Shown: positions 1-64,000 of the stretch, piece after piece
How the letters are laid out: every line of letters begins with the position of its first letter
Numbering within the stretch: position 1 is the first letter of the stretch
Assembly (NCBI RefSeq): GCF_900113225.1
Contig: NZ_FOZE01000001.1
Coordinates: forward strand, 1,922,001 to 1,986,000
DNA: 64,000 nucleotides
Source: Mitsuaria sp. PDC51
GTDB taxonomy: Bacteria > Pseudomonadota > Gammaproteobacteria > Burkholderiales > Burkholderiaceae_C
Reading direction: 5' to 3'
Position numbers and translations under genes: made by a program
Notes under the pieces: model-generated
What the model was told of the DNA's origin: nothing
Databases searched by the model: none
What the model saw: the letters and a program-made list of their open reading frames with translations, nothing else

Positions 1-3000
1 ATCAAGCGGGCCTGGTCGCCCCAGACCCGCAGCGGCGGGCCGCCGAGCGTCACCGAGAACCGGTGCTGGCGCTCCCGCATCAGCGGCTCCACCGTCTCCA
101 CCGCCTGGGCGATGACCTCCGGCAGCAGCACCGGCCCAAGCTGCAGTTCCACCCGGCCCTGGGTGATGCGCGACACGTCCAGCAGGTCGTCGACCAGCCG
201 GGTCAGCGTTTCGACCTGCCGCCGGATGATGTCGACCATCTTGCGCGAGCGTTCGTCCGGCAGGCCCAGCCGGCTCAGCACGTCGCCGGCGCTGCGGATC
301 GGCGCGATCGGGTTGCGCAGCTCATGGGCCAGCATCGCCAGGAACTGGTCCTTCTGGCGGTCCGCCGCCTCCAGCCGCCGCCGCGCCCTCAGGTGGGCGG
401 AGATCTCGCGGTAGTAGCAGACGACGCCCGGCGCGCCGCTGGCCAGCGGGATGCGGCTGATCTGCCACTCGTAGGCCTCGGTCACGCCCAGGTCGCTGCG
501 CTCCTGCACGAACTCCGGCGTGTGGTAGGGCTCGCCGGTCTCCAGGGTGCGCTGGAACAGCGCCAGGATCTGGTCGGCCAGCGGGTGGCCCCACTGGCGC
601 TCGACCTGCGCATCGAAGCGCGAGCCGATCAGGTCCGGCGGATCGCCGAAGGTGGCGCGCGCGGTCGGATTGGCCTCGCGGATGCGCAGCGCGGTGCCGT
701 CGTGCTCGACCAGGAAGACGCCCATCGGCGCGGCGTTGAGCAGGGTCTCGAACTGCGCCGTCCGCAGCCGGAAGGCCGCTTCCGCCGCCTGCCGCATCCG
801 GCGCAGTTCCAGCAGCGCGCCCAGCCGCGCGAGCAACTCGCGGGCCGAGAAGGGTTTGATCATGTAGTCGTCGGCGCCGGCATCCAGGCCCTCGATGCGG
901 GCGTCCTCGCCGGCCCGGGCCGACAGCAGCACCACCGGCACGCCGCCCAGCCGCGCGTCGCCGCGCAGCGCGGCCAGCAGCGCCAGGCCGTCGAGCTTCG
1001 GCATCATGACGTCGCTGAGGACCAGGTCCGGCGACTCGCGTCGCGCCGCCTCCAGCGCCTCCAGGCCGTCGGCCGCCAGTTCCACCGCGTAGCAGGGCGA
1101 CAGCAGGTCGCGCAGGTAGGCCCGCATGTCGGCGTTGTCGTCGGCCACGATCACCCGCGCGCCGAAGGTCGCCGCGAAACGTGGGTCGGCCGAGGCCCAA
1201 CCGCCCGCCTGGACGCGGCCCGGTTCGCCTTCGCCCACCGGCTCGGGCGCCGGGAGCCAGCGCAACGCCTCTTCCACGAAAGCGCGAGCGCCAGTCGTGG
1301 TGGCCGCGCCCGTGGTAATGGCGGTGGCAGCAGCGGCTGCAGTGGTGGCGGCATTGGCGGTGGCATTGGCGCCGGTCGTGGTGGCCGCCGCGGCGACGGG
1401 GAGCGGCGCCGATCCGCCCGCCCGCGCCGGCGATGCGGGCTGCCGGCCCAGCGGCAGCAGCACGCGGAACAGCGAGCCTTCGCCCTGCACGCTGGAGGCC
1501 TCGATCCGTCCGCCGTGCAGCTTGACCAGCTCCTGCACCAGCGCCAGGCCGATGCCGGAGCCCTCGTGGGTGCGGCCCTCGGCGCCGGCGACGCGATGGA
1601 AGCGCTCGAAGACCCGCGGCAATTCCTCCGCGGGAATGCCGGCGCCGGTGTCCGCGACCTCCAGCACCGCGAGCCGCGGGTCATGGCCCTGGCCGCGCAG
1701 GCGCACCGTGACCTGCCCGCGCAGGGTGAACTTGAAGGCGTTGGACAGCAGGTTCAGGACGATCTTTTCCCACATCTCGCGGTCGACCCAGGCCGCCTGG
1801 TCCAGCGGCGCGCAGTCGACCTCGAAGTCCAGGCCGGCGCGTTCCATGGCGGAGCGGAAGGTGCTCGCCAGGTCGCGCGTCAGCGCCGCCAGGTCGGTGG
1901 CCTCGAAGCGCGCCAGCGCGCGGCCGGCCTCGATCCGGGAGAAGTCCAGCAGCGTGTTCACCAGGCGTTGCAGGCGCGACGCGTTGCGCAGCACCAGGGC
2001 CAGGCGCTCGCGCTGCGGTCCGCTCAGGTCGGGCGCGGTCACCAGGTCCTCGAGCGGGCCCAGCATCAGCGTCAGCGGCGTGCGGAACTCGTGGCTGATG
2101 TTGGAGAAGAAGGCCGTCTTGGCGCGGTCCAGCTGAGCGAGCTCCTCGGCGCGGCGCCGCTCGGCCTCGTAGGCCGAGGCGTCGGCCAGCGCCGCGGCGA
2201 GCTGGCCCGCGACCAGGTTGAGGAAGCTGCGGTAGGCCTCGTCGAGCGGCCGGCGCGGGCTCACGCCGGCCAGCAGGAAACCGGCCGGCTCGCGGCCGGC
2301 GCTCTTGAGCGGCAGCAGGACCGCGCGCTCGAGCGGCTCCGGCCACTCCGGCAGCCGCAGCGACACGCCCAGGGCCGCCATCGACGGCAGGTCCTGCGCC
2401 GGCGCGCCGTCCACCAGCGCGCGCAGCGGCCAGCCGTCGGGCGGATCGACCAGGTCGAGCCGCTCGGGCAAGTCCTCGGCGGCGCCGCGATGCGACGCCT
2501 CGCCGGCCGCGTCGTGGGCGAGCGGTCCGGTGCAGCCGGCGCGACGCGCCCACTGTCCGCCGGGCTCGGTCAGGTACAGCGCGGTGAAGGGCAGGTCCAG
2601 CGGGTAGTCGGACAGGACCTCGCAGGTGCGCCGCGCGACGTCGTCCTGCTGCTCCACGCCGACGGTGCGCGTGGCCAGGTCCTTCAGCACCCGCAATCGG
2701 CGCTCGCCGATCACGCGGTCGGTGACCTCGGTGACCACGCACCACATGCCGTTGACGCGCAGTTCGTCGTCGTGGACCGGGCTGTAGGAGAAGGTGTGAT
2801 AGGTCTCCTCCGGGAAGCCGCTGCGCTCCAGGAACAGCAGCAGGCCTTCGTCCCAGGTCGCCTCGCCGGTGCTCAGCACATGACGGATGCGGCTGTAGGC
2901 GGCGTCCCAGACCTCGGCCCAGACCCGCTCGGAGCGCGCGCCCAGCGCCCACTCGCGCTTCAGGCCCAGCGTCGGCAGGTAGGCGTCGTTGCAGAAGAAG

Positions 3001-3284
3001 GTCATCTCCGGGCCCCACGCCAGCCACATCGCGTAGCGGGAGTCCAGCATCATCCGCAGCACCGTCTTGAGCGCGCGCGGCCAGCCGTCCGGCGGACCGA
3101 GCGGCGTGCGGGTCCAGTCCAGGGCCCGCATGCGCGCGCCCATCTCGCCGCCCCCGTCCAGGAAGTGCTCGCGGCGCGGCGCGGCCGGTGCACCGGGCTG
3201 CGGCGGGGAGGAGGGCACCAGTGCGGCCGCGTCGTTGCGGCCCTCGGGGGGCATACCGGCGGGACCGGCGGGCAGAACAGGCAT
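1..3284 (-). CDS. Hybrid sensor histidine kinase, C-terminus outside the window
   Basis: Cytoplasmic hybrid two-component kinase; 1094 codons are visible and the frame runs off the window edge. Domains in order: PAS-like sensor (about residues 45-165), GAF-like region (about 185-345), HisKA with the phospho-accepting His398 in SNISHEFRTPLT, HATPase with N box NLLSNAFKF, DTGAGIP and GSGIGLAL (about 505-610), an Ala/Thr-rich linker (about 627-665), a receiver domain with Asp758 in LSDVMMPKLDG, another PAS domain, and a second HisKA with His987 in LAHELRNPI. Two kinase cores around a receiver imply a phosphorelay. No membrane segment is visible, so the signal is probably intracellular. The ATG at 3284 is chosen because AAGGGA lies just upstream. 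The C-terminal HATPase and any further receiver are not seen. The cognate response regulator is not in the window. Confidence 0.88.
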   Translation of the reverse strand, partial: MPVLPAGPAGMPPEGRNDAAALVPSSPPQPGAPAAPRREHFLDGGGEMGARMRALDWTRTPLGPPDGWPRALKTVLRMMLDSRYAMWLAWGPEMTFFCNDAYLPTLGLKREWALGARSERVWAEVWDAAYSRIRHVLSTGEATWDEGLLLFLERSGFPEETYHTFSYSPVHDDELRVNGMWCVVTEVTDRVIGERRLRVLKDLATRTVGVEQQDDVARRTCEVLSDYPLDLPFTALYLTEPGGQWARRAGCTGPLAHDAAGEASHRGAAEDLPERLDLVDPPDGWPLRALVDGAPAQDLPSMAALGVSLRLPEWPEPLERAVLLPLKSAGREPAGFLLAGVSPRRPLDEAYRSFLNLVAGQLAAALADASAYEAERRRAEELAQLDRAKTAFFSNISHEFRTPLTLMLGPLEDLVTAPDLSGPQRERLALVLRNASRLQRLVNTLLDFSRIEAGRALARFEATDLAALTRDLASTFRSAMERAGLDFEVDCAPLDQAAWVDREMWEKIVLNLLSNAFKFTLRGQVTVRLRGQGHDPRLAVLEVADTGAGIPAEELPRVFERFHRVAGAEGRTHEGSGIGLALVQELVKLHGGRIEASSVQGEGSLFRVLLPLGRQPASPARAGGSAPLPVAAAATTTGANATANAATTAAAAATAITTGAATTTGARAFVEEALRWLPAPEPVGEGEPGRVQAGGWASADPRFAATFGARVIVADDNADMRAYLRDLLSPCYAVELAADGLEALEAARRESPDLVLSDVMMPKLDGLALLAALRGDARLGGVPVVLLSARAGEDARIEGLDAGADDYMIKPFSARELLARLGALLELRRMRQAAEAAFRLRTAQFETLLNAAPMGVFLVEHDGTALRIREANPTARATFGDPPDLIGSRFDAQVERQWGHPLADQILALFQRTLETGEPYHTPEFVQERSDLGVTEAYEWQISRIPLASGAPGVVCYYREISAHLRARRRLEAADRQKDQFLAMLAHELRNPIAPIRSAGDVLSRLGLPDERSRKMVDIIRRQVETLTRLVDDLLDVSRITQGRVELQLGPVLLPEVIAQAVETVEPLMRERQHRFSVTLGGPPLRVWGDQARL

Positions 3285-3319
3285 CGGCAGGAATTCCCTT
3301 GTCGGGACAGGGGCAGTCG

Positions 3320-3337
3320 AGTCTAGGCGTCGCCTAG
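3320..3337 (-). promoter_or_regulatory. Candidate promoter and operator of the hybrid kinase
   Basis: On the minus strand a TAGACT box (3325-3320) sits about 35 nt before the kinase ATG and resembles the -10 boxes of other genes in this window. It overlaps a perfect 15-bp palindrome, CTAGGCG-T-CGCCTAG (3323-3337), that could bind a dimeric regulator. No convincing -35 element is seen. The function is inferred. Confidence 0.35.
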
Positions 3338-3440
3338 CAAGCGGCGCACCCGCATCGGCCCTGCCTGGACGGCGGGGAGCGCCACGGCGATGGGGGACGC
3401 GAACCGGCGGTGCTGGGAGCGGCGCTTGCCACTGCCATCC

Positions 3441-3469
3441 ATCCGCATCCGCATCCGCATCCGATCCGC
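3441..3469 (+). repeat. Short ATCCGC tandem repeat
   Basis: ATCCGC occurs three times head to tail, followed by ATCCG and a further ATCCGC, just upstream of sixA. It lies outside the chosen coding region. This is a microsatellite-like tract that could vary in copy number between strains; no function is apparent. Confidence 0.6.
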
Positions 3470-3500
3470 ACCCGCACCCTGCGCTGGAGAGCCCCGCCCG

Positions 3501-3998
3501 ATGGCCGATTCGATGGACCTGATCCTGTGGCGCCACGCCGAGGCCGCCGACGCCGCGCCCGGTATGGACGACCTGTCGCGGGTGCTGACCGGCCGCGGCG
3601 AACGCCAGGCCCGCGAGATGGCGCACTGGCTGGACCGGCACCTGCCGCGCGACACCCGTGTGCTGGTCAGCCCGGCGGTGCGCACGCGCCAGACGGTCCA
3701 GGACCTGCGCCGCAAGGTCGTGTCCAGCGACGCGCTCGCGCCCAAACGGGACGTGCGGGCGCTGCTCGAGGCCGCCGGCTGGGCCGAGGCGACGGCCCCG
3801 GTGATGGTCGTGGGTCACCAGCCGACGCTGGGACTGGCGCTCGCCCACCTGGTCGGCGGCGTGCCGCTGGACCGGCTCGCGGACACGACGCCCTGGCGGC
3901 TGCGCAAGGGCGGCGTCTGGTGGCTGCGCTGCGAGCGCGACGCCCGCGACCGGCCTGGCGTGCTGGTGGTGGCGGTGCGTTCGCCGGACCTGCCGTGA
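3501..3998 (+). CDS. sixA: Phosphohistidine phosphatase SixA-like
   Basis: Histidine phosphatase of about 165 aa. SixA removes phosphate from histidine-phosphotransfer domains of phosphorelays or from PTS components. The catalytic RHAEA motif lies near the N-terminus (LILWRHAEA), with the second histidine in VVGHQPTLG; the short length is typical of SixA rather than cofactor-dependent phosphoglycerate mutases. ATG 3501 has GGAGAG about 10 nt upstream; ATG 3513 (MDLILWRHAE) is an alternative. It diverges from the hybrid histidine kinase, a natural partner for a phosphohistidine phosphatase, but that link is inference. Confidence 0.85.
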   Translation: MADSMDLILWRHAEAADAAPGMDDLSRVLTGRGERQAREMAHWLDRHLPRDTRVLVSPAVRTRQTVQDLRRKVVSSDALAPKRDVRALLEAAGWAEATAPVMVVGHQPTLGLALAHLVGGVPLDRLADTTPWRLRKGGVWWLRCERDARDRPGVLVVAVRSPDLP

Positions 3999-4058
3999 TG
4001 CGCCGCAGGCCCTCGTCGCCGCGCCTTCGCGCCGGGGCGCCGGGGCAGGGGCGCCCGC

Positions 4059-4070
4059 TACACTGGCGGC

Positions 4071-4071
<1 letters not shown>
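4059..4071 (+). promoter_or_regulatory. -10-like box directly before the corC-like start
   Basis: TACACT (4059-4064) is followed after exactly six bases by the TTG at 4071. Transcription would begin at or next to the start codon, giving a leaderless mRNA. Same arrangement as ligA, ribD and ribBA in this window. Confidence 0.4.
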
Positions 4072-7573
<3,502 letters not shown>

Positions 7574-7579
7574 GGGCCA

Positions 7580-8863
7580 TCAGCCTGCCGCAGTCCGGCG
7601 CCGGATCGTCATCGCCATGCCCGCCGCCAGAAGGCAGGCGGCGCCCGCCACGTAGAGCGCGGGCGCATAGCTCAGCAGCAGGCTGCGGCTGAGTCCCGCG
7701 CCGTACGCGGCCACCGCGGCGCCGATCTGGTGGCCGGCGAAGATCCACCCGAACACCATGCCGACCTTCGCCGCGCCGAAGCGCTCGGCGGTCAGGCGCA
7801 CCGTCGGCGGCACGGTGGCGATCCAGTCCAGCCCGTAGAACACCGCGAACAGCGACAACCCGTACAGCGTGAACTCCGCGCTCGGCAGCCACAGCAGCGA
7901 CAGCCCGCGCAGCGCGTAATACCAGCACAGCAGCTTGCGGGCGTCGTAGCGGTCGCTCAGCCAGCCCGAGGCGATGGTGCCGAGGAAGTCGAACACGCCC
8001 ATCATCGCGAGCACCGATGCCGCCGGCACCGCCGCCAGGCCGTAGTCGCCGCACAGCGAGATGAAATGCGTCTGCACCAGGCCGTTGGTCGACAGCCCGC
8101 AGATGAAGAAGGTGCCGAAGAGCAGCCAGAAGGTCGGCTGCGTCGACGCCTCGCGCAGCGCGACGAACGGCGTGCGCCAGGTCACCGCGGCCGCGGCGGT
8201 GGCGGCCGGTGCCGGCGTCGACGAGGCCGGCTCGGCGCCATAGGGCGCCAGGCCCAGGTCCGACGGCCGGTCACGCATGAACAGCAGCACCAGCGCCATC
8301 ACGCCCAGGCACAGCACGGCCAGCGGCAGCAGCGGCGCGCGCCAGCCCCAGCGCTCGATCATCCAGGCGGCGACCGGCAGGCAGATCAGCTGGCCGGTCG
8401 CCGCGCTCGCGGTCAGGATCCCCATGACCAGCCCCCGGCGGGACGCGAACCAGCGATTGGAGACGACCGCGCCCAGCACCAGCGCGGTCATCCCGCTGCC
8501 CAGTCCCAGCACCACGCCCCACAGCACGACCAGATGCCAGAGCTGCGTGACCAGCCCGGCCATCAGCATCCCGCCGCCGACCAGCGCCAGCGCCACGCTG
8601 ACCACGGCCCGCACGCCGAAGCGCTCCATCAGCACCGCCGCGAACGGCCCCATCAGGCCGAACAGCGCGAAGCGCAGCGCCAGGGCCGACGAGATCTGGC
8701 TGGTGGACCAGCCGAATTCCTGCGCCAGCGGCTGCAGCATCGCGCCGGGCAGGCCCAGCGCGGCCGACATGAACAGCATCGTCAGGAAGGTCAGCCCGGC
8801 GATCACCCAGCTGAAATGGAGACCGCGATGGGTCAGGCGGTGGGACAGGGCGGCGGCGGGCAT
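7580..8863 (-). CDS. MFS transporter
   Basis: Major facilitator superfamily permease of 427 aa with about 12 hydrophobic segments and a charged central loop near residue 200. The MFS loop signature appears as RFGVRAVV after the second helix and again as SGWLSDRYDARKL in the second half. The profile resembles monocarboxylate/oxalate-type or drug exporters; the substrate cannot be read from sequence. ATG 8863 has GAAGGAA upstream; an in-frame ATG at 8941 would add a charged extension and is less likely. The gene diverges from a TetR regulator, which suggests ligand-inducible export. Confidence 0.85.
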   Translation of the reverse strand: MPAAALSHRLTHRGLHFSWVIAGLTFLTMLFMSAALGLPGAMLQPLAQEFGWSTSQISSALALRFALFGLMGPFAAVLMERFGVRAVVSVALALVGGGMLMAGLVTQLWHLVVLWGVVLGLGSGMTALVLGAVVSNRWFASRRGLVMGILTASAATGQLICLPVAAWMIERWGWRAPLLPLAVLCLGVMALVLLFMRDRPSDLGLAPYGAEPASSTPAPAATAAAAVTWRTPFVALREASTQPTFWLLFGTFFICGLSTNGLVQTHFISLCGDYGLAAVPAASVLAMMGVFDFLGTIASGWLSDRYDARKLLCWYYALRGLSLLWLPSAEFTLYGLSLFAVFYGLDWIATVPPTVRLTAERFGAAKVGMVFGWIFAGHQIGAAVAAYGAGLSRSLLLSYAPALYVAGAACLLAAGMAMTIRRRTAAG

Positions 8864-8969
8864 GCGGTTCCTTCGGGTGCCGGCGTCCGCGCCGGGCCGC
8901 CATGCGGCGCCGTCGGGACGGTTTTTGATGATGGCCGGCATGGTATCGGCCTTCCCGAAGTCGAGCGCA

Positions 8970-8996
8970 GATTTAATGATGCCCCTACTTAAAATC
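8970..8996. promoter_or_regulatory. AT-rich imperfect inverted repeat, candidate TetR operator
   Basis: GATTTAA (8970-8976) and TTAAAATC (8989-8996) form a near-inverted repeat in the otherwise GC-rich 193-bp gap between the divergent MFS and tetR genes. Position and symmetry suit a TetR-family site controlling both genes. Inference only. Confidence 0.35.
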
Positions 8997-9040
8997 GAGG
9001 ATTCCGGCGTGCCGTCGCCGCGCTGGCCGAGCGCGCTTCC

Positions 9041-9057
9041 TACAATGCCGAGCATCA
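9041..9057 (+). promoter_or_regulatory. -10-like box of tetR
   Basis: TACAAT (9041-9046) lies ten bases before the tetR ATG at 9057, leaving at most a few bases of untranslated leader. Confidence 0.45.
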
Positions 9058-9647
9058 TGAAAGTCACCAAAGAGCAATCGGCCGCCAACCGCCAGGCGCT
9101 GGTCGACGCGGCGTCCAAGCTATATCGCGAGCGCGGCATCGCCGGCGTCGGCCTGGCGGAGATCTCGCGCGAGGCCGGCTTCACCCACGGCGGCTTCTAC
9201 GGGCGCTTTGCGTCGAAGGAAGAGCTCGCGGCCGAGGCCTGCGACCAGGCCTTTGAGGCCTCGCTGTCCCGGCTGGCGACGCAGCTCGAGAAGCACGATG
9301 GCGACCTGGGGCCGCTCCTGAAGCGCTACTTCAGCGCCGCGCACCGCGATACGCCGGGCGGCGGCTGCCCGATGGCGGCGCTGGGCGTGGACGCGGCGCG
9401 CGAGGGCGGCCTGCTGCGCGAGTCCATGAGCGCCGGCATCGGCGCTTATGTCCACGAACTGGCGACCCACCGGCCCGATGGCACGGTGGTCGAGACGCCG
9501 ACCGCCGAGGATGAGGCCCGCGCGATCGGGCTGCTGGCCACCATGGTCGGCGGACTGGTGCTGGCGCGGGCCTGCGCGGGCGCGGCGCCGGGGCTGTCGG
9601 AGCGGATCCTCAGGACGTCGCTGGCGGCGTCGTCGAAGGCAGCCTGA
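9057..9647 (+). CDS. TetR/AcrR family transcriptional regulator
   Basis: DNA-binding repressor of 196 aa. The N-terminal helix-turn-helix is clear: GVGLAEISREAGFTHGGFYG followed by RFASKEEL. The C-terminal ligand domain contains GGCPMAALGVDAA, typical of one AcrR subgroup. It diverges from the MFS gene, so it most likely represses that exporter and itself. Its 3' end overlaps the 3' end of the convergent EamA gene by 38 bp, which could cause transcriptional interference. Confidence 0.88.
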   Translation: MKVTKEQSAANRQALVDAASKLYRERGIAGVGLAEISREAGFTHGGFYGRFASKEELAAEACDQAFEASLSRLATQLEKHDGDLGPLLKRYFSAAHRDTPGGGCPMAALGVDAAREGGLLRESMSAGIGAYVHELATHRPDGTVVETPTAEDEARAIGLLATMVGGLVLARACAGAAPGLSERILRTSLAASSKAA

Positions 9648-10500
9648 GCACGCCCACCGCCAGCGCGGTGCCCAGCAGCACCACCAGGCAACCGGCGGCC
9701 ATGCTGGCGCTCAGGGTCTCGCCCAGGAAGATCCAGCCCCACAGCAGGCCGAAGACCGGGATCAGGAACGTCACCGAGATCGTGTTGGTCGGCCCCACCC
9801 GCTTCATCAGGCGGAAGAACAGGATGTAGGCGACGCCGGTGCACAGCAGCGCCAGCAGCGCGACCGCGCCCCAGGCGTGCGCGCTGGGCATCGCCGCCGG
9901 TCGCATCGACCAGGCCGGCGCGGCCAGCAGCAGGGCGGCGGCGAACTGGCTGCCGGTGGCCACGGCCAGCGGGCTGGCGCCGGTGAGGTAGCGCTTGGTG
10001 GCGCTGGCGGCGACGCCGTAGCTCAGCGCGGCGATCAGGCAGGCGACGATCGCGAAGCCGCTGCCGCCCGGCTTGAACGAGGCCTTGTCCCAGGCCAGCA
10101 GGACCACGCCGGCGAAGCCCAGCGCCAGGCCCAGCATCCGCGAGCCGTCCAGGCGCTGCCCGAACCAGGCCCAGGCCACCAGCGCGCCCCACATCGGCGT
10201 GGTGGCGTTGAGGATGCTCGACAGGCCGGCGTTGATCGACAGCGCGGCATAGCTGAACAGCGCGAACGGGAAGGCACTGTTGAGCACGCCCACCAGCAGC
10301 AGGCCCTTCCAGTGGGTACGCAGGTCGCCGAGGCCCTCGCGCAGGCCCAGCAGCGGCAGCAGGAACAGCGACGCGCCGGCGACGCGCACCGCCGCGGTGG
10401 CCACGGCGCCGAACTCCGGCGCGGCCAGCCGCATGAACAGGAAGGACGCGCCCCAGATGGCGGCCAGGACGAGCAGTTCGATCAGATCGCTTCGCTTCAC
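9610..10500 (-). CDS. EamA/DMT family transporter
   Basis: Inner-membrane permease of 296 aa, with ten predicted helices as two EamA repeats (about residues 5-135 and 148-285). Features include the start ELLVLAAIWGASFLFMRLAA, and NATTPMWGALVAW and FLIPVFGLLWGWIFLGE at the repeat ends. The family exports amino acids or metabolites; the substrate is unknown. The GTG start at 10500 overlaps the ogt stop as GTGA, so translation is coupled to the DNA-repair genes. Why an exporter belongs to that operon is unknown; it may remove toxic alkylation products or simply share the promoter. Confidence 0.83.
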   Translation of the reverse strand: MKRSDLIELLVLAAIWGASFLFMRLAAPEFGAVATAAVRVAGASLFLLPLLGLREGLGDLRTHWKGLLLVGVLNSAFPFALFSYAALSINAGLSSILNATTPMWGALVAWAWFGQRLDGSRMLGLALGFAGVVLLAWDKASFKPGGSGFAIVACLIAALSYGVAASATKRYLTGASPLAVATGSQFAAALLLAAPAWSMRPAAMPSAHAWGAVALLALLCTGVAYILFFRLMKRVGPTNTISVTFLIPVFGLLWGWIFLGETLSASMAAGCLVVLLGTALAVGVLRLPSTTPPATS

Positions 10501-11081
10501 GCGGATACCCCTGGTGTGTTGTTGTCGTGGCGCCGTGCCGGCGGGCCGGACGGCGAGGGGCGAAGCGTAGCCGGAAGACCGCCCTCGATTGTCAGTAGGG
10601 CCTCCTTGCGATGCAGCCCGCCCGCGTAGCCGGTCAGGCTGCCGTCGGCGCCCAGCACGCGGTGGCACGGGATCAGCACCGACACCGGATTGCGCCCGAC
10701 CGCCGCCGCGACCGCGCGCACCGCCTCCGGCCGGCCCAGGCGCGCGGCCAGCTCGCCATAGGTCACGGTGAGGCCCGACGGGATGTCCAGCAGCGCGCGC
10801 CAGACGGCTTGCTGGAACGCGGTGCCGGCCGGTGCCATCGGCGGCAGCGATGGTGGCGTCGAGGCCGCGTCGCGACCGGCGAAGTAGGCCGTCATCGCGG
10901 CCACGGTCTCGCGCAGCAGCGGATCGGCGTCGTCGCGCGGCGCGTCGATCGTGCCGGGGTGGTACTTCTGATCCTCGAACCAGAGGCCCGACAGCCCCTG
11001 GGCGTTGCGTGCGATCAGCAGGCGGCCCAGCGGGGTGTCGGCCTCGGTCCAGGCGGTGTGCGTGACGGTGGACGTCTTCAT
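10497..11081 (-). CDS. ogt: Methylated-DNA-[protein]-cysteine S-methyltransferase
   Basis: Suicide repair protein of 194 aa that moves the alkyl group from O6-methylguanine or O4-methylthymine to its own cysteine. The active-site motif is LIPCHRVLG, preceded by a helix-turn-helix-type region (FQQAVWRALLDIPSG) and the arginine-finger region YGELAARLGRP. It overlaps the upstream ada-alkA gene (ATGA) and the downstream EamA gene (GTGA), so all three are co-translated. The C-terminal tail of about 20 residues is disordered and Pro/Arg-rich. Confidence 0.92.
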   Translation of the reverse strand: MKTSTVTHTAWTEADTPLGRLLIARNAQGLSGLWFEDQKYHPGTIDAPRDDADPLLRETVAAMTAYFAGRDAASTPPSLPPMAPAGTAFQQAVWRALLDIPSGLTVTYGELAARLGRPEAVRAVAAAVGRNPVSVLIPCHRVLGADGSLTGYAGGLHRKEALLTIEGGLPATLRPSPSGPPARRHDNNTPGVSA

Positions 11082-12613
11082 GGCGTGGTTCCTTTGCGGG
11101 GTTTGAGCGCGGCTTCCCGCCACAGTTGCAACACGGCGTAGCTGCGGTAAGGGGCGAAATGCTCGGCGGCGGCGACCAGTTCGCGCGGTCGCAACGGCTG
11201 CCCGGCGCGTTGCTCCAGGCATTGCTTGAGCACCACGTCGCCCGGCAGAAAGGCATCCGGCCAGCTCCAGCCTCGCATCAGCATGTAGTGCGCGGTCCAG
11301 GGGCCCAGGCCGGGCAGGGCGGCCAGCTCGGCGATGGCGTCCTCCACCGTGCCGCGGCCCTGCGCGAAGGCCAGCGTCGGCCAGTGACGCGCCAGGTCGA
11401 TCAGCGCCTGCGCGCGCCGTCCGGGCATGCCCAGGGTGGCGATCTCGTCCACCGTCGCGGCGGCCAGCGTGGCGGGCGTCGGGAAGGCATGCGTCACGCC
11501 GGGCGGCGCATCGGCGGCCTCGGGCAGGGGCTCGCCGAAACGCGCGATCAGGCGGGTCGCCAGGGTGCGCGCCGCGGCGACCGTCACCTGCTGGCCCAGC
11601 ACCGCGCGGATCGCCAGCTCGAAGCGGTCCAGCGAGCCCGGCAGCCGCAGGCCTTCGGCGGCCGGGCCCAGGGTCTCGCCGAGCGCCGCGGCGATCGCCT
11701 GCGGGTCGGCGTCCAGGTCCAGCCAGCGGCGCAGCCGCGGCATCAGCGTCGCGATCGCCGGCCACAGCGAGGGGCTCAGCGACACCCGCACCTGCGGGCG
11801 CTCGGCGCCGTCCGGGCTCAGGCGCAGCGCCACCCAGCCCAGCAGGTCGGGCTGGCCCGCCCGCGTCAGCCGCACGCTGCGCGCCAGCGACAAGCCGGCC
11901 ACGTCGACCTGCTCCACGCCAGGCACCGCGCGGGCGGCCAGGAAGCGCAGCAGCTCGGTGCCGAGCAGCGGCGGCCGTAGGTCCAGGCGCAGCTCGGTGG
12001 TCTCCGCCGGGCGCTCGGGCCGGGCGCCCTCGGCCTCGGCGCCGCCCTTGCGCAGCGCGGTCGGGCTCAGGCGGTAATGCTCCTGGAAGGCGGCGTTGAA
12101 GCGGCGCAGGCTCGAGAAACCGGCCGCCAGGGCGACTTCGGCGATCGGCAGCCGGGTGTCGGTCAGCAGCTGCTTGGCCAGCAGCAGTCGGCGTGTCTGC
12201 AGGTACTGCAGCGGCGCCACGCCGTGCACGGCGGTGAAGACGCGCCGCACATGCCGTTCGCTGACGCCCAGGCGGGCGGCCAGCGCGGGCAGCGAGGCCT
12301 CTTCCGGCGCGCATTCGTCGAGCCAGCGCGCCGCTTCCCGGGCCAGCACCTCGGCGGCGTCCATCGTGCTCCAGGGGCGTGCGGCGGGCGCCAGTTCGGG
12401 GCGGCACTTTAGGCAGGGGCGAAAGCGCGCGGCCTCGGCCAGCGTGGCGCTCGGGAAGAAGCGGCAGTTTTCCCGGCGCGGCGTGCGCACGCGGCAGATC
12501 GGCCGGCAGTACACGCCGGTGGAGGTCACGCCGACGAACCACTGGCCGTCGAAGCGCGCATCCCGCGCCAGCAGCGCGGGGTAGCAGTGGTCGGGGTCGA
12601 GGAGGAAGTCCAT
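11078..12613 (-). CDS. alkA: Ada-like regulator fused to AlkA 3-methyladenine DNA glycosylase
   Basis: Trifunctional protein of 511 aa. The N-terminal Ada zinc domain has Cys36, Cys40, Cys67 and Cys70 (GVYCRPICR and CLKC); Cys36 is the expected methylphosphotriester acceptor. An AraC-type helix-turn-helix follows (about 95-185; LPIAEVALAAGFSSLRRF), then AlkA-N and the HhH-GPD glycosylase (LPGLGPWTAHYMLMR, catalytic Asp in FLPGDVVLK). Methylation of the Ada domain should turn the protein into an activator of its own operon, the adaptive response. ATG 12613 matches the normal Ada N-terminus; ATG 12664 would add 17 residues. Confidence 0.9.
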   Translation of the reverse strand: MDFLLDPDHCYPALLARDARFDGQWFVGVTSTGVYCRPICRVRTPRRENCRFFPSATLAEAARFRPCLKCRPELAPAARPWSTMDAAEVLAREAARWLDECAPEEASLPALAARLGVSERHVRRVFTAVHGVAPLQYLQTRRLLLAKQLLTDTRLPIAEVALAAGFSSLRRFNAAFQEHYRLSPTALRKGGAEAEGARPERPAETTELRLDLRPPLLGTELLRFLAARAVPGVEQVDVAGLSLARSVRLTRAGQPDLLGWVALRLSPDGAERPQVRVSLSPSLWPAIATLMPRLRRWLDLDADPQAIAAALGETLGPAAEGLRLPGSLDRFELAIRAVLGQQVTVAAARTLATRLIARFGEPLPEAADAPPGVTHAFPTPATLAAATVDEIATLGMPGRRAQALIDLARHWPTLAFAQGRGTVEDAIAELAALPGLGPWTAHYMLMRGWSWPDAFLPGDVVLKQCLEQRAGQPLRPRELVAAAEHFAPYRSYAVLQLWREAALKPRKGTTP

Positions 12614-12757
12614 GGCCAGGATGATAGGAGCCGGCCCGCGCCGGATCTGGCCGTTTTCGGACATGTCCCTGCGGGCCGCCGGGGCCCGGCCGCGCGCCCC
12701 TTGGTCCGCGAATTGCCTGCGTGCACCGGGTTACACGAACGCCGCATGGGGCCTGCC

Positions 12758-12763
12758 TACAAT
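12758..12763 (+). promoter_or_regulatory. -10-like box of the phosphomannomutase gene
   Basis: TACAAT lies 44 bases upstream of ATG 12808. The leader ends with AAGGA seven bases before the ATG, so this gene has a conventional ribosome binding site unlike several neighbours. No good -35 element is seen. Confidence 0.45.
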
Positions 12764-12807
12764 GCGCCCCAGTTTTTGAACCATCACCCATTCCTGCAAG
12801 GACGCAC

Positions 12808-14196
12808 ATGCAAGTTCACGCATCCATCTTCAAGGCCTATGACATCCGCGGTGTCGTGGGCACGACGCTGGACGAGGCGCTGGCCGAGCACCTCGGCAAG
12901 GCCTTCGGCACCGAGGCGCTCAAGCTCGGCGAGAAGGCGGTCGCCGTCGGCCGCGATGGCCGCCTGTCGGGCCCGTCGCTGGTGGATGCGCTGATCCGCG
13001 GCCTGAAGTCAACCGGGCTGGATGTCGTCGACATCGGCGCCGTCACCACGCCGATGCTGTACTACGTCGCCGCCACGCGCGGCAAGCATGGCTGCAATTC
13101 CGGCATCCAGGTCACCGGCAGCCACAACCCCAAGGACTACAACGGCTTCAAGATGGTCCTCAAGGGCGCCGCCGTCTACGGCGAGCAGATCCAGGACCTG
13201 AAGCGCCGCATCGAGGCCGAGGACTACGCCACCGGCAAGGGCCGGGTGGCCTCGATGGACATCATCGCCGAGTACACCCAGCGCATCGTCCGCGATGCGA
13301 AGCTGGCGCGTCCGATGAAGATCGTCGTCGACAGCGGCAACGGCATCCCCGGCGCGACCGCCCCGGCCATCCTGCGCGCGCTGGGCTGCGAGGTCATCGA
13401 CATCTTCTCCAAGGTGGACGGCGACTTCCCCAACCACCATCCGGACCCCTCGCGTCCCGAGAACCTCGAGGACCTCAAGCGCGTCGTGCATGCCACCGAT
13501 GCCGAGCTGGGCCTGGCCTTCGACGGCGACGGCGACCGCCTGGGCATCGTCACCAAGGACGGCACGATGATCATGCCGGACCGCCAGATCATGCTGATCG
13601 CCGCGGACATCCTCAAGCGCCTGCCGGGCTCGGAGATCATCTTCGACGTCAAGTGCACCCAGCGCCTGGCCCCGTGGATCCGCGAGCACGGCGGCAAGCC
13701 GCTGATGTGGATGACCGGCCACTCGCTGGCCAAGGCCAAGCTCAAGGAGACCGGCGCACCGCTGGCCGGCGAACTCTCCGGCCACATCTTCTTCGCCGAG
13801 CGCTGGTACGGCTTCGACGACGCGATGTACACGGCGGCGCGCATGCTGGAGATCCTCTCGCGCAGCGAGGACCCGTCCAAGGTCCTGCACGACCTGCCCA
13901 ACAGCGTCAACACGCCCGAGCTCAACGTCCCCTGCAAGGAAGGCGAGCACCACGAGGTCGTGGCCAAGCTCAAGGAAATCGCCGAGTTCCCGAATGCCAA
14001 GGAGATCGTCACGATCGACGGCATCCGCGTCGAGTACGACGACGGCTTCGGCCTGGTGCGCGCGTCCAACACCACGCCGGTGCTGGTGCTGCGCTTCGAG
14101 GGCCACACCCAGGAGGCGCTCGAGCGCATCCAGAAGGAAGTCCTGGCGCAGCTCACGCGCGTGAAGCCGGACATCACCTTCACCTCGGGCCATTGA
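12808..14196 (+). CDS. Phosphomannomutase/phosphoglucomutase
   Basis: Interconverts hexose 1- and 6-phosphates for LPS, exopolysaccharide and central metabolism. The 462 aa and domain order match the AlgC/ManB alpha-D-phosphohexomutase family: phosphoserine loop TGSHNP with Ser105, metal-binding loop DGDGDR (FDGDGDRLG), sugar-specificity loop GELSGHIFF, and phosphate-binding loop RASNTTPVLVLR near the end. AAGGA precedes ATG 12808. The next gene, waaA, starts within about 45 bp on the same strand, consistent with a shared envelope-polysaccharide role. Confidence 0.93.
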   Translation: MQVHASIFKAYDIRGVVGTTLDEALAEHLGKAFGTEALKLGEKAVAVGRDGRLSGPSLVDALIRGLKSTGLDVVDIGAVTTPMLYYVAATRGKHGCNSGIQVTGSHNPKDYNGFKMVLKGAAVYGEQIQDLKRRIEAEDYATGKGRVASMDIIAEYTQRIVRDAKLARPMKIVVDSGNGIPGATAPAILRALGCEVIDIFSKVDGDFPNHHPDPSRPENLEDLKRVVHATDAELGLAFDGDGDRLGIVTKDGTMIMPDRQIMLIAADILKRLPGSEIIFDVKCTQRLAPWIREHGGKPLMWMTGHSLAKAKLKETGAPLAGELSGHIFFAERWYGFDDAMYTAARMLEILSRSEDPSKVLHDLPNSVNTPELNVPCKEGEHHEVVAKLKEIAEFPNAKEIVTIDGIRVEYDDGFGLVRASNTTPVLVLRFEGHTQEALERIQKEVLAQLTRVKPDITFTSGH

Positions 14197-14239
14197 GCGG
14201 CGCTCGCTGCCGGTGACGCCGGACTCGTTCAAGGAGCGC

Positions 14240-15526
14240 ATGGCGCGCGGCGTCTTCAGCACGGTGCTGAGGCTCGCCGCGCCGGCGTACTTCCTGCGCC
14301 TGTTCCTGCGCGGCCGCCAGGAGCCGCTCTACGCGGTGCATCCGGCCGAACGCTTCGGCTTCGGCGCGGCGATCGAACCCGGCTCGATCTGGGTCCATGC
14401 GGTCTCGCTGGGCGAGACACGCGCCGCCGCGGCGCTCATCGAGCAGCTGCGGCGGGAGCGGCCCGGCCTGCGGCTGCTGCTCACCCACACCACGGCGACC
14501 GGCCGGGAAGCCGGCCGCGCGCTGCTGCGCGACGGCGACACGCAGCGCTGGCTGCCCTTCGACACGCCGGGCGCGGTGCGGCGATTCCTGCGGCGCACCC
14601 GGCCCGCGGTCGGCGTGCTGATGGAAACCGAGATCTGGCCCAACGTCCAGCACGAGGCGCTGAAGGCCGGCGTGCCGATGGTCCTGGCCAATGCGCGGCT
14701 CTCCGCGCGCAGCCTGCGCCGCGGCGAGAAGTTCAAGGCGCTGCTGGCGCCCGCGGCGCGCAGCCTGCGCCTGGCGCTGGCGCAGACCGCCGAGGACGCC
14801 GACCGGCTGCGCCAGGCCGGCGTCGCCGAGGTGCGTGTCAGCGGCAACCTGAAATTCGACCTGCAGCCCGACGAGGCCCTGCTCGCGCGCGGACGCACCT
14901 GGCGCGCCGGCCTGAACCGGCCGGTGGTGATGCTGGCGGTCTCCCGCGAGGGCGAGGAGGCCGCGATGCTCGCGGCCTGGAAGTCGGCACAGGCGGCGAG
15001 GGCGCCAGCGGGTTCACCGCTGCTGCTCATCGTGCCGCGTCATCCGCAGCGCTTCGACGAGATCGCCGCGATGGTGACGGACGCCGGCCTGACGCTCGCG
15101 CGCCGCAGCGCCTTCGGCACCAGCGACATCGCGACGCCGCCCCTGAGCGCGGGCGTGGTGGACGTGTGGCTGGGCGACTCGATGCGCGAGATGGCGCTGT
15201 ACTACGGCCTGGCCGATGTCGCGCTGCTGGGCGGCAGCTTCGAGAAGCTGGGCGGCCAGAACCTCATCGAGACGGCCGCCTGCGGCGTTCCGCTCTTCAT
15301 GGGCCCGCACACCTTCAACTTCGCCGAGGCAGCGGAGCTGTCGCTGCAGGCCGGCGCCGCGCGCCGCGTAGCCACGCTGACCGAGGGCCTGTCGCAGGCG
15401 CTCGCGCTGCTGACGCAGCCCAGCGAGCGGCAAGAGATGGCGGACGCTGCGAGGGCCTTCGCGGCCGCGCATCGCGGCGCTGCGGCGCGAATGGCCGCAC
15501 CCATCCTGAAACTGGCTGCAGCCTGA
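14240..15526 (+). CDS. waaA: Kdo transferase WaaA (KdtA)
   Basis: Transfers 3-deoxy-D-manno-octulosonic acid from CMP-Kdo to lipid IVA at the cytoplasmic face of the inner membrane. The N-terminal anchor RGVFSTVLRLAAPAYFLRLF is followed by the family motif RGRQEP, the catalytic-glutamate motif HAVSLGE, the METEIWPN motif and the C-terminal GT-B donor site (GGSFEKLGGQNLIE). ATG 14240 gives 428 aa, the family length, with AAGGAG close upstream; GTG 14213 would add nine residues without a ribosome binding site. Probably transcribed with the phosphomannomutase gene. Confidence 0.93.
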   Translation: MARGVFSTVLRLAAPAYFLRLFLRGRQEPLYAVHPAERFGFGAAIEPGSIWVHAVSLGETRAAAALIEQLRRERPGLRLLLTHTTATGREAGRALLRDGDTQRWLPFDTPGAVRRFLRRTRPAVGVLMETEIWPNVQHEALKAGVPMVLANARLSARSLRRGEKFKALLAPAARSLRLALAQTAEDADRLRQAGVAEVRVSGNLKFDLQPDEALLARGRTWRAGLNRPVVMLAVSREGEEAAMLAAWKSAQAARAPAGSPLLLIVPRHPQRFDEIAAMVTDAGLTLARRSAFGTSDIATPPLSAGVVDVWLGDSMREMALYYGLADVALLGGSFEKLGGQNLIETAACGVPLFMGPHTFNFAEAAELSLQAGAARRVATLTEGLSQALALLTQPSERQEMADAARAFAAAHRGAAARMAAPILKLAAA

Positions 15527-15592
15527 TCCGGCGTCCTCGGTCGCAAATCCGTCGAAGGACGGTGCTGATCGGGGACGGGATGGCTTGAGGTT

Positions 15593-15609
15593 TTGGCGCT
15601 TGCCGCCAA
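15593..15609. terminator. Possible weak terminator hairpin between waaA and the ATPase gene
   Basis: TTGGCG (15593-15598) and CGCCAA (15604-15609) form a six-base stem with a five-base loop in the gap between the convergent genes. There is no following T-run. A second small stem, CCGTC/GACGG, lies at 15549-15562. Weak evidence. Confidence 0.3.
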
Positions 15610-15655
15610 GGCCTCATGCCATCGCGGCCAACGCCCGGATCGTTGCAGGCGTCTT

Positions 15656-18196
15656 CTACTGGTTGCTCGTCGACCGAACCTCACCGAGCGTCGTGACCCC
15701 CTGCAGCACCTTCGCGATGCCATCCTGACGCAGTGTCCGCATGCCCTCGGCCATGGCCAGGTGCATCAGCTCCTCGGCCCGGCCGCCGGTCTGGATGAGC
15801 CGCCGGATCGGCCGCGACACGGTCAGCAGCTCATGCAGCCCCGCGCGGCCCTTGAACCCCGTGTGGTCGCACTTGTCGCAGCCCGGCGAGTGGTAATGCA
15901 GCAGGTTGGGCTGGCCGAACTGGCCTTTCCACTCGGCCAGCACCGACTCACGCGCCGGCCGGTTCTCGGCCGAGAACACATGCAGGTAGTCGTCGAGCAG
16001 CTCGTTGAGCGTCGCCTCGGGCATCGGCTCGGACTTGCGGCAGGCCGGGCAGATGCGCCGCACCAGCCGCTGGGCCAGCACCGCGAGCAAAGAGTCGGCG
16101 AAGTTGAACGGGTCCATGCCCATGTCCAGCAGGCGCGTGACGGTTTCGGGCGCGCTGTTGGTGTGCAGCGTGGACAGCACCAGGTGACCGGTCAGCGAGG
16201 CCTCGACCGCGATCTCGGCGGTCTCCTCGTCGCGGATCTCGCCGACCATGATCACGTCCGGGTCCGCGCGCAGGAAGGCGCGCAGCGCCTTCGCGAAGGT
16301 CCAGTCGATCTTCGGATTGACCTGCACCTGCCGCAGCCCCGCCTGCGTGATTTCGACCGGATCCTCGGCCGTCCAGATCTTGCGCTCCGGCGTGTTGATG
16401 TTGGCCAGCACCGAGTGCAGCGTCGTCGTCTTGCCCGAGCCGGTCGGGCCCACGCACAGCACCATGCCGTAGGGCCGCTCCGACGCCGCCTTGAGTTCGC
16501 GCAGGTTGTGTTCCGAGAAGCCCAGCTTCTCCATCGGGATCGGCTTGGCCGAGGCCAGGATCCGCATCACCACGTCCTCGAGCCCGTTGTTGGTCGGGAT
16601 CGTGGCCACGCGCAGCTCGATCTTGTGGCGCTCCGAGAACTTCGCGAAGTTGATCTTGCCGTCCTGCGGCTTGCGACGCTCGGAGATGTCGAGGTCGCAC
16701 ATGATCTTGATGCGCGCGATCATCGCGCTGCGGTAGGTGTGCGGCAGTTCCAGGTGGGGCTGCAGCACGCCGTCCTTGCGGAAGCGGATTTTGACCTTCT
16801 CCTTGCCCGGATAGGTCTCGATGTGGATGTCCGACACGTTCTGGTTGTGCGCGTCGATGATCATCGTGTTGATCAGCCGGACCAGCGAGTTGTCGCTCTG
16901 CTCGATCTGGCGTTCCTTCTCCTCCTCGCGCGCCGCCTCGCGGGCGACCTGCTCCTGGCCTTCGCGCTCCAGCGTCTCGATCAGCTTGTCGGAGCTGTCG
17001 AGCTCGAAGTCCATCGTCAGCGGCGGCAGACCGCCGTCGCGGTTGGCGACCGGCTGGCTGCCGAAGCGTTCGTAGGAGGTCGGGATCGCGAACTGCAGCG
17101 AGCCCAGCCGCGCCAGCGCCGGCACGACCTTGAGCTGGGTGATGAACTCGACCTCGTCGATGCAGTCGCGCCGCGTCGGGTCTTCCATCGCGACGATCAG
17201 GCGGCCGTCGCGCAGCACCAGCGGCAGCACCTCCAGCCGCTTGGCCACCGAGAACGGCAGCTTGCGCACCGCGTCCGGCTCGATCGCGAAGTTGTCCGCG
17301 TCCACCAGCGGGTAGCCCATTTTGCGGGCCAGCGCCGACTGCAGCTGCGCGCGCGTGACGATGCCCTTGCGCACCAGCAGCTCGCCCAGCGGCACCGAGC
17401 GGTCCTGCTTCTGCTGCGCCAGCGCCTCGTCCAGCTGCGCCTGCGTGACCAGGTCCAGCGCGAGCAGCGCTTCGCCGATGCGCACCATCGGCATCTTGGC
17501 CTGCTGCTCGATCGCGAGCATCAGCTGCTCGGCCGAGACGATGTGCTGCGCCACCAGGATGTCGCCGACGCGGCGATCGCGCAGGTCGCGCTGCTCGCCG
17601 GCGGCGGCATCGACCTGTTCCTGCGTCGCCACCTGCTGGCGCACCAGCAGGTCGCCGATGCGCTCGCCGACCTCGAAGCTGACCAGCACCTCGCGCGGCA
17701 CGAACATGCAGCGCACCCAGTCGCTGGTCTCGCTGACCGGCGGGAACAGGAACAGGCCCAGGTCGGTCTCGTGATGGCCGATGGTCGTGCCCTTCTGCTC
17801 CTCGCCGCCCTGGTAGACCAGCTTGAACTCGCTGCGCGGGCGCTGGTCCAGCGACAGCGGGTCGTTGGCGGTGGCGGGATCGCGCGGTGGCACCTCGATC
17901 GCGTGCAGCAGCTTGAGCGCCTTGAACTGCGAGAACTTCAGCGGCATCGCGTTGCGCGCCGGCGGCACCACGACTTGCGCCAGGCGTTCGCCCGGCACCA
18001 TGAGGATCACCTTGCCGACGGTGCGGCTGCCGTTCAGGCCGAGGATCTCGCAGGCCTGCGGCTCGCGCTGGGTGCGCGGCCGGGGGTAGGCGGCGAAGGG
18101 GGGCGTCGGCCACTCGAACAGCGGTGCCACCTCAGCCGCCGGCGAGGCGGACGGCTGGGCTTGAGGCCATTGCAGCGGCACGGACGGGTCGGTCAT
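15656..18196 (-). CDS. GspE/PilB family secretion or pilus ATPase with N-terminal extension
   Basis: AAA-type hexameric motor of 846 aa for type II secretion or type IV pilus-like assembly. The core has Walker A GPTGSGKTTT with Lys589, the Asp box, Walker B, the His box (LSTLHTNSAPE) and a four-cysteine zinc site (CPACRK and CDKC). Upstream are MshEN/GspE-N-type repeats (about residues 180-300, with GDLLVRQ, GDILVAQ and GELLVRKG). Before them is a region of about 150 residues resembling no standard GspE part. A charged coiled segment (VAREAAREEEKERQIEQS) separates the halves. No pilus or Gsp structural genes adjoin it, so the partner machine is unknown. Confidence 0.85.
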   Translation of the reverse strand: MTDPSVPLQWPQAQPSASPAAEVAPLFEWPTPPFAAYPRPRTQREPQACEILGLNGSRTVGKVILMVPGERLAQVVVPPARNAMPLKFSQFKALKLLHAIEVPPRDPATANDPLSLDQRPRSEFKLVYQGGEEQKGTTIGHHETDLGLFLFPPVSETSDWVRCMFVPREVLVSFEVGERIGDLLVRQQVATQEQVDAAAGEQRDLRDRRVGDILVAQHIVSAEQLMLAIEQQAKMPMVRIGEALLALDLVTQAQLDEALAQQKQDRSVPLGELLVRKGIVTRAQLQSALARKMGYPLVDADNFAIEPDAVRKLPFSVAKRLEVLPLVLRDGRLIVAMEDPTRRDCIDEVEFITQLKVVPALARLGSLQFAIPTSYERFGSQPVANRDGGLPPLTMDFELDSSDKLIETLEREGQEQVAREAAREEEKERQIEQSDNSLVRLINTMIIDAHNQNVSDIHIETYPGKEKVKIRFRKDGVLQPHLELPHTYRSAMIARIKIMCDLDISERRKPQDGKINFAKFSERHKIELRVATIPTNNGLEDVVMRILASAKPIPMEKLGFSEHNLRELKAASERPYGMVLCVGPTGSGKTTTLHSVLANINTPERKIWTAEDPVEITQAGLRQVQVNPKIDWTFAKALRAFLRADPDVIMVGEIRDEETAEIAVEASLTGHLVLSTLHTNSAPETVTRLLDMGMDPFNFADSLLAVLAQRLVRRICPACRKSEPMPEATLNELLDDYLHVFSAENRPARESVLAEWKGQFGQPNLLHYHSPGCDKCDHTGFKGRAGLHELLTVSRPIRRLIQTGGRAEELMHLAMAEGMRTLRQDGIAKVLQGVTTLGEVRSTSNQ

Positions 18197-18259
18197 CAGG
18201 CGGTCTCCGCGGAGTTCTGTGTCTAGGCAGATATAGGGCGGGAGAGTAACTCGTTTGTG

Positions 18260-18303
18260 GTGGGCCCACTACTCGGATAAGCAGGCGGCGTGCCTGCCTA
18301 TCC
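18260..18303. promoter_or_regulatory. Palindrome and long hairpin in the gap before pcp
   Basis: A ten-base palindrome GTGGGCCCAC (18260-18269) is followed by a 29-base imperfect hairpin: GGATA-a-GCAGGC, loop GGCGT, then GCCTGC-c-TATCC (18275-18303). They lie between the divergent ATPase gene and pcp, upstream of the pcp -10-like box. Either could be a regulator site or a transcription-blocking hairpin; there is no T-run. Confidence 0.35.
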
Positions 18304-18340
18304 GGCCTGGCTCGTCGCTGGCCCCAGCTGTCCGCCCGGC

Positions 18341-18355
18341 TAGACTCGCCGACCA
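18341..18355 (+). promoter_or_regulatory. -10-like box eight bases before pcp
   Basis: TAGACT (18341-18346) is followed by eight bases and then the pcp ATG. The mRNA would be leaderless or nearly so; no Shine-Dalgarno sequence fits between them. Confidence 0.4.
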
Positions 18356-18993
18356 TGAACAACGTGCTGGTGACCGGGTTCGAGCCGTTCGGCGGCGAGA
18401 CCATCAACCCCTCCTGGGAATTGGCGCGAGCGCTCAACGGCGAGGCGATTGCCGGCGCGCGCGTGGTGGCGGTCCAGTTGCCTTGCGTCTTCGGCGAGGC
18501 GCTGACGCGGCTGGACGAGGCGCTGGCGCGGGTGAAGCCGTCGGTGGTGCTGGCCATCGGCCAGGCCGGCGGGCGCTGCGACCTGTCGCTGGAGCGGGTG
18601 GCCATCAACGTCGACGACGCCCGGATCCCCGACAACGCCGGCGCCCAGCCCATCGACGAACCGGTCGTCCCGGGCGGGCCGGCCGCCTACTTCTCGACGC
18701 TGCCGATCAAGGCGATCGTGGCGGGACTGCGGGAAGCGGGATTTCCGGCGTCGGTGTCGCAGACCGCCGGCACCTTCGTCTGCAATCACCTGTTCTACGG
18801 ACTGCAGCATCTGGTGAAGGAACGCCCTGTTCGCAGCGGCTTCATGCACATTCCCTACCTGCCCGAGCAGGCGGCACGCCATCCCGGCGCTCCCAGCCTG
18901 CCCCTGCCGACGCTGGTCGCGGCCACGCGGCTGGCCCTCGAACTGGCCGTGACGGCCGAGGAAGCCCGCGTCGGCGGCGGGCAGCTCGACTGA
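18355..18993 (+). CDS. pcp: Pyroglutamyl-peptidase I
   Basis: Cytoplasmic cysteine peptidase of 212 aa (peptidase family C15) that removes N-terminal pyroglutamate. The start [19 protein letters not shown] is the family signature. The catalytic triad can be read as Glu in [18 protein letters not shown], Cys in [11 protein letters not shown] and His in [11 protein letters not shown]. It stands alone, divergent from the ATPase gene, and ends 9 bp from the stop of the convergent WYL regulator gene. Confidence 0.94.
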
Positions 18994-19002
18994 GCGGCTG
19001 GC

Positions 19003-19965
19003 TCAGTCGGGGGCCGGCGCCTGACCGGCGAGGGTCAGGAGTTGCCTCGCATGCGAGGCGATCTCACGCGCGAGCGCATCGGGCTCCAGGATGCGGAACG
19101 GAAAGGGCAGGGCGGCGAATGACAGCGCCATCCAGGGCAGTTCATCCGCCTGGCAGCGCAGCAGCACGCCGTCCTCCTGCTGCTCCAGGCTGCTGATCGC
19201 GGCTAGCGGCTGGCGCGTGAGCGCCTCCAGCGGCGCCTGCACCAGCGCCCGCACTGCATGGGCGCGTGGCATCTCGACCAGCGAGGCGTTCAGGTGCGCG
19301 AGCACGTCGAAGCCCTCCGGGCGGCCGAAGCTCTGCGGCAGCGGATCCACCGACTCGATCCGGTCCAGCCGGAACGAGCGCAGCGCCCGCCGCAGCCCGC
19401 AATGGCCCACCGCATACCAGCGCCCGCCGCGGTAGCCCAGTCCGTAGGGATCGAACGGCCGCTCGCTGAGCCGGCCTTGCATGTCGCGGTAGCGCATCGC
19501 CACGCGCTGCTGCGCCAAGGCCGCCGCGCCCAGCGTCGACAGCGCCGCCGGGTTCGCGGGCACGGCCGGCTGCAGGTCGAGGGCCACGCGCTCGGCGATG
19601 CCGCGCTGGCGCTGCTTGAGCGCCGCGGGCAGCACGCGTTCGAGCTTGGCCTGCGCGCTGGCGACCGCCGGCGCGGTGTCGGCCAGTCCCAGCTGCCGCG
19701 CGGCGAGCAGTCCCAGGCCCAGGGCCAGCGCCTCGTCCTCGCTGAACATCAGCGGCGGCAAGCGGAAGCCGGTCGCCAGGCGGTAGCCGCCGAAGCGGCC
19801 GCGCTCGCGGTCGACGGGGATGCCCAGCGCCTCCAGTGCCACGATGTAGCGCCGCACGGTGCGGCGCTCGACCTGCAGCTCGGCGGCGATGGCGGCGCCG
19901 TCAAGCTGCCCACGCGATTGCAGCAGCTCGAGCAAGGCCAGGATCCGGGAGGCGGGGAGCGACAT
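19003..19965 (-). CDS. YafY-type helix-turn-helix WYL regulator
   Basis: Transcriptional regulator of 320 aa. The N-terminal HTH_11/DeoR-like domain (RILALLELLQSRGQLDGAAI then RRTVRRYIVALEALGIPV) is followed by a central WYL domain with RWYAVGHC and FRLDRIES, and a WCX C-terminal region. WYL domains usually sense nucleotide or small-molecule ligands. It diverges from the LysE exporter gene, and the 132-bp gap holds a perfect inverted repeat, so it probably controls lysE and itself. ATG 19965 gives the standard N-terminus; the open frame continues upstream without family sequence. Confidence 0.86.
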   Translation of the reverse strand: MSLPASRILALLELLQSRGQLDGAAIAAELQVERRTVRRYIVALEALGIPVDRERGRFGGYRLATGFRLPPLMFSEDEALALGLGLLAARQLGLADTAPAVASAQAKLERVLPAALKQRQRGIAERVALDLQPAVPANPAALSTLGAAALAQQRVAMRYRDMQGRLSERPFDPYGLGYRGGRWYAVGHCGLRRALRSFRLDRIESVDPLPQSFGRPEGFDVLAHLNASLVEMPRAHAVRALVQAPLEALTRQPLAAISSLEQQEDGVLLRCQADELPWMALSFAALPFPFRILEPDALAREIASHARQLLTLAGQAPAPD

Positions 19966-19991
19966 GCCGGCGAGTCTACGGCCCCTGCGTT

Positions 19992-20020
19992 CGATATAGG
20001 GCTGGATCCGTCCTATATCG
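19992..20020. promoter_or_regulatory. Perfect inverted repeat, candidate WYL-regulator operator
   Basis: CGATATAGG (19992-20000) and CCTATATCG (20012-20020) are exact reverse complements separated by 11 bases. The repeat lies 26 bp from the regulator start and 77 bp from the lysE start. Its AT content stands out from the surroundings, and its halves may overlap -10 elements for both directions. Binding by the neighbouring YafY-type protein is inferred from position. Confidence 0.6.
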
Positions 20021-20097
20021 GCCCTAGGCTGCGTGCCATTCCGCGCCTCGTGCGCTGTCTGGGCGCCACAGCCGCCCCCCAACCAGGAGACCCTCGA

Positions 20098-20760
20098 ATG
20101 AATCCCGCCGATCTGACGCTCTACTTCGCCCTGGTGCTCGGCATCGTGCTGATCCCGGGCATGGACATGGCCTTCGTCGTCGGGCACAGCCTGACCGGCG
20201 GACTGCGCGCGGGCCTGGCGGCGCTGGGCGGCGTCGTCGCGGGGGCGTTCTGCCACCTCGCGATGGGCGCGATGGGCCTGGCCCTGCTGCTGCAGACGCT
20301 GCCCGGCGCGTTCACGATCATGCTGGTCGCCGGCGCGATCTACCTCGGCTGGCTCGGTTGGGGCCTGATGCGCGCCGAACCCAGCGCCACACAGGCGCGG
20401 CCGGTGGACGGGCCGCGGGCGCACTCGGCCTTCTTCGGCGCGATGCTGACCAACCTGCTCAATCCCAAGGCCTACCTCTTCAGCCTGGCGGTGCTGCCGC
20501 AGTTCGTGCATCCCGAGCGCGGCGGGCTGGCGCTGCAGCTCGGCGCGATCGGCATCGTCACCGCCGCGACGCAGATCGGCGTCTACGGCGGGCTGGCCTG
20601 GCTGGCCGCGGGCGGGCGTCGCCGGCTCGGCACCGCCGACGCCGCCGGACTGCGGCGCCAGCGCCTGCTGCTGCGCGGCGTGGGACTGCTGCTGTGGGTC
20701 ACGGCGCTCTATACCGCGTGGCAGGCCTGGCACCAGGCGGGGATGGTCGCGCTGGGCTGA
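20098..20760 (+). CDS. LysE family translocator
   Basis: Inner-membrane exporter of 220 aa with about six helices; the family exports amino acids and related compounds (LysE/RhtB). The start DLTLYFALVLGIVLIPGMDM contains the family's proline-glycine motif in the first helix, and NLLNPKAYLFSLAVLPQFV is the central signature. AGGAG stands about nine bases before ATG 20098. The substrate is unknown. A 225-bp gap follows before the bufferin-like cluster, so co-transcription with it is possible but not shown. Confidence 0.86.
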   Translation: MNPADLTLYFALVLGIVLIPGMDMAFVVGHSLTGGLRAGLAALGGVVAGAFCHLAMGAMGLALLLQTLPGAFTIMLVAGAIYLGWLGWGLMRAEPSATQARPVDGPRAHSAFFGAMLTNLLNPKAYLFSLAVLPQFVHPERGGLALQLGAIGIVTAATQIGVYGGLAWLAAGGRRRLGTADAAGLRRQRLLLRGVGLLLWVTALYTAWQAWHQAGMVALG

Positions 20761-20910
20761 GGCCGGCGGCGACGGGCGCGGACGGCGTGTCGCAGCGTGT
20801 CGTCGGCGTGGGGCGACGGCGTCAATGCGCTTGATCCTTGTCAATGAACTCCGACCCGACGCCAAACGCGTGGGAGAGGTCGACAACTGAGGGCCCCGGC
20901 GCGTGGCCGG

Positions 20911-20968
20911 CGGATCGACGAGATCCGGCGACGCGCCGATCCATCCACCCTCGCGGGGCCAGGCCCCG
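20911..20968. promoter_or_regulatory. Hairpin and palindrome upstream of the bufferin-like cluster
   Basis: The gap 20761-20985 contains a CGGATC / GATCCG hairpin with a five-base loop (20911-20927) and a perfect 15-base palindrome CGGGGCC-A-GGCCCCG (20954-20968). The palindrome ends just before the ribosome binding site. They could be an operator, an attenuator or a translation-control stem. No convincing sigma-70 promoter is visible here; an ECF-type promoter cannot be excluded. Confidence 0.35.
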
Positions 20969-20985
20969 TCCCATCGGAGTTGTTC

Positions 20986-21258
20986 ATGACCACACGCCAC
21001 ATCATCCTCGCCGCGCTGACGGCCGCGCTGGCGGCGGGCACCTCGGCCCATGCGCCTGACGGTCGCGACACCAAGAGGTGGTATGGCCTCATCAAGGCAA
21101 GTCAGAACAATCATGAAGATCTGTCAGTCGAGGCGGCGATCGGTCAACTGCCGAGCGACTGGCAATACCTCCCCGCAGCACCGGCCCGCGTGACGAGCGG
21201 GATCGGCCCCGGGTCCATCGGCGCCGAGGGCCGTGGCGGCGCGAAGGCGGCATCGTGA
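20986..21258 (+). CDS. Cysteine-free DUF2282/bufferin-like secreted peptide
   Basis: Small protein of 90 aa with a signal peptide (TRHIILAALTAALAAGTSA, cleavage probably near residues 20-23). The mature part follows the DUF2282 (bufferin-1/BufA) pattern: WYGLIKASQNN aligns with the family's CYG-KAG-ND block and DWQYLP with its W-YVP block. All four family cysteines are replaced: Trp32, His43, a residue near Glu49-Ala51, and Ala65 or a neighbour. No cysteine occurs anywhere. CGGAG precedes ATG 20986, and the stop overlaps the next gene as GTGA, so the frame is real and coupled to the MNIO homologue. Bufferins bind copper after MNIO modification of cysteine; this peptide cannot be modified in that way. 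Homology is judged by eye. Confidence 0.7.
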   Translation: MTTRHIILAALTAALAAGTSAHAPDGRDTKRWYGLIKASQNNHEDLSVEAAIGQLPSDWQYLPAAPARVTSGIGPGSIGAEGRGGAKAAS

Positions 21259-22214
21259 GGTCCGGCGCCCCCTTGTGGCCGGTCGCCGTGGGCGTCGCGT
21301 GGCGGCAGCCCCATTACCAGGAGGTGATGGTCCGCGGCGCGCCCGGCATCGATTTCCTCGAGGTCCTCACCGAGGACTTCCTGTCGCCCGGCGGCGCGGC
21401 CCGCCAGCTGCTGCTGGACGCCGCGCGCCGGTTCCCGGTGAGCCTGCACGGCGCGGGCCTGGGGCTGGGCTCGGCGGTCGGCATCGACGGCGGCCACCTG
21501 CGGCAGGTGAGGGAGCTGGTGGACGCGGTGCGGCCGGGCGCGGTGTCCGAATACGCCTGCTTCAACCGCGTGCATCGACCCGGAGCGCCCATCCACCTGC
21601 ATGCGCGGCTGCCGATCCCCTTCAGCGAACGCAGCCTGTCGCTGCTGGCCGACCATGTCGACACGGCGCAGGAAGCGCTGGGGCGGCAGATCCTGATCGA
21701 GCCGATCGCGGCCTGCCTCGCGTGGGACGAGGACACGCTGAGCGAGCCCGCGTTCTTCAATGCGCTGGCGCGGCGCACCGGTTGCGGGGTGCTGGTCAAC
21801 CTGGACAGCCTGGTCGTCACTGCGATCAACCGCGGTCATCGGGACGAGGCGATCGTGCGGGCCGGCATCGCCTGGCTGGACGAGATCGATCCGGCCGTCG
21901 TCGGCCAGTACCACCTGGCCGGCCATGCGCAGGCGCAGGGCGTGGCCTTTGGCGGGCAGGGCGATCCGGTCGGCGAGGACGTCTGGTCGCTCTACCGCCA
22001 CGCGCTGGGCCGCATCGGCGCCCGCCCGACCGTGATCGACCGCGGCCGTCCGGCGCCGCCGCTGGCGACGCTGACGGAGGAGGTCGCGCGGGCGCGCCGC
22101 GAGCAGCAGGCCTTCGACCGCGAGGTGATCGCGCCGCCGCCACCTCGGCAGGACCGGCGCGGCCGGGACAGCTTCCCCATCCAGTTCCAGGAGTCCGACG
22201 ATGACGCGGCATGA
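21255..22214 (+). CDS. DUF692/MNIO (BufB-like) protein with altered metal site
   Basis: TIM-barrel protein of 319 aa related to the multinuclear iron oxidases that modify ribosomal peptides (MbnB, TglH, BufB). Fold motifs persist: GVAWRQPHY, VSLHGAGLGLG (His65), LPIPFSE, HLAGH (His220, His224), VWSLYR. Usual signature residues are changed: S-D/E-H reads SEY (Tyr100), LEN reads IEP (Pro150), DVNN reads NLDS (182-185), NHG reads NRG (Arg193), DTH reads GGQ (233-235), ERD reads DRG (262-264). This suggests lost or altered iron chemistry. The extra C-terminal tail (about 280-319) is charged and Pro-rich. GTG 21255 overlaps the precursor stop. Confidence 0.8.
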   Translation: MRSGAPLWPVAVGVAWRQPHYQEVMVRGAPGIDFLEVLTEDFLSPGGAARQLLLDAARRFPVSLHGAGLGLGSAVGIDGGHLRQVRELVDAVRPGAVSEYACFNRVHRPGAPIHLHARLPIPFSERSLSLLADHVDTAQEALGRQILIEPIAACLAWDEDTLSEPAFFNALARRTGCGVLVNLDSLVVTAINRGHRDEAIVRAGIAWLDEIDPAVVGQYHLAGHAQAQGVAFGGQGDPVGEDVWSLYRHALGRIGARPTVIDRGRPAPPLATLTEEVARARREQQAFDREVIAPPPPRQDRRGRDSFPIQFQESDDDAA

Positions 22215-23076
22215 GAGCGACGAACAGAACGGGCAGCGCAAGCTGATCGAACGCCAGGGCCGGCTGGCCGACACCCTGCTCGCGGCCTCCGAGGGCGAGG
22301 CGCTGGCCCTGGCGCCGGCCGGCCTGCATGCGCTGCCGGCGCTCCCGGGCGGCCTGGCCCAGGCGCTGCGGCTGTACCGCGTCCAGGCCGGCCTCCGCGC
22401 CGAGCGCGTGCTGGCCGGGGTCTATCCGCGCCTGCGCGAGCGCATGGAAGCCCACCAGGCAGGCAGCTTCGCCTCGCTGGCCTGGACCTGCTGGCGCCGT
22501 CACCCGCCGGTCCAGGGCGACCTCGGCACCTGGGGCGAGGCGCTCATCGGCCTGCTCGCCGAGGCCGAGGCGGTCGGGCTGCCACCGCTGTGGACCGCGC
22601 TGGCGCGCCTCGAATGGAACCTGCATCAGGTCGAGCGCCTGCCGGAGCCGGGGCGGGATCCGGGCTCGCTGGTGCTGCTGGGACGACTGCCCGCCGCGGC
22701 GGTGCGGCTGGTGCTGGCGGACCATGTGGCGCTGCATCGCTGCCACGCGCCCTCGCTGCGCGGGCTGCTCGAGCTGCCGACGGAGAGCTTCGGCATCGGC
22801 GCGCGCGAGGCGGTGGTCGTCTGGCGCGACGGCTGGCAGGGCCGCGCGATGGCGATCGACGCCGCCGCGCTGCGCTGGTTCGAGGCGCTCCTGGCCGGTC
22901 ATGACCTCGAGCGCGCACTCCAGCTGGCTGGCGCCGCCTTCGACTTCAGCGCCTGGCTGCCGGTGGCGATGACGCGCGGCTGGATGGCGCGGGTCGAGAC
23001 GGTCGAGCAGGGCGGGGGCGCCGACGCCTACGGCGTCGCGTTCCCCCTGCGGTTCACTCGCGGGGTCGGAAGGTGA
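22201..23076 (+). CDS. DUF2063 (BufC-like) protein
   Basis: Protein of 291 aa, the usual third member of bufferin clusters, thought to deliver the precursor to the MNIO enzyme. The N-terminal DUF2063 domain is recognisable: ALRLYRVQAGLRAERVLAGV, then YPRLRERM, WRRHPPVQGDLGTWGEAL and LARLEWNLHQ. The usual YRNN motif is YRVQ here. The second half is a weaker NGO1945-like C-terminal domain. It overlaps the DUF692 gene by 14 bp, giving a tight three-gene operon. Its last 23 bp overlap the end of the convergent tolA gene. No DoxX-like gene or ECF sigma factor adjoins it. Confidence 0.78.
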   Translation: MTRHESDEQNGQRKLIERQGRLADTLLAASEGEALALAPAGLHALPALPGGLAQALRLYRVQAGLRAERVLAGVYPRLRERMEAHQAGSFASLAWTCWRRHPPVQGDLGTWGEALIGLLAEAEAVGLPPLWTALARLEWNLHQVERLPEPGRDPGSLVLLGRLPAAAVRLVLADHVALHRCHAPSLRGLLELPTESFGIGAREAVVVWRDGWQGRAMAIDAAALRWFEALLAGHDLERALQLAGAAFDFSAWLPVAMTRGWMARVETVEQGGGADAYGVAFPLRFTRGVGR

Positions 23077-23968
23077 TGATCATCACCCGCGGCACGGTGC
23101 CGTCGGTGTCCGTCGGCAGCTTCTCCGTCTTGTCGAGCGCGCGCAGCACCGCGCCGTCGAAGTCCGGCAGGCCGCTGGACTTGACGATCTTGCGCGCCAC
23201 GATCGTGCCGTCCGGGCCGGCGCGGACCTCGACCTCGGCCTCGGGGTTGGACGGACCGCCCGGGTCGGCGTAGATGATGTTGGGCCGCACGCGGGCCTTG
23301 ATCCGGCCCGCGTAGTTGGCCGACGGGCCGGAGCTCTTCAGCGCCGTGCCGGTCGAGGTCGGTCCGCCGCTGGCGCCGGCCATGCCCTGGATGCGCCGCA
23401 GGTTCTCCTGGCGCTGCGCCTCGGCGCGGGCTTCCGCGTCCTTGCGGGCCTTCTCGGTCTTGGCCTTGTCGGCCTTCTCCTTGGCCTCGTCCTTCTTCGC
23501 CTGCTCTTCCTTGGCCTTGCGGTCGCGCTCCTTCTGCTCGGCCTCGTCCTTGCGGCGCTGGTCCTGTTTGCGCTTTTCCTCGGCCTCGCGCTGCTCCTGC
23601 TCTTCCTTCTGCTTGCGCTCCCTGGCCTTGGCGATCGCGATGTCCGCGTCGCGCTGCGCCTGGACCTCCTGGGGCGTGGGCTGCTGCGGCTTCGGCGGCT
23701 CGGGCTGCGGCTTGGGCGGCTCGGGTTGAGGGTCGGTCGGCAGCTGTTCCTTGGGCGCGGCGGCCTGGGGCACGGCCGACCACAGCTCCGCCTCGAGCGC
23801 CGGCACCGGCGTCGAGCGCCAGCTCACGCCGAAGCTCAGCGCCACCACCAGCAGCACGTGCGCGACGACCGCGAAGCTGAAGCCGCGGCCCAGGCCCGGC
23901 GCCGGCGGAGGACGCAGCGGATCGCGTTCGGGGTGGAATCGGGAGGCGATGTCCATCGCGTTGCTCAT
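23054..23968 (-). CDS. tolA: TolA-like envelope protein
   Basis: Periplasm-spanning protein of 304 aa anchored by one N-terminal helix (GFSFAVVAHVLLVVALSFGV). After a Pro/Gln-rich stretch (PPKPQPEPPKPQQPTPQ) comes a long charged coiled coil (about residues 110-200, rich in KEEQ/KADKAK), then a compact C-terminal TolA/TonB domain (ANYAGRIKARVRPNIIY to FRPRE). It should couple TolQR proton-driven motion to the outer membrane. It is the last gene of tolQ-tolR-tolA; the tolB and pal genes that normally follow are not here, and the next gene is convergent bufC-like. Confidence 0.85.
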   Translation of the reverse strand: MSNAMDIASRFHPERDPLRPPPAPGLGRGFSFAVVAHVLLVVALSFGVSWRSTPVPALEAELWSAVPQAAAPKEQLPTDPQPEPPKPQPEPPKPQQPTPQEVQAQRDADIAIAKARERKQKEEQEQREAEEKRKQDQRRKDEAEQKERDRKAKEEQAKKDEAKEKADKAKTEKARKDAEARAEAQRQENLRRIQGMAGASGGPTSTGTALKSSGPSANYAGRIKARVRPNIIYADPGGPSNPEAEVEVRAGPDGTIVARKIVKSSGLPDFDGAVLRALDKTEKLPTDTDGTVPRVMIITFRPRE

Positions 23969-23990
23969 CGTCTGGGGCCGCTTCCCGATC

Positions 23991-24431
<441 letters not shown>

Positions 24432-24446
24432 GGCCGTTCCTCCGGA

Positions 24447-25139
24447 TCAGCGCTGCGCGGCCGGCGCCGGCTGGCCGGCGTTGCGCTGCAGGATGTTGGA
24501 GAACTCCTCGATGAAGGTTTCCAGCGTGATGGCGTTGCGGTCGATCTGGCGGGCGAAGCGGTTGTAGGCCAGCACCGCCGGGATGGCGGCGAACAGGCCA
24601 ATGGCGGTGGCGACCAGCGCCTCGGCGATGCCCGGGGCGACGGTGGCCAGCGTGACCTGGGTCAGGTTGGACAGCCCCACGAAGGCGTGCATGATCCCCC
24701 AGATGGTGCCGAACAGGCCCACGTAGGGCGAGACCGAGCCCACCGACGCCAGGAAGGACAGGTGCGATTCCATCGCGTCGAGCTCGCGCTGGTAGCTGGC
24801 GCGCATGGCGCGGCGGGCGCCGTCCAGCAGCGCGCCGGAATCGACGACGCGCTTCTCGCGCAGCTTCAGGAATTCGCGCATGCCCGAGGCGAAGATGCGC
24901 TCCAGCGGCGCGCCGTCCGGGCGGTTGGACACGCTGGTGTAGAGGTCGTTGAGGTTCTTGCCCGACCAGAACTCCTGCTCGAAGCCCTCGTTGCGCGCCT
25001 TGACGCGTCCCAGCGCGATCAGCTTGCTGAAGATCACGCTCCAGCTCGCGAGCGACACCAGCAGCAGCGCGGCGATCACCAGCTGCACCGTCAGGCTGGC
25101 ATGGGCGATCAGGGAAATGATGGAGAGGTCTTGGTTCAT
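24447..25139 (-). CDS. tolQ: TolQ/ExbB family proton-channel protein
   Basis: Inner-membrane protein of 230 aa with three transmembrane helices. The first is LVIAALLLVSLASWSVIFSK; the second and third flank the MotA/TolQ/ExbB core (SPYVGLFGTIWGIMHAF and TLATVAPGIAEALVATAIGL). With TolR it forms the proton-driven stator that powers TolA during cell division and outer-membrane constriction. ATG 25139 gives the canonical N-terminus MNQDLSIISLIAHAS; no strong ribosome binding site is visible. A YbgC-like thioesterase gene, often first in tol operons, lies far away at 41969-42400. Confidence 0.9.
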   Translation of the reverse strand: MNQDLSIISLIAHASLTVQLVIAALLLVSLASWSVIFSKLIALGRVKARNEGFEQEFWSGKNLNDLYTSVSNRPDGAPLERIFASGMREFLKLREKRVVDSGALLDGARRAMRASYQRELDAMESHLSFLASVGSVSPYVGLFGTIWGIMHAFVGLSNLTQVTLATVAPGIAEALVATAIGLFAAIPAVLAYNRFARQIDRNAITLETFIEEFSNILQRNAGQPAPAAQR

Positions 25140-25363
25140 GAGGTCAACGAAGGGTGATCGCGGGACGGCACCCGGCGCGAAGGCGCGCGGAGGCCGGCGG
25201 TGAGCGGTGGCCGGTCGAGGGTCGGGTCGTGATCGAAAGGGGGAATTGTGACAAGACTGGCGGCCTCCTTGGCAAACGGCGAACCAGCCACATGCAAAGA
25301 AGCGTGTCAGCGGTGCGAGGGGGAGACCATGCGCACCTGAACGCCGCGACCGTCGGCCTCGGA

Positions 25364-26194
25364 CTACGCGCGCGGCCGCGCCCGCGGCCGGGGCACGCCC
25401 GCCGCGTCCGGCAGGGCGCCCAGCAAGCGCGCGACGCATTCGGCGTTGAGCGTCGCGCCCGCCTCGTTGGTGTGGGTGTTGGCGTCGGCGAAGAGCCGGT
25501 CCACCTCGGCCTGGCCGAGCGCGCGGTAGGCCTCGGTGACGGCCCCGGTCAGGTCGATGAACCACCCGCCCTCGCGCCGCGCCACCTCCCGGCCCCAGGC
25601 GCCGATCTCGGGGAAGTCCACGTCGTCCCGCCAGCGGTCCCGGTGCGGCACCGGGGAGACGACGACGGGCACCGCGCCGGCGGCCCGCGCGTCGCGCAGG
25701 TACGCCGTCAGATAGGCGCCGAAGCTGCGGACCTGCTCGACGCCGCCGTCGGGCAGCGCTTCCTCCACGGTCTCGTCGCCGATCCCCGGCAGCACGCCGC
25801 GCTGCTTGGCGGCGGGATCGCCGACGCGGCCGAGGTCGTTGTGGCCGAATTGGATCAGCACCGCGTCGCCCGGCTTCAGCAGCGAGCGCAGCTCGGCCCA
25901 GCGTCCTTCGCGCAGGAAGCTGCGGCTGCTGCGGCCGGCCATCGCGTGGTTGGCCACCGTCAGCTCGCCGGGGTCGAACCACGGCGCCAGCCGTTCCCCC
26001 CAGCCCCATTGGCCATGGCGTCCGGCGCTCCGCACGGTGGAGTCGCCGACGATGAACAGGGTCCTGCCACGATCCATCGGCGCGGGCCCGGCGGCCGACG
26101 CCTCCGCCCGACCCCCGCGCCACGACGCCGCTCCCAGCCCCGCCGCCAGCGCCAGCAGCGCGCGGCGGCTCGGCCCGCGACGCCCCGCGCTCAT
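25364..26194 (-). CDS. Rhamnogalacturonan acetylesterase (SGNH hydrolase)
   Basis: Secreted SGNH esterase of 276 aa likely to remove acetyl groups from rhamnogalacturonan (CE12-like). The N-terminal signal has a twin-arginine-like motif (PSRRALLALAAGLGA). Catalytic blocks: I with Ser in FIVGDSTVRSAG, II in the ANHAMAGRSSRSF glycine region, III with Asn in IQFGHNDLG, V with Asp and His in ADANTHTNEAGA. Its ATG overlaps the stop of the lyase gene upstream (ATGA), so the two are co-translated. The C-terminus is Arg/Pro-rich. It is the last gene of the pectin locus before the tol operon. Confidence 0.83.
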   Translation of the reverse strand: MSAGRRGPSRRALLALAAGLGAASWRGGRAEASAAGPAPMDRGRTLFIVGDSTVRSAGRHGQWGWGERLAPWFDPGELTVANHAMAGRSSRSFLREGRWAELRSLLKPGDAVLIQFGHNDLGRVGDPAAKQRGVLPGIGDETVEEALPDGGVEQVRSFGAYLTAYLRDARAAGAVPVVVSPVPHRDRWRDDVDFPEIGAWGREVARREGGWFIDLTGAVTEAYRALGQAEVDRLFADANTHTNEAGATLNAECVARLLGALPDAAGVPRPRARPRA

Positions 26195-28011
26195 TGGACG
26201 AAATTGATCGCGTCGACCGCGAACGACGGGCTCAGGTAGCCGGTGGCCGAGCCGCCGCCGGCGACGTTGATCGTCAGCGTGTTGGTGCCGACGACCAGCG
26301 CGCTCGCGGGAATCGCGAAGCGGTAGGTGGTGTTGTTGCCGCGATAGGTCCCGACCGTGAGCGTGCGCGTCGTGGGCTGTGTCGAGGCCGCCGGCGTGTC
26401 CGAGCTCCAGGTGTTGACGCTGATCGACGGCCGTCCGTTGGCCCTGGCCGTCGTGATGCCGATGCGCAGCGTCGCGTCCTTGACCTGGGCGCTGGTCAGG
26501 GTGAAGCGCACGACCTGGCCGCTGTTCACGTCGCGCCAGAGATACGCCGGGAAGGCCGTGTCGGCCGAGCTGCCCACGGTGAAGGCGCCCGGCGACCAAC
26601 TGGCCAGGCGCACGTCGGACGGGTGCATCGTCGTGACCTGGGCGCCGTTGCGCAGCTCGGTGGGCGCGCCGTCCCAGCGGCCGATGCGCCAGAGCGCGGG
26701 CGTGGCTTCCGGATCGCCGTCGATGGCGATGGTGTTCAGCGAGGCGGTGCTCCCCGCGGTGACCTGCACGCCGGTGCTGTAGACCGCCAGTTCGTTCTTG
26801 TAGACGGTCAGCGTGTAGGCGCCGGGCAGCATGCCGGTGGACTTGAAGAAGCCGCGGTTGGCCAGGTCGGCCGAGGCCCAGTACTGCGCCTGGTCGTTGG
26901 CGAAGCCGACGGTGTAGGCGTTGCCCGCGACGGTGCCGGTCAAGGCCACGCCGGCGATGCCGCCGCGACCGGACGGCGGCACGTAGCCCTGCAGGCCCGC
27001 CACGGAGAACCAGCTGGTGTCGGGCGCGGCCGGGGCGCTGCCGTCGGTGAAGATCAGCGTGTAGGCGTTGAGCACGCCGAGCCGGAAGGGCTCGGTCTGG
27101 CCCTCGCTGTAGTTGACGATATAGGTCAGCTCGTTGGTGGTGGTCGTGATCTGGTTGAGCAGGCTGCGATAGAACGGCCCGCCCGAGCCGCCCTCCTGGC
27201 CATCGCGGTAGAGCCACAAGCCGACGGTGCCGGCGCTGTTGCGGCCGCCGAAGTACTGCCAGTCCTTGAGGCGCTGGTTGGCGTAATGCTTGGAGCGCGT
27301 CTGGCCCGCCGAGGCGTTGCCCGCGGAGAAGCCGAACACGTCGCCTGACTCCACCGTGGTGTCGGTGCCGCGCAGGTCCTGCGGCCAGGTGCCCGCGCTG
27401 GTCTGCCCACCGGGCACGCCCGCCGGCGGGCCGCTGGACAGCGCGCCGATGGGCACGCGCACGATGTAGCGCACCATGTCCAGCGTGTCGGGCTCCTCGG
27501 TGAAATAGGTGGCCATGTAGACGCGGGGTTCGCCCGCCTTGATCAGGTAGTAGTGCTTGAGCAGCCCGCCCTTGCCGCTGTTGCTGGTGACCGTGATCTT
27601 GATGTAGGCCCCGCCGGTGAGCGCGCCGTTCTGCGCCGTCGAGGCCGGCGTCGACGCGCCGCTGGCAGACAGCATCTCCGCCGAGACGCTCACCGCCGAG
27701 ACATTGCTGTACAGCCCGTCGAAGCCCGAGTTGAGCTGGGAGCCGCGCGCCGGATCCTGGTACTGGACGCCGTTGTAGACGAGGCTGGAGATGTCGCCCG
27801 CGGACTGCGTGCTGGCGCCGTTGTCATAGGCCATGACGCGCAGGACCAGGCCCGCGTTGGTGTCCACCTCGTACTGGACCTTGGAGGCGCTGCCGCTGTC
27901 CCAGCGGGTGGTGAGGCTGAACGCGGCCATCGCCGCATGGGGCAGGGCGAGCGCGCTCGCGACGACGGCGGCCTGCGCCAGCCAGGCGCGCCAGGATCGG
28001 GGATTCAACAT
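26191..28011 (-). CDS. Rhamnogalacturonan lyase (PL4-like)
   Basis: Secreted lyase of 606 aa that should cleave the rhamnose-galacturonate backbone of pectin by beta-elimination. A Sec signal peptide (WLAQAAVVASALALPHAAMA) precedes the catalytic beta-sandwich (about residues 30-370; LKHYYLIKAGEPRVYMATYF is typical of RhiE/PL4 lyases). Then come a small fnIII-like domain (GRGGIAGVALTGTVAG onwards) and a C-terminal carbohydrate-binding-like domain (LWRIGRWDG to FAVDAINFV). GAGGAG stands before ATG 28011. The next gene in the transcript is the acetylesterase. Confidence 0.82.
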   Translation of the reverse strand: MLNPRSWRAWLAQAAVVASALALPHAAMAAFSLTTRWDSGSASKVQYEVDTNAGLVLRVMAYDNGASTQSAGDISSLVYNGVQYQDPARGSQLNSGFDGLYSNVSAVSVSAEMLSASGASTPASTAQNGALTGGAYIKITVTSNSGKGGLLKHYYLIKAGEPRVYMATYFTEEPDTLDMVRYIVRVPIGALSSGPPAGVPGGQTSAGTWPQDLRGTDTTVESGDVFGFSAGNASAGQTRSKHYANQRLKDWQYFGGRNSAGTVGLWLYRDGQEGGSGGPFYRSLLNQITTTTNELTYIVNYSEGQTEPFRLGVLNAYTLIFTDGSAPAAPDTSWFSVAGLQGYVPPSGRGGIAGVALTGTVAGNAYTVGFANDQAQYWASADLANRGFFKSTGMLPGAYTLTVYKNELAVYSTGVQVTAGSTASLNTIAIDGDPEATPALWRIGRWDGAPTELRNGAQVTTMHPSDVRLASWSPGAFTVGSSADTAFPAYLWRDVNSGQVVRFTLTSAQVKDATLRIGITTARANGRPSISVNTWSSDTPAASTQPTTRTLTVGTYRGNNTTYRFAIPASALVVGTNTLTINVAGGGSATGYLSPSFAVDAINFVQ

Positions 28012-28078
28012 GCTTGCTCCTCGTGGATGAAGGCCGCCCGCGCGATGTCGAGGCGTCGGCCGGGGACGGGAAAGCGCC

Positions 28079-31000
28079 TCAGGGAGACGCCTCGGGAAGG
28101 GCATCGCCGATGAGGGCGAGGTTCTGGATCGCCGCCAGCGCCCATTGCGCGGCGTCGTTGGTGCTCAGGCCGGGCGCCTCGACCACCGGGCGGAGCACGG
28201 CGGGACCATCGACGCGCCGCGTCGCCAGCGGCCCGGAGCGGGGATCGCTCAGGAACTCGCGCCAGGCGCGTTGCGCCAGGGCCGGATCGCGGCGGCGCCA
28301 TGCCGCGTAGGCGGTCAGGCGCGAGTGCCCCACGTACAGCGCCCGGGCCCCGCCGTGCGGCGCGCCCAGCGCGCGGCGCTGTTCCTCGACCGGCGCGTTG
28401 AAGAGCGCGCAGTACTGCAGCCAGGCGTCCTCGAAGCCCGGCACGTCGACCAGCGCGATGAGATCGGCCACCATCTCCGTCAGCCCGAACACCGCGCTCA
28501 GATGGCTCGCGCCGACGCGCCCGCCCGAGACATCGATCAACGCGCCGGTCTCGAGTTCATAACCCGCGGTGGCGGCGCTGAAGAAGCCATGCGGCATCGC
28601 GGCGACGCTCTGCATGCCGCGTCGGATGCGGTCGCGCCAGCGCGGGTCGCCGCTGCGTTCCCACTCGGTCAGCCAGTTGGCCAGCAGCGCGCCCCAGTCG
28701 GTGCCGACGCCGAGCAGCCCGTCGCCGGCACCGCTCGGCCGCGCGCCCAGCTTGCGTCCGGGATCGAGCGTGATCAGCGTGCGGTCCGCGTCGCGCAGCG
28801 CGTGCAGCACGTCGCCGATGCGTTCGTCGGCGGTGAGGTAGTGGTAGTGGCGACGGTAGGCGGCGGTGCTGATGCGCAGCTGCTTGGCGCTGTCGCTCCA
28901 GTGCAGCACGCCGTGCCGCGTGCCCAGGCCCTGGAAGCGGCCGAGGTGGTAGGTGTCGACCTCGCTGGTGTGGCGCACCATCGCCTCCGCGAAGCGGAAG
29001 ATGTCCGCCCGCCCGCTGCGAAGGAAGGCGGACCAGAGCCACAGGTCGGGCGAGAGCTCCGAGTTGTCCCAGGCGAAGCCGCCCACGTCGTAGCGCCACT
29101 CGTGGCGGTCCTCGTCATAGGTGTGGCGGATGTCGCCGTGATCCCAGAAGCCGGTCCAGCGACGTTGCTCCGCCTCGCGCCGGTAGAAGTCGAAGAGGCT
29201 GTCGAGCCGGTCCTCGATCGCGGCCTTGGCCGGCGTGCCGCGGTCGGGCAGCGACCACAGCGGGCCGAAGACCTGCGTGTCGAGGTAGCGGCGCGGCGCG
29301 GCCACGAGCCGCGGCGGCGTCTGCACCAGCCGCGCCAGCTGCAGCAGGCGCTCGCGCGATGGCGTCGCGGCCAGCGCGAAGAGCGTGATCTCGTGGCTGC
29401 GGCCGACGCCCACCGCGGTGTCGAAGCCCGGCTCGTAGTCCTCGTAGGTCAGCTCGAGGCCCTGGCGCTGCTGCTCGAAGGTGTCTTGCCCGAGGCCGTC
29501 GTGGTAAGGCCGCAGGTCCATCGCCGGCGCGTCGGGGCTGTGCCACCACAGCCGCACCTGCGCCGTGTCGGTGTGGGCGCCGCGCACCTCCAGCTGCGCC
29601 GGATGGCGCTGCCAGAAGTCGCGCAGTCCGAAGGCCAGGCCACCGCCCGGGCCGCCCACGTAGCCCAGGCCGGCGGCGCGCGCGCCGTCGGCGGCATGGA
29701 TCCAGGTGTGGCCCGGCCGCGTGCGCTTGCGGATCTGGAAGGCATCCGGCGAGTGCTGGGTGAGGCTGAAGTCGCCCCAGGCGGGGATGTGATCCTGGAG
29801 CTCGCGCACCGTCCGCTGCCAGGTGCTGTCGGGCGGGCAGGCGCGGCCCTCGAGCTGCGCGGCGCGGACCTCGGCGCCGGGGTCGCGGCGCAGCCCGGTG
29901 AGGCCGCGCACGGCCTCGGCCCACAGGCCCGCGTCCGGGCCCTCGGCCGCGCCGGCGAAACGCAGGTGACGGTCATGCAGCGGGTCGCGCAGCGGCACGT
30001 CGGCGATGAGGCCGAGGCCGCGCGGGAAGTCGCGCTGCGGATCGCCGTCGAAGACCCAGCTGTGCATGATGCGCAGCGCGTCGCCGCCGGCGTACAGGTA
30101 GAGCCGCAGGTCGAAGGGCAGCCACGCGCGCGCGGCGGCATCGGCAGCGGAGCCGGTGGCCGTGGTGCTGGTGGCTGTGGCCGTTGCGGTATCGGTGGCA
30201 GTGTCCGGGAGCACGCGATGGCGGCCGCGCAAGCGCAGCACCGCGCGGTGCGGCCCGCGCTGCTCGATGTCGACGGTCTCCACCTCGCCGCAGCTGCGCC
30301 GCGTGCGGCGCCTCGGCCCTTCGTCATCGGGCGCGTCGTCGGCATCGGCCACCAGGCGCAGCTCGCGCAGGAGGTCGACGCCGCCGCGCGTGATCGAGGC
30401 CACCAGCGTGGCGCCGCGCCGCGGCACGGTGCAGCGGATGACGCCGGTGTCGACGATCACCGCATCGGCCGTCTCCTCCACGCGCAGCGGCGGGATGGGC
30501 GAGGGCGCTGTCTTGCCGGGTGGCAGCGCAACGATGCGCCAGGCTTTGGTGGCCTCGCCCGGCGGCGTCAAGGCGGGCGGCAACGCATGGCCGGACCACT
30601 TCAACGAGCCGTCGGGCCACCAGGCCAGCGGCCAGCCTTGCAGCGCGTGCAGCCGACCCTCGCTGTCCCGCAGCGCAAAGGCCTGGCCGCGCCGCACCTC
30701 GCCGCGCGGCCATGGCCAGCCCCAGTCCGTGCCGGCATGCCCGGTCGGCGCCGCGCCGTCCAGCCAGCGCAGCGCTTGCGGGTCGAGGTCGTGCGGCAGC
30801 GGCGTCGGCGCCGCCTGGGTAGCGGGGCGGTCCCACGCGTCCGACGGGGACCGGGGGAGCGCGCGGGGCGGGGCGGGCAGGGCCGTCCCGCCGGTACCGG
30901 CTGGCGTGCTTGCCGCGGTGGCGGCTGTCGCGGCCGCGGCGGCGCTGGACAGCGCCAGCAGGGCAGGGCCCCGCAGCAGGTGGCGTCGGCTGATCGGCAT
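28079..31000 (-). CDS. Exo-rhamnogalacturonan lyase family protein (PcRGLX/YetA-like)
   Basis: Large exported protein of 973 aa. The N-terminus carries a twin-arginine signal (ISRRHLLRGPALLAL), then an Ala/Thr-rich stretch. The body fits the PcRGLX/YetA architecture: an N-terminal RIFT-barrel region (RGQAFALRDSEGRLHALQGW), a central beta-sandwich, and a C-terminal alpha/alpha toroid (from about residue 590; WDHGDIRHTYDEDRHEWRYD, HWSDSAKQLR). Known members release disaccharides from rhamnogalacturonan I. An Asp/Thr/Ala repeat (about 265-285) looks like a recent low-complexity insert. It starts 3 bp after the TonB-receptor stop. Family placement is by pattern recognition. Confidence 0.65.
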   Translation of the reverse strand: MPISRRHLLRGPALLALSSAAAAATAATAASTPAGTGGTALPAPPRALPRSPSDAWDRPATQAAPTPLPHDLDPQALRWLDGAAPTGHAGTDWGWPWPRGEVRRGQAFALRDSEGRLHALQGWPLAWWPDGSLKWSGHALPPALTPPGEATKAWRIVALPPGKTAPSPIPPLRVEETADAVIVDTGVIRCTVPRRGATLVASITRGGVDLLRELRLVADADDAPDDEGPRRRTRRSCGEVETVDIEQRGPHRAVLRLRGRHRVLPDTATDTATATATSTTATGSAADAAARAWLPFDLRLYLYAGGDALRIMHSWVFDGDPQRDFPRGLGLIADVPLRDPLHDRHLRFAGAAEGPDAGLWAEAVRGLTGLRRDPGAEVRAAQLEGRACPPDSTWQRTVRELQDHIPAWGDFSLTQHSPDAFQIRKRTRPGHTWIHAADGARAAGLGYVGGPGGGLAFGLRDFWQRHPAQLEVRGAHTDTAQVRLWWHSPDAPAMDLRPYHDGLGQDTFEQQRQGLELTYEDYEPGFDTAVGVGRSHEITLFALAATPSRERLLQLARLVQTPPRLVAAPRRYLDTQVFGPLWSLPDRGTPAKAAIEDRLDSLFDFYRREAEQRRWTGFWDHGDIRHTYDEDRHEWRYDVGGFAWDNSELSPDLWLWSAFLRSGRADIFRFAEAMVRHTSEVDTYHLGRFQGLGTRHGVLHWSDSAKQLRISTAAYRRHYHYLTADERIGDVLHALRDADRTLITLDPGRKLGARPSGAGDGLLGVGTDWGALLANWLTEWERSGDPRWRDRIRRGMQSVAAMPHGFFSAATAGYELETGALIDVSGGRVGASHLSAVFGLTEMVADLIALVDVPGFEDAWLQYCALFNAPVEEQRRALGAPHGGARALYVGHSRLTAYAAWRRRDPALAQRAWREFLSDPRSGPLATRRVDGPAVLRPVVEAPGLSTNDAAQWALAAIQNLALIGDALPEASP

Positions 31001-31003
31001 GGC

Positions 31004-33331
31004 TCAGCGGAAGGCGTAGCCGAGAGTGACGCCGACGGTGCGAGGATCGCCGACGTAACCGATCACCGTGCTGCCGCCATTGAGCCGGGTGTAGTACAGC
31101 TTGTTGAAGGCGTTCGTGATCCAGAGCGCCGCGTCCCAGTCGCCGTCGGCGCCGGGGCGTTTCACGCCGAGCGTGAAGGCCGCCAGGCCGTAGCCCGGCA
31201 CGCGGGCGGACGCGGCGTTGTCGACCGAGCCGTAGGTCCAGCCGCGGTAGGTGTAGCGCGCGGAGGCGTAGGGCTTGAAGTCGCCCTGCGACCAGTTGTA
31301 GCGCGCCGACAGCGCGAGCACCTGCTTGGGCGCGTTGAACACGCGCTGGCCGGTGAGGTCGCAGAAGGTGGCGGTGATCTCGGGCGGGCACAGCGCGCGG
31401 CGGTAATCCGTGTAGCGTGCATCGTTGACGATGCCGCTCAGCACCACGTCCAGCCGCTCCAGCGGCTGCGCCCGCAGCGCCACTTCCACGCCCTGGCTGC
31501 GGTAGTCGCCCGCGTTCATCAGGTAGCTGGTGGCGTTGGCATCGTCGTAGGCCTGCGTCTGGAAGTCGCTCACCTGCGTGCGGAACACGTCGGCCTGCAG
31601 CGTCAGCCGGTCCGGCACCAGCGCGCCGATCACGCCGATCTCCACGTTGCGCGTGGTCTCGGGCTTGAGCAGCAGCGTGTCGAGACCGGCTTTCTTGGCC
31701 GCGCCCGCGGACACATTGATGCCACCGGCCTTGCGGCCGTAGCCGTAGGACAGGTAGCTGCTCCAGTCGTCGTCGATCTGGAGCTTCAGGCTGGCCGACG
31801 CGGACGGCAGCACCTTGTGCACGCGCAGGTCGCCGGAATCGAAGGCGGCGCGGTTGAGCCGCACGAAGCTCGCGTCGCGATCGTTGTAGGTGGTGCGCGC
31901 GCCGAGCTGCAGGTCCAGCCGGTCGCTCAGGTGGAAGGTGCCGCGGCCGTAGGCCGAGCTCATCTCGTCTTCCAGATGCCCGTTGCGGACGATGTCCAGG
32001 CCCTTGAAGCCGTTGCCCGCGTAGGTGTTGACGATGTCCGTGCTGGCGTAGCGGGTGTGGGCCTCGGTGTCCTGGTTGTCGCGGAAGTAGCTCAGGCCCA
32101 CGACGTAGTCGAAGAACTCGCCGCGCGGCGACTCCAGGCGCAGGTCCTGGGTGAAGGTCGAGTCGTCCACCGCCGTGCCGCTGTTGGCGTAGATGCGCAC
32201 GCTGAGCTCGTCGGCGAACTGCGGGACGTAGCGGTAATGGCGCCAGGCCGTGACCGAGCGGAACTTGTAGCCGCCGTCCAGCTTCCAGTTGGCCTCGGCG
32301 GACACGCCGCCCTGCTCGGCGGCGGTGGTCGTGACGTCGTCGACGATGGTCTCGCGGCCGCCGGCCACGTAGCTCGCGCCGATCTTGCGCGCCGTGGCCG
32401 GGAAGCTGTCCGCCACCGACTTGTAGACGCGGGCCGGCGTGGCCGATTCGGCGCCGTAGTCCGCGGTCAGCTTCAACTCGAAGCTGGCGCTGGGCCGCAG
32501 CAGCACCTGCGCGCGCAGGCCCTTGCGCTCGTAGCCGTTGAGGTGGCCGCCGTCGGCGAGGTTCTTCACCGCGCCGTCGCTGTGCGCGTACAGCGCCGTG
32601 ACGCGGTAGGCGGCGCTGTCGCTGAGCGGTCCCGACAAGGCCGCCGTCAGCTTGGACGTGTTGCGCTCCGCATACGAGACGCTGACCGCGCCCTCGCGCT
32701 GGAAGGACGGGCCCTTGGTGTGGATGTCGATCGCGCCGCCGGTCGCGTTCTGGCCGAACACGGTGCCGCTCGGGCCCTTGAACACGTCGACGTAATCGAT
32801 GTCGGTCAGCGAGCGGATGATGCCCGGCCGCGGGAAGTAGACGTTGTCCACATAGGTCGCCACGCTGCTGGGCATGCCGATGTTCTGGTCGCCGCTGGTC
32901 TGCCCGCCGCCGTCGCCCACGCCGCGGATCGTGAGCTGCGTGTCATTCGAATCGGTGCTTTGGATGTAGAGGCCCGGCACCACGTACTGCAGGTCCTGGA
33001 TGTCCTCGACATGCAGCTCGGCCAGCGACTCGCCGCGCACGCGCGAGACGGCCGAGGCGGGGCGCTGCGGATGCTGCTCCTTCTTCGCGCGGCCGGTGAC
33101 CTGCACCGCGTCGAGCTCGGTGACGTTGGCGGTGGCTCTGGCCGTGTTGCTGTCGTTGACGGTGGTGTTCAGCTTGGCGCTGGCATTGGCACCGGCAGTG
33201 ACATTGGCGTTGGCGTTGGCGTTGTCGCTGGACGCGGCGGCCTGTGCCGCATGGGCGCCCAGCAGGAGGCCGGCGGCGCACAGGGCCGCGACGAGGGGAG
33301 GACGCGAAAGGGAGGGGACGGGAATCGACAT
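31004..33331 (-). CDS. TonB-dependent receptor, probably for pectin fragments
   Basis: Outer-membrane active transporter of 775 aa. Signal peptide (PPLVAALCAAGLLLGAHAAQ), then an Asn/Ala/Thr-rich linker (about residues 33-70), a TonB-box-like LDAVQVTG, a plug domain (residues about 85-210, with GGAIDIHTKG), and a 22-strand barrel ending in aromatic LGYAFR. The Asn/Ala linker is unusual and has no visible function. Position in front of rhamnogalacturonan lyases suggests uptake of their oligosaccharide products; sequence alone does not exclude a siderophore role. A 12-base palindrome lies 67 bp upstream. Confidence 0.87.
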   Translation of the reverse strand: MSIPVPSLSRPPLVAALCAAGLLLGAHAAQAAASSDNANANANVTAGANASAKLNTTVNDSNTARATANVTELDAVQVTGRAKKEQHPQRPASAVSRVRGESLAELHVEDIQDLQYVVPGLYIQSTDSNDTQLTIRGVGDGGGQTSGDQNIGMPSSVATYVDNVYFPRPGIIRSLTDIDYVDVFKGPSGTVFGQNATGGAIDIHTKGPSFQREGAVSVSYAERNTSKLTAALSGPLSDSAAYRVTALYAHSDGAVKNLADGGHLNGYERKGLRAQVLLRPSASFELKLTADYGAESATPARVYKSVADSFPATARKIGASYVAGGRETIVDDVTTTAAEQGGVSAEANWKLDGGYKFRSVTAWRHYRYVPQFADELSVRIYANSGTAVDDSTFTQDLRLESPRGEFFDYVVGLSYFRDNQDTEAHTRYASTDIVNTYAGNGFKGLDIVRNGHLEDEMSSAYGRGTFHLSDRLDLQLGARTTYNDRDASFVRLNRAAFDSGDLRVHKVLPSASASLKLQIDDDWSSYLSYGYGRKAGGINVSAGAAKKAGLDTLLLKPETTRNVEIGVIGALVPDRLTLQADVFRTQVSDFQTQAYDDANATSYLMNAGDYRSQGVEVALRAQPLERLDVVLSGIVNDARYTDYRRALCPPEITATFCDLTGQRVFNAPKQVLALSARYNWSQGDFKPYASARYTYRGWTYGSVDNAASARVPGYGLAAFTLGVKRPGADGDWDAALWITNAFNKLYYTRLNGGSTVIGYVGDPRTVGVTLGYAFR

Positions 33332-33356
33332 GGGGGACCTGGGTTCTTGTTGTGGA

Positions 33357-33391
33357 AAAAGACGAAAAAGACGAAAGAGATGAATGAGACG
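33357..33391. repeat. GACGAAAAA-type short direct repeats
   Basis: Purine-rich tandem units GACGAAAAA, GACGAAAGA and GATGAATGA occupy the leader of the receptor gene, which on the mRNA strand is a pyrimidine-rich tract. They sit between the palindrome and the ATG and may mark a strain-variable microsatellite affecting expression. Confidence 0.45.
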
Positions 33392-33397
33392 AGGGGC

Positions 33398-33409
33398 GAC
33401 AACGTTGTC
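33398..33409. promoter_or_regulatory. Perfect palindrome, candidate LacI-type operator
   Basis: GACAACGTTGTC is a perfect 12-base palindrome with the central CG typical of LacI/GalR-family operators. It lies between the DUF6250-like gene and the receptor gene, upstream of the receptor ATG. It probably controls the receptor-lyase-esterase transcript. No LacI-family gene is in the window, so the regulator must be elsewhere. Confidence 0.5.
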
Positions 33410-33467
33410 ACGACGGCGCGAAGGATTCGTGGAAGCGGCGTCGCGACGGCGCGGGCGGGAGGACTGT

Positions 33468-34277
33468 TCAGAGCCGCAGGACGCGGAAATCCTTGATCCG
33501 CAGATGGCTGGCCGTGGTGCGCAGCGCGAGCCAGCCGTGGCGGTACGGCGCGGGATCCGTCCACGCGAACACCAGCTGCTCATCGGCGAGAACACGGAGC
33601 TCGGCCGCCTGGCCCGGCGACGCGCGCGACTGGATGCGCAGACGCACCGCCTCGCCGTCCTTCAAGCGCGCGAACGCGGGCGGCGCGCCGAGGCGGTCGT
33701 CGGCGGTGGCCAGCGACGGGTCGGCATAGCCGGCGACCTGCGGCCTGGCGGCGGTGCCGTCATAGCGGCGCAGGCGGGTGCTGCGGTTGCCGTTGGCGCC
33801 GAAGCCGAGGTAATAGAGGCGCAGCGCGTCGTAGCTGGCGAGCGCGCCGTCGGCCTGCCGCGCGCCGGGATCGCCGCCCTCGGCGGTGGTGGCGTTCCAG
33901 AACAGGTTGAGGTCGGACACCCGGTCCGGCAGGCCCGGGAACGACGCCTTGAGCGGCGTCGCGGTGAGCTGGATCTCGTAATCGCCGCTGAAGGGCTGGC
34001 GATACCAGAGCGTCAGTCCGGCGCTCGCCTGCAGGTCCAGCACGCCGTCCTCGGCGCGCACGAGGCTGTCGGGCGCCTGCCGCTCGATGCGCCAGGCGCT
34101 GGTGCCGTGGCGGAAGTCGTCCGACGCCAGCACCGTGCCGGGCGCTTCCTGGGCGTGGGCGGCCAGGCTCGCGAGTCCCAGCAGCCATGCGACGGCGCGG
34201 GACGGGCGGTGGATCTCTTCCTGGTGCGGCGCATGCGCAGGGGCCGGGCCGCGGCCCTTCGCGCTCAACGGGTGCAT
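33468..34277 (-). CDS. Secreted DUF6250-like protein of the pectin locus
   Basis: Predicted exported protein of 269 aa. The hydrophobic signal segment (AVAWLLGLASLAAHAQ) is preceded by an unusually long hydrophilic stretch, so the true start is uncertain; ATG 34277 is the only clear candidate and lacks a ribosome binding site. The mature part looks like a concanavalin/jelly-roll fold: DDFRHGTSAWRIE, FSGDYEIQLTATP, LNLFWNATT, FAWTDPAPYRHGWLALRTT. Similar proteins accompany rhamnogalacturonan degradation genes. A carbohydrate-binding or accessory lyase role is inferred. It is first in the minus-strand cluster, 136 bp before the receptor gene. Confidence 0.55.
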   Translation of the reverse strand: MHPLSAKGRGPAPAHAPHQEEIHRPSRAVAWLLGLASLAAHAQEAPGTVLASDDFRHGTSAWRIERQAPDSLVRAEDGVLDLQASAGLTLWYRQPFSGDYEIQLTATPLKASFPGLPDRVSDLNLFWNATTAEGGDPGARQADGALASYDALRLYYLGFGANGNRSTRLRRYDGTAARPQVAGYADPSLATADDRLGAPPAFARLKDGEAVRLRIQSRASPGQAAELRVLADEQLVFAWTDPAPYRHGWLALRTTASHLRIKDFRVLRL

Positions 34278-34542
34278 CGGTGATTCAAGGCGTGGTGACA
34301 GGACAGGGCGCGACTATGTTGGCCGGCCTCCCGCCCCGGCAAATGCGAAATCCCGCCAGCCACATGCCGATTTCGTGCTTGCCCATCGATGGGCGTGACG
34401 CTCGCGCCCGACGACACGCGCCCATGCACCGCGGCCTGCGCCTGCTCGCGCCACCCGATATCGATATGCGGGAATCTTGCTTCGCGCCACCGGTCCGCCT
34501 GCCTACGCTTCGCGCCAACTCGTCATGACAGGTTGGACCTGG

Positions 34543-35301
34543 ATGAAACCGAACACGGCCGAACTCATCGCGCTGCCCAGCGCGCCCCTGCATGCGCAGG
34601 TCAAGAACACCCTGCGCGCCCGGATCCTGGACGGCACCTACGCGCCGCTGTCCCAGTTGCCGTCCGAGAGCGAACTCGGCGCCGCCTTCGGCGTCAGCCG
34701 CATCACGCTGCGCCAGGCGCTGGGTGCGCTGCAGCGCGAAGGGCTGATCTACACGCTGCAGGGCAAGGGCAGCTTCGTCTCCCGGCCCAAGGCCTTCCAG
34801 AACGTCAGCAGCCTGATGGGCTTCGCCGAGTCCATGTCGGCCCAGGGCCACGAGGTGCTCAACCAGCTGCGCGGCCTGCGCTTCGTCGCGGCCGAGCGCG
34901 AGGTCGCCCGGCGCCTCGGCCTGGAGGACGGCGCGCCGGTGGCCGAGATCCGGCGCGTGCGGCTGCTCGACCGCGCGCCGGTGTCGCTGGAGCTCACCTA
35001 CGTGCCGGCCGCGATCGGCCGCAAGCTCGCCCAGGCCGACCTGGTCACCCGCGACATCTTCCTGATCCTCGAGAACGAATGCGGCCTGCCGCTGGGCCAC
35101 GCCGACATGAAGATCGACGCGACGCTCGCCGACGCCGAGCTGGCCGAGGCGCTCGGCATGAGCGAAGGCGCGCCGGTGCTGCGCATCGAGCGGCTCACGC
35201 ACGACGCGCAGGGGCGCCCGATCGACTTCGAATACCTCCACTTCCGGGCCGACGCCTTCCAGTACCGGCTGCGCGTCGACCGTCACCGCCAGGAGCGCTG
35301 A
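34543..35301 (+). CDS. GntR family regulator of the UTRA/HutC type
   Basis: Regulator of 252 aa. The N-terminal winged helix-turn-helix is explicit: LPSESELGAAFGVSRITLRQ then ALGALQREGLI. The C-terminal UTRA ligand domain (about residues 95-245) contains LERLT-like and FEYLHFRADAF segments. Its stop is immediately followed by the ATG of the flavoprotein gene, so it heads the operon and likely autoregulates it in response to the imported substrate. ATG 34543 is chosen for homology at MKPNTAELIALPSAPLHAQV; ATG 34525 would add six residues. Confidence 0.87.
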   Translation: MKPNTAELIALPSAPLHAQVKNTLRARILDGTYAPLSQLPSESELGAAFGVSRITLRQALGALQREGLIYTLQGKGSFVSRPKAFQNVSSLMGFAESMSAQGHEVLNQLRGLRFVAAEREVARRLGLEDGAPVAEIRRVRLLDRAPVSLELTYVPAAIGRKLAQADLVTRDIFLILENECGLPLGHADMKIDATLADAELAEALGMSEGAPVLRIERLTHDAQGRPIDFEYLHFRADAFQYRLRVDRHRQER

Positions 35302-37050
35302 ATGCAGACCTTCGAACATGAATACGACGTGGTCGTCGTCGGCGGTGGCACCGCCGGACCGATGGCGGCCGTCAAGGCCAAGCAGGCGAATCCGGCGCTG
35401 CGCGTGCTGCTGCTGGAGAAGGCCAACGTCAAGCGCAGCGGCGCGATCTCCATGGGCATGGACGGCCTCAACAACGCCGTCATCCCCGGCCACGCCACGC
35501 CGGAGCAGTACGTGCGCGAGATCACCATCGCCAACGACGGCATCGTCAACCAGAAGACGGTGATGGCCTACGCGCAGGGCAGCTTCGCGATGATCGAGGA
35601 GCTGGACCGCTGGGGCGTGCGTTTCGAGAAGGACGAGACCGGCGACTACGCCGTGCGCAAGGTCCATCACATGGGCAGCTACGTGCTGCCGATGCCGGAA
35701 GGGCACGACATCAAGAAGGTGCTGTACCGGCAGCTCAAGCGCGCCCGCGTGGAGATCACCAACCGCGTCGTGGCGACGCGGCTGCTCACCGCCGAGGACG
35801 GCCGCATCGCCGGCGTGATGGGCTTCGATTGCCGCACCGCCGACTTCCACGTGATCCGCGCCAGGTCCGTCGTGCTGAGCTGCGGCGCGGCGGGACGGCT
35901 GGGGTTGCCGGCGTCGGGGTATCTCTTCGGCACCTACGAGAACCCCACCAACGCGGGCGACGGCTACGCGATGGCGTACCACGCGGGCGCGGAGCTGTCG
36001 GGCCTGGAGTGCTTCCAGATCAACCCGCTCATCAAGGACTACAACGGCCCGGCCTGCGCCTACGTCACCGGTCCCTTCGGCGGCTACACCACCAACGCCG
36101 AGGGCCAGCGCTTCATCGAATGCGATTACTGGAGCGGCCAGATGATGTGGGAGTTCCACCGTGAGCTGCAGGGCGGCAAGGGCCCGGTGTTCCTGAAGCT
36201 GGACCACCTGGCCGAGGAGACCATCTCCGCCATCGAGACCATCCTGCACACCAACGAGCGGCCCAGCCGCGGCCGCTTCCACGCCGGCCGCGGCACCGAC
36301 TACCGCGAGCGCATGGTCGAGATGCACATCTCCGAGATCGGCCTGTGCAGCGGTCATTCGGCCTCCGGCGTCTGGGTGGACGAGCACGCGCGCACCACCG
36401 TGCCCGGGCTGCACGCCGCCGGCGACATGGCCTGCGTGCCGCACAACTACATGCTGGGCGCCTTCGTCTACGGGAAGCTGGCGGGCGAGAGCAGCGCCCG
36501 CTTCAGCGCGGAGCACGGCCTGGCCGCGGTCGACGCGGGCCAGGTCGAGGACGAGCGCCGCCGCGTCTGGGCGCCGCTGCTGCGCGAGGACGGCCTGCCG
36601 CCCAACCAGGTCGAATACAAGCTGCGCCGCATGGTCAACGACTACCTGCAGCCGCCCAAGGTGACCCGCAAGATGGAGATCGGCCTGGAGCGCTTCGAGG
36701 CCATCCGCGAGGACCTGGATCGGCTCAAGGCGCGCGAGCCCCACGAGCTGATGCGGGCGCTGGAGGTGCATGCCATCCGCGACTGCGCCGAGATGGCCGC
36801 CCGCGCCTCGCTCTACCGCACCGAGAGCCGCTGGGGCCTGTACCACGCGCGCGTCGACTTCCCCGATCGCGACGACGCGCAGTGGTTCTGCCACGCCCAG
36901 CTGATGAAGGACGGGCAGGGCCGGATGGTCAGCTTCAAGCGCGCCATCGAGCCCTACCTCGTCCCCATCGCCGACGCCGACCGCAATGCCTACCGGCAGC
37001 TGCGCATCGCCACGCCCATCGAGGCTCCCACCGAGGCCCTTCCCGCATGA
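35302..37050 (+). CDS. AprA-like FAD-dependent oxidoreductase (fumarate reductase/SDH flavoprotein family)
   Basis: Flavoprotein of 582 aa. The FAD-binding Rossmann motif YDVVVVGGGTAGPMAA opens the protein; HAAGDMACVPHNYMLG is the second FAD-contact block. The substrate-domain pattern (GDGYAMAYHAGAEL; GGYTTNAEG) and the C-terminal helical domain resemble adenylylsulfate reductase alpha subunits more than succinate dehydrogenase. It overlaps, as ATGA, an AprB-like ferredoxin gene that would carry electrons. With the sulfonate/nitrate-type importer downstream this suggests oxidation or reduction of an imported sulfur or oxyanion compound. The substrate is not known. Confidence 0.75.
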   Translation: MQTFEHEYDVVVVGGGTAGPMAAVKAKQANPALRVLLLEKANVKRSGAISMGMDGLNNAVIPGHATPEQYVREITIANDGIVNQKTVMAYAQGSFAMIEELDRWGVRFEKDETGDYAVRKVHHMGSYVLPMPEGHDIKKVLYRQLKRARVEITNRVVATRLLTAEDGRIAGVMGFDCRTADFHVIRARSVVLSCGAAGRLGLPASGYLFGTYENPTNAGDGYAMAYHAGAELSGLECFQINPLIKDYNGPACAYVTGPFGGYTTNAEGQRFIECDYWSGQMMWEFHRELQGGKGPVFLKLDHLAEETISAIETILHTNERPSRGRFHAGRGTDYRERMVEMHISEIGLCSGHSASGVWVDEHARTTVPGLHAAGDMACVPHNYMLGAFVYGKLAGESSARFSAEHGLAAVDAGQVEDERRRVWAPLLREDGLPPNQVEYKLRRMVNDYLQPPKVTRKMEIGLERFEAIREDLDRLKAREPHELMRALEVHAIRDCAEMAARASLYRTESRWGLYHARVDFPDRDDAQWFCHAQLMKDGQGRMVSFKRAIEPYLVPIADADRNAYRQLRIATPIEAPTEALPA

Positions 37051-37292
37051 CCACCATCGCCCCGCTTGCCTTCCATCCCAGCGCCGTCCCGGTGACCGTC
37101 GACGCCGACAAGTGCATCGCCGACAAGGGCTGCACCGTCTGCGTGGACGTGTGTCCGCTCGACGTCCTGGCCATCGACCTGGTCAAGGGCTCGGCCTACA
37201 TGAAGTTCGACGAGTGCTGGTACTGCATGCCCTGCGAGAAGGACTGCCCGACTGGCGCGGTGCGCGTCGACATCCCCTACCTGCTGCGTTGA
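37047..37292 (+). CDS. AprB-like two-[4Fe-4S] ferredoxin
   Basis: Ferredoxin of 81 aa with two cluster motifs: DKCIADKGCTVCVDVCP and CWYCMPCEKDCP. The spacing (an insertion in the first motif and C-W-x-C in the second) is that of the N-terminal domain of adenylylsulfate reductase beta subunit, but the AprB C-terminal tail is absent. It starts inside the flavoprotein stop codon (ATGA), so the two proteins should be made in equal amounts and form an electron-transfer pair. Confidence 0.82.
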   Translation: MTTIAPLAFHPSAVPVTVDADKCIADKGCTVCVDVCPLDVLAIDLVKGSAYMKFDECWYCMPCEKDCPTGAVRVDIPYLLR

Positions 37293-37308
37293 CACCGGAG
37301 AACCCGAG

Positions 37309-38754
37309 ATGCCTTTCAAGCCCTTGAGCGTCCTGCCGACCGCGGCGCTGAATGCCGCGTTTACCGCCGCGTTGACCGTCGCACTGGCCGGCGCGCCCGC
37401 CAGCGCCCGCGCCGAGACCATCCGCGTGGCCATCGGCACGCAGGACACCACGATCAACTGCGCCACCGGCGGCCTGCTGATCCGCGAGCTGAAACTGCTG
37501 GAGAAGTACCTGCCGCGCGACGGCCGCTACAAGGAGGTCCGCTACGACATCCAGTGGAAGAACTTCACCTCCGGCGCGCCGCTCACCAGCGAGATGGTCG
37601 CCGACAAGCTGGACATCGGCTCCATGGCCGATTTCCCCGGCTCCAACAACGGTGCGGCCTTCCTCAAGGCCGGCAAGCGCAGCGTGTTCATCACGGTGCT
37701 GTCGGGCAGCACGCTGGGCAGCGGCAACGGCATCGTGGTGCCGCGCGACTCCAAGGTCACGCTGCTGTCGGAGCTCAAGGGCCACACCATCTCGGTGCCG
37801 TTCGCCTCCACCGCCCACGGCATGCTGCTGCGCGCGGTGGCCGCGCAGGGCTGGGATCCGCAGAAGGACGTGACCATCATCACCCAGGCGCCCGAGGTCG
37901 CCGGCCCCGCGTTGCAGGCCGGCAGGATCGAGGCGCATGCGGACTTCGTGCCCTTCGTCGAGCTGTTCGAGCACCGCGGCGTCGCCCGCAAGATCTATGA
38001 CGGCGCACAGGCCAACGCGCCCACGTACCACGGCTCGCTGGTCAGCGCGGAGTATGCGGAAAAGTATCCGGAGGTGATCGTCGCCTTCCTGCGCGCGGCG
38101 CTCGAGGCGGACCGCCTGATCGCCGCCGAGCCGGAGAAGTACAGCCTGCTGATCGAGCAGGTGACCGGCATCGACGCGGCGGTGAACTACCTCTACCACG
38201 GGCCGCTGGGCCTGCAGACGCGCGACCTCACCTGGAAGCCGGAATACCGGCAGGCGCTGAGGACCTCGATCGAGACGCTCAAGCTGATGGGGCGCGACTC
38301 ACCGCTGAACGCGGACAGCTTCATCGACGACCGCTACATCCGCGCCGCGTTCAAGCAGTCCGGCCTGGACTACGAGCAGCGGCTCGCCAACCGGGACAAG
38401 CTGCCGCTGAAGGCCGTCGATGCGACGACCGGCCGGCCGATCACCGACGTGCAGCGCGCCGCCGGCATCTGGGTCCAGGGCGAGCCCAAGGTGCGCCACT
38501 ACGCGAGCATCGAGAACGCGCTCGCCGACCTGCGCCGGATCGAGGCGGCCGGCGGCAAGGCGCGCGCGGTCTACGTCCACGACTTGATCCACCGGATCAA
38601 GCTGCTGGCGCCGACCAGCTGGTACGCGATCGATGCGAAGGGGCAGCTCAGCGCCTTCCTGCAGAAGGACGCCGCCGCGGCCTACGCGGCGGCCAACCGC
38701 GGCCGCGTGCTCGACTTCGCCGGCGCGAAGGCGGCCGGGCCGACGGCGCTGTGA
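37309..38754 (+). CDS. ABC transporter substrate-binding protein with NosL-like C-terminus
   Basis: Periplasmic protein of 481 aa. Signal peptide (ALTVALAGAPASARA), then a NitT/TauT/SsuA-type binding domain (about residues 38-345; TIRVAIGTQDTTINCATGG, DIGSMADFPG, PTYHGSLVS). The last roughly 95 residues match NosL: KVRHYASIENALADL, ARAVYVHDL and FLQKDAAAAYAAANRGRVLD correspond to the NosL core, but the Cys-Gly-Met copper site is missing. This fusion suggests linked substrate capture and an Fe-S/Cu-related accessory role. GGAG precedes ATG 37309. It lies 16 bp after the ferredoxin gene. Confidence 0.8.
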   Translation: MPFKPLSVLPTAALNAAFTAALTVALAGAPASARAETIRVAIGTQDTTINCATGGLLIRELKLLEKYLPRDGRYKEVRYDIQWKNFTSGAPLTSEMVADKLDIGSMADFPGSNNGAAFLKAGKRSVFITVLSGSTLGSGNGIVVPRDSKVTLLSELKGHTISVPFASTAHGMLLRAVAAQGWDPQKDVTIITQAPEVAGPALQAGRIEAHADFVPFVELFEHRGVARKIYDGAQANAPTYHGSLVSAEYAEKYPEVIVAFLRAALEADRLIAAEPEKYSLLIEQVTGIDAAVNYLYHGPLGLQTRDLTWKPEYRQALRTSIETLKLMGRDSPLNADSFIDDRYIRAAFKQSGLDYEQRLANRDKLPLKAVDATTGRPITDVQRAAGIWVQGEPKVRHYASIENALADLRRIEAAGGKARAVYVHDLIHRIKLLAPTSWYAIDAKGQLSAFLQKDAAAAYAAANRGRVLDFAGAKAAGPTAL

Positions 38755-38758
38755 CGAC

Positions 38759-39637
38759 ATGAGCGCCGTTCCTTCCCTGGCCCCGGCGGCCTCGACGGCC
38801 TCGCCGGTGACACCGCCGGCGACATCCTCGGCCAACGCGACCGCCGGTGTCCGGTCCGCGCGGTGGCGGCGCGGCGGGCTGCCGATCGCGTCGCTGCTGC
38901 TGTGCCTGGCGCTGTGGCACCTGGCGGCGACGACGCGCGTGAACCTCGGGCTGATCACCTTCGCCAACGTGCCGGCGCCGGCCGAGGTGCTGGGCGCCGC
39001 GTTGGCGCTGCTGCGCTCGCCCAAGCTCGGCGCGCACCTGGGCAGCAGCCTGCTGCGCATCGGGCTGGGCTTCGGCGCGGCGGTGCTGGCCGGCGTCGGC
39101 CTGGGCCTGCTGATCGGGCGCCTGCGCCTGGCGCGCGAGCTGCTCCTGCCGCCGCTGGAGGTGCTGCGGCCCATTCCGGCGGTGGCCTGGATCCCACTGG
39201 CCATCCTGATGTTCCCGTCCTCGGAAGGCAGCATGGTGTTCATCACCTTCACCGGCGCCGTGTTCCCCATCCTGCTCAACACGGTCCATGGCGTGGAGGC
39301 GGTCGACCCGCGGCTGGTGGCCTCGGCGCGCAGCCTGGGCACGCGCCGCTGGCGGCTCTTCGCCGAGGTGATCGCGCCGGCGGCCGCACCCAGCATCGTC
39401 ACCGGGCTGTCCATCGGCATGGGCACCTGCTGGTTCTGCCTCGTGACCGCGGAAATGATCGCCGGCCAGTACGGCATCGGCTACTTCACCTGGGAGTCCT
39501 ACACCGTGCAGAACTATCCCAACATCGTGGTCGGCATGCTGCTGATCGGCGCCCTGGGCATGGGCAGCAGCGCGCTGATCCAGTGGACCGGGCGGCGACT
39601 GATGCCGTGGTATCGCCCGCAGCGGGAGGCGCAATGA
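38759..39637 (+). CDS. ABC transporter permease (SsuC/TauC/NrtB-like)
   Basis: Inner-membrane permease of 292 aa with about six helices. The binding-protein-dependent transport signature with the EAA loop is visible as SARSLGTRRWRLFAEVIAPA. The first 35 residues are a Ser/Thr/Ala/Pro-rich cytoplasmic tail (ASTASPVTPPATSSANATAG), longer than usual. It begins 4 bp after the binding-protein stop and overlaps the ATPase gene (ATGA). The family carries sulfonates, taurine, nitrate or pyrimidine precursors. Confidence 0.87.
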   Translation: MSAVPSLAPAASTASPVTPPATSSANATAGVRSARWRRGGLPIASLLLCLALWHLAATTRVNLGLITFANVPAPAEVLGAALALLRSPKLGAHLGSSLLRIGLGFGAAVLAGVGLGLLIGRLRLARELLLPPLEVLRPIPAVAWIPLAILMFPSSEGSMVFITFTGAVFPILLNTVHGVEAVDPRLVASARSLGTRRWRLFAEVIAPAAAPSIVTGLSIGMGTCWFCLVTAEMIAGQYGIGYFTWESYTVQNYPNIVVGMLLIGALGMGSSALIQWTGRRLMPWYRPQREAQ

Positions 39638-40542
39638 CAGCGTCCGTGCAATCAGTGCAGACGGTGCAATCGGTGCCGCCCGTGCAAGCCGTGCAGCCCG
39701 CGCCGCCGCGTGGCAGCCGGCTCCTGATCGAGCAGGTGAGCATCGAGGTCGGTCAGGGGAACGCGCGTGTCGAGGTCCTGCGCGAGGTGACGATCGACGC
39801 CGCGCCCGGCGAGTTCATCTGCCTGCTGGGCCCCTCGGGCTGCGGAAAGTCGACGTTGCTGGGCGCGCTGGCCGGGCATTTGCGGCCCGCGCGCGGTGAG
39901 CTGCGGCTCGACGGCGCGCTCATCGGGGGTCCGGACCCGGAGCGCGGCCTGGTGTTCCAGCAGCACACGCTGTTTCCCTGGAAGACGGTGCTCGACAACG
40001 TCGCCTACGGGCTGAAGATGAAAGGCGTGGACCGCGCCACGCGCGAACGCGAGGCCCGGCAGCTGATCGGGATGGTCGGCCTGGCGGGCTTCGAGCATCG
40101 TTATCCGCGCGAACTGTCCGGCGGCATGCAGCAGCGGGTGGAGATCGCGCGCGTGCTGATCAACCATCCGCGCGTGCTGCTGATGGACGAGCCCTTCGGC
40201 GCGCTGGACGCGCTGACCCGCGCGCGCATGCAGGAACTGCTGCTGGACCTGTGGGCGCGGCTCTCGCCGACCGTCGTCTTCGTCACCCACGACATCGACG
40301 AGGCCCTGTTCCTGGCCGACCGGGTGCTGGTGCTCAGCGCGCGTCCGGGCCGCATCGTCGAGGCGCTGGACGTTCCCTTCGAGCGCCCGCGCCGCGCCGC
40401 GCATCTCACCGATCCCGCCTTCGTCGCGCTCAAGCGCCGGTGCCTCGCGCTGCTGAGGCACGACGCGCGGGCGCCCGCGCTCGAGCGGCTCACGCCGCTG
40501 GGGTCGCCCTCCCTGCCGCCGCAATGGCGCTTCGCCACCTGA
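39634..40542 (+). CDS. ABC transporter ATP-binding protein (SsuB/TauB-like)
   Basis: ATPase of 302 aa for the importer. Walker A GPSGCGKSTLL, Q-loop FQQHTLFPW, signature LSGGMQQRVEIARVL, Walker B VLLMDEPFGALD and H-loop FVTHDIDEAL are intact. An N-terminal extension is built of short Val-Gln repeats (SVQTVQSVPPVQAVQP), an apparent low-complexity insertion. The C-terminal tail after residue 255 is long for the family. The stop and the next ATG share TGATG, so translation probably continues into the HEAT-repeat gene. Confidence 0.9.
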   Translation: MTASVQSVQTVQSVPPVQAVQPAPPRGSRLLIEQVSIEVGQGNARVEVLREVTIDAAPGEFICLLGPSGCGKSTLLGALAGHLRPARGELRLDGALIGGPDPERGLVFQQHTLFPWKTVLDNVAYGLKMKGVDRATREREARQLIGMVGLAGFEHRYPRELSGGMQQRVEIARVLINHPRVLLMDEPFGALDALTRARMQELLLDLWARLSPTVVFVTHDIDEALFLADRVLVLSARPGRIVEALDVPFERPRRAAHLTDPAFVALKRRCLALLRHDARAPALERLTPLGSPSLPPQWRFAT

Positions 40543-41657
40543 TGACCATGAGCCTTGTTTCCCCTGACATCGATCCCCGTTCCGCCGATCTGCGGCAACG
40601 CCTGACCAGCCCCGACGCGGGCGTGCGGCGCGTCGCGCTGCTCGATTTCGCCGACGTCGAGGACGAGGCGCTGCTGCCGGCCCTCGTCACGGTGTTGCGC
40701 GGCGATCCCGACCCGGCACTGCGCGCCGAGGCGGCGCGCGCGCTCGCCGGCTGGGGCGATGGCGAGGTGGTGGAGGCGCTGGCCGATGCGCTCGCGGACG
40801 AGGCGAGCGTGCGCGAGGCCGCGGCGCAGTCGCTGGCCGAGCTCAAGGACGCCGAGGCGGGTGCGCGGCTCGTGTCCCGGGTGGGCCATGCGGACGGCTT
40901 CGTGAGCGCCGCGGCCCTGCGCGCGCTGAAGGAGCTGCGCGTGCCGGCGGCCGCGGCGCCGGCGACGGCCGCGCTGGCTCATGCCGATCCGGCGGTGCGC
41001 CGCGAGGCCGTGGGGGTGCTGGGCTGGTTGAAGCATGCGGCGGCGCTGCCGGCGCTCGCGCGCCTGGCCAACGGCGACGAGGACGCCGAGGTGCGCCGCG
41101 CGGCGGCGGGGGCGCTGGGCCTCGCGGCGGCCGGCGACGCGCCGTCGGTGCTGCCGGCCCTGTGCGCGGCGCTGCGCGATCCGGCCTGGCAGGTCCGCGA
41201 GGAGGCGGCGACGACGCTGGGCAAGCTGGGCCAGATCGCGATCGGCCATGGCAGTGATGCCGACGCCATCAACGCCGTCAACGCAGGCGGCACGGCGAAC
41301 GCACCCGGCGCAGCCAACGACGTCAACGGCGCCATCGACGCCGGTGAAGCTAACTGGGGCAACGAGGGCAGCAGGGCCACCGAACCCGCGGTGGCCTTGC
41401 GGCAGGCGATGACGGATGCGTACTGGCAGGTGCGCCTGCGCGCCGCGCGCTCGCTGGGCCGCCTGCGCGACAGGGCGGCGCTGCCGGTGCTCATCGAGGC
41501 GCTGGCCCACCGCGCGGGCAACCTGCGCAAGGAGGCGGCGATCGCGCTGGGCGAGATCGGCGACCCGCGCGCGCTGCCGGCGCTGGAGGCTGCCGACGCC
41601 GACCCTGATCCTGAAGTGCGCAAGGCTGCGAGGCTGGCGCGCCAGCGCCTGTCATGA
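40542..41657 (+). CDS. HEAT-repeat protein
   Basis: Soluble alpha-helical solenoid of 371 aa made of PBS-lyase/HEAT-like repeats of about 31 residues (for example DPALRAEAARALAGWGD, DPAVRREAVGVLGWL, AEVRRAAAGALGLA, GNLRKEAAIALGEIGD). A 40-residue Asn/Ala/Gly-rich insert (about residues 245-290) interrupts the solenoid before its last repeats. Such proteins act as scaffolds or, in phycobiliprotein systems, lyases. Its position suggests it helps assemble or mature the AprBA-like enzyme. Start ATG 40542 follows from the TGATG junction; ATG 40548 is possible. Confidence 0.75.
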   Translation: MTMSLVSPDIDPRSADLRQRLTSPDAGVRRVALLDFADVEDEALLPALVTVLRGDPDPALRAEAARALAGWGDGEVVEALADALADEASVREAAAQSLAELKDAEAGARLVSRVGHADGFVSAAALRALKELRVPAAAAPATAALAHADPAVRREAVGVLGWLKHAAALPALARLANGDEDAEVRRAAAGALGLAAAGDAPSVLPALCAALRDPAWQVREEAATTLGKLGQIAIGHGSDADAINAVNAGGTANAPGAANDVNGAIDAGEANWGNEGSRATEPAVALRQAMTDAYWQVRLRAARSLGRLRDRAALPVLIEALAHRAGNLRKEAAIALGEIGDPRALPALEAADADPDPEVRKAARLARQRLS

Positions 41658-41959
41658 GCGGCGACGCGCCCCAGGCGGTCGAGCTCCACGCCGGCCATCT
41701 GCGCCTGCGTTGGCCGGATGCCGAGCTCGTGCTGGCGGCTTGGGCCCTGCGTGCGGCCTGCCGCTGCGCGCATTGCAAGGCGGCGGCGTTGAAGGGCGCG
41801 GTCTCATCGGCCGGGGACCCCGAGGTCGCGTTGAGTCACGCGGAACTGGTGGGGCACTACGCGCTGCGGCTGAGCTTCAGCGACGGACACGACCGGGGCA
41901 TCTATCCGTGGTCGCTGCTGCGCGAGATGGGCGCCTCGGAGGCGGGCGACAGCCGGTGA
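41654..41959 (+). CDS. DUF971 (GBBH-like N-terminal domain) protein
   Basis: Small protein of 101 aa consisting of one DUF971 domain: LRLRWPDAELVLAAWALRAA, a CRCAHCK zinc-type motif and GIYPWSLLREM at the end. The same domain stands at the N-terminus of gamma-butyrobetaine hydroxylase and is fused to some Fe-S carrier (ApbC/Mrp) proteins. It overlaps the HEAT gene (ATGA) and ends the operon. With an Fe-S pair upstream, a cofactor-delivery role is a reasonable but unproven guess. Confidence 0.8.
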   Translation: MSGDAPQAVELHAGHLRLRWPDAELVLAAWALRAACRCAHCKAAALKGAVSSAGDPEVALSHAELVGHYALRLSFSDGHDRGIYPWSLLREMGASEAGDSR

Positions 41960-41968
41960 AGCGCCGAT

Positions 41969-42400
41969 CTACCCGAAGGCCTGCTCGATCTCGGGCGGGA
42001 ACTCGGGCCGGCCCTTGGCGTTCAACGCGGTGCCGGTGACCACCGCCTTCAGCATGAGGCGATCATCCGCGCGCCGATGGATGGTCTGGTCGAACAGGAA
42101 GCGGATCCGTCCCTGGCGCCGCAGCGTCGTGCGCACGACGAAGGTGTCGCCGCTGACCAGCGAGCCCTTGTAGTCGATCTCCACGCGGGTGACGACCAGG
42201 CTGATGCCGCGCCGGGAGAGCTCGCCGAACTTCAGCCCGCGGGTCTCAAGTAGCTCGTGCCGGGCGTGTTCCAGGTAGTTGAGGTAGACCGCGTTGTTGA
42301 CGACATGGTCCATGTCGCATTCGTAGTCCCGCACCTTCAGCTCCAGCTCGAAGGTCGGGGACTGGGCGGTCGTCGTCGAGGCGTCGGGCGCGGCGTTCAT
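41969..42400 (-). CDS. Acyl-CoA thioesterase (YbgC/4HBT hotdog family)
   Basis: Hotdog-fold thioesterase of 143 aa that hydrolyses acyl-CoA. The active-site segment is YECDMDHVVNNAVYLNYLEH with the catalytic aspartate, followed by the central helix ARHELLETRG. It overlaps the aminotransferase stop (ATGA) and is co-transcribed from the promoter at about 43630. YbgC genes often head tol operons; here it is about 17 kb from tolQ. Its stop is 9 bp from the convergent DUF971 gene. Confidence 0.87.
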   Translation of the reverse strand: MNAAPDASTTTAQSPTFELELKVRDYECDMDHVVNNAVYLNYLEHARHELLETRGLKFGELSRRGISLVVTRVEIDYKGSLVSGDTFVVRTTLRRQGRIRFLFDQTIHRRADDRLMLKAVVTGTALNAKGRPEFPPEIEQAFG

Positions 42401-43599
42401 GCGGCGCGGGCCTTCAGCTGGTCGAGGCGCACGCGGATGCGGGCCAGCGCCTCGCGCAGGTCGTCCATGCTGGAGGCGAAGGACAGCCGCAGGAAGCGCT
42501 CGCCGAAGGCGGGGCCGAAGTCGCGGCCGGGCGTGAGCGCGACCTGCGCATGCGTCATCAGGTCCATGCACAGGTCCCAGCTGCCCAGGCCGGTGCCGGA
42601 GGCGTCGGCCCAGGCGTAGAAGGCACCGTCGGGTGGCACCGGCACCGGCAGGCCCATGGCCTCGAGCGCGGGCACGACCAGGTCGCGGCGACGACGCAGT
42701 TCCTCGCGACGACGCTCGTATTCGGCGATGGACTCGGGCTCGAAGCAGGCGAGGGCGGCCTGCTGCGCGATCGTGGACGGGCAGATGTAGAGGTTCTGCG
42801 CGAGCTTCTCGACGGCGCCCACCATCGCCTCGGGCAGCACCAGCCAGCCCAGGCGCCAGCCGGTCATACCGAAGTATTTCGAGAAGCTGTTGATCGACAC
42901 CACGTCGTCGCCCAGCGCCAGCGCGCTGCGCGCATAACGGCTGTCGAAGCTCAGCGGCTGGTAGATCTCGTCGACGATCGTGACGCCGCCGCGCTCGCGC
43001 ACGAAGGCGTGGATGCGGGCGAGTTCCTCCGGCGCGATCGAGGTGCCGGTCGGGTTGCTCGGCGAGGCCAGCAGCACGCCGCGGCTGCGTTCGGTCCAGT
43101 GCGGCCGCAGGCGGTCCAGGCTGAGCTGGAAGCGCTCGGCGGCGGTGGAGGGAATGAGCACCGGCGTCGCATCGACCGCGGCGACGAAGTGCCGGTTGCA
43201 GGGATAGCTGGGGTCGGGCATCAGCACCTCGTCGCCGGCCTGGAACAGCGCCAGGCAGGCGAGCTGCAGCGCGGCCGAGGCGCCGGCGGTGATGACGATG
43301 CGGTCCGGATCGATCGTCAGCCGCTGCGTCTGCCGGTACCAGTCGGCGACGCGCTCGCGCAGCGTGCGCAGGCCGTTGGCATGGGTGTAGGGGATGCGGC
43401 CTGCGGCGGTGAAGCGGGCGGCGGCCTCGCGGACGGCGGGGCTGGCGCCGAAGTCGGGCTCGCCGATGTTCAGGTAGATCATGGGCCGGCCGCCCTGCGC
43501 CGGATCGCAGACCGCCGAGCGGGCGATCGCGTCGGCGCGCTTGGCGCATTCCATGACGTAGAAGGGATCGATGGCCTGGACGCGATCGGAGAGTCTCAT
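42397..43599 (-). CDS. Class I/II PLP-dependent aminotransferase
   Basis: Fold-type I aminotransferase of 400 aa. The PLP lysine lies in SINSFSKYFGMTGWRLGW; YLNIGEPDF, SPSNPTGT and VDEIYQPL are the other cofactor and substrate blocks. Specificity within the aspartate/alanine/aromatic group cannot be assigned. ATG 43599 (MRLSDRVQAIDPFYVMECAK) is preferred over ATG 43629, because the latter lies within the -10-like TAGAAT and could not be transcribed from it. Its stop overlaps the thioesterase start. Confidence 0.85.
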   Translation of the reverse strand: MRLSDRVQAIDPFYVMECAKRADAIARSAVCDPAQGGRPMIYLNIGEPDFGASPAVREAAARFTAAGRIPYTHANGLRTLRERVADWYRQTQRLTIDPDRIVITAGASAALQLACLALFQAGDEVLMPDPSYPCNRHFVAAVDATPVLIPSTAAERFQLSLDRLRPHWTERSRGVLLASPSNPTGTSIAPEELARIHAFVRERGGVTIVDEIYQPLSFDSRYARSALALGDDVVSINSFSKYFGMTGWRLGWLVLPEAMVGAVEKLAQNLYICPSTIAQQAALACFEPESIAEYERRREELRRRRDLVVPALEAMGLPVPVPPDGAFYAWADASGTGLGSWDLCMDLMTHAQVALTPGRDFGPAFGERFLRLSFASSMDDLREALARIRVRLDQLKARAA

Positions 43600-43627
43600 C
43601 GCTGGGTGCAAGTGCTGTGCGGCCGCC

Positions 43628-43633
43628 ATTCTA
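43628..43633 (-). promoter_or_regulatory. -10-like box of the aminotransferase-thioesterase operon
   Basis: On the minus strand TAGAAT is followed by GGCGGC, the pattern seen at several starts in this window. Transcription would begin about seven bases later, giving a leader of roughly 20 nt before ATG 43599. Confidence 0.45.
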
Positions 43634-43683
43634 GTTTTGGCGCGCGCACCGCCGCCGGCTCGCCCCGGGTCACCCCGACGGCA

Positions 43684-44295
43684 TCAGCCGGGCCGGCGAG
43701 GCGCCTGGGGTCGGGCCACGCGGGGACCGATCCCCGCCATCGCGGCCAGGCCCGCCAGCACCAGCGCCAGGCTCGCCGGCTCCGGCACGGCCGAGGCGGT
43801 CGTCACGTCGAAGCTCAGCGTGCCGCCCAGCCAGCGGCCATCGGCCACGCCGGGCGCGAGGTCCTTGAAGGCTTCGCTGAACTCCAGGCGCAGCAGGCCG
43901 TCCGCGCCGGCGCTCACACCCAGGCCGCGCAGGTCGAGCATCCCCGTGTAGCGGCCCGTGCCGCTGAGGAAATCGCCGTCGCCCGGCGCGAAGGTGATCT
44001 GCTCCAGCCCGCTGGATGCACCGAAGCTCAGCTGCATTTCCGACAGCACGCTCGGCGAGAACGCCTCCAGCGTGACCGACCAGCTCAGCGCGTTCAGCGC
44101 CGCATACGCGCCGACGTTGACGAACCAGACCGTGTTGCCGGCATCGCCCGGCAGGTCCATGCTCTGCGCGCCGCTGACGTCGATGGCGACCGGCGTTGCC
44201 TGCGCGCCGGCGGCGCCGAGCGCCATCACCGCGGCCAGCGACCAGGCGGCCAGGGCCGCTGCGGAAGGGGAGCTTGTCATGGGGAGGACTTTCAT
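43684..44295 (-). CDS. PEP-CTERM sorted secreted protein
   Basis: Exported protein of 203 aa. A signal peptide (AAWSLAAVMALGAAGAQA) is followed by a beta-rich body of unknown function. The C-terminus is a textbook PEP-CTERM signal: VPEPASLALVLAGLAAMAGI followed by an Arg-rich tail. Exosortase would cleave near the PEP motif and attach or release the protein at the surface. No exosortase gene is in the window. The start lacks a visible ribosome binding site. It lies downstream of the pullulanase gene beyond a 13-bp tandem repeat. Confidence 0.82.
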   Translation of the reverse strand: MKVLPMTSSPSAAALAAWSLAAVMALGAAGAQATPVAIDVSGAQSMDLPGDAGNTVWFVNVGAYAALNALSWSVTLEAFSPSVLSEMQLSFGASSGLEQITFAPGDGDFLSGTGRYTGMLDLRGLGVSAGADGLLRLEFSEAFKDLAPGVADGRWLGGTLSFDVTTASAVPEPASLALVLAGLAAMAGIGPRVARPQAPRRPG

Positions 44296-44315
44296 CGGCG
44301 GATGGAATCAGGGGG

Positions 44316-44367
44316 GGATTCAGCACGTGGATTCAACGGGTGGATTCAGCGCGTGGGTTCAGCGTGT
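44316..44367. repeat. Four tandem 13-bp repeats
   Basis: Units are GGATTCAGCACGT (44316), GGATTCAACGGGT (44329), GGATTCAGCGCGT (44342) and GGGTTCAGCGTGT (44355), head to tail with one to four differences. The last unit contains the stop codon of the pullulanase gene; the rest fills the gap to the PEP-CTERM gene. A degenerate fifth copy may lie just before 44316. Copy-number variation would alter the leader of the PEP-CTERM gene. Confidence 0.85.
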
Positions 44368-47300
44368 TGAGGCGGCGGGAACGACGAACACGACGGCCGT
44401 GCGCGCCGGCAGCTCGAAGCGACCGGTCGCGCGGTCGAAGCGGGCCTGGCGCGCGCGGGCGTCCGCGCCGGTCGCGTGGACCGGATGCGGCACCAGCGCA
44501 TGGCCCGCCAGCGCGGGCAGTGTCAGCGCATGCGCCGTCTTGTCGACGTTGATCAGGTAGACCAGCTCGTCGAAGTTGGCCCCCGGATAACCGACGCCGT
44601 TCAGCCGCCCGACCAGCACCGTCGCCTCCTGCGCCGACCCGGTGTTCAGGAAGCTGAGCCGCGCCTGGATGTCCGCCGCGGTGCGCAGGCGCAGCAGCGT
44701 CGAGCTCTTGCGGATGCGCAGCAGGTCGCGGAACGCGTCGCGCGTCCAGGCGATGTCGGCGGCACCCGGCTTGATCGTCGCGTCGGCCAGCAGCGGTCGC
44801 GCCAGGGCCCAGTTGTCGGCGTTGTCCCGCGCGGGCGGCAGGCCCACGCCGAAGTGGTTGTCGGCATAGGTCCAGTCCAGCCGGTTGAACCAGTCGCCGC
44901 TGTCGTAGCTGTTGCGGTCCAGCGATTTGCTGCGCAGCGTGTCGCCGCCCGCATGGAAGTACGCCACGCCCTGGCTGAACGCGTTGATCGCGCTGGCCAG
45001 GACCTGCACGCGGGCGCGGTCCTCGCGGCTGGTGCCGGCCGGCAGGCGGAACACGTTGTTGTCGAACAGCGTGAGGTTGTCGTGGTTCTCGACGTAGTTG
45101 ACGACCTCGCCCGGCTCCAGCACCCAGCCGGCGGGAATGCCGCCGACGTCGATCTGCTCGAGTCGCAGGGTCTCGTCCCAGTTCGTCTGCATCTGGAAGC
45201 CGCGGATCGAGCCCGCCATCGACGCGCGGATCCGGTCGGCCTGCCACATCAGCTCGCCGCGCGTCTGGCCGGCGTTCCAGCCGTTGCTGTCATAGAAGAA
45301 GCCGTTCACGTAGCCCTGGTTGGCCCGCAGCGCCGCGCCCGAATCGCAGCAACCGCCGCCGCGCACCGCGTCGCGGATCAGCGGATTGAAGCTGCCGATG
45401 CCCGAGCCGTTCAGCGACAGCATCTCCGCCTGCACGAAGCGCGCGCCGTTGGCGACCTCGCCGAAATTCCAGCCCTCGCCGACGATCTGCACCTCGCGTC
45501 CGGCCGCCTGCGCCACGCGGGCCTTGAGCGTCTCCATGACCGCGCGCGGATGGTGGCCCATGATGTCGAAACGCAGCGAGCTGATGCGGTAGTCGCGCGC
45601 CCAGATGACCGCCGAGTCGATCATGAGCTTGCCCATCATGAGGTTCTCGGACGCGGTGTTCTCGCAGCAGGTCGAGCGCTCGATGCCGCCGCTGGCGTTG
45701 TAGCGGAAGTAGTAGTTCGGCACGACCTTGTCGAGCACCGAGGTGGCGCTCTGGCCCGACGAGGTCGTGTGGTTGTAGACCAGGTCCATGCCCACCCGCA
45801 GGCCCGCCGCGTTGAGCGCCTGCACCATGCGGCGGAACTCGACCACCCGCGCCACCGGATCGCTCGCGTTGCTCGAGTAGCTGCCCTCGGGCGTCGAGAA
45901 ATGCTGCGGGTCGTAGCCCCAGTTGAAGCAGTCGGCGGCGGCCGAGGCGGCCACGGCGGCCTGCTGGGTCTCGCCGTCGGGCGCACCGGTGGGCGAGGGC
46001 GTCACGCAGCCTTTCTCGTTGACGGTGGCGAAGTCGAATGCCGGCAGCAGGTGCACGTCGGTCAGCCCCGCCGCGGCCAGCGCCGCCAGATGCCGCATGC
46101 CGTTGGAGCCGCTCTCGGCGAAGGCCAGGTACTTGCCGCGCCGCGCCGCGGGCACGGTCGCGTCGTTGATGGAGAAGTCGCGCACGTGCAGCTCGTAGAT
46201 GCTCAGGTCCGACGGCGCGTTCACCGTCGCCGGCGGCGCGCCGGCGTCCCAGCCGGGCGGCTTGGTGGCGCCGGCGTCGAGGTCCATCACCACGCTCTGC
46301 TGCCCGCCCAGCGTCACGCCCCGCGAGTAGGGATCGGCCACCAGCTGGCGCACCAGTCCCACGCCCTTGACGAACACCTGCACTTGGTAGCGATAGGTCG
46401 CCCCGTGCAGGCTGCCGGGCTTGCTCAGGTGCCAGACGCCGGTCGCGGCATCGCGGGTCATGGACTCCGTCGTCGTGCGGGTCAGCGAGGAGGCGCCGAT
46501 CGGTGTGGTCAGCACCAGCTGGACGTTCTGCGCGGTCGGGGCCCAGACCTTGAAGCTGGTGCTGCCCCTGGCCACGACGGCGCCCAGGTCCGGCACCTCG
46601 TCCGCGGCCGCATAGAGGTCGTCGAGCGCGCCGGCGATCTGGGCGGTCGTCGCGTTCAGCACCCGGCCGTCGGCGTCGACCTGCGCCAGCACCAGTTGCT
46701 GCTGATGCAGGGCGGGCAGGCGCGCGATGTCGTCCGGGCGCACCGCGAAGACCCCGCCGCTGGTCACGTACTTGAAGCGCCGGGCCGCGGCCTCCGGCAC
46801 GGTGCCGGTGAAGGCGTCCAGCGTGATGAAGCCGTCGGCGCCCGTCACCGCCGCGCCGGCGGCCACGGCGATCTGGCCGGTGGCCGAGTGGTACAGCCGC
46901 ACGCCGCCGCTGGCGCTGATGCGGGGCCACTTGACCAGCGTCTTGTTGAGCCACACCGCGCGCGCATCGGTGCTGGACACCTGGCGCAGGTCCGGCGGTG
47001 CGGTGTGGACGGTGGCGTCGCCCTCGACCAGCCAGATCTGACCGACGCGGTTCTGCACCGTCAGCGCGCCGAACTCGACGCGCAGGTTGTTGTCGCGGCC
47101 GTCCTTGTCGTTCTCGTTGGGCGGCATGCCGTGGATGATGAATTCCAGCCCCTTGCGGCTGGCGTCGTCCCGCGGATTGAGCACCGGCAGGTCGAAGACC
47201 ACCTCGTCGCTGCCCACCGCATGGCCCGGCATCGCGCTGAACGGCACTGGCTGGTTCCAGCGGTCGATGGTGACGCCGGACGGCAGGGCGGCCGTGTCCA

Positions 47301-47952
47301 GGCCGCTGCCGTTCCACAGGTGCAGGCCCCAGGCCGCGTAGTGGGCATCGAAGTGCTTGTAATGGACGCGCACCGTCGTGAGGTCGGGCGCCGGCTGGCC
47401 CAGCGGGTTGCTGGTGTAGGTCGTGCCGTCGCCCTGCAGGCGCCAGACTTCGTTGGCCCCGGCTTGCAGGACCAGGGACTGGTCGGCGCCGCCGTTGTCC
47501 TTCTCGTCGCCCTTGTGGAAGAGGAAGCCGACGGTGCCGCTGCCGGCCGCGAGCGGCACGTCGTAGTACACGCCGAAGTCGTCGCTCCCGCTGGCGTTCC
47601 AGCCTTCGTTCCAGTTGGGACTGCGGGCCGCGTTCCAGGTGTGGATCTGCCAGCCGGCGGCGTTGCCATCGGCGCGGCGGTAGTGGACGCGCAGCGAGGT
47701 GGCCGGCGCGTCCGGCGAGGCGACCGCGGCGGCGCGTGCGCGGCTGGCGCCGCCGCCGGCGGCGGGATCGGGAACGGCGGCGAGCACGGTGACGCCGAGA
47801 TCGCTCGCAGCCGAAGCGGCTGCGCCCGCTGACTGGGCGCGGGGAGTGTCGGCCTCGCCGCTGCCGCCACCACACGCGCTGAGCAACCCGCTCAGGGCGA
47901 CCGCCCAGGTGCCCAGCACCGCTCGCCAACCCGCCCCAGTTCCGATGCGCAT
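44359..47952 (-). CDS. Secreted pullulanase-type alpha-glucan debranching enzyme
   Basis: Lipoprotein of 1197 aa; the lipobox is LLSACGG near residue 27. After a disordered stretch come two CBM41-like starch-binding domains (about residues 85-170 and 190-305), a pullulanase N2-type region, a CBM48 domain (about 460-570) and a GH13 barrel (about 600-1010). Catalytic blocks: GMDLVYNHT, SLRFDIMGHH (nucleophile Asp), QIVGEGWN (acid/base Glu), VNYVENHDN. It should hydrolyse alpha-1,6 bonds of pullulan or starch at the cell surface. AAGG precedes ATG 47952. Two CC pairs (STCCEN, GGCCDS) may form disulfides. Confidence 0.9.
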   Translation of the reverse strand: MRIGTGAGWRAVLGTWAVALSGLLSACGGGSGEADTPRAQSAGAAASAASDLGVTVLAAVPDPAAGGGASRARAAAVASPDAPATSLRVHYRRADGNAAGWQIHTWNAARSPNWNEGWNASGSDDFGVYYDVPLAAGSGTVGFLFHKGDEKDNGGADQSLVLQAGANEVWRLQGDGTTYTSNPLGQPAPDLTTVRVHYKHFDAHYAAWGLHLWNGSGLDTAALPSGVTIDRWNQPVPFSAMPGHAVGSDEVVFDLPVLNPRDDASRKGLEFIIHGMPPNENDKDGRDNNLRVEFGALTVQNRVGQIWLVEGDATVHTAPPDLRQVSSTDARAVWLNKTLVKWPRISASGGVRLYHSATGQIAVAAGAAVTGADGFITLDAFTGTVPEAAARRFKYVTSGGVFAVRPDDIARLPALHQQQLVLAQVDADGRVLNATTAQIAGALDDLYAAADEVPDLGAVVARGSTSFKVWAPTAQNVQLVLTTPIGASSLTRTTTESMTRDAATGVWHLSKPGSLHGATYRYQVQVFVKGVGLVRQLVADPYSRGVTLGGQQSVVMDLDAGATKPPGWDAGAPPATVNAPSDLSIYELHVRDFSINDATVPAARRGKYLAFAESGSNGMRHLAALAAAGLTDVHLLPAFDFATVNEKGCVTPSPTGAPDGETQQAAVAASAAADCFNWGYDPQHFSTPEGSYSSNASDPVARVVEFRRMVQALNAAGLRVGMDLVYNHTTSSGQSATSVLDKVVPNYYFRYNASGGIERSTCCENTASENLMMGKLMIDSAVIWARDYRISSLRFDIMGHHPRAVMETLKARVAQAAGREVQIVGEGWNFGEVANGARFVQAEMLSLNGSGIGSFNPLIRDAVRGGGCCDSGAALRANQGYVNGFFYDSNGWNAGQTRGELMWQADRIRASMAGSIRGFQMQTNWDETLRLEQIDVGGIPAGWVLEPGEVVNYVENHDNLTLFDNNVFRLPAGTSREDRARVQVLASAINAFSQGVAYFHAGGDTLRSKSLDRNSYDSGDWFNRLDWTYADNHFGVGLPPARDNADNWALARPLLADATIKPGAADIAWTRDAFRDLLRIRKSSTLLRLRTAADIQARLSFLNTGSAQEATVLVGRLNGVGYPGANFDELVYLINVDKTAHALTLPALAGHALVPHPVHATGADARARQARFDRATGRFELPARTAVVFVVPAASTR

Positions 47953-47985
47953 CGCCTTGTCCCTTCAAGAGGTCGGCGGATGCTA

Positions 47986-48000
47986 GTGAAGTAAAACTAC
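47986..48000. promoter_or_regulatory. HexR-like site, proximal to the pullulanase gene
   Basis: GTGAAGTAAAACTAC; its complement, read with the neighbouring base, matches the published HexR consensus TGTARTWWWAYTACA at 13 of 15 positions. It lies 34 bp upstream of the pullulanase ATG, where a repressor would block transcription. Confidence 0.45.
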
Positions 48001-48105
48001 GTCACTGAATAGTGAAACCCCGAAGTTCCGCTACATGTCCTGGCTGAATGGGACAGCACAAGGGACAGGATCGGCCGGGCCAGGTCCAAGTGCCGCGCGG
48101 CGGTC

Positions 48106-48120
48106 GTAGTTTTATTTCAC
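48106..48120. promoter_or_regulatory. HexR-like site, distal copy
   Basis: GTAGTTTTATTTCAC is the reverse complement of the proximal site except for one base. The two sites are in inverted orientation about 105 bp apart, suiting co-operative binding or looping. A sugar-phosphate regulator such as HexR is a plausible binder. Confidence 0.45.
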
Positions 48121-48284
48121 CGCCGCGTATGGGCCAGGCGTGCCGTTGTCGACCGCCCACGCTGGCGCAGCGAATTCGACACGAACTCGCAGCCGGGCGC
48201 CCCGAGCCCTTGTTGAGCCGCGTCAAGGCGCATCGGCGCTCGAGCCGCCACCATCCGGGCTTTCGTTTTTTCCGGAACCCCACC

Positions 48285-49490
48285 ATGACCATGGCTTCGC
48301 TCCTCGACCGCGTCCGCGCCGCCGGATTGCGCCCCTTGCGCCTCGCCGGCCGCGACCTGCTGCCCATCGTTCAAGGAGGCATGGGGGTGGGGGTTTCGGC
48401 GCACCGGCTGGCCGGCAGCGTCGCGGGGCAGGGCGCCTGGGGCACGATCGCGTCGGTGGACTTGCGGCGTCATCACCCCGACCTCATGGCGCGCAGCGAG
48501 TCGATGCGCGACGGCGACGAGAAGAAGGCCGTGATCGAACAGGCCAACCAGGAGGCGCTGGCGCGCGAGATCGGGGCGGCTCGCCGGCTCTGCGAAGGGC
48601 GCGGCCTGCTGGCGGTCAATGTGATGCGCGCGGTGAGCGACTACGCGTCTTCGGTGCGGACGGCGCTCGAATCCGGCATCGACGCCTTGGTGGTGGGCGC
48701 GGGGCTGCCGCTGGATCTGCCCGAGCTCGCGCAGGACCATCCGCGCACCGCCCTGGTCCCCATCCTGTCCGAGGCCCGCGGCGTGACGCTGCTGTGGAAG
48801 AAATGGGAGCGCCGGCAGCGGCTGCCGGCGGCCGTGGTCATCGAGCATCCCGGCCATGCGGGTGGGCACCTCGGCGCGGCGCGGGTCGCGGACCTCGGCG
48901 ATGGCCGTTTCGACTTCGAGACCGTGCTGCCCGCGGTCCGGCGCTTCCTGCGCGATGCGGGCGTCGAGGGCCAGGTGCCGCTGATCGCCGCCGGCGGCGT
49001 GCGGCGTTGCGAGGACATCCAGCGGCTGCAATCGCTGGGCGCCGACGCGGTGCAACTCGGCACGCCCTTCGCCGCGACGCTGGAGTGCGATGCGCATCCG
49101 TCGTTCAAGCGGGTGCTGGCCCAGGCGCGCGAGGAGGACCTTGTCGAGTTCTGCAGCGTCGCGGGCCTGCCCGCGCGGGCGGTGATGACGCCGTGGCTGA
49201 AGAAGTACCTGGGCGCGGAGGCGCGCCTGCAGTCCGTCGCGCAGCGCAAGAAGCGCTGCACCCTGGCCTTCGACTGCCTGAGCCAGTGCGGCCTGCGCGA
49301 TGGCTTGAAGGACTGGGGTCAGTTCTGCATCGACCAGCGGCTGGCCTCGGCGCTGCGCGGCGAGACCGCGAGAGGCCTGTTCTTCCGCGGTCGCGGCGCA
49401 CTGCCGTTCGGCGACCAGATCGCCAGCGTGCGGCAGCTGCTCGAACGCCTGCTGACGCCCGGGGTTCCCCTCGGCACGCCCGCGGCCTGA
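48285..49490 (+). CDS. Nitronate monooxygenase / NPD-family flavin oxidoreductase
   Basis: FMN-dependent TIM-barrel enzyme of 401 aa. Motifs: PIVQGGMGVGVSAHRLAGSV at the N-terminus, HPGHAGGHLG around the catalytic histidine, PLIAAGGVRRCEDIQRL and GADAVQLGTPFAAT for phosphate binding. A C-terminal four-cysteine stretch (KKRCTLAFDCLSQCGL) is typical of a nitronate monooxygenase subgroup. The physiological substrate may be a nitronate or another activated compound. ATG 48285 is preferred; ATG 48291 is six bases later. It converges on nusB across a strong hairpin. Confidence 0.8.
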   Translation: MTMASLLDRVRAAGLRPLRLAGRDLLPIVQGGMGVGVSAHRLAGSVAGQGAWGTIASVDLRRHHPDLMARSESMRDGDEKKAVIEQANQEALAREIGAARRLCEGRGLLAVNVMRAVSDYASSVRTALESGIDALVVGAGLPLDLPELAQDHPRTALVPILSEARGVTLLWKKWERRQRLPAAVVIEHPGHAGGHLGAARVADLGDGRFDFETVLPAVRRFLRDAGVEGQVPLIAAGGVRRCEDIQRLQSLGADAVQLGTPFAATLECDAHPSFKRVLAQAREEDLVEFCSVAGLPARAVMTPWLKKYLGAEARLQSVAQRKKRCTLAFDCLSQCGLRDGLKDWGQFCIDQRLASALRGETARGLFFRGRGALPFGDQIASVRQLLERLLTPGVPLGTPAA

Positions 49491-49507
49491 GACGCCCGGC
49501 AATGACA

Positions 49508-49539
49508 AAGGGCCCGCGGACGGATCGTCCCGGGCCCTT
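49508..49539. terminator. Bidirectional terminator between the NMO-like gene and nusB
   Basis: AAGGGCCCG (49508-49516) pairs perfectly with CGGGCCCTT (49531-49539), and the inner GGAC/GTCC extends the stem. It stands in the 79-bp gap between convergent genes. T-runs are minimal, but stem strength is high. Confidence 0.75.
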
Positions 49540-49569
49540 GCAGCTTCTGGCGCCTGAGGCGCCGCGCGC

Positions 49570-50082
49570 TCAACCGCGGGCGGCCTTCACCTCGACCGGT
49601 CGCAGGTCGATCGCGGCGCGGTCCAGCACGCCGTTGACGTACTTGTGGCCGTCGGTGCCGCCGAAGGACTTCGCCAGCTCGACCGCCTCGTTGATCGCCA
49701 CCTTGTAGGGAATGTCGATGCAGTTCTTCAGCTCGTAGGCGCCGATCATCAGGATCGCGTGCTCGATGGGCGAGAGCTCGGTCGTCTTGCGGTCGGCGTG
49801 GCGGGCGAGCACGGCGTCCAGGTCGGCCGCTTCCTCGATCGCGCCGTGGAAGACCTTGTCGTAATGACCGCGGTCGGCCTTGTCGAAGCCGTCCTGCTCA
49901 CGCGTGTGCGCGTCGATCACGCCGAGGTCTTCGCCGGTGACCAGCCACTGGTAGATGCCTTGCAGCGCATGCTCGCGCGAGCGGCGGCGGGCCGACTTGG
50001 CCGGCGCCTTCCTGGCGGCCGGCTTGCCGCCGTTCTTGGCCGCGGGCTTGCCGGCGGGGGAGGAGGTGTCCTTGGTGTTCAC
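49570..50082 (-). CDS. nusB: Transcription antitermination factor NusB
   Basis: RNA-binding protein of 170 aa that with NusE (S10) binds boxA of rRNA operons. An Ala/Lys/Pro-rich N-terminal extension (about 30 residues, [20 protein letters not shown]) precedes the helical NusB core: [63 protein letters not shown]. The GTG start overlaps the ribH stop (GTGA). The riboflavin-nusB order is conserved in many proteobacteria. Confidence 0.94.
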
Positions 50083-50543
50083 TTGAGTTCTTTCAGCAGC
50101 TGCGCCATCTCGACGGCGACGGTTCCGGCATCGCGGCCCTTTTCTTCGGCACGGGCCCAGGCCTGTTCCTCGTTCTCCACCGTCAGGATCGCGTTGGCGA
50201 TCGGCAGGCGGTGGTCGAGCGTCAGGCGCGTCACGCCGGCACCGCTCTCGTTGGCGACCAGTTCGAAGTGGTAGGTCTCGCCGCGGATGATGCAGCCCAG
50301 CGCCACCAGCGCGTCGAAGCGGCCGCTGACGGCCATGGCCTGCAGAGCCACCGGCACCTCGAGCGCGCCGGGCACGGTGACGTGGCGGATGTCGGCGTCC
50401 TGGACGCCGAGCCGGTTCAGTTCAGCCCGGCAGGCCTGGGCCAGCGCGGTCGTCAGTTCGTCGTTGAAGCGCGCCTGGACGATGCCCACGCGCAGGCCGC
50501 GTCCGTCGAGTCGGGTCGACTGACCCTTGTCAGATCCTTGCAT
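50079..50543 (-). CDS. ribH: 6,7-dimethyl-8-ribityllumazine synthase
   Basis: Penultimate enzyme of riboflavin synthesis, 154 aa. Motifs: GIVQARFND for substrate binding, [11 protein letters not shown], and [18 protein letters not shown] with the catalytic histidine. It lies 13 bp after ribBA and overlaps nusB. No FMN riboswitch is seen upstream of the cluster. Confidence 0.95.
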
Positions 50544-50556
50544 GCGGTCCTCGGAT

Positions 50557-51663
50557 TCAGCAGTCGTTGGGGGTGGCCTGGGCGGCCTGGAAACCGGTCA
50601 CTTCCAGCCCGTAGCCAGTCATGCTGGGCATGCGGCGCGGGCTGCCGAGCAGCTTCATCCGATGCACGCCGAGCTCGCGCAGGATCTGCGCGCCGACGCC
50701 GTAGGTGCGCAGGTCCATGGTCTGACGCGGTTCCTCGCCGGTCGCCGGCTGCAGCCGCGCGAGCAGCGCGTCGGCGTCCTCGCCGCAGTTCAGCAGCACC
50801 GCCACGCCCGAGCCTTCGCGCTGGATGGCCGCCAGCGCTTGCGGCAGCGGCCAGCTGTGGCCGCAGCGGCCGGCGTCCAGCAGGTCCATCGCGGAGAAGG
50901 GCTCGTGCACCCGCACCAGGACTTCGTCGTCCTTCTGCCATTGACCCAGCGCCAGCGCCATGTGGACGTTGTTGGAGCGATCGCGGAAGACGTGGCATTC
51001 GAACCGGCCCTCGCGCGTGTCCAGCGGCCGCTGCGCGATGCGCTGCACGATCGATTCGTTGCGGCTGCGGTATTCGATCAGGTCGGCGATGGTGCCGATC
51101 TTCAGGCCGTGCTCCTGGGCGAAGACCTCCAGATCCGGCAGACGGGCCATGGTGCCGTCGTCGTTCATGATCTCGCAGATGACGCCGGCGGGCGTCAGGC
51201 CGGCCATGCGCGACAGGTCGCAGCCCGCCTCGGTATGGCCGGCGCGCATCAGCACGCCGCCGTCCTGGGCCTGCAGCGGGAAGATGTGGCCCGGCTGCAC
51301 CAGGTCGGACGCCACGGCGCCCTTGGCGACCGCGGCCTGCACGGTCCGCGCCCGGTCCGCGGCGGAGATGCCGGTCGTGACGCCGGTGGCGGCCTCGATC
51401 GACACGGTGAAGGCGGTGCCGTGCTTGGTGCCGTTGCGGGTGGCCATCGGCGGAAGCTGCAGCTGCTCGCAGCGCTCGCGGGTCAGCGTCAGGCAGATCA
51501 GCCCGCGGCCGTGCTTGGCCATGAAGTTGATCGCTTCCGGCGTGACGTGGTCGGCGGCGAGGACGAGGTCCCCCTCGTTCTCACGGTCTTCCTCGTCGAC
51601 AAGGATGACCATGCGGCCGGCCGCCAGTTCGGCGACCAGCTCGGGAATCGGTGAAATAGGCAT
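50557..51663 (-). CDS. ribBA: 3,4-dihydroxy-2-butanone-4-phosphate synthase with degenerate RibA domain (RibBX-like)
   Basis: Protein of 368 aa. The N-terminal RibB domain is intact: [22 protein letters not shown], and [17 protein letters not shown]. The C-terminal GTP-cyclohydrolase-II-like domain keeps the fold ([32 protein letters not shown]) but lacks the zinc-binding cysteine cluster and the RQEGRG catalytic loop, reading GRCGHSWPL and [12 protein letters not shown] instead. The C-terminal half is therefore probably non-catalytic, as in RibBX proteins, and a separate RibA is needed. A TACAAT box lies seven bases before the ATG. Confidence 0.9.
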
Positions 51664-51670
51664 GGGCGCG

Positions 51671-51676
51671 ATTGTA
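51671..51676 (-). promoter_or_regulatory. -10-like box seven bases before ribBA
   Basis: On the minus strand TACAAT (51676-51671) is followed by seven bases and the ribBA ATG at 51663. There is no room for a ribosome binding site, so the transcript would be leaderless. The gap to ribD is only 50 bp, so this is probably an internal promoter. Confidence 0.45.
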
Positions 51677-51713
51677 GGCGGGGCGGGCCTGGCGGGCCGG
51701 AGGAGGGCTGGGT

Positions 51714-52877
51714 CTAGGCGCTCGTGGCCGGTCTCAGGCGCAGGCGCAGGTCGCCGCCGACCGCCAGGCTCTCGACCAGGCGGAAGCGGGGGGCCTGGGC
51801 GAGTGCCGTCAGCCCGCCCAGGTCGACCATGCCCCGGCCCTCGCCGAGCAGCGTCGGCGCCAGGTACACCAGCAGTTCGTCGACCAGCCCGGTGCGCAGC
51901 AGCGAGCCGTTGAGCTTGTAGCCGGCCTCGATGTGAAGCTCGTTGACCTGCCGGCGGCCCAGGTCGTGGATCGCCGCGGCCAGGTCCACCTTGCCCCGCG
52001 CCGGATCGGCCAGGCCGACCAGTTCCGCGCCGAGGCCCGCAAGCACCGCGCCCCGTTCGCCGGCCTGCGCCAGCGCGTGATAAACGAGCAGCCCGCCGGG
52101 CGGCGCCAGGAGGCGGGCGGACGGCGAGAGCTCCAGCCGCGAGTCGATCAGCACCCGCTGCGGCTGCCGGGCGGTCTCCACGTCGCGGACGTCCAGGCGC
52201 GGATCATCCTCGCGGGCGGTGCCGATGCCGGTCAGCACCGCCCCGGCGCGACGGCGCCAGGCATGGCCGTCCTTGCGGGCCTCGGGGCCGGTGATCCATT
52301 GGCTGACGCCATTGGACAGTGCCGTGCGGCCATCCAGCGACGCGGCGATCTTCATTCGCACGAACGGGCGGCCGTGGCGCATGCGGGTCAGGAAACCGAT
52401 GTTGAGCTCGTGCGCCTCGACCGCGGCCGGATGGTCCGTCGCGAGCACGTCCGTGACGATGCCGGCGGCGCGCATCCGCGCCAGGCCCTGGCCGGCGACC
52501 AGCGGATTGGGATCGTCCAGCGCGACGACGACCCGGCCTACCCCGGCCGCGATCAGCGCGTCGCAGCAGGGCGGGGTGCGACCGTGGTGGGCGCAAGGCT
52601 CGAGCGTCACATACGCGGTGGCGCCGCGCGGATCGTGACCACGGGCCTGCGCGTCTCGCAGCGCCATGACCTCGGCATGGGCCTGGCCCGCCGCCTGCGT
52701 GTGCCCTTGTCCGAGCACCCGATCCTGCGCGTCCACGAGCACGCAGCCCACGCGGGGATTGGGATCGCTGAGGCCGACGGCGCCCTGCGCCAGTCGCACC
52801 GCCTCGGTCATCCAGCGGCTGTCCCGGGTGTCGGCATGGAAAGGGGGCGGGGATGAGGCGGGGCGGGGCGCTTGCAT
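51714..52877 (-). CDS. ribD: Riboflavin biosynthesis deaminase/reductase RibD
   Basis: Bifunctional enzyme of 387 aa. The N-terminal cytidine-deaminase-like domain has the zinc motif AHAEVMAL and EPCAHHGRTPPCCDALI; the C-terminal reductase domain has MKIAASLDGRTAL, SQWITGPEA and the NADPH region. ATG 52877 gives a normal N-terminus after a Pro-rich stretch and is preceded by TAGACT at seven bases. The reading frame is also open upstream through the pilV-like gene without a stop. The riboflavin synthase gene, which in many relatives lies between ribD and ribBA, is absent here. Confidence 0.92.
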   Translation of the reverse strand: MQAPRPASSPPPFHADTRDSRWMTEAVRLAQGAVGLSDPNPRVGCVLVDAQDRVLGQGHTQAAGQAHAEVMALRDAQARGHDPRGATAYVTLEPCAHHGRTPPCCDALIAAGVGRVVVALDDPNPLVAGQGLARMRAAGIVTDVLATDHPAAVEAHELNIGFLTRMRHGRPFVRMKIAASLDGRTALSNGVSQWITGPEARKDGHAWRRRAGAVLTGIGTAREDDPRLDVRDVETARQPQRVLIDSRLELSPSARLLAPPGGLLVYHALAQAGERGAVLAGLGAELVGLADPARGKVDLAAAIHDLGRRQVNELHIEAGYKLNGSLLRTGLVDELLVYLAPTLLGEGRGMVDLGGLTALAQAPRFRLVESLAVGGDLRLRLRPATSA

Positions 52878-53390
52878 GGCGCGCAGTCTAGCGGCGACCT
52901 TGGGCGGCAGCAGAAGCAGGCCCGAGAGGGCGGGATCCTCCGCCGGCAGCAGGCTGTCCAGCGTGAGCGACCGCGGCCTGCCGGCGCGATCGGTCCAGTG
53001 GACCCGGAGGTGGACCGCGCGCAGTGGCGGGACGTCGGCCATGAAACCGTCCGCCGGACCGTCCGCCGGAAGGCTGCCGGGCGGCATCGGCTCATGCCAG
53101 GGCGCGGACTGCGCGTCGAGCTTGAACTCGGTGGCCGGGCCCTCCCAGGTCAGCGAGGGGGCCGGGCCGTCGGGCCGCCATCGCCAGCGCTCGAGTTCGT
53201 TGCGCGCCAGGCGCAGCGCCTGCTCCTGGTGCCGGATGTCGTCGACAACGAGTCGCAGACGGACCTGGAGCGCCATGAGCGCTGCCGTGCCGATCGCGAG
53301 CAAGGCCAGCGCGATCAAGGCTTCCACCAGGGTGAAGCCCCGGCGACGACGCCGACCGTCATGCGGGAAAGGGGCGCGGGCGTCGGTCAT
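52878..53390 (-). CDS. pilV: PilV-like minor pilin, reading in frame into ribD
   Basis: Type IV prepilin-like protein. The class III signal is RRRRRGFTLVEALIALALLA, followed by a helix and a beta-rich head (about 171 codons before the ribD start). There is no stop codon: the frame continues into RibD, giving a possible 558-aa fusion from ATG 53390. Upstream its start overlaps the pilX stop (ATGA). Either the pilin ends as a fusion with RibD, or its stop was lost and RibD is made from its own promoter; a sequencing error cannot be excluded. Confidence 0.7.
52885..52890 (-). promoter_or_regulatory. -10-like box of ribD inside the pilV-like frame
   Basis: On the minus strand TAGACT (52890-52885) is followed by seven bases and ATG 52877. 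It has the same leaderless geometry as ribBA and pcp. This favours independent expression of RibD from the pilin gene end. Confidence 0.4.
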
Positions 53391-54517
53391 CGCGTGGGGC
53401 TCCAGCCACCGGGGACGGGAAGAAAGCTGCCCATCTGGCGATGCACGCGATATAGCACCGCGGCATCGTGGGTCAGGGTGACGGTCTTTCCCGGGTCGAA
53501 GACGCCGTCGGTCACGATCGCGCCGCGCCAGGAGGCGGCCTGGCCGACGGGCGGGTGCCAGCCGATGCCCTCCCGCGCATAGAGCACGCCTTGCGCGCTG
53601 CCCGGCGCGGAGAGGTCGAGGCGGCCGTCGACGACCAGCACCAGGGGCGCGCCGTCCAGCGCAGCGGGCGGCCATTCGCTCAGGCGCGCGTCGCCGTCGA
53701 TCCAGATCAGGCGACGGCCCCGCGCCAGGGCCTGGGCGAGCGGCGCGCCGCAGTCGGCGTCGCAGCGCATGCGCGCGATGGCGGGCTGACTGCGATATCG
53801 CATCGCCGGATAGCCGAAGACGCGCAGGAAGCTGCCCGGCCCTTCGGTCGCCGCCTGCGGCGGCGGCAGCCGCAGGGCGCTGAGCAGGGCCAGATGCCGG
53901 GCAGCCTCGGCAAGGCCGGAGGGGCCTTCGGACAGGTCGTCGCAGTCGGCCCGGCGGTCGCTGCATCCGCGCACGATCAGCTTCAGCTGGCCGGCCGGGC
54001 CCGCGTCGGTGAAACGAACGGTGAAGCGTGGTTGCGGATCCAGGGGTCGCGCGTCCGCGGTGGGTGATGCGCCGGCGGGGTCGCGCTGGGTCGCGCACTG
54101 GCAGGTCCAGCGGAGCGGTCCGGTGTTCGTGCAGGCCGGGGACATCGCGCCCCCTGCGCCTGGGGCGCTGGGCTTCGCGCGGTAATGCCCGTCCGCGCCG
54201 AGCTCCAGGAAGCGGCTGCGGAAGTCGGTCGCGGAGGCGCTGGAGGTGCCGGCGGCGGCAATGTCGGCGCTCGGGCCGGCTGGATGCGATGCCGGCCGGC
54301 AGCTGTCGTCCACATGGCCGCCGTTGAGCATCGCGATCGCCCAGGCCATGCCGGCCTCGGCCGCCTCGAAGGCGGTGGCGGCGCGGTGGTCATTGGCGGC
54401 CACGCGCTGGGCCGTCGTCAACTGGCGGGTGGCCCAGGCAGCACCCAGCGCCAGCACGCCGAGCAGCACGACGCACATCGCCAGCGTGCCGAGTCCCCGT
54501 TGCAGGCGCCGGGTCAT
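53387..54517 (-). CDS. PilX-like minor pilin
   Basis: Protein of 376 aa with an N-terminal helix (LGTLAMCVVLLGVLALGAAW) and the PilX-type AATAFEAAEAGMAWAIAML segment, but without a classical G/FTLxE prepilin site. The long periplasmic part holds several cysteines (DSCRP, SPACTN, WTCQCAT, RGCSD, RADCDD, RMRCDADCG). Minor pilins prime pilus assembly and sit at the tip. Both ends overlap neighbours (ATGA with pilW before and pilV after), so the set is strictly co-translated. The PilY1 gene that usually follows is absent. Confidence 0.72.
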   Translation of the reverse strand: MTRRLQRGLGTLAMCVVLLGVLALGAAWATRQLTTAQRVAANDHRAATAFEAAEAGMAWAIAMLNGGHVDDSCRPASHPAGPSADIAAAGTSSASATDFRSRFLELGADGHYRAKPSAPGAGGAMSPACTNTGPLRWTCQCATQRDPAGASPTADARPLDPQPRFTVRFTDAGPAGQLKLIVRGCSDRRADCDDLSEGPSGLAEAARHLALLSALRLPPPQAATEGPGSFLRVFGYPAMRYRSQPAIARMRCDADCGAPLAQALARGRRLIWIDGDARLSEWPPAALDGAPLVLVVDGRLDLSAPGSAQGVLYAREGIGWHPPVGQAASWRGAIVTDGVFDPGKTVTLTHDAAVLYRVHRQMGSFLPVPGGWSPTR

Positions 54518-55296
54518 GGACAGTCTCCCGCGAGCGCGTCGTTGCGCACGAGGCCACGCACCGTCAGCTGTTGACGGACCCGGTGATCGTGAACGGCCTC
54601 GGCGTCGAGCACCAGTTCGACCATGCGGGTCAGGATCGCTGGGCCACAAGCGGGCGCGTCGCCACCCCCACCGCCACCCCCACCGCTGCCACTGCCGCCG
54701 TCGGTTGGAGGCGGCGCGGGCGGCGGCGTTCCCGGCGAGCAGGCGCGCGCGCAGGCGTCTCCCAGCGACTTCGCCTGCGAGTCGACCCGCAGGTCGAAGG
54801 CGCGCACGCGCAGCAGCGCCGGATCGGTCAGCGGCTGGTAGCGGCCCGCGACCAACTGGTCGATGCGGCCCTCGCTCCAGCGGAACCCGGCGACCTCCCG
54901 GACGCCGGTCCCGCCGGCCGAGCTGCCGTCCCGGGAGAAGCTGTAGGTCACGTGGGTGCCGGCTTCTCCCACGTCCAGGTCGGCGTAGGGGTTGCGGACC
55001 GGCGCGGGTGCATCGGCCTGCCAGAGGGCCTCCTGCGGTCGGTCCCAGAAGGCGGCACGGCGCAGGTCGCGCAGGATCAGCTCCGCGGTGGCGCGCAGCT
55101 CTTGCTGCACTTGCAGCTCCAGCAGCAACCGGTGATGGGCGCCGACTTGAAGGCCGGCCATGGTGAAGGCGCCCGCCATCAGCATCAGGCTGATGGCCAA
55201 GCCGACCAGCAGTTCGACGAGCGTGAAGCCGCGCGAGATCCCCCGCGCATTTCGCGACGCAAGGGGCTGCAGCGGAGGGTGACGATGAGCGGACAT
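54514..55296 (-). CDS. pilW: PilW-like minor pilin
   Basis: Prepilin-like protein of 260 aa. The class III signal SRGFTLVELLVGLAISLMLM is followed by the long helix and a PilW-type head. A Ser/Gly tract (TDGGSGSGGGGGGGG, about residues 197-212) interrupts the head and is probably a polymorphic low-complexity loop. Cysteines lie near the end. It starts 13 bp after the pilE-like gene. Confidence 0.8.
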   Translation of the reverse strand: MSAHRHPPLQPLASRNARGISRGFTLVELLVGLAISLMLMAGAFTMAGLQVGAHHRLLLELQVQQELRATAELILRDLRRAAFWDRPQEALWQADAPAPVRNPYADLDVGEAGTHVTYSFSRDGSSAGGTGVREVAGFRWSEGRIDQLVAGRYQPLTDPALLRVRAFDLRVDSQAKSLGDACARACSPGTPPPAPPPTDGGSGSGGGGGGGGDAPACGPAILTRMVELVLDAEAVHDHRVRQQLTVRGLVRNDALAGDCP

Positions 55297-55309
55297 GCGT
55301 TTGCCCCCT

Positions 55310-55729
55310 TCAGCGCGGCCAGCAGGCGTCGGGCTGTTCGGCGCCCCCGGCGTCCCGGCCCAAGGTGTGGATGGCGCCGGCCTCCAGCCGGAGTGTCAAT
55401 ACCTGGCACTGGCGGTCCCCCGTCTGGCTGCCCTGCGCGATGGCCTCGAGCGTGTAGCGCGTCGCGTCCGCCTGCGCGATGCGCAGCCGGTAGAGGCTGC
55501 TGCGCGTCAACGGCGACTGCGCCAGGTCCTCCAGCCGGTCGGCATAACGGGGGTGGCCGGACCTGAAGCGCTCCTGCGCCAGCTGGAGCGCCAGCAAGGC
55601 CTCCCGCGCTTCGGCGCGCCGTCCTTTCAGGACGTGCTCGCGGAAACTCGGCAGCGTCAGCACGGCGAGGACGGCCAGGATCGCCATCACGATCACGATC
55701 TCGATCAACGAGAAGCCCCGCGTCCTCAT
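55310..55729 (-). CDS. PilE-like type IV pilin
   Basis: Short pilin of 139 aa with the prepilin site TRGFSLIEIVIVMAILAVLA and the glutamate at position 5 of the mature protein. The head contains ALQLAQERFRSGHPRYADRL, typical of minor PilE proteins in betaproteobacteria, and two cysteines that may close a D-loop. Its start overlaps the fimT stop (ATGA). Confidence 0.83.
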   Translation of the reverse strand: MRTRGFSLIEIVIVMAILAVLAVLTLPSFREHVLKGRRAEAREALLALQLAQERFRSGHPRYADRLEDLAQSPLTRSSLYRLRIAQADATRYTLEAIAQGSQTGDRQCQVLTLRLEAGAIHTLGRDAGGAEQPDACWPR

Positions 55730-56346
55730 GCGCACCTCGGCAGGCGGCTCGCGGTGCCCTCGGCCGCGCAACTGCGCACGCGACCGGTGAGGCTGACGAT
55801 GTGGCGGATCGCGCCGATGCCTTCCATGCGGACCTCGACCGTGCCGCTCACCGACACGGTGCCCTGGCGGCCGCTGAAGAGCATCGACGGCACGTTGGAC
55901 ACCACCTCCGGCTGGCCGCGGCCTCGTGTCCAGCGCATCTGCTTGATGGCCTGGGCACCGGCGTCGCAGACCGGCGGGGTGTCCATCCGGCAGCCACAGC
56001 CGCCGAGGGGGCCGGTGTGCAGCACGTAGCAGCGTCCGCTGCCGGCCACCGGGGACTCGTCGCCGCCAAAGCGCAGGATCACATTGCGCGCGCCCTGGAT
56101 GGCCTCGCTGCGTGCCAGCTGAAGGTCGCCAAGGACAGCCTGCGCGCTGTTGGCGAGCCGCTGGCGCCAGAGCCAGTCGCGCATGTCGGGGCCGGCGAGC
56201 ATCGCCGCGAGCGCGACGATCGCGATCGACACGAGCAACTCGATCAGGCTGAAGCCGCGACCGTCGCCCGGTGGCACGGGGCCATCGCGGAATGCGGGCA
56301 CGGGAAGGGCGGGGACGGGAAGAGGGAGGGGAAGGGCAGTGGGCAC
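55726..56346 (-). CDS. GspH/FimT-type pseudopilin
   Basis: Pseudopilin of 206 aa. The leader is unusually long (30 residues) and built of Pro/Leu/Val repeats (PLPLPVPALPVPA), then the prepilin site GRGFSLIELLVSIAIVALAA and a GspH/FimT head (LGDLQLARSEAI...VILRF). GTG 56346 is supported by GGAG upstream; no later start keeps the basic residue before Gly. It heads the fimT-pilE-pilW-pilX-pilV set. Confidence 0.8.
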   Translation of the reverse strand: MPTALPLPLPVPALPVPAFRDGPVPPGDGRGFSLIELLVSIAIVALAAMLAGPDMRDWLWRQRLANSAQAVLGDLQLARSEAIQGARNVILRFGGDESPVAGSGRCYVLHTGPLGGCGCRMDTPPVCDAGAQAIKQMRWTRGRGQPEVVSNVPSMLFSGRQGTVSVSGTVEVRMEGIGAIRHIVSLTGRVRSCAAEGTASRLPRCA

Positions 56347-56415
56347 GTCGGTCTCCGGAAGAGTTGCCAGGAACTCTAGGGAGACACGCGTCGCGGCGCT
56401 TCGCCTTCAGGTGGG

Positions 56416-56447
56416 AAAAGCCGGCCCGCTGAAGGGGGCCGGCTTTT
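56416..56447 (-). terminator. Rho-independent terminator after nrdR
   Basis: AAAAGCCGGCCC (56416-56427) pairs with GGGCCGGCTTTT (56436-56447), followed on the minus strand by the T-run. It lies 8 bp beyond the nrdR stop and separates the glyA-nrdR transcript from the pilin operon. Confidence 0.88.
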
Positions 56448-56454
56448 GGGGGGC

Positions 56455-56898
56455 TCAGATGTCCCGGATCAGCTGCCGGAACTCGTCGACGTCCTCGAAC
56501 GAGCGGTACACCGATGCGAAGCGCACGTAGGCCACCTTGTCGATGCGCTTGAGCTCGCGCATCACATGCTCGCCGAGCTTGGTCGACGGGATCTCGCGGG
56601 CGCCGCTGCTCAGCAGCTTCTCCTGGATGCGTTCCAGCGCGGCGTCGATCTGCTCGATGCTGACGGGACGCTTGCGCAGCGCCAGCGTCATCGACGCGCG
56701 CAGCTTGCCCATGTCGAAGTCGGCGCGCGTGCCGTCCTTCTTCACGACCATGGGCAGCGCGATCTCCGCGCGCTCGTAGGTCGTGAAGCGCTTGTCGCAG
56801 GACTGGCAGCGCCGACGGCGACGCACCACGTCGCCTTCATCCGATTCGCGGGTCTCCGAGACTTGCGTGTCGCCGTGACCGCAGAAGGGGCAACGCAT
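56455..56898 (-). CDS. nrdR: Transcriptional repressor NrdR
   Basis: Zinc-ribbon and ATP-cone repressor of ribonucleotide reductase genes, 147 aa, exactly the family length. The zinc ribbon is [13 protein letters not shown] with [17 protein letters not shown]; the ATP-cone begins [19 protein letters not shown]. It binds NrdR boxes when dATP is high. It follows glyA by 16 bp. Confidence 0.97.
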
Positions 56899-56914
56899 GC
56901 GCCGCGGGCTCCGC

Positions 56915-58165
56915 TCAGCGGTAGACCGGGAACTGACGGGTCAGTTCGGCCACCTTGTCGCGCACGCGGGCCAGGTTGGCCTCGTCATGCGGGTTGTCCA
57001 GCACGTCGGCGATCAGGTGGGCGGTCGCGCGGACCTGCTCCTCCTTGAAGCCGCGGGTGGTCATCGCCGGCGTGCCCAGGCGGATGCCGCTGGTGACCAT
57101 GGGCTTCTGCGGGTCGTTGGGGATGCCGTTCTTGTTGCAGGTCATGTGGGCGGCGCCCAGGATGGCCTCGGCTTCCTTGCCGGTCAGGTTCTTCGGACGC
57201 AGGTCCACCAGCATCACGTGGCTCTCGGTGCCGCCGGAGACGATGCGCAGGCCGCGCTCGATCAGCGTCTGCGCCAGCACCTTGGCGTTGGCGACGACCT
57301 GCTGCTGGTAGGCCTTGAATTCCGGCGACAGCGCTTCCTTGAAGGCCACCGCCTTGCCGGCGATGACGTGCATCAGCGGACCGCCCTGGATGCCGGGGAA
57401 GATCGCCGAGTTGATCTTCTTGGCGATCGCTTCGTCGTTGGTCAGGATGATGCCGCCGCGCGGGCCGCGCAGGCTCTTGTGCGTCGTCGAGGTCACCACG
57501 TCCGCGTGCGTCAGCGGGTTCGGGTAGACGCCCGCGGCGATCAGGCCGGCGTAGTGCGCCATGTCGACCATGAAGTAGGCGCCGATCTCCTTGGCGATCC
57601 TGCCGAAGCGCTCGAAGTCGATGCGCAGCGAGTAGGCCGAGGCGCCCGCGATGATCAGCTTGGGCTTCTTCTCGCGCGCCAGCGCTTCCATCGCGTCGTA
57701 GTCGATCTCCTCCTTGGCGTCCAGGCCGTAGGAGATGACGTTGAACCACTTGCCGCTCATGTTCAGCGCCATGCCGTGGGTCAGGTGGCCGCCTTCGGCC
57801 AGGCTCATGCCCATGATGGTGTCGCCCGGCTGCAGCAGCGCGAAGAACACGCCCTGGTTGGCCTGCGAGCCGCTGTTGGGCTGCACGTTGGCGAACTCGG
57901 CACCGTAGAGCTGCTTGAGGCGGTCGATCGCCAATTGCTCGACGACGTCGACGTATTCGCAGCCGCCGTAATAGCGCTTGCCGGGATAGCCCTCGGCGTA
58001 CTTGTTGGTCAGCTGGCTGCCCTGCGCGGCCATGACCGCCGGCGAGGTGTAGTTCTCCGAGGCGATCAGCTCGATGTGTTCTTCCTGCCGCTGGTTCTCC
58101 TGCTGGATGGCGGCGAAGACTTCGGCGTCGACGTTGGCGAGGGTCTGTTGGGTGCGGTCAAACAT
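56915..58165 (-). CDS. glyA: Serine hydroxymethyltransferase
   Basis: PLP enzyme of 416 aa that converts serine and tetrahydrofolate to glycine and methylene-THF. Motifs: [29 protein letters not shown], and the PLP lysine in [17 protein letters not shown] 58165 ([17 protein letters not shown]) is canonical. The upstream leader, about 230 nt from a TACACT box, is unusually long and structured. Confidence 0.97.
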
Positions 58166-58527
58166 GATTTGATGTCGGCTCAAGGGTTGGCGCCGCCCGC
58201 CCGGCGGCGCATCGGCGCGATCGCGGGGCGCGATGCGGCGACGGATGCCGGAACGACGGCGGCCCAGGCGAACGGCACGGACAGCCGGAGGAGACCCCGG
58301 CCGTTCGCGCTTCCCGGTGGTGACCCACCTCGGGCGACGCCTGCGCGGTGAAGGAATCATCACCGGACAGGGCGCCCTGATCGCCAGTTGCGCGAAGCGT
58401 GCAGTGTAGCCGCACCGGAGCGGGGCACGGCGCGGGTCGTGACATTGTTCCTGGCTGGAGGCACGCCGACGCGCCAATGAAAAAACGGGTTCCGAGGAAC
58501 CCGTTTTTTCGAGGCGCGGTGGCTGGA
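58166..58527. other. Structured glyA leader and intergenic region
   Basis: 362 bp without a protein gene. On the minus strand a TACACT box (58408-58403) would start a leader of about 235 nt before glyA. The leader has several possible stems: CGGTGA/TCACCG and GGTGG/CCACC around 58316-58371, and GC-rich stems nearer the ATG. This could be a riboswitch or attenuator for one-carbon metabolism, but I do not recognise a known class. The end near 58480-58509 is the terminator of the next gene. Confidence 0.4.
58480..58509 (-). terminator. Rho-independent terminator of the lytic transglycosylase gene
   Basis: AAAAAACGGGTTCC (58480-58493), loop GA, then GGAACCCGTTTTTT (58496-58509): a perfect 14-base stem with A/T tails on both sides, 18 bp beyond the stop at 58528. 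Confidence 0.95.
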
Positions 58528-59379
58528 TCAGCGCATCACGGCGGTCATCGCGACCTGCTCGCCGCCGGTGGCCGGCGCTGAGGCCGGCTCGCGGATCGGG
58601 CGCGGCGCGGACGGGCTGACGTTGCGACCCTGGACCACCGCCTTGAGCAGGTCCTGCTCGGCCAGCACGCGGGCGGCGTAGCCGGTGTCGTCGGGCAGGT
58701 TGGTGGCGCCGACGTAACGACGCAGGCCTTCCTCGAGGCTGCCGGCGCGCTGGATGCATTCCTTGAGCACCTGCACGCCGACGCGCAGGTTGGTGATCGG
58801 GTCGAACGCGGCCAGGTTGCCGCCGAAGGCCTCGTACTTGTCGTCGTGGACGCGCGTCATCACCTGCATCAGGCCCTGTGCGCCGACGGCGCTCTGGGCG
58901 AAGGGGTTGAAGCCCGATTCGATCGCCATGATCGACAGGATCAGCGTGGGATCGACGCGCGCGCGCTGGCCCACGTCCCAGGCTTCCTTGACCAGGCGGC
59001 TCACCGGCTCCGGCGCCACGCGGTAGCGGCGCGCCAGGTAGTTGGCGACCAGCGCCTGCTGGCGGGTCAGCTCCTTGGGATCGACCGCGGTGGCGCGGGT
59101 GATCGCCTCGGGCTCGGCCATCAGCGCGAGCACGTCGCCGGAAGCCTCGACGCGCGCCTCGTGGCGGGCGTTGAGCCAGCCCAGCACCTGGCCTTCCAGT
59201 TGCTGGCGCAGGTCGGCCTGGCTGGCGAAGACCAGCCCGACGGCGACGACGGCGAAGCCCACCAGGGCGAGCGTGTTGTGGCTGACGACCAGCAAACCCT
59301 GGCCGATGTCCTTGATGAACAGCACCAGGGCGGCACGCGCCTGGCGGGGGAGGGATAGCAGGTCCGAACGCGCTGTCAT
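58528..59379 (-). CDS. Membrane-anchored lytic transglycosylase (SLT domain)
   Basis: Peptidoglycan lytic enzyme of 283 aa. One N-terminal membrane helix ([18 protein letters not shown]) anchors it to the inner membrane; the SLT fold (about residues 135-235) has the catalytic glutamate in [16 protein letters not shown], then [10 protein letters not shown] and the YVGATN segment. A Pro-rich tail follows. AAGGAG precedes ATG 59379, one of the best ribosome binding sites in the window. It probably trims the cell wall; no secretion-system genes adjoin it. Confidence 0.87.
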
Positions 59380-59688
59380 GCGACTCCTTTCTCCGACCAC
59401 GCCCGGTGTGTGCGGGACGAGTCGCAGATCGCGTTCACTCGTCGGACGCACCCTTGGGGGTGGCGATAATGGGCCGGTTCGGGCGTTGTCGGCGGCTCGG
59501 AGGGCTCTCAGAGGGCTCCGGGCGCTTGGCGCGACAGACGGGCGATCCAGCGTCCATTGGCAGCGGACCGGTTTCGCCGTCCCAAAGGCGAAGACCGGGA
59601 TAACCCTGGGGGCCAGGGCAGGGCGCGATTCTATGGATCAACAATAACCCGTCAATAGTATGGGCCTTGTTCATCAAAACTTTTGGTT
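59380..59688. other. Divergent gap between the lytic transglycosylase gene and ubiD
   Basis: 309 bp without a gene. The ubiD-proximal 60 bp are clearly AT-rich (59630-59690), probably the ubiD promoter; TAGTAT at 59656-59661 is a possible -10. A GATAAT on the plus strand near 59464 could be another. No operator-like repeat stands out. Confidence 0.4.
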
Positions 59689-61242
59689 ATGAAGTACCGA
59701 GATCTGCGTGACTTTGTGGGCGCTTTGGAAGGCATGGGGGAACTGCGTCGGGTGACCGATCCGGTGTCGCCGGTCCTGGAGATGACGGCCCTCAGCGACC
59801 TGGTGCTGAGGGCGGAAGGGCCGGCCTTGCTGTTCGAGCGGCCCACCGGCCATCGCATGCCGGTGCTGGCCAACCTGTTCGGCACGCCGCGCCGGGTGGC
59901 GCTGGGCATGGGCGCGGAGTCGACCACCCAATTGAGGGAGGTCGGCCAGTTGCTGGCGACGCTCAAGGAGCCGGAACCGCCGCGCGGCATGCGCGACCTG
60001 GGCAAGCTGGCGCAGATGGGCAAGGCGCTGTGGGACATGAAGCCGGCGCTGGTCAAGCGGCCGGTCTGCCAGGAACAGGTGGTCGAGGGCGCGGCCGTCG
60101 ACCTCAAGCAGCTGCCCATCCAGACCTGCTGGCCAGGCGACATCGGCCCGCTGCTGACCTGGGGCCTCGTGGTGACGCGCGGACCGCAGCGGATCGCCAA
60201 CCCCCGGTTGCGCCAGAACCTGGGTATCTATAGACAGCAGCTGATCGGCCGCCGGCAGCTGATCATGCGCTGGCTGGCGCATCGCGGCGGCGCCCTCGAT
60301 TTCCGCGACTTCGCGATCGCGAATCCGGGACAGCCTTTCCCGATCGCGGTGGCGCTGGGCGCGGACCCGGCGACGACGCTCGGGGCGGTGACGCCGGTGC
60401 CGGACACCCTGTCCGAATACCAGTTCGCCGGGCTGTTGCGCGGCTCCCGGACGGAGGTCGCCGACACGCAGGTCGGCGAGGCCGGCCGGATGCTGCAGGT
60501 GCCTGCGACGTCGGAGATCGTGCTGGAGGGGCACATCCCGCCGGCGGCGCCCGGCTTCACCGGCCACAGCGAGGACGGCATCCCGCTCAAGGAGAAGGGC
60601 GGCTACCTGCACGCGCTGGAGGGGCCCTACGGCGACCACACCGGCTATTACAACGAGCAGGACTGGTTCCCCGTGTTCGAGGTGAACCGCATCACCCAGC
60701 GCGACGGCGCGATCTACCACTCGACCTACACCGGCAAGCCGCCCGACGAGCCGGCGGTGCTGGGCGTGGCGCTGAACGAGGTGTTCGTTCCGATCCTGCA
60801 GAAGCAGTTCCCGGAGATCGTCGACTTCTACCTGCCGCCGGAGGGCTGCAGCTACCGGATGGCGGTGATCTCGATCAAGAAGGCGTACCCGGGCCACGCG
60901 AAGCGGCTGATGTTCGGCCTGTGGAGCTACCTGCGCCAGTTCATGTACACCAAGTTCATCGTGATCGTGGACGAGGACGTGGACATCCGCAGCTGGCAGG
61001 ACGTGATCTGGGCGATCACGACCCGCATGGATCCGGTGCGGGACACGACGCTGGTCGAGGGCACGCCGATCGATTACCTGGACTTCGCCTCGCCGGTCAG
61101 CGGACTGGGCGGGAAGATGGGCCTGGACGCGACCAACAAATGGCCGGGCGAAACCAGTCGCGAATGGGGTCGCGTCATCGAGATGCCGGCCGAGCACAAG
61201 GCCCGCGCGGCGGATCTCTATCAGCGTTTGTTCGGGGGCTAG
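59689..61242 (+). CDS. ubiD: UbiD family decarboxylase
   Basis: Prenylated-FMN-dependent decarboxylase of 517 aa, acting on 3-octaprenyl-4-hydroxybenzoate in ubiquinone synthesis. Motifs: [20 protein letters not shown] at the N-terminus, the prFMN/metal site around [36 protein letters not shown], and the C-terminal [21 protein letters not shown] 59689 gives the canonical start; the TTG six bases before is not needed. Alone on this strand. Confidence 0.95.
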
Positions 61243-61260
61243 GAATGTCCTGATTCCTAG
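61239..61260 (+). terminator. Hairpin overlapping the ubiD stop
   Basis: CTAGGAAT (61239-61246) and ATTCCTAG (61253-61260) are perfect complements around a six-base loop; the left arm contains the ubiD stop codon. It is not followed by T-rich sequence, so it may protect the mRNA 3' end rather than terminate. Confidence 0.5.
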
Positions 61261-61395
61261 GGGGCGCGGCTTGAATAGGCCGGATGGCCCACCTAAGGTT
61301 GTCAGGCCTTTCCGGCACTTCCTCTGGCGCAGTCTCTGCGCGCCAGGAGCCCTGCGGCAGATCGCCGCGGAGCCCCAAAGGCGGCTGGTCCGCCC

Positions 61396-61440
61396 ACCCC
61401 CTCCCGTCCGGGATGCCCGGCGCGGAGGGGGTTTCTATTT
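61396..61440 (+). terminator. Terminator downstream of ubiD
   Basis: ACCCCCTCC (61396-61404) pairs with GGAGGGGGT (61424-61432), with an inner CCGGG/CCCGG stem, followed by TTCTATTT. This is a rho-independent terminator for the plus strand, 154 bp beyond ubiD and just before the convergent ElyC/YdcF-like gene. Confidence 0.75.
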
Positions 61441-61478
61441 GGGGCGGCTGCGCGATCCCGGCCCGGCGGATGGCCCGT

Positions 61479-62246
61479 TCAGTGGCCGGCCAGGTAGCCC
61501 AGCCATTCGTAGCCCAGGTAGCGCGCGCGGGCGGTGCCGTCCTGCGACGGCAGCAGGTCGCGCCATTCGAACCCGGACAGCGCCAGGCCCATGGGCGCCG
61601 GCACCAGTTCGACCCCGGGCGGCAGTTCCTCCCGGAAGGCGCGCAGCGCCCGGCGCATGTGGACGTCGTGCGTGACCAGCACGACGCGGCGCACGGGCTG
61701 GCCGCGGAGCAGCTCGGCGGTGTAGCGCGCGTTCTCGCGGGTGTCGGTGGCGCGATCCTCCTTCGCGGCAAGCTTGAAACCGAACTCCTGCGCCGCGGTG
61801 CGCTCGGCCAGCGCGGCCTCGGTCATGCGGTCCCCGGGCTCGTCGCGCGGCGTGCCGCCGGTGAAGATCAGCGGGATGCCGGTGCGGCGCGAGAGCCAGA
61901 TGCCGTAGCGCAGCCGTTCGATCGACGCCGGCTTGAGCTGCGCGCTGCCGTACTCCGGCATCAGCCGGCGGGCGCCGCCGCCGAGCACGACGATGACGCT
62001 GTCCCCCGGCGGGATGTCCTGGAGCCGCTGGATCTGCACGGCCTGCTGCGGGCCGAGCAGGCGCTGCTGCAGCCACAGCGCGCCCAGTTCGGTGCTGCCG
62101 ACCCAGACCGCGACCAGCCCGGCCGCGAAGAGCGCGCCCGACAACCACCGCCGGCGATGCCGCAGCCACCAGGCGAGCAGCAGCAGCGGAAAGGCGCCGG
62201 TGGGTGGCAGGAGGAAGGCAGCGACCGCGTGTATCAGGTCGTTCAT
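61479..62246 (-). CDS. ElyC/SanA/YdcF family (DUF218) membrane protein
   Basis: Inner-membrane protein of 255 aa with two N-terminal helices (HAVAAFLLPPTGAFPLLLLA and LSGALFAAGLVAVWVG) and a periplasmic DUF218 domain (about residues 80-245; VIVVLGGGARR, PLIFTGGTPRDEPG, DTRENARYT, VVLVTHDVHMRRA). ElyC-type proteins affect envelope and peptidoglycan integrity; the biochemical activity is unclear. Confidence 0.87.
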   Translation of the reverse strand: MNDLIHAVAAFLLPPTGAFPLLLLAWWLRHRRRWLSGALFAAGLVAVWVGSTELGALWLQQRLLGPQQAVQIQRLQDIPPGDSVIVVLGGGARRLMPEYGSAQLKPASIERLRYGIWLSRRTGIPLIFTGGTPRDEPGDRMTEAALAERTAAQEFGFKLAAKEDRATDTRENARYTAELLRGQPVRRVVLVTHDVHMRRALRAFREELPPGVELVPAPMGLALSGFEWRDLLPSQDGTARARYLGYEWLGYLAGH

Positions 62247-62334
62247 CGGGAGCCGGGGATGGGTGTCAGGTGTTGAGGCCCGCCAGCATAATCAGCTTCC
62301 TTGACGATTCGACCGGTCCCGGCCGGCTGCGCCC

Positions 62335-64000
62335 GTGTTCTTCTCCGCTCTTCCCGTCTGGCCCCGGCGCGTCCTGCGCGCGCTCGTGGGCCTGGTGCTG
62401 TTCCTCGTGGCCCTGCTGCTGGTCGCGTGGATGGCATTGCCGATGTGGATCGAGCGGGCGGGCGTGCGGATCGCGACGGAGCAACTCGGCCGGACGGTGA
62501 CGCTCGGCCGCGCCAGCTTCACGCCGTGGCGGCTGGCGCTGACGCTGGAGGACCTGAAGATCGCCGGCCCCGCGGCGCAGGCGCCGCCGCTGCTGGAGGT
62601 GCGTCGTGTCCGGGCGGCCCTGTCGCCACGCTCGCTCTGGCACCTGGCGCCGGTGCTGTCCTCGCTGACGGTGGAGGCGCCGCGCGGGCGCGTCGCGCTG
62701 CTGCCGGACGGCAAGACCGATCTGGACGACATCCTCGCCCGGCTGGCCGGGACGCCGAAGACGCCGCCGTCGCCGGACGACGGCCCGGCCGAGGCGGCGC
62801 TCTACAACATCGAACTGACCGACGGCGAATTCCGCCTGGACGACCGGACCGCCGGCATGGTCCATGAGCTCAAGGCGCTGCACCTGGGCATCCCTTTCCT
62901 GTCGACGCTCGACGCGGATGTCGAGGTGCATGTGCAGCCGCGCCTGTCCGGGCAGTTGAATGGCGTGGGATTCCAGAGCGAAGGCCAGGCGCAGCCGTTC
63001 GCGGACACCCGCAGCGCGAGCATGACCGTCAAGCTCGACGCGCTGGACCTGTCGGCCTATCGCGCCTACTGGCCCAAGTCGCTGCCGATGCGCCTGGCGC
63101 AGGGCCGGCTCGACACGCAACTGACGCTCGACTTCAAGCAGCCGCCCGGGCAGGCGCCCGAGGTCAAGATCAGCGGCCGCACCGCGCTGCGCGACCTGTC
63201 GCTGCAGCGTGGCGCCGGCGACGGCGTCTGGGCGGACTGGCTGCGCTGGCAGGCGCTGACCGTCGACCTGGCCGACGTCCAGCCGCTGAAGCGGCAGGTG
63301 ATGCTGGGCGCGGTCACCTTGAAGCAGCCCGAGCTGTTGATGGGGCGCGACGCGCAAGGCCGGCTGTGGCTGCCGGACATGCCGGCGGCGCCCGCGCCGA
63401 AGCCGGTAGCGAGCGCAACCGCCGCCTCGGCGGCCGGTGCCTCGAGAACCGCCGCGGCGCCGTGGCGCGTCGGCGTCCAGCGCCTGGCGCTGGAAGGCGG
63501 CCGTGTCGGCTGGACCGATGAGACGCTGCGTCCGGCCGCCCGCTGGCGGGTGGACGCCCTGAGCGTGACCGGCAGCGGGCTGAACTGGCCGCTGGCGGCG
63601 AAGGCGGCGCCGGTCGAGATCACCGCCACCCTGGGCGCCGACGGCGCGGCGTCGCCCGCGACGGTCTCCGGCAAGGGCCAGGTCGGCGCGGCCGGCATCG
63701 CGCTGGACTGGGCCGTGAAGGACCTGGCGCTGGACGGGCTCGCGCCTTACCTGAAGGCGGCGACGCCGCTGGCCGTGCGCGGCCGATTCGCGACGCAGGG
63801 CACCGTGCGCGCCGGTCCCGGCGGCGAGGACGTCAAGCTGTCGCTGAAGGGGCTCAGCCTGGACGGCGTGGAGATCGCCGATGGCAAACAGCCGGTGCTG
63901 GCGCTCAAGCAACTGAGCCTGGACCAGGCGGAACTGGCCCTGGACAGCCGCCGGCTCAGCGCCGGCAAGCTCGCGCTGGTGGCGCCGCAGGCGCATCTGG
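62335..64000 (+). CDS. AsmA/DUF748 family envelope protein, C-terminus outside the window
   Basis: Partial protein, 555 codons visible. One N-terminal helix (LRALVGLVLFLVALLLVAWM) anchors a large periplasmic beta-rich region of AsmA/DUF748 type: LGRTVTLGRASFTPWRLALT, ISGRTALRDLSL, repeating amphipathic strands. Such proteins are thought to move phospholipid to the outer membrane or shape the envelope. The only in-frame start after the upstream stop is GTG 62335, with no ribosome binding site. An Ala-rich insert lies near residues 360-380. It diverges from the ElyC/YdcF-like gene across 88 bp. Confidence 0.78.
   Translation, partial: MFFSALPVWPRRVLRALVGLVLFLVALLLVAWMALPMWIERAGVRIATEQLGRTVTLGRASFTPWRLALTLEDLKIAGPAAQAPPLLEVRRVRAALSPRSLWHLAPVLSSLTVEAPRGRVALLPDGKTDLDDILARLAGTPKTPPSPDDGPAEAALYNIELTDGEFRLDDRTAGMVHELKALHLGIPFLSTLDADVEVHVQPRLSGQLNGVGFQSEGQAQPFADTRSASMTVKLDALDLSAYRAYWPKSLPMRLAQGRLDTQLTLDFKQPPGQAPEVKISGRTALRDLSLQRGAGDGVWADWLRWQALTVDLADVQPLKRQVMLGAVTLKQPELLMGRDAQGRLWLPDMPAAPAPKPVASATAASAAGASRTAAAPWRVGVQRLALEGGRVGWTDETLRPAARWRVDALSVTGSGLNWPLAAKAAPVEITATLGADGAASPATVSGKGQVGAAGIALDWAVKDLALDGLAPYLKAATPLAVRGRFATQGTVRAGPGGEDVKLSLKGLSLDGVEIADGKQPVLALKQLSLDQAELALDSRRLSAGKLALVAPQAHL

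Follow-up and report, generated by a model that had tools for sequence, protein, structure and literature searches.

MNIOs are generally taken to be oxidising maturases. In the bufferin-1 system, which is the closest described relative of the locus considered here, bufA encodes a DUF2282 precursor, BufB is the MNIO, BufC is its DUF2063 partner, and a DoxX protein is also part of the system; the same study catalogued about 14,000 MNIOs and identified the central cysteine pair of the precursor Buf1 as the modified residues (PMC12452194). Its named precursor families, all of which carry cysteine, were built from cysteine-containing candidates, and its last step, covering the unannotated ORFs of the remaining clusters, left these ungrouped, so that a cysteine-free branch could easily be missed by such a survey. 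A ligand-depleted MNIO is not described in the available part of that paper, and the words ligand, inactive and degenerate are absent from its main text. In the wider literature, no paper combining MNIO with pseudoenzyme was found, and a search for bufferins in Roseateles or Mitsuaria gave nothing on topic among the matches listed.

Nine iron ligands have been described in TglH: H71, H107, E151, D184, N187, H216, D229, H231 and E258 (PMC10880893). In MbnB, the substrate thiolate is bound at site 1, which contains two histidines; site 2 contains one, and these two sites form the active pair, a manner of working that HvfB is considered to share (PMC13419390). From the text of the latter paper, H71 and H107 can be tentatively attributed to site 1, and H216 can be placed at site 2. 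Changes of single TglH ligands abolish activity or reduce it strongly, with some variants keeping a little, and changes of the site-3 ligands of HvfB likewise abolish it or cut it strongly (PMC10880893, PMC13419390).

The locus under study lies in a stretch of 64,000 nucleotides of Mitsuaria sp. PDC51, here called the window; the window's own genome is referred to as G000, and a sister species, represented by one genome, as G003. Three overlapping genes (20986-23076; Table 1) encode a precursor, an MNIO and a DUF2063 protein, the latter directly following the MNIO, and the bufferin-1 gene order ABC is thus present. The stop codon of the precursor overlaps with the start of the MNIO in the tetranucleotide GTGA. 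The precursor, which a first-pass annotation had called cysteine-free, does lack cysteine altogether, and carries a putative signal peptide, MTTRHIILAALTAALAAGTSAHA, that was judged by eye to be of Sec type. Pfam DUF2063 recognizes the third gene product (22201-23076) with an E value of 1.1e-4 and 22.9 bits, below the curated 27.2, while a DUF2063 profile seeded within the clade gives 325 bits, a score that is high partly by construction, since the seeds include the window protein and its G003 orthologue. Beyond the TonB-type gene lie ExbD- and ExbB-type genes. The operon had also been described as intact; this did not hold up, since tblastn located no doxX at the locus, and its upstream region lacks the ECF-type promoter pattern seen in the basal orthologues.

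Table 1. Features of the bufferin-like locus, in window coordinates, with metal-site residues placed by alignment to TglH
Feature	Position	Strand	Remarks
Candidate FNR/DNR-type palindrome TTGATCCTTGTCAA	20831..20844	.	141 nt upstream of precursor start codon
bufA-like precursor	20986..21258	+	90 aa; cysteine count 0; N-terminal Sec-type leader (by eye)
MNIO/DUF692-fold protein, BufB-derived, rewritten metal site	21255..22214	+	GTG start, 319 aa
His65 (TglH His71), site 1, kept	21447..21449	+	alignment
Tyr100 (TglH His107), site 1, changed	21552..21554	+	alignment
Glu149 (TglH Glu151), bridges Fe1 and Fe2, kept	21699..21701	+	alignment
Asn182 (TglH Asp184), bridges Fe2 and Fe3, changed	21798..21800	+	alignment
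Ser185 (TglH Asn187), site 3, changed	21807..21809	+	alignment
His220 (TglH His216), site 2, kept	21912..21914	+	alignment
Gly233 and Gln235 (TglH Asp229 and His231), site 3, both changed	21951..21959	+	alignment
Asp262 (TglH Glu258), site 2, conservative change	22038..22040	+	alignment
DUF2063 (PME-type, BufC-like) partner	22201..23076	+	291 aa
TonB-type gene, convergent neighbour, syntenic-site marker	23054..23968	-	named by eye

The MNIO is an unambiguous DUF692 homologue, as had been proposed: it matches PF05114 with an E value of 7.5e-64 (216 bits, cut-off 25), and the best solved-structure matches of its AlphaFold2 model (pLDDT 89.8) are TglH (8hi7, Z 28.8), the DUF692 protein 3bww (Z 27.0) and MbnB (Z 25.9-26.6). 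Against NF050167, the BufB family, it reaches 216.4 bits, below the cut-off of 310, and a paralogue of the same genome reaches 338.7; since an intact orthologue (G002, 301.2) also falls just short of 310, this cut-off alone does not separate the window protein from intact MNIOs.

The departure lies in the metal site. Aligned with TglH, the window MNIO keeps three of the nine ligands, replaces one conservatively and has lost five. All of site 3's own ligands are gone, site 1 lacks one of its two histidines, and site 2 is altered, with four potential ligands remaining in the alignment (E149, N182, H220 and D262). The six motif changes listed in the first-pass annotation are all present, but two of them leave the ligands untouched: the change of LEN to IEP retains the ligand glutamate, and that of NHG to NRG alters no ligand, NRG being also carried by the fully liganded orthologue of G002. 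A complete iron site built from residues located elsewhere would have pointed in another direction; at the level of sequence, no obvious replacement His/Asp/Glu site is visible. The protein has probably lost its multi-iron chemistry.

Such losses are rare. All nine ligands are present in 130 of 138 MNIO frames, and the eight deviant frames correspond to six distinct genes (two occur twice, under different locus identifiers), all from a single Roseateles/Mitsuaria clade, outside which 122 of 122 frames (121 distinct genes) are complete. E151 and H216 are unchanged throughout the 138 frames, position 184 is always D or N, and position 258 always E or D. A class-level sample comprised 50 further genes, one per locus, drawn from the 30 best loci and from 20 mostly low-scoring stretches, with four controls and the reference row left out of the count; 47 were complete, two incomplete in the alignment (L170 and L173) and one divergent (L171). 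Similar degeneration was seen in none of the 122 frames outside the clade, and clearly in none of these 50 genes. The divergent gene (G527:C9:49000-50100) carries H, D, E, D, H, H, D, H, Y in its ligand columns, in an uncertain alignment, and resembles the Phe-acting enzyme of PMC12257519. Elsewhere in the class-level search, the MNIO is split over two matches at G454:C6:148474-149117 and at G517:C1:450404-451164, one of them with an internal TAG, and these are possibly broken copies; a metagenome contig titled Klebsiella pneumoniae (L107), a label that may be wrong, encodes an MNIO that is 43% identical to that of the window.

Within the genus, an orthologue of the window MNIO is found in ten of 16 genomes, the window's own included, and the other full-length matches are paralogues of 30-38% identity. 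Nine of these loci (all but that of G008) were examined: TonB- and ExbD-type genes lie downstream in 9/9 and Pcp lies upstream in eight, the stretch from G001 being the one where Pcp was not seen. A rooted tree of 68 sequences places G001 and G014 at the base, followed by G002, G004 and G006-G008, and then by G012 together with G000 and G003. The clade common to the changes, which a phylogeny had been expected to reveal, is recovered in this tree with a support of 100, a value printed after re-rooting and possibly shifted by one node.

The basal orthologues at this syntenic site are bufABC-doxX operons, with doxX present in G001, G014 and G002 and not found at the other six loci examined. The precursor has four cysteines in those same three genomes, one in G004, two in G006, G007 and G008, and none in G000 and G003; G012 lacks a separate precursor: the core peptide is deleted there, and the leader continues in frame into the MNIO. 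The ligand count is 9/9 in G001, G014, G002 and G004, and 7/9 in G006-G008, where N187 and D229 are changed, though in the latter case the next residue is Asp. It falls to 5/9 in G012 (H71, H107, D229 and H231 changed, E, D, H, E of site 2 all kept) and to 3/9 in G000 and G003, which have all six changed states in common. The idea of a matched loss is borne out by this series, in which the loss of metal ligands accompanies that of substrate cysteines. According to the alignment, G004 and G006-G008 retain the third of the four precursor cysteines, which is one of the central Buf1 pair. The orthologues with this cysteine (7/7) have both site 1 and site 2 complete, and those without it (3/3) have them incomplete, a match that may reflect one single event, since the latter three form one clade. 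In G004, with one cysteine and 9/9 ligands, substrate loss is ahead of enzyme loss.

Several of these loci display further rearrangements. The join between leader and MNIO in G012 lies in L009 (reverse strand, start at oriented position 1411), and its MNIO might be exported. In-frame MNIO-DUF2063 fusions, accompanied by two-cysteine precursors, occur in G006 (L005:1501-3339), G007 (L008:1501-3477) and G008 (L007:1498-3165). The AlphaFold2 model of the G006 fusion has both domains folded (pLDDT 87.5, pTM 0.86), which has no bearing on function. The G008 fusion has an in-frame TAG in its DUF2063 part (L007:3166-3168), with similar coding sequence beyond it; G008 is a metagenome-assembled genome, and the TAG may be an assembly error. 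No natural MNIO-DUF2063 fusion appeared in the titles or abstract openings among the literature matches listed; MNIO-nitroreductase fusions are named in PMC12452194, and an engineered HvfBC fusion in PMC13419390. The orthologue is missing from six genomes of the genus (G005, G009, G010, G011, G013 and G015), in which a single contig carries Pcp and ExbD at a distance of 0.9-3.0 kb (L211-L222); in G005, G010 and G011 this gap is 0.95-1.0 kb, with space for about one TonB-sized gene, and the site is apparently empty.

The precursors themselves degrade along the same series. A tblastn search with the window precursor (E 1e-4 or better) recovered the same-locus precursors of G002, G004, G006, G007, G014 and G003, and did not find that of G001. 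DUF2282 scores are 83-87 bits for four-cysteine precursors, 18-25 for those with two cysteines and 12.8 for G003; the window and G004 precursors gave no match, with a listing to E 10 for the former. Conservation in the degenerate precursors is highest in the leader: the first 66 nt of the gene are identical between G000 and G003, and the leader is retained in G012. In addition, a KRWYGLIKA...DWQYLP pattern is kept in the precursors of G000 and G003. A crude census of upstream ORFs marked 14 of 131 loci as having fewer than four cysteines or no ORF, but wrong ORFs were picked in both directions, since it passed G004 (one cysteine) and flagged L121, L048, L046 and L112, all of which have ordinary four-cysteine precursors. 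Outside the clade, a pattern search located a precursor-like stretch with four cysteines in front of 114 of 121 loci. No such stretch was seen upstream of L072, L086, L089, L091, L094, L103 and L118, one of which is cut by a contig end, and because of these seven loci cysteine-free precursors are not claimed to be unique to the clade.

The window genome also harbors a canonical operon, with a four-cysteine DUF2282 precursor, a fully liganded MNIO and a DUF2063 protein; inspection by eye adds a DoxX gene and, in divergent orientation, a gene for a sigma factor. The two systems have different leaders (MTTRHIILAALTAALA versus MKSTTLSLALVTLTTL). Every genome with a cysteine-poor or missing precursor (7/7) also encodes one or more further MNIOs in which the nine ligands are complete.

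The promoter regions changed as well. The palindrome TTGA-N6-TCAA, which we take to be a putative 'FNR box', is found upstream of 8/10 orthologous operons and of 0/119 other MNIO loci with enough upstream sequence; in shuffled sequence, the chance per region was 0.004 or less (0.003 and 0.004). An ECF-type pattern, TGTAANC-N15-17-CGA, precedes the operons of G001 and G014 and 18/119 other MNIO loci; 12 of these belong to the genus, which has 18 other MNIO loci in this set. The eight derived orthologues lack the ECF-type pattern, and all eight have TTGA-N6-TCAA. Across the 5.85-Mb genome, the stricter TTGAY-N4-RTCAA occurs at 13 sites, against 2 for a reversed control. Beside eight of these 13 sites lie ten ORFs, which include one COX1-type oxidase, one NapD domain and one CRP/FNR-family regulator; none of the remaining seven (a two-component kinase, an aminotransferase, a DUF3579 protein, a chemotaxis protein, an acyl-CoA dehydrogenase and two without match) points to FNR. 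The window operon may be under FNR-type control. Within the window, a second site of the form TTGA-N5-GTCAA, TTGAGCCGCGTCAA, lies at 48213-48226.

Selection on the degenerate genes was estimated from codon substitutions. Between G000 and G003, dN/dS is 0.143 for the MNIO (2dlnL 56.4 against 1) and 0.147 for the DUF2063 gene (66.2), while for the precursor it is 0.46, below 1 only on a borderline basis (2dlnL 3.7). The canonical operon gives 0.057, 0.122 and 0.103 for MNIO, DUF2063 and precursor, and the neighboring lysE and tonB genes 0.034 and 0.020, in the same pair of genomes. All three frames, some 2.1 kb, remain open in both G000 and G003 at a synonymous divergence of 0.24-0.43. In a ten-taxon codon model, the stem and tips of G000 and G003 are at 0.17, G012 at 0.165 and the rest at 0.11, a rise on stem and tips that is not significant (2dlnL 4.4, 2 df). 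The fully liganded, four-cysteine tips G001, G014 and G002 are lower (0.088, against 0.135 for the rest; 2dlnL 5.2), which speaks for some relaxation in the other lineages. In the two-cysteine lineages, where distances are saturated, the MNIO is at 0.11, DUF2063 at 0.15-0.17 and the precursor at 0.16-0.17; these pair estimates and those from the codon tree are rough, because neutral lengths exceed 1. The degenerate genes are probably somewhat relaxed, yet clearly under selection, which for the MNIO and its DUF2063 partner has remained purifying after the losses.

The distribution of the changes within the MNIO is not even. Considering columns conserved at 95% or more, the window protein is changed at 5/8 ligand columns and 4/36 others (Fisher p 0.005), and that of G012 at 3/8 and 0/36 (p 0.004); with an 85% threshold the enrichment holds for the window (6/9 and 14/64, p 0.011) and fails for G012 (4/9 and 13/64, p 0.20). 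Random drift of a divergent copy is ruled out by this preference for ligand columns, and sequencing error by the occurrence of the same states in the separate assembly of G003; the possibility, raised at the outset, that the substitutions are random among homologues finds no favor on both counts. A pseudogene, as a main reading, is rejected in view of the dN/dS of 0.14-0.15 after the losses and by the open frames.

The reading that we prefer, with a probability of roughly 0.6, is that a one-time bufferin maturase persists as a pair of proteins outside RiPP biosynthesis, perhaps regulated by low oxygen. The window operon would represent a late stage in the stepwise dismantling of a bufferin operon, a series that would have started from bufABC-doxX with a four-cysteine precursor, an ECF-type promoter and 9/9 ligands, and would have passed through replacement of that promoter by an FNR-type box, loss of doxX, loss of cysteines, loss of site 3 and MNIO-DUF2063 fusion. 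It would end either in a cysteine-free precursor with damage to sites 1 and 3, as in the window, or in deletion of the core and fusion of the leader to the MNIO, as in G012. With sites 1 and 3 apparently broken, as far as sequence can tell, the multi-iron, cysteine-oxidising chemistry of the MNIO would be gone and the protein presumably inactive; MNIO and DUF2063 protein would persist as a pair that binds the leader without catalysis and acts together with an exported peptide left unmodified or, in the case of G012, with a leader that has become part of the MNIO; expression of the pair would be driven by an FNR-type promoter and no longer by one of ECF type, while canonical bufferin production would be left to the second operon of G000. 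A leader-dependent pair is favored because no part of the degenerate precursors is as well conserved as the leader and because in G012 it is fused to the MNIO with the core deleted. What such a pair might do, as scaffold, decoy or regulator, is a guess. It is of note that neither the change of promoter nor redundancy in itself entails a loss of catalysis, since G002, with four cysteines and nine ligands, has both the box and a second MNIO.

Some observations stand against this reading. The window MNIO and precursor are less constrained than their canonical counterparts (0.143 against 0.057, and 0.46 against 0.103), which would fit slow decay too; the survival of site-2 residues is compatible with catalysis; and the match between site 1 and the third cysteine is unreplicated, since G012 groups with G000 and G003. 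Slow decay proper, in which a redundant bufferin operon under relaxed selection drifts towards a loss that is not yet complete, would account for dN/dS values above those of the canonical copy, for the other fully liganded MNIO in 7/7 affected genomes, for the absence of the orthologue from six genomes of the genus, three of them with Pcp and ExbD only 0.95-1.0 kb apart, and for the TAG in the DUF2063 part of G008. We consider it improbable in view of three frames of about 2.1 kb that stay open in G000 and G003 at a synonymous divergence of 0.24-0.43, of dN/dS at 0.14-0.15 with 2dlnL of 56 and 66 against neutrality, of changes concentrated at the metal site and of a conserved promoter box. An even smaller chance is given to a decoy or inhibitor, in which the inactive pair would bind the leader of the canonical precursor, or that of its own peptide, and damp maturation or export in the second operon: a canonical operon with a four-cysteine DUF2282 precursor does co-exist with the window system, and conservation of the degenerate precursors peaks in the leader, but the two leaders differ, with no sign of cross-binding, and so do the two promoters.

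The alternative with the strongest claim, unlikely as it is, supposes that the MNIO is an active, re-tuned metalloenzyme, probably mononuclear at site 2 (Glu149, Asn182, His220 and Asp262, perhaps with Tyr100 or His65), whose target in the exported peptide is a residue other than cysteine. Its fold is common to one-metal sugar epimerases (Z about 17-18), and the single-metal E-D-H-E site of the sugar 3-epimerases may resemble MNIO site 2. Such an enzyme is conceivable because the site-2 positions are conserved, always Glu, His, an acid and Asp/Asn in 138/138 frames, and because MNIOs acting on residues other than cysteine exist, such as StdDE on homocitrulline (PMC13174530); the AlphaFold-predicted ligands of an MNIO that acts on a Phe motif include Asp at the position aligned with H107 and His at that of N187 (PMC12257519). 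G012 keeps E, D, H, E while sites 1 and 3 lose ligands, and the KRWYGLIKA...DWQYLP pattern persists in G000 and G003. However, two of the four site-2 ligands are altered in the window, and damage extends to site 1, the thiolate binder of characterized enzymes; constraint on the precursor is weak (0.46), there is no core left in G012 that could be modified, and the nine predicted ligand positions of the enzyme in PMC12257519 are not kept by the window MNIO.

Taken more broadly than the retained pair that we prefer, the series could record a RiPP maturase complex being freed from its peptide, where FNR-type control is acquired and loss of cysteine is followed by loss of the thiolate site and then by a peptide-independent or leader-fused protein, possibly with one metal at an epimerase-like site; this sequence of events is tentative, and we hold it at somewhat less than an even chance. 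If true, ten species of one genus would keep its intermediate steps. Living species carry intermediate forms at a single chromosomal site, from which the sequence of substrate and enzyme breakdown can be read directly, and natural variants in which site-3 ligands are lost alone, or in which sites 1 and 3 are hit and site 2 is kept, allow each iron site to be tested. Furthermore, a metal-stress peptide operon has apparently been re-wired to an FNR-type promoter.

Regarding known systems, the window locus departs from bufferin-1, with its DUF2282 precursor of four cysteines, in a precursor without cysteine, in the change of six of nine MNIO ligands, in the absence of a detectable doxX, in an FNR-type box in place of the ECF-type promoter and in an MNIO that scores below the BufB cut-off; doxX and the ECF-type promoter occur in many bufferin-1 operons, not all, and the window has neither. 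TglH, MbnB and HvfB hold two or three irons with nine conserved ligands, of which the window MNIO departs at six. The biphenomycin-type MNIO acts on a non-cysteine (Phe) motif, and its position aligned with H107 is not His, as in the window, although its predicted ligands occupy nine positions, unlike those of the window protein (PMC12257519). The xylose-isomerase-like sugar 3-epimerases have a similar fold (Z about 17-18), with 9-15% identity in the rows listed and no link in substrate. What the window system retains in common with bufferin-1 is the gene order, a leader-bearing precursor, the MNIO fold and a DUF2063 partner, and with TglH, 3bww and MbnB it shares a TIM-barrel fold at Z 26-29.
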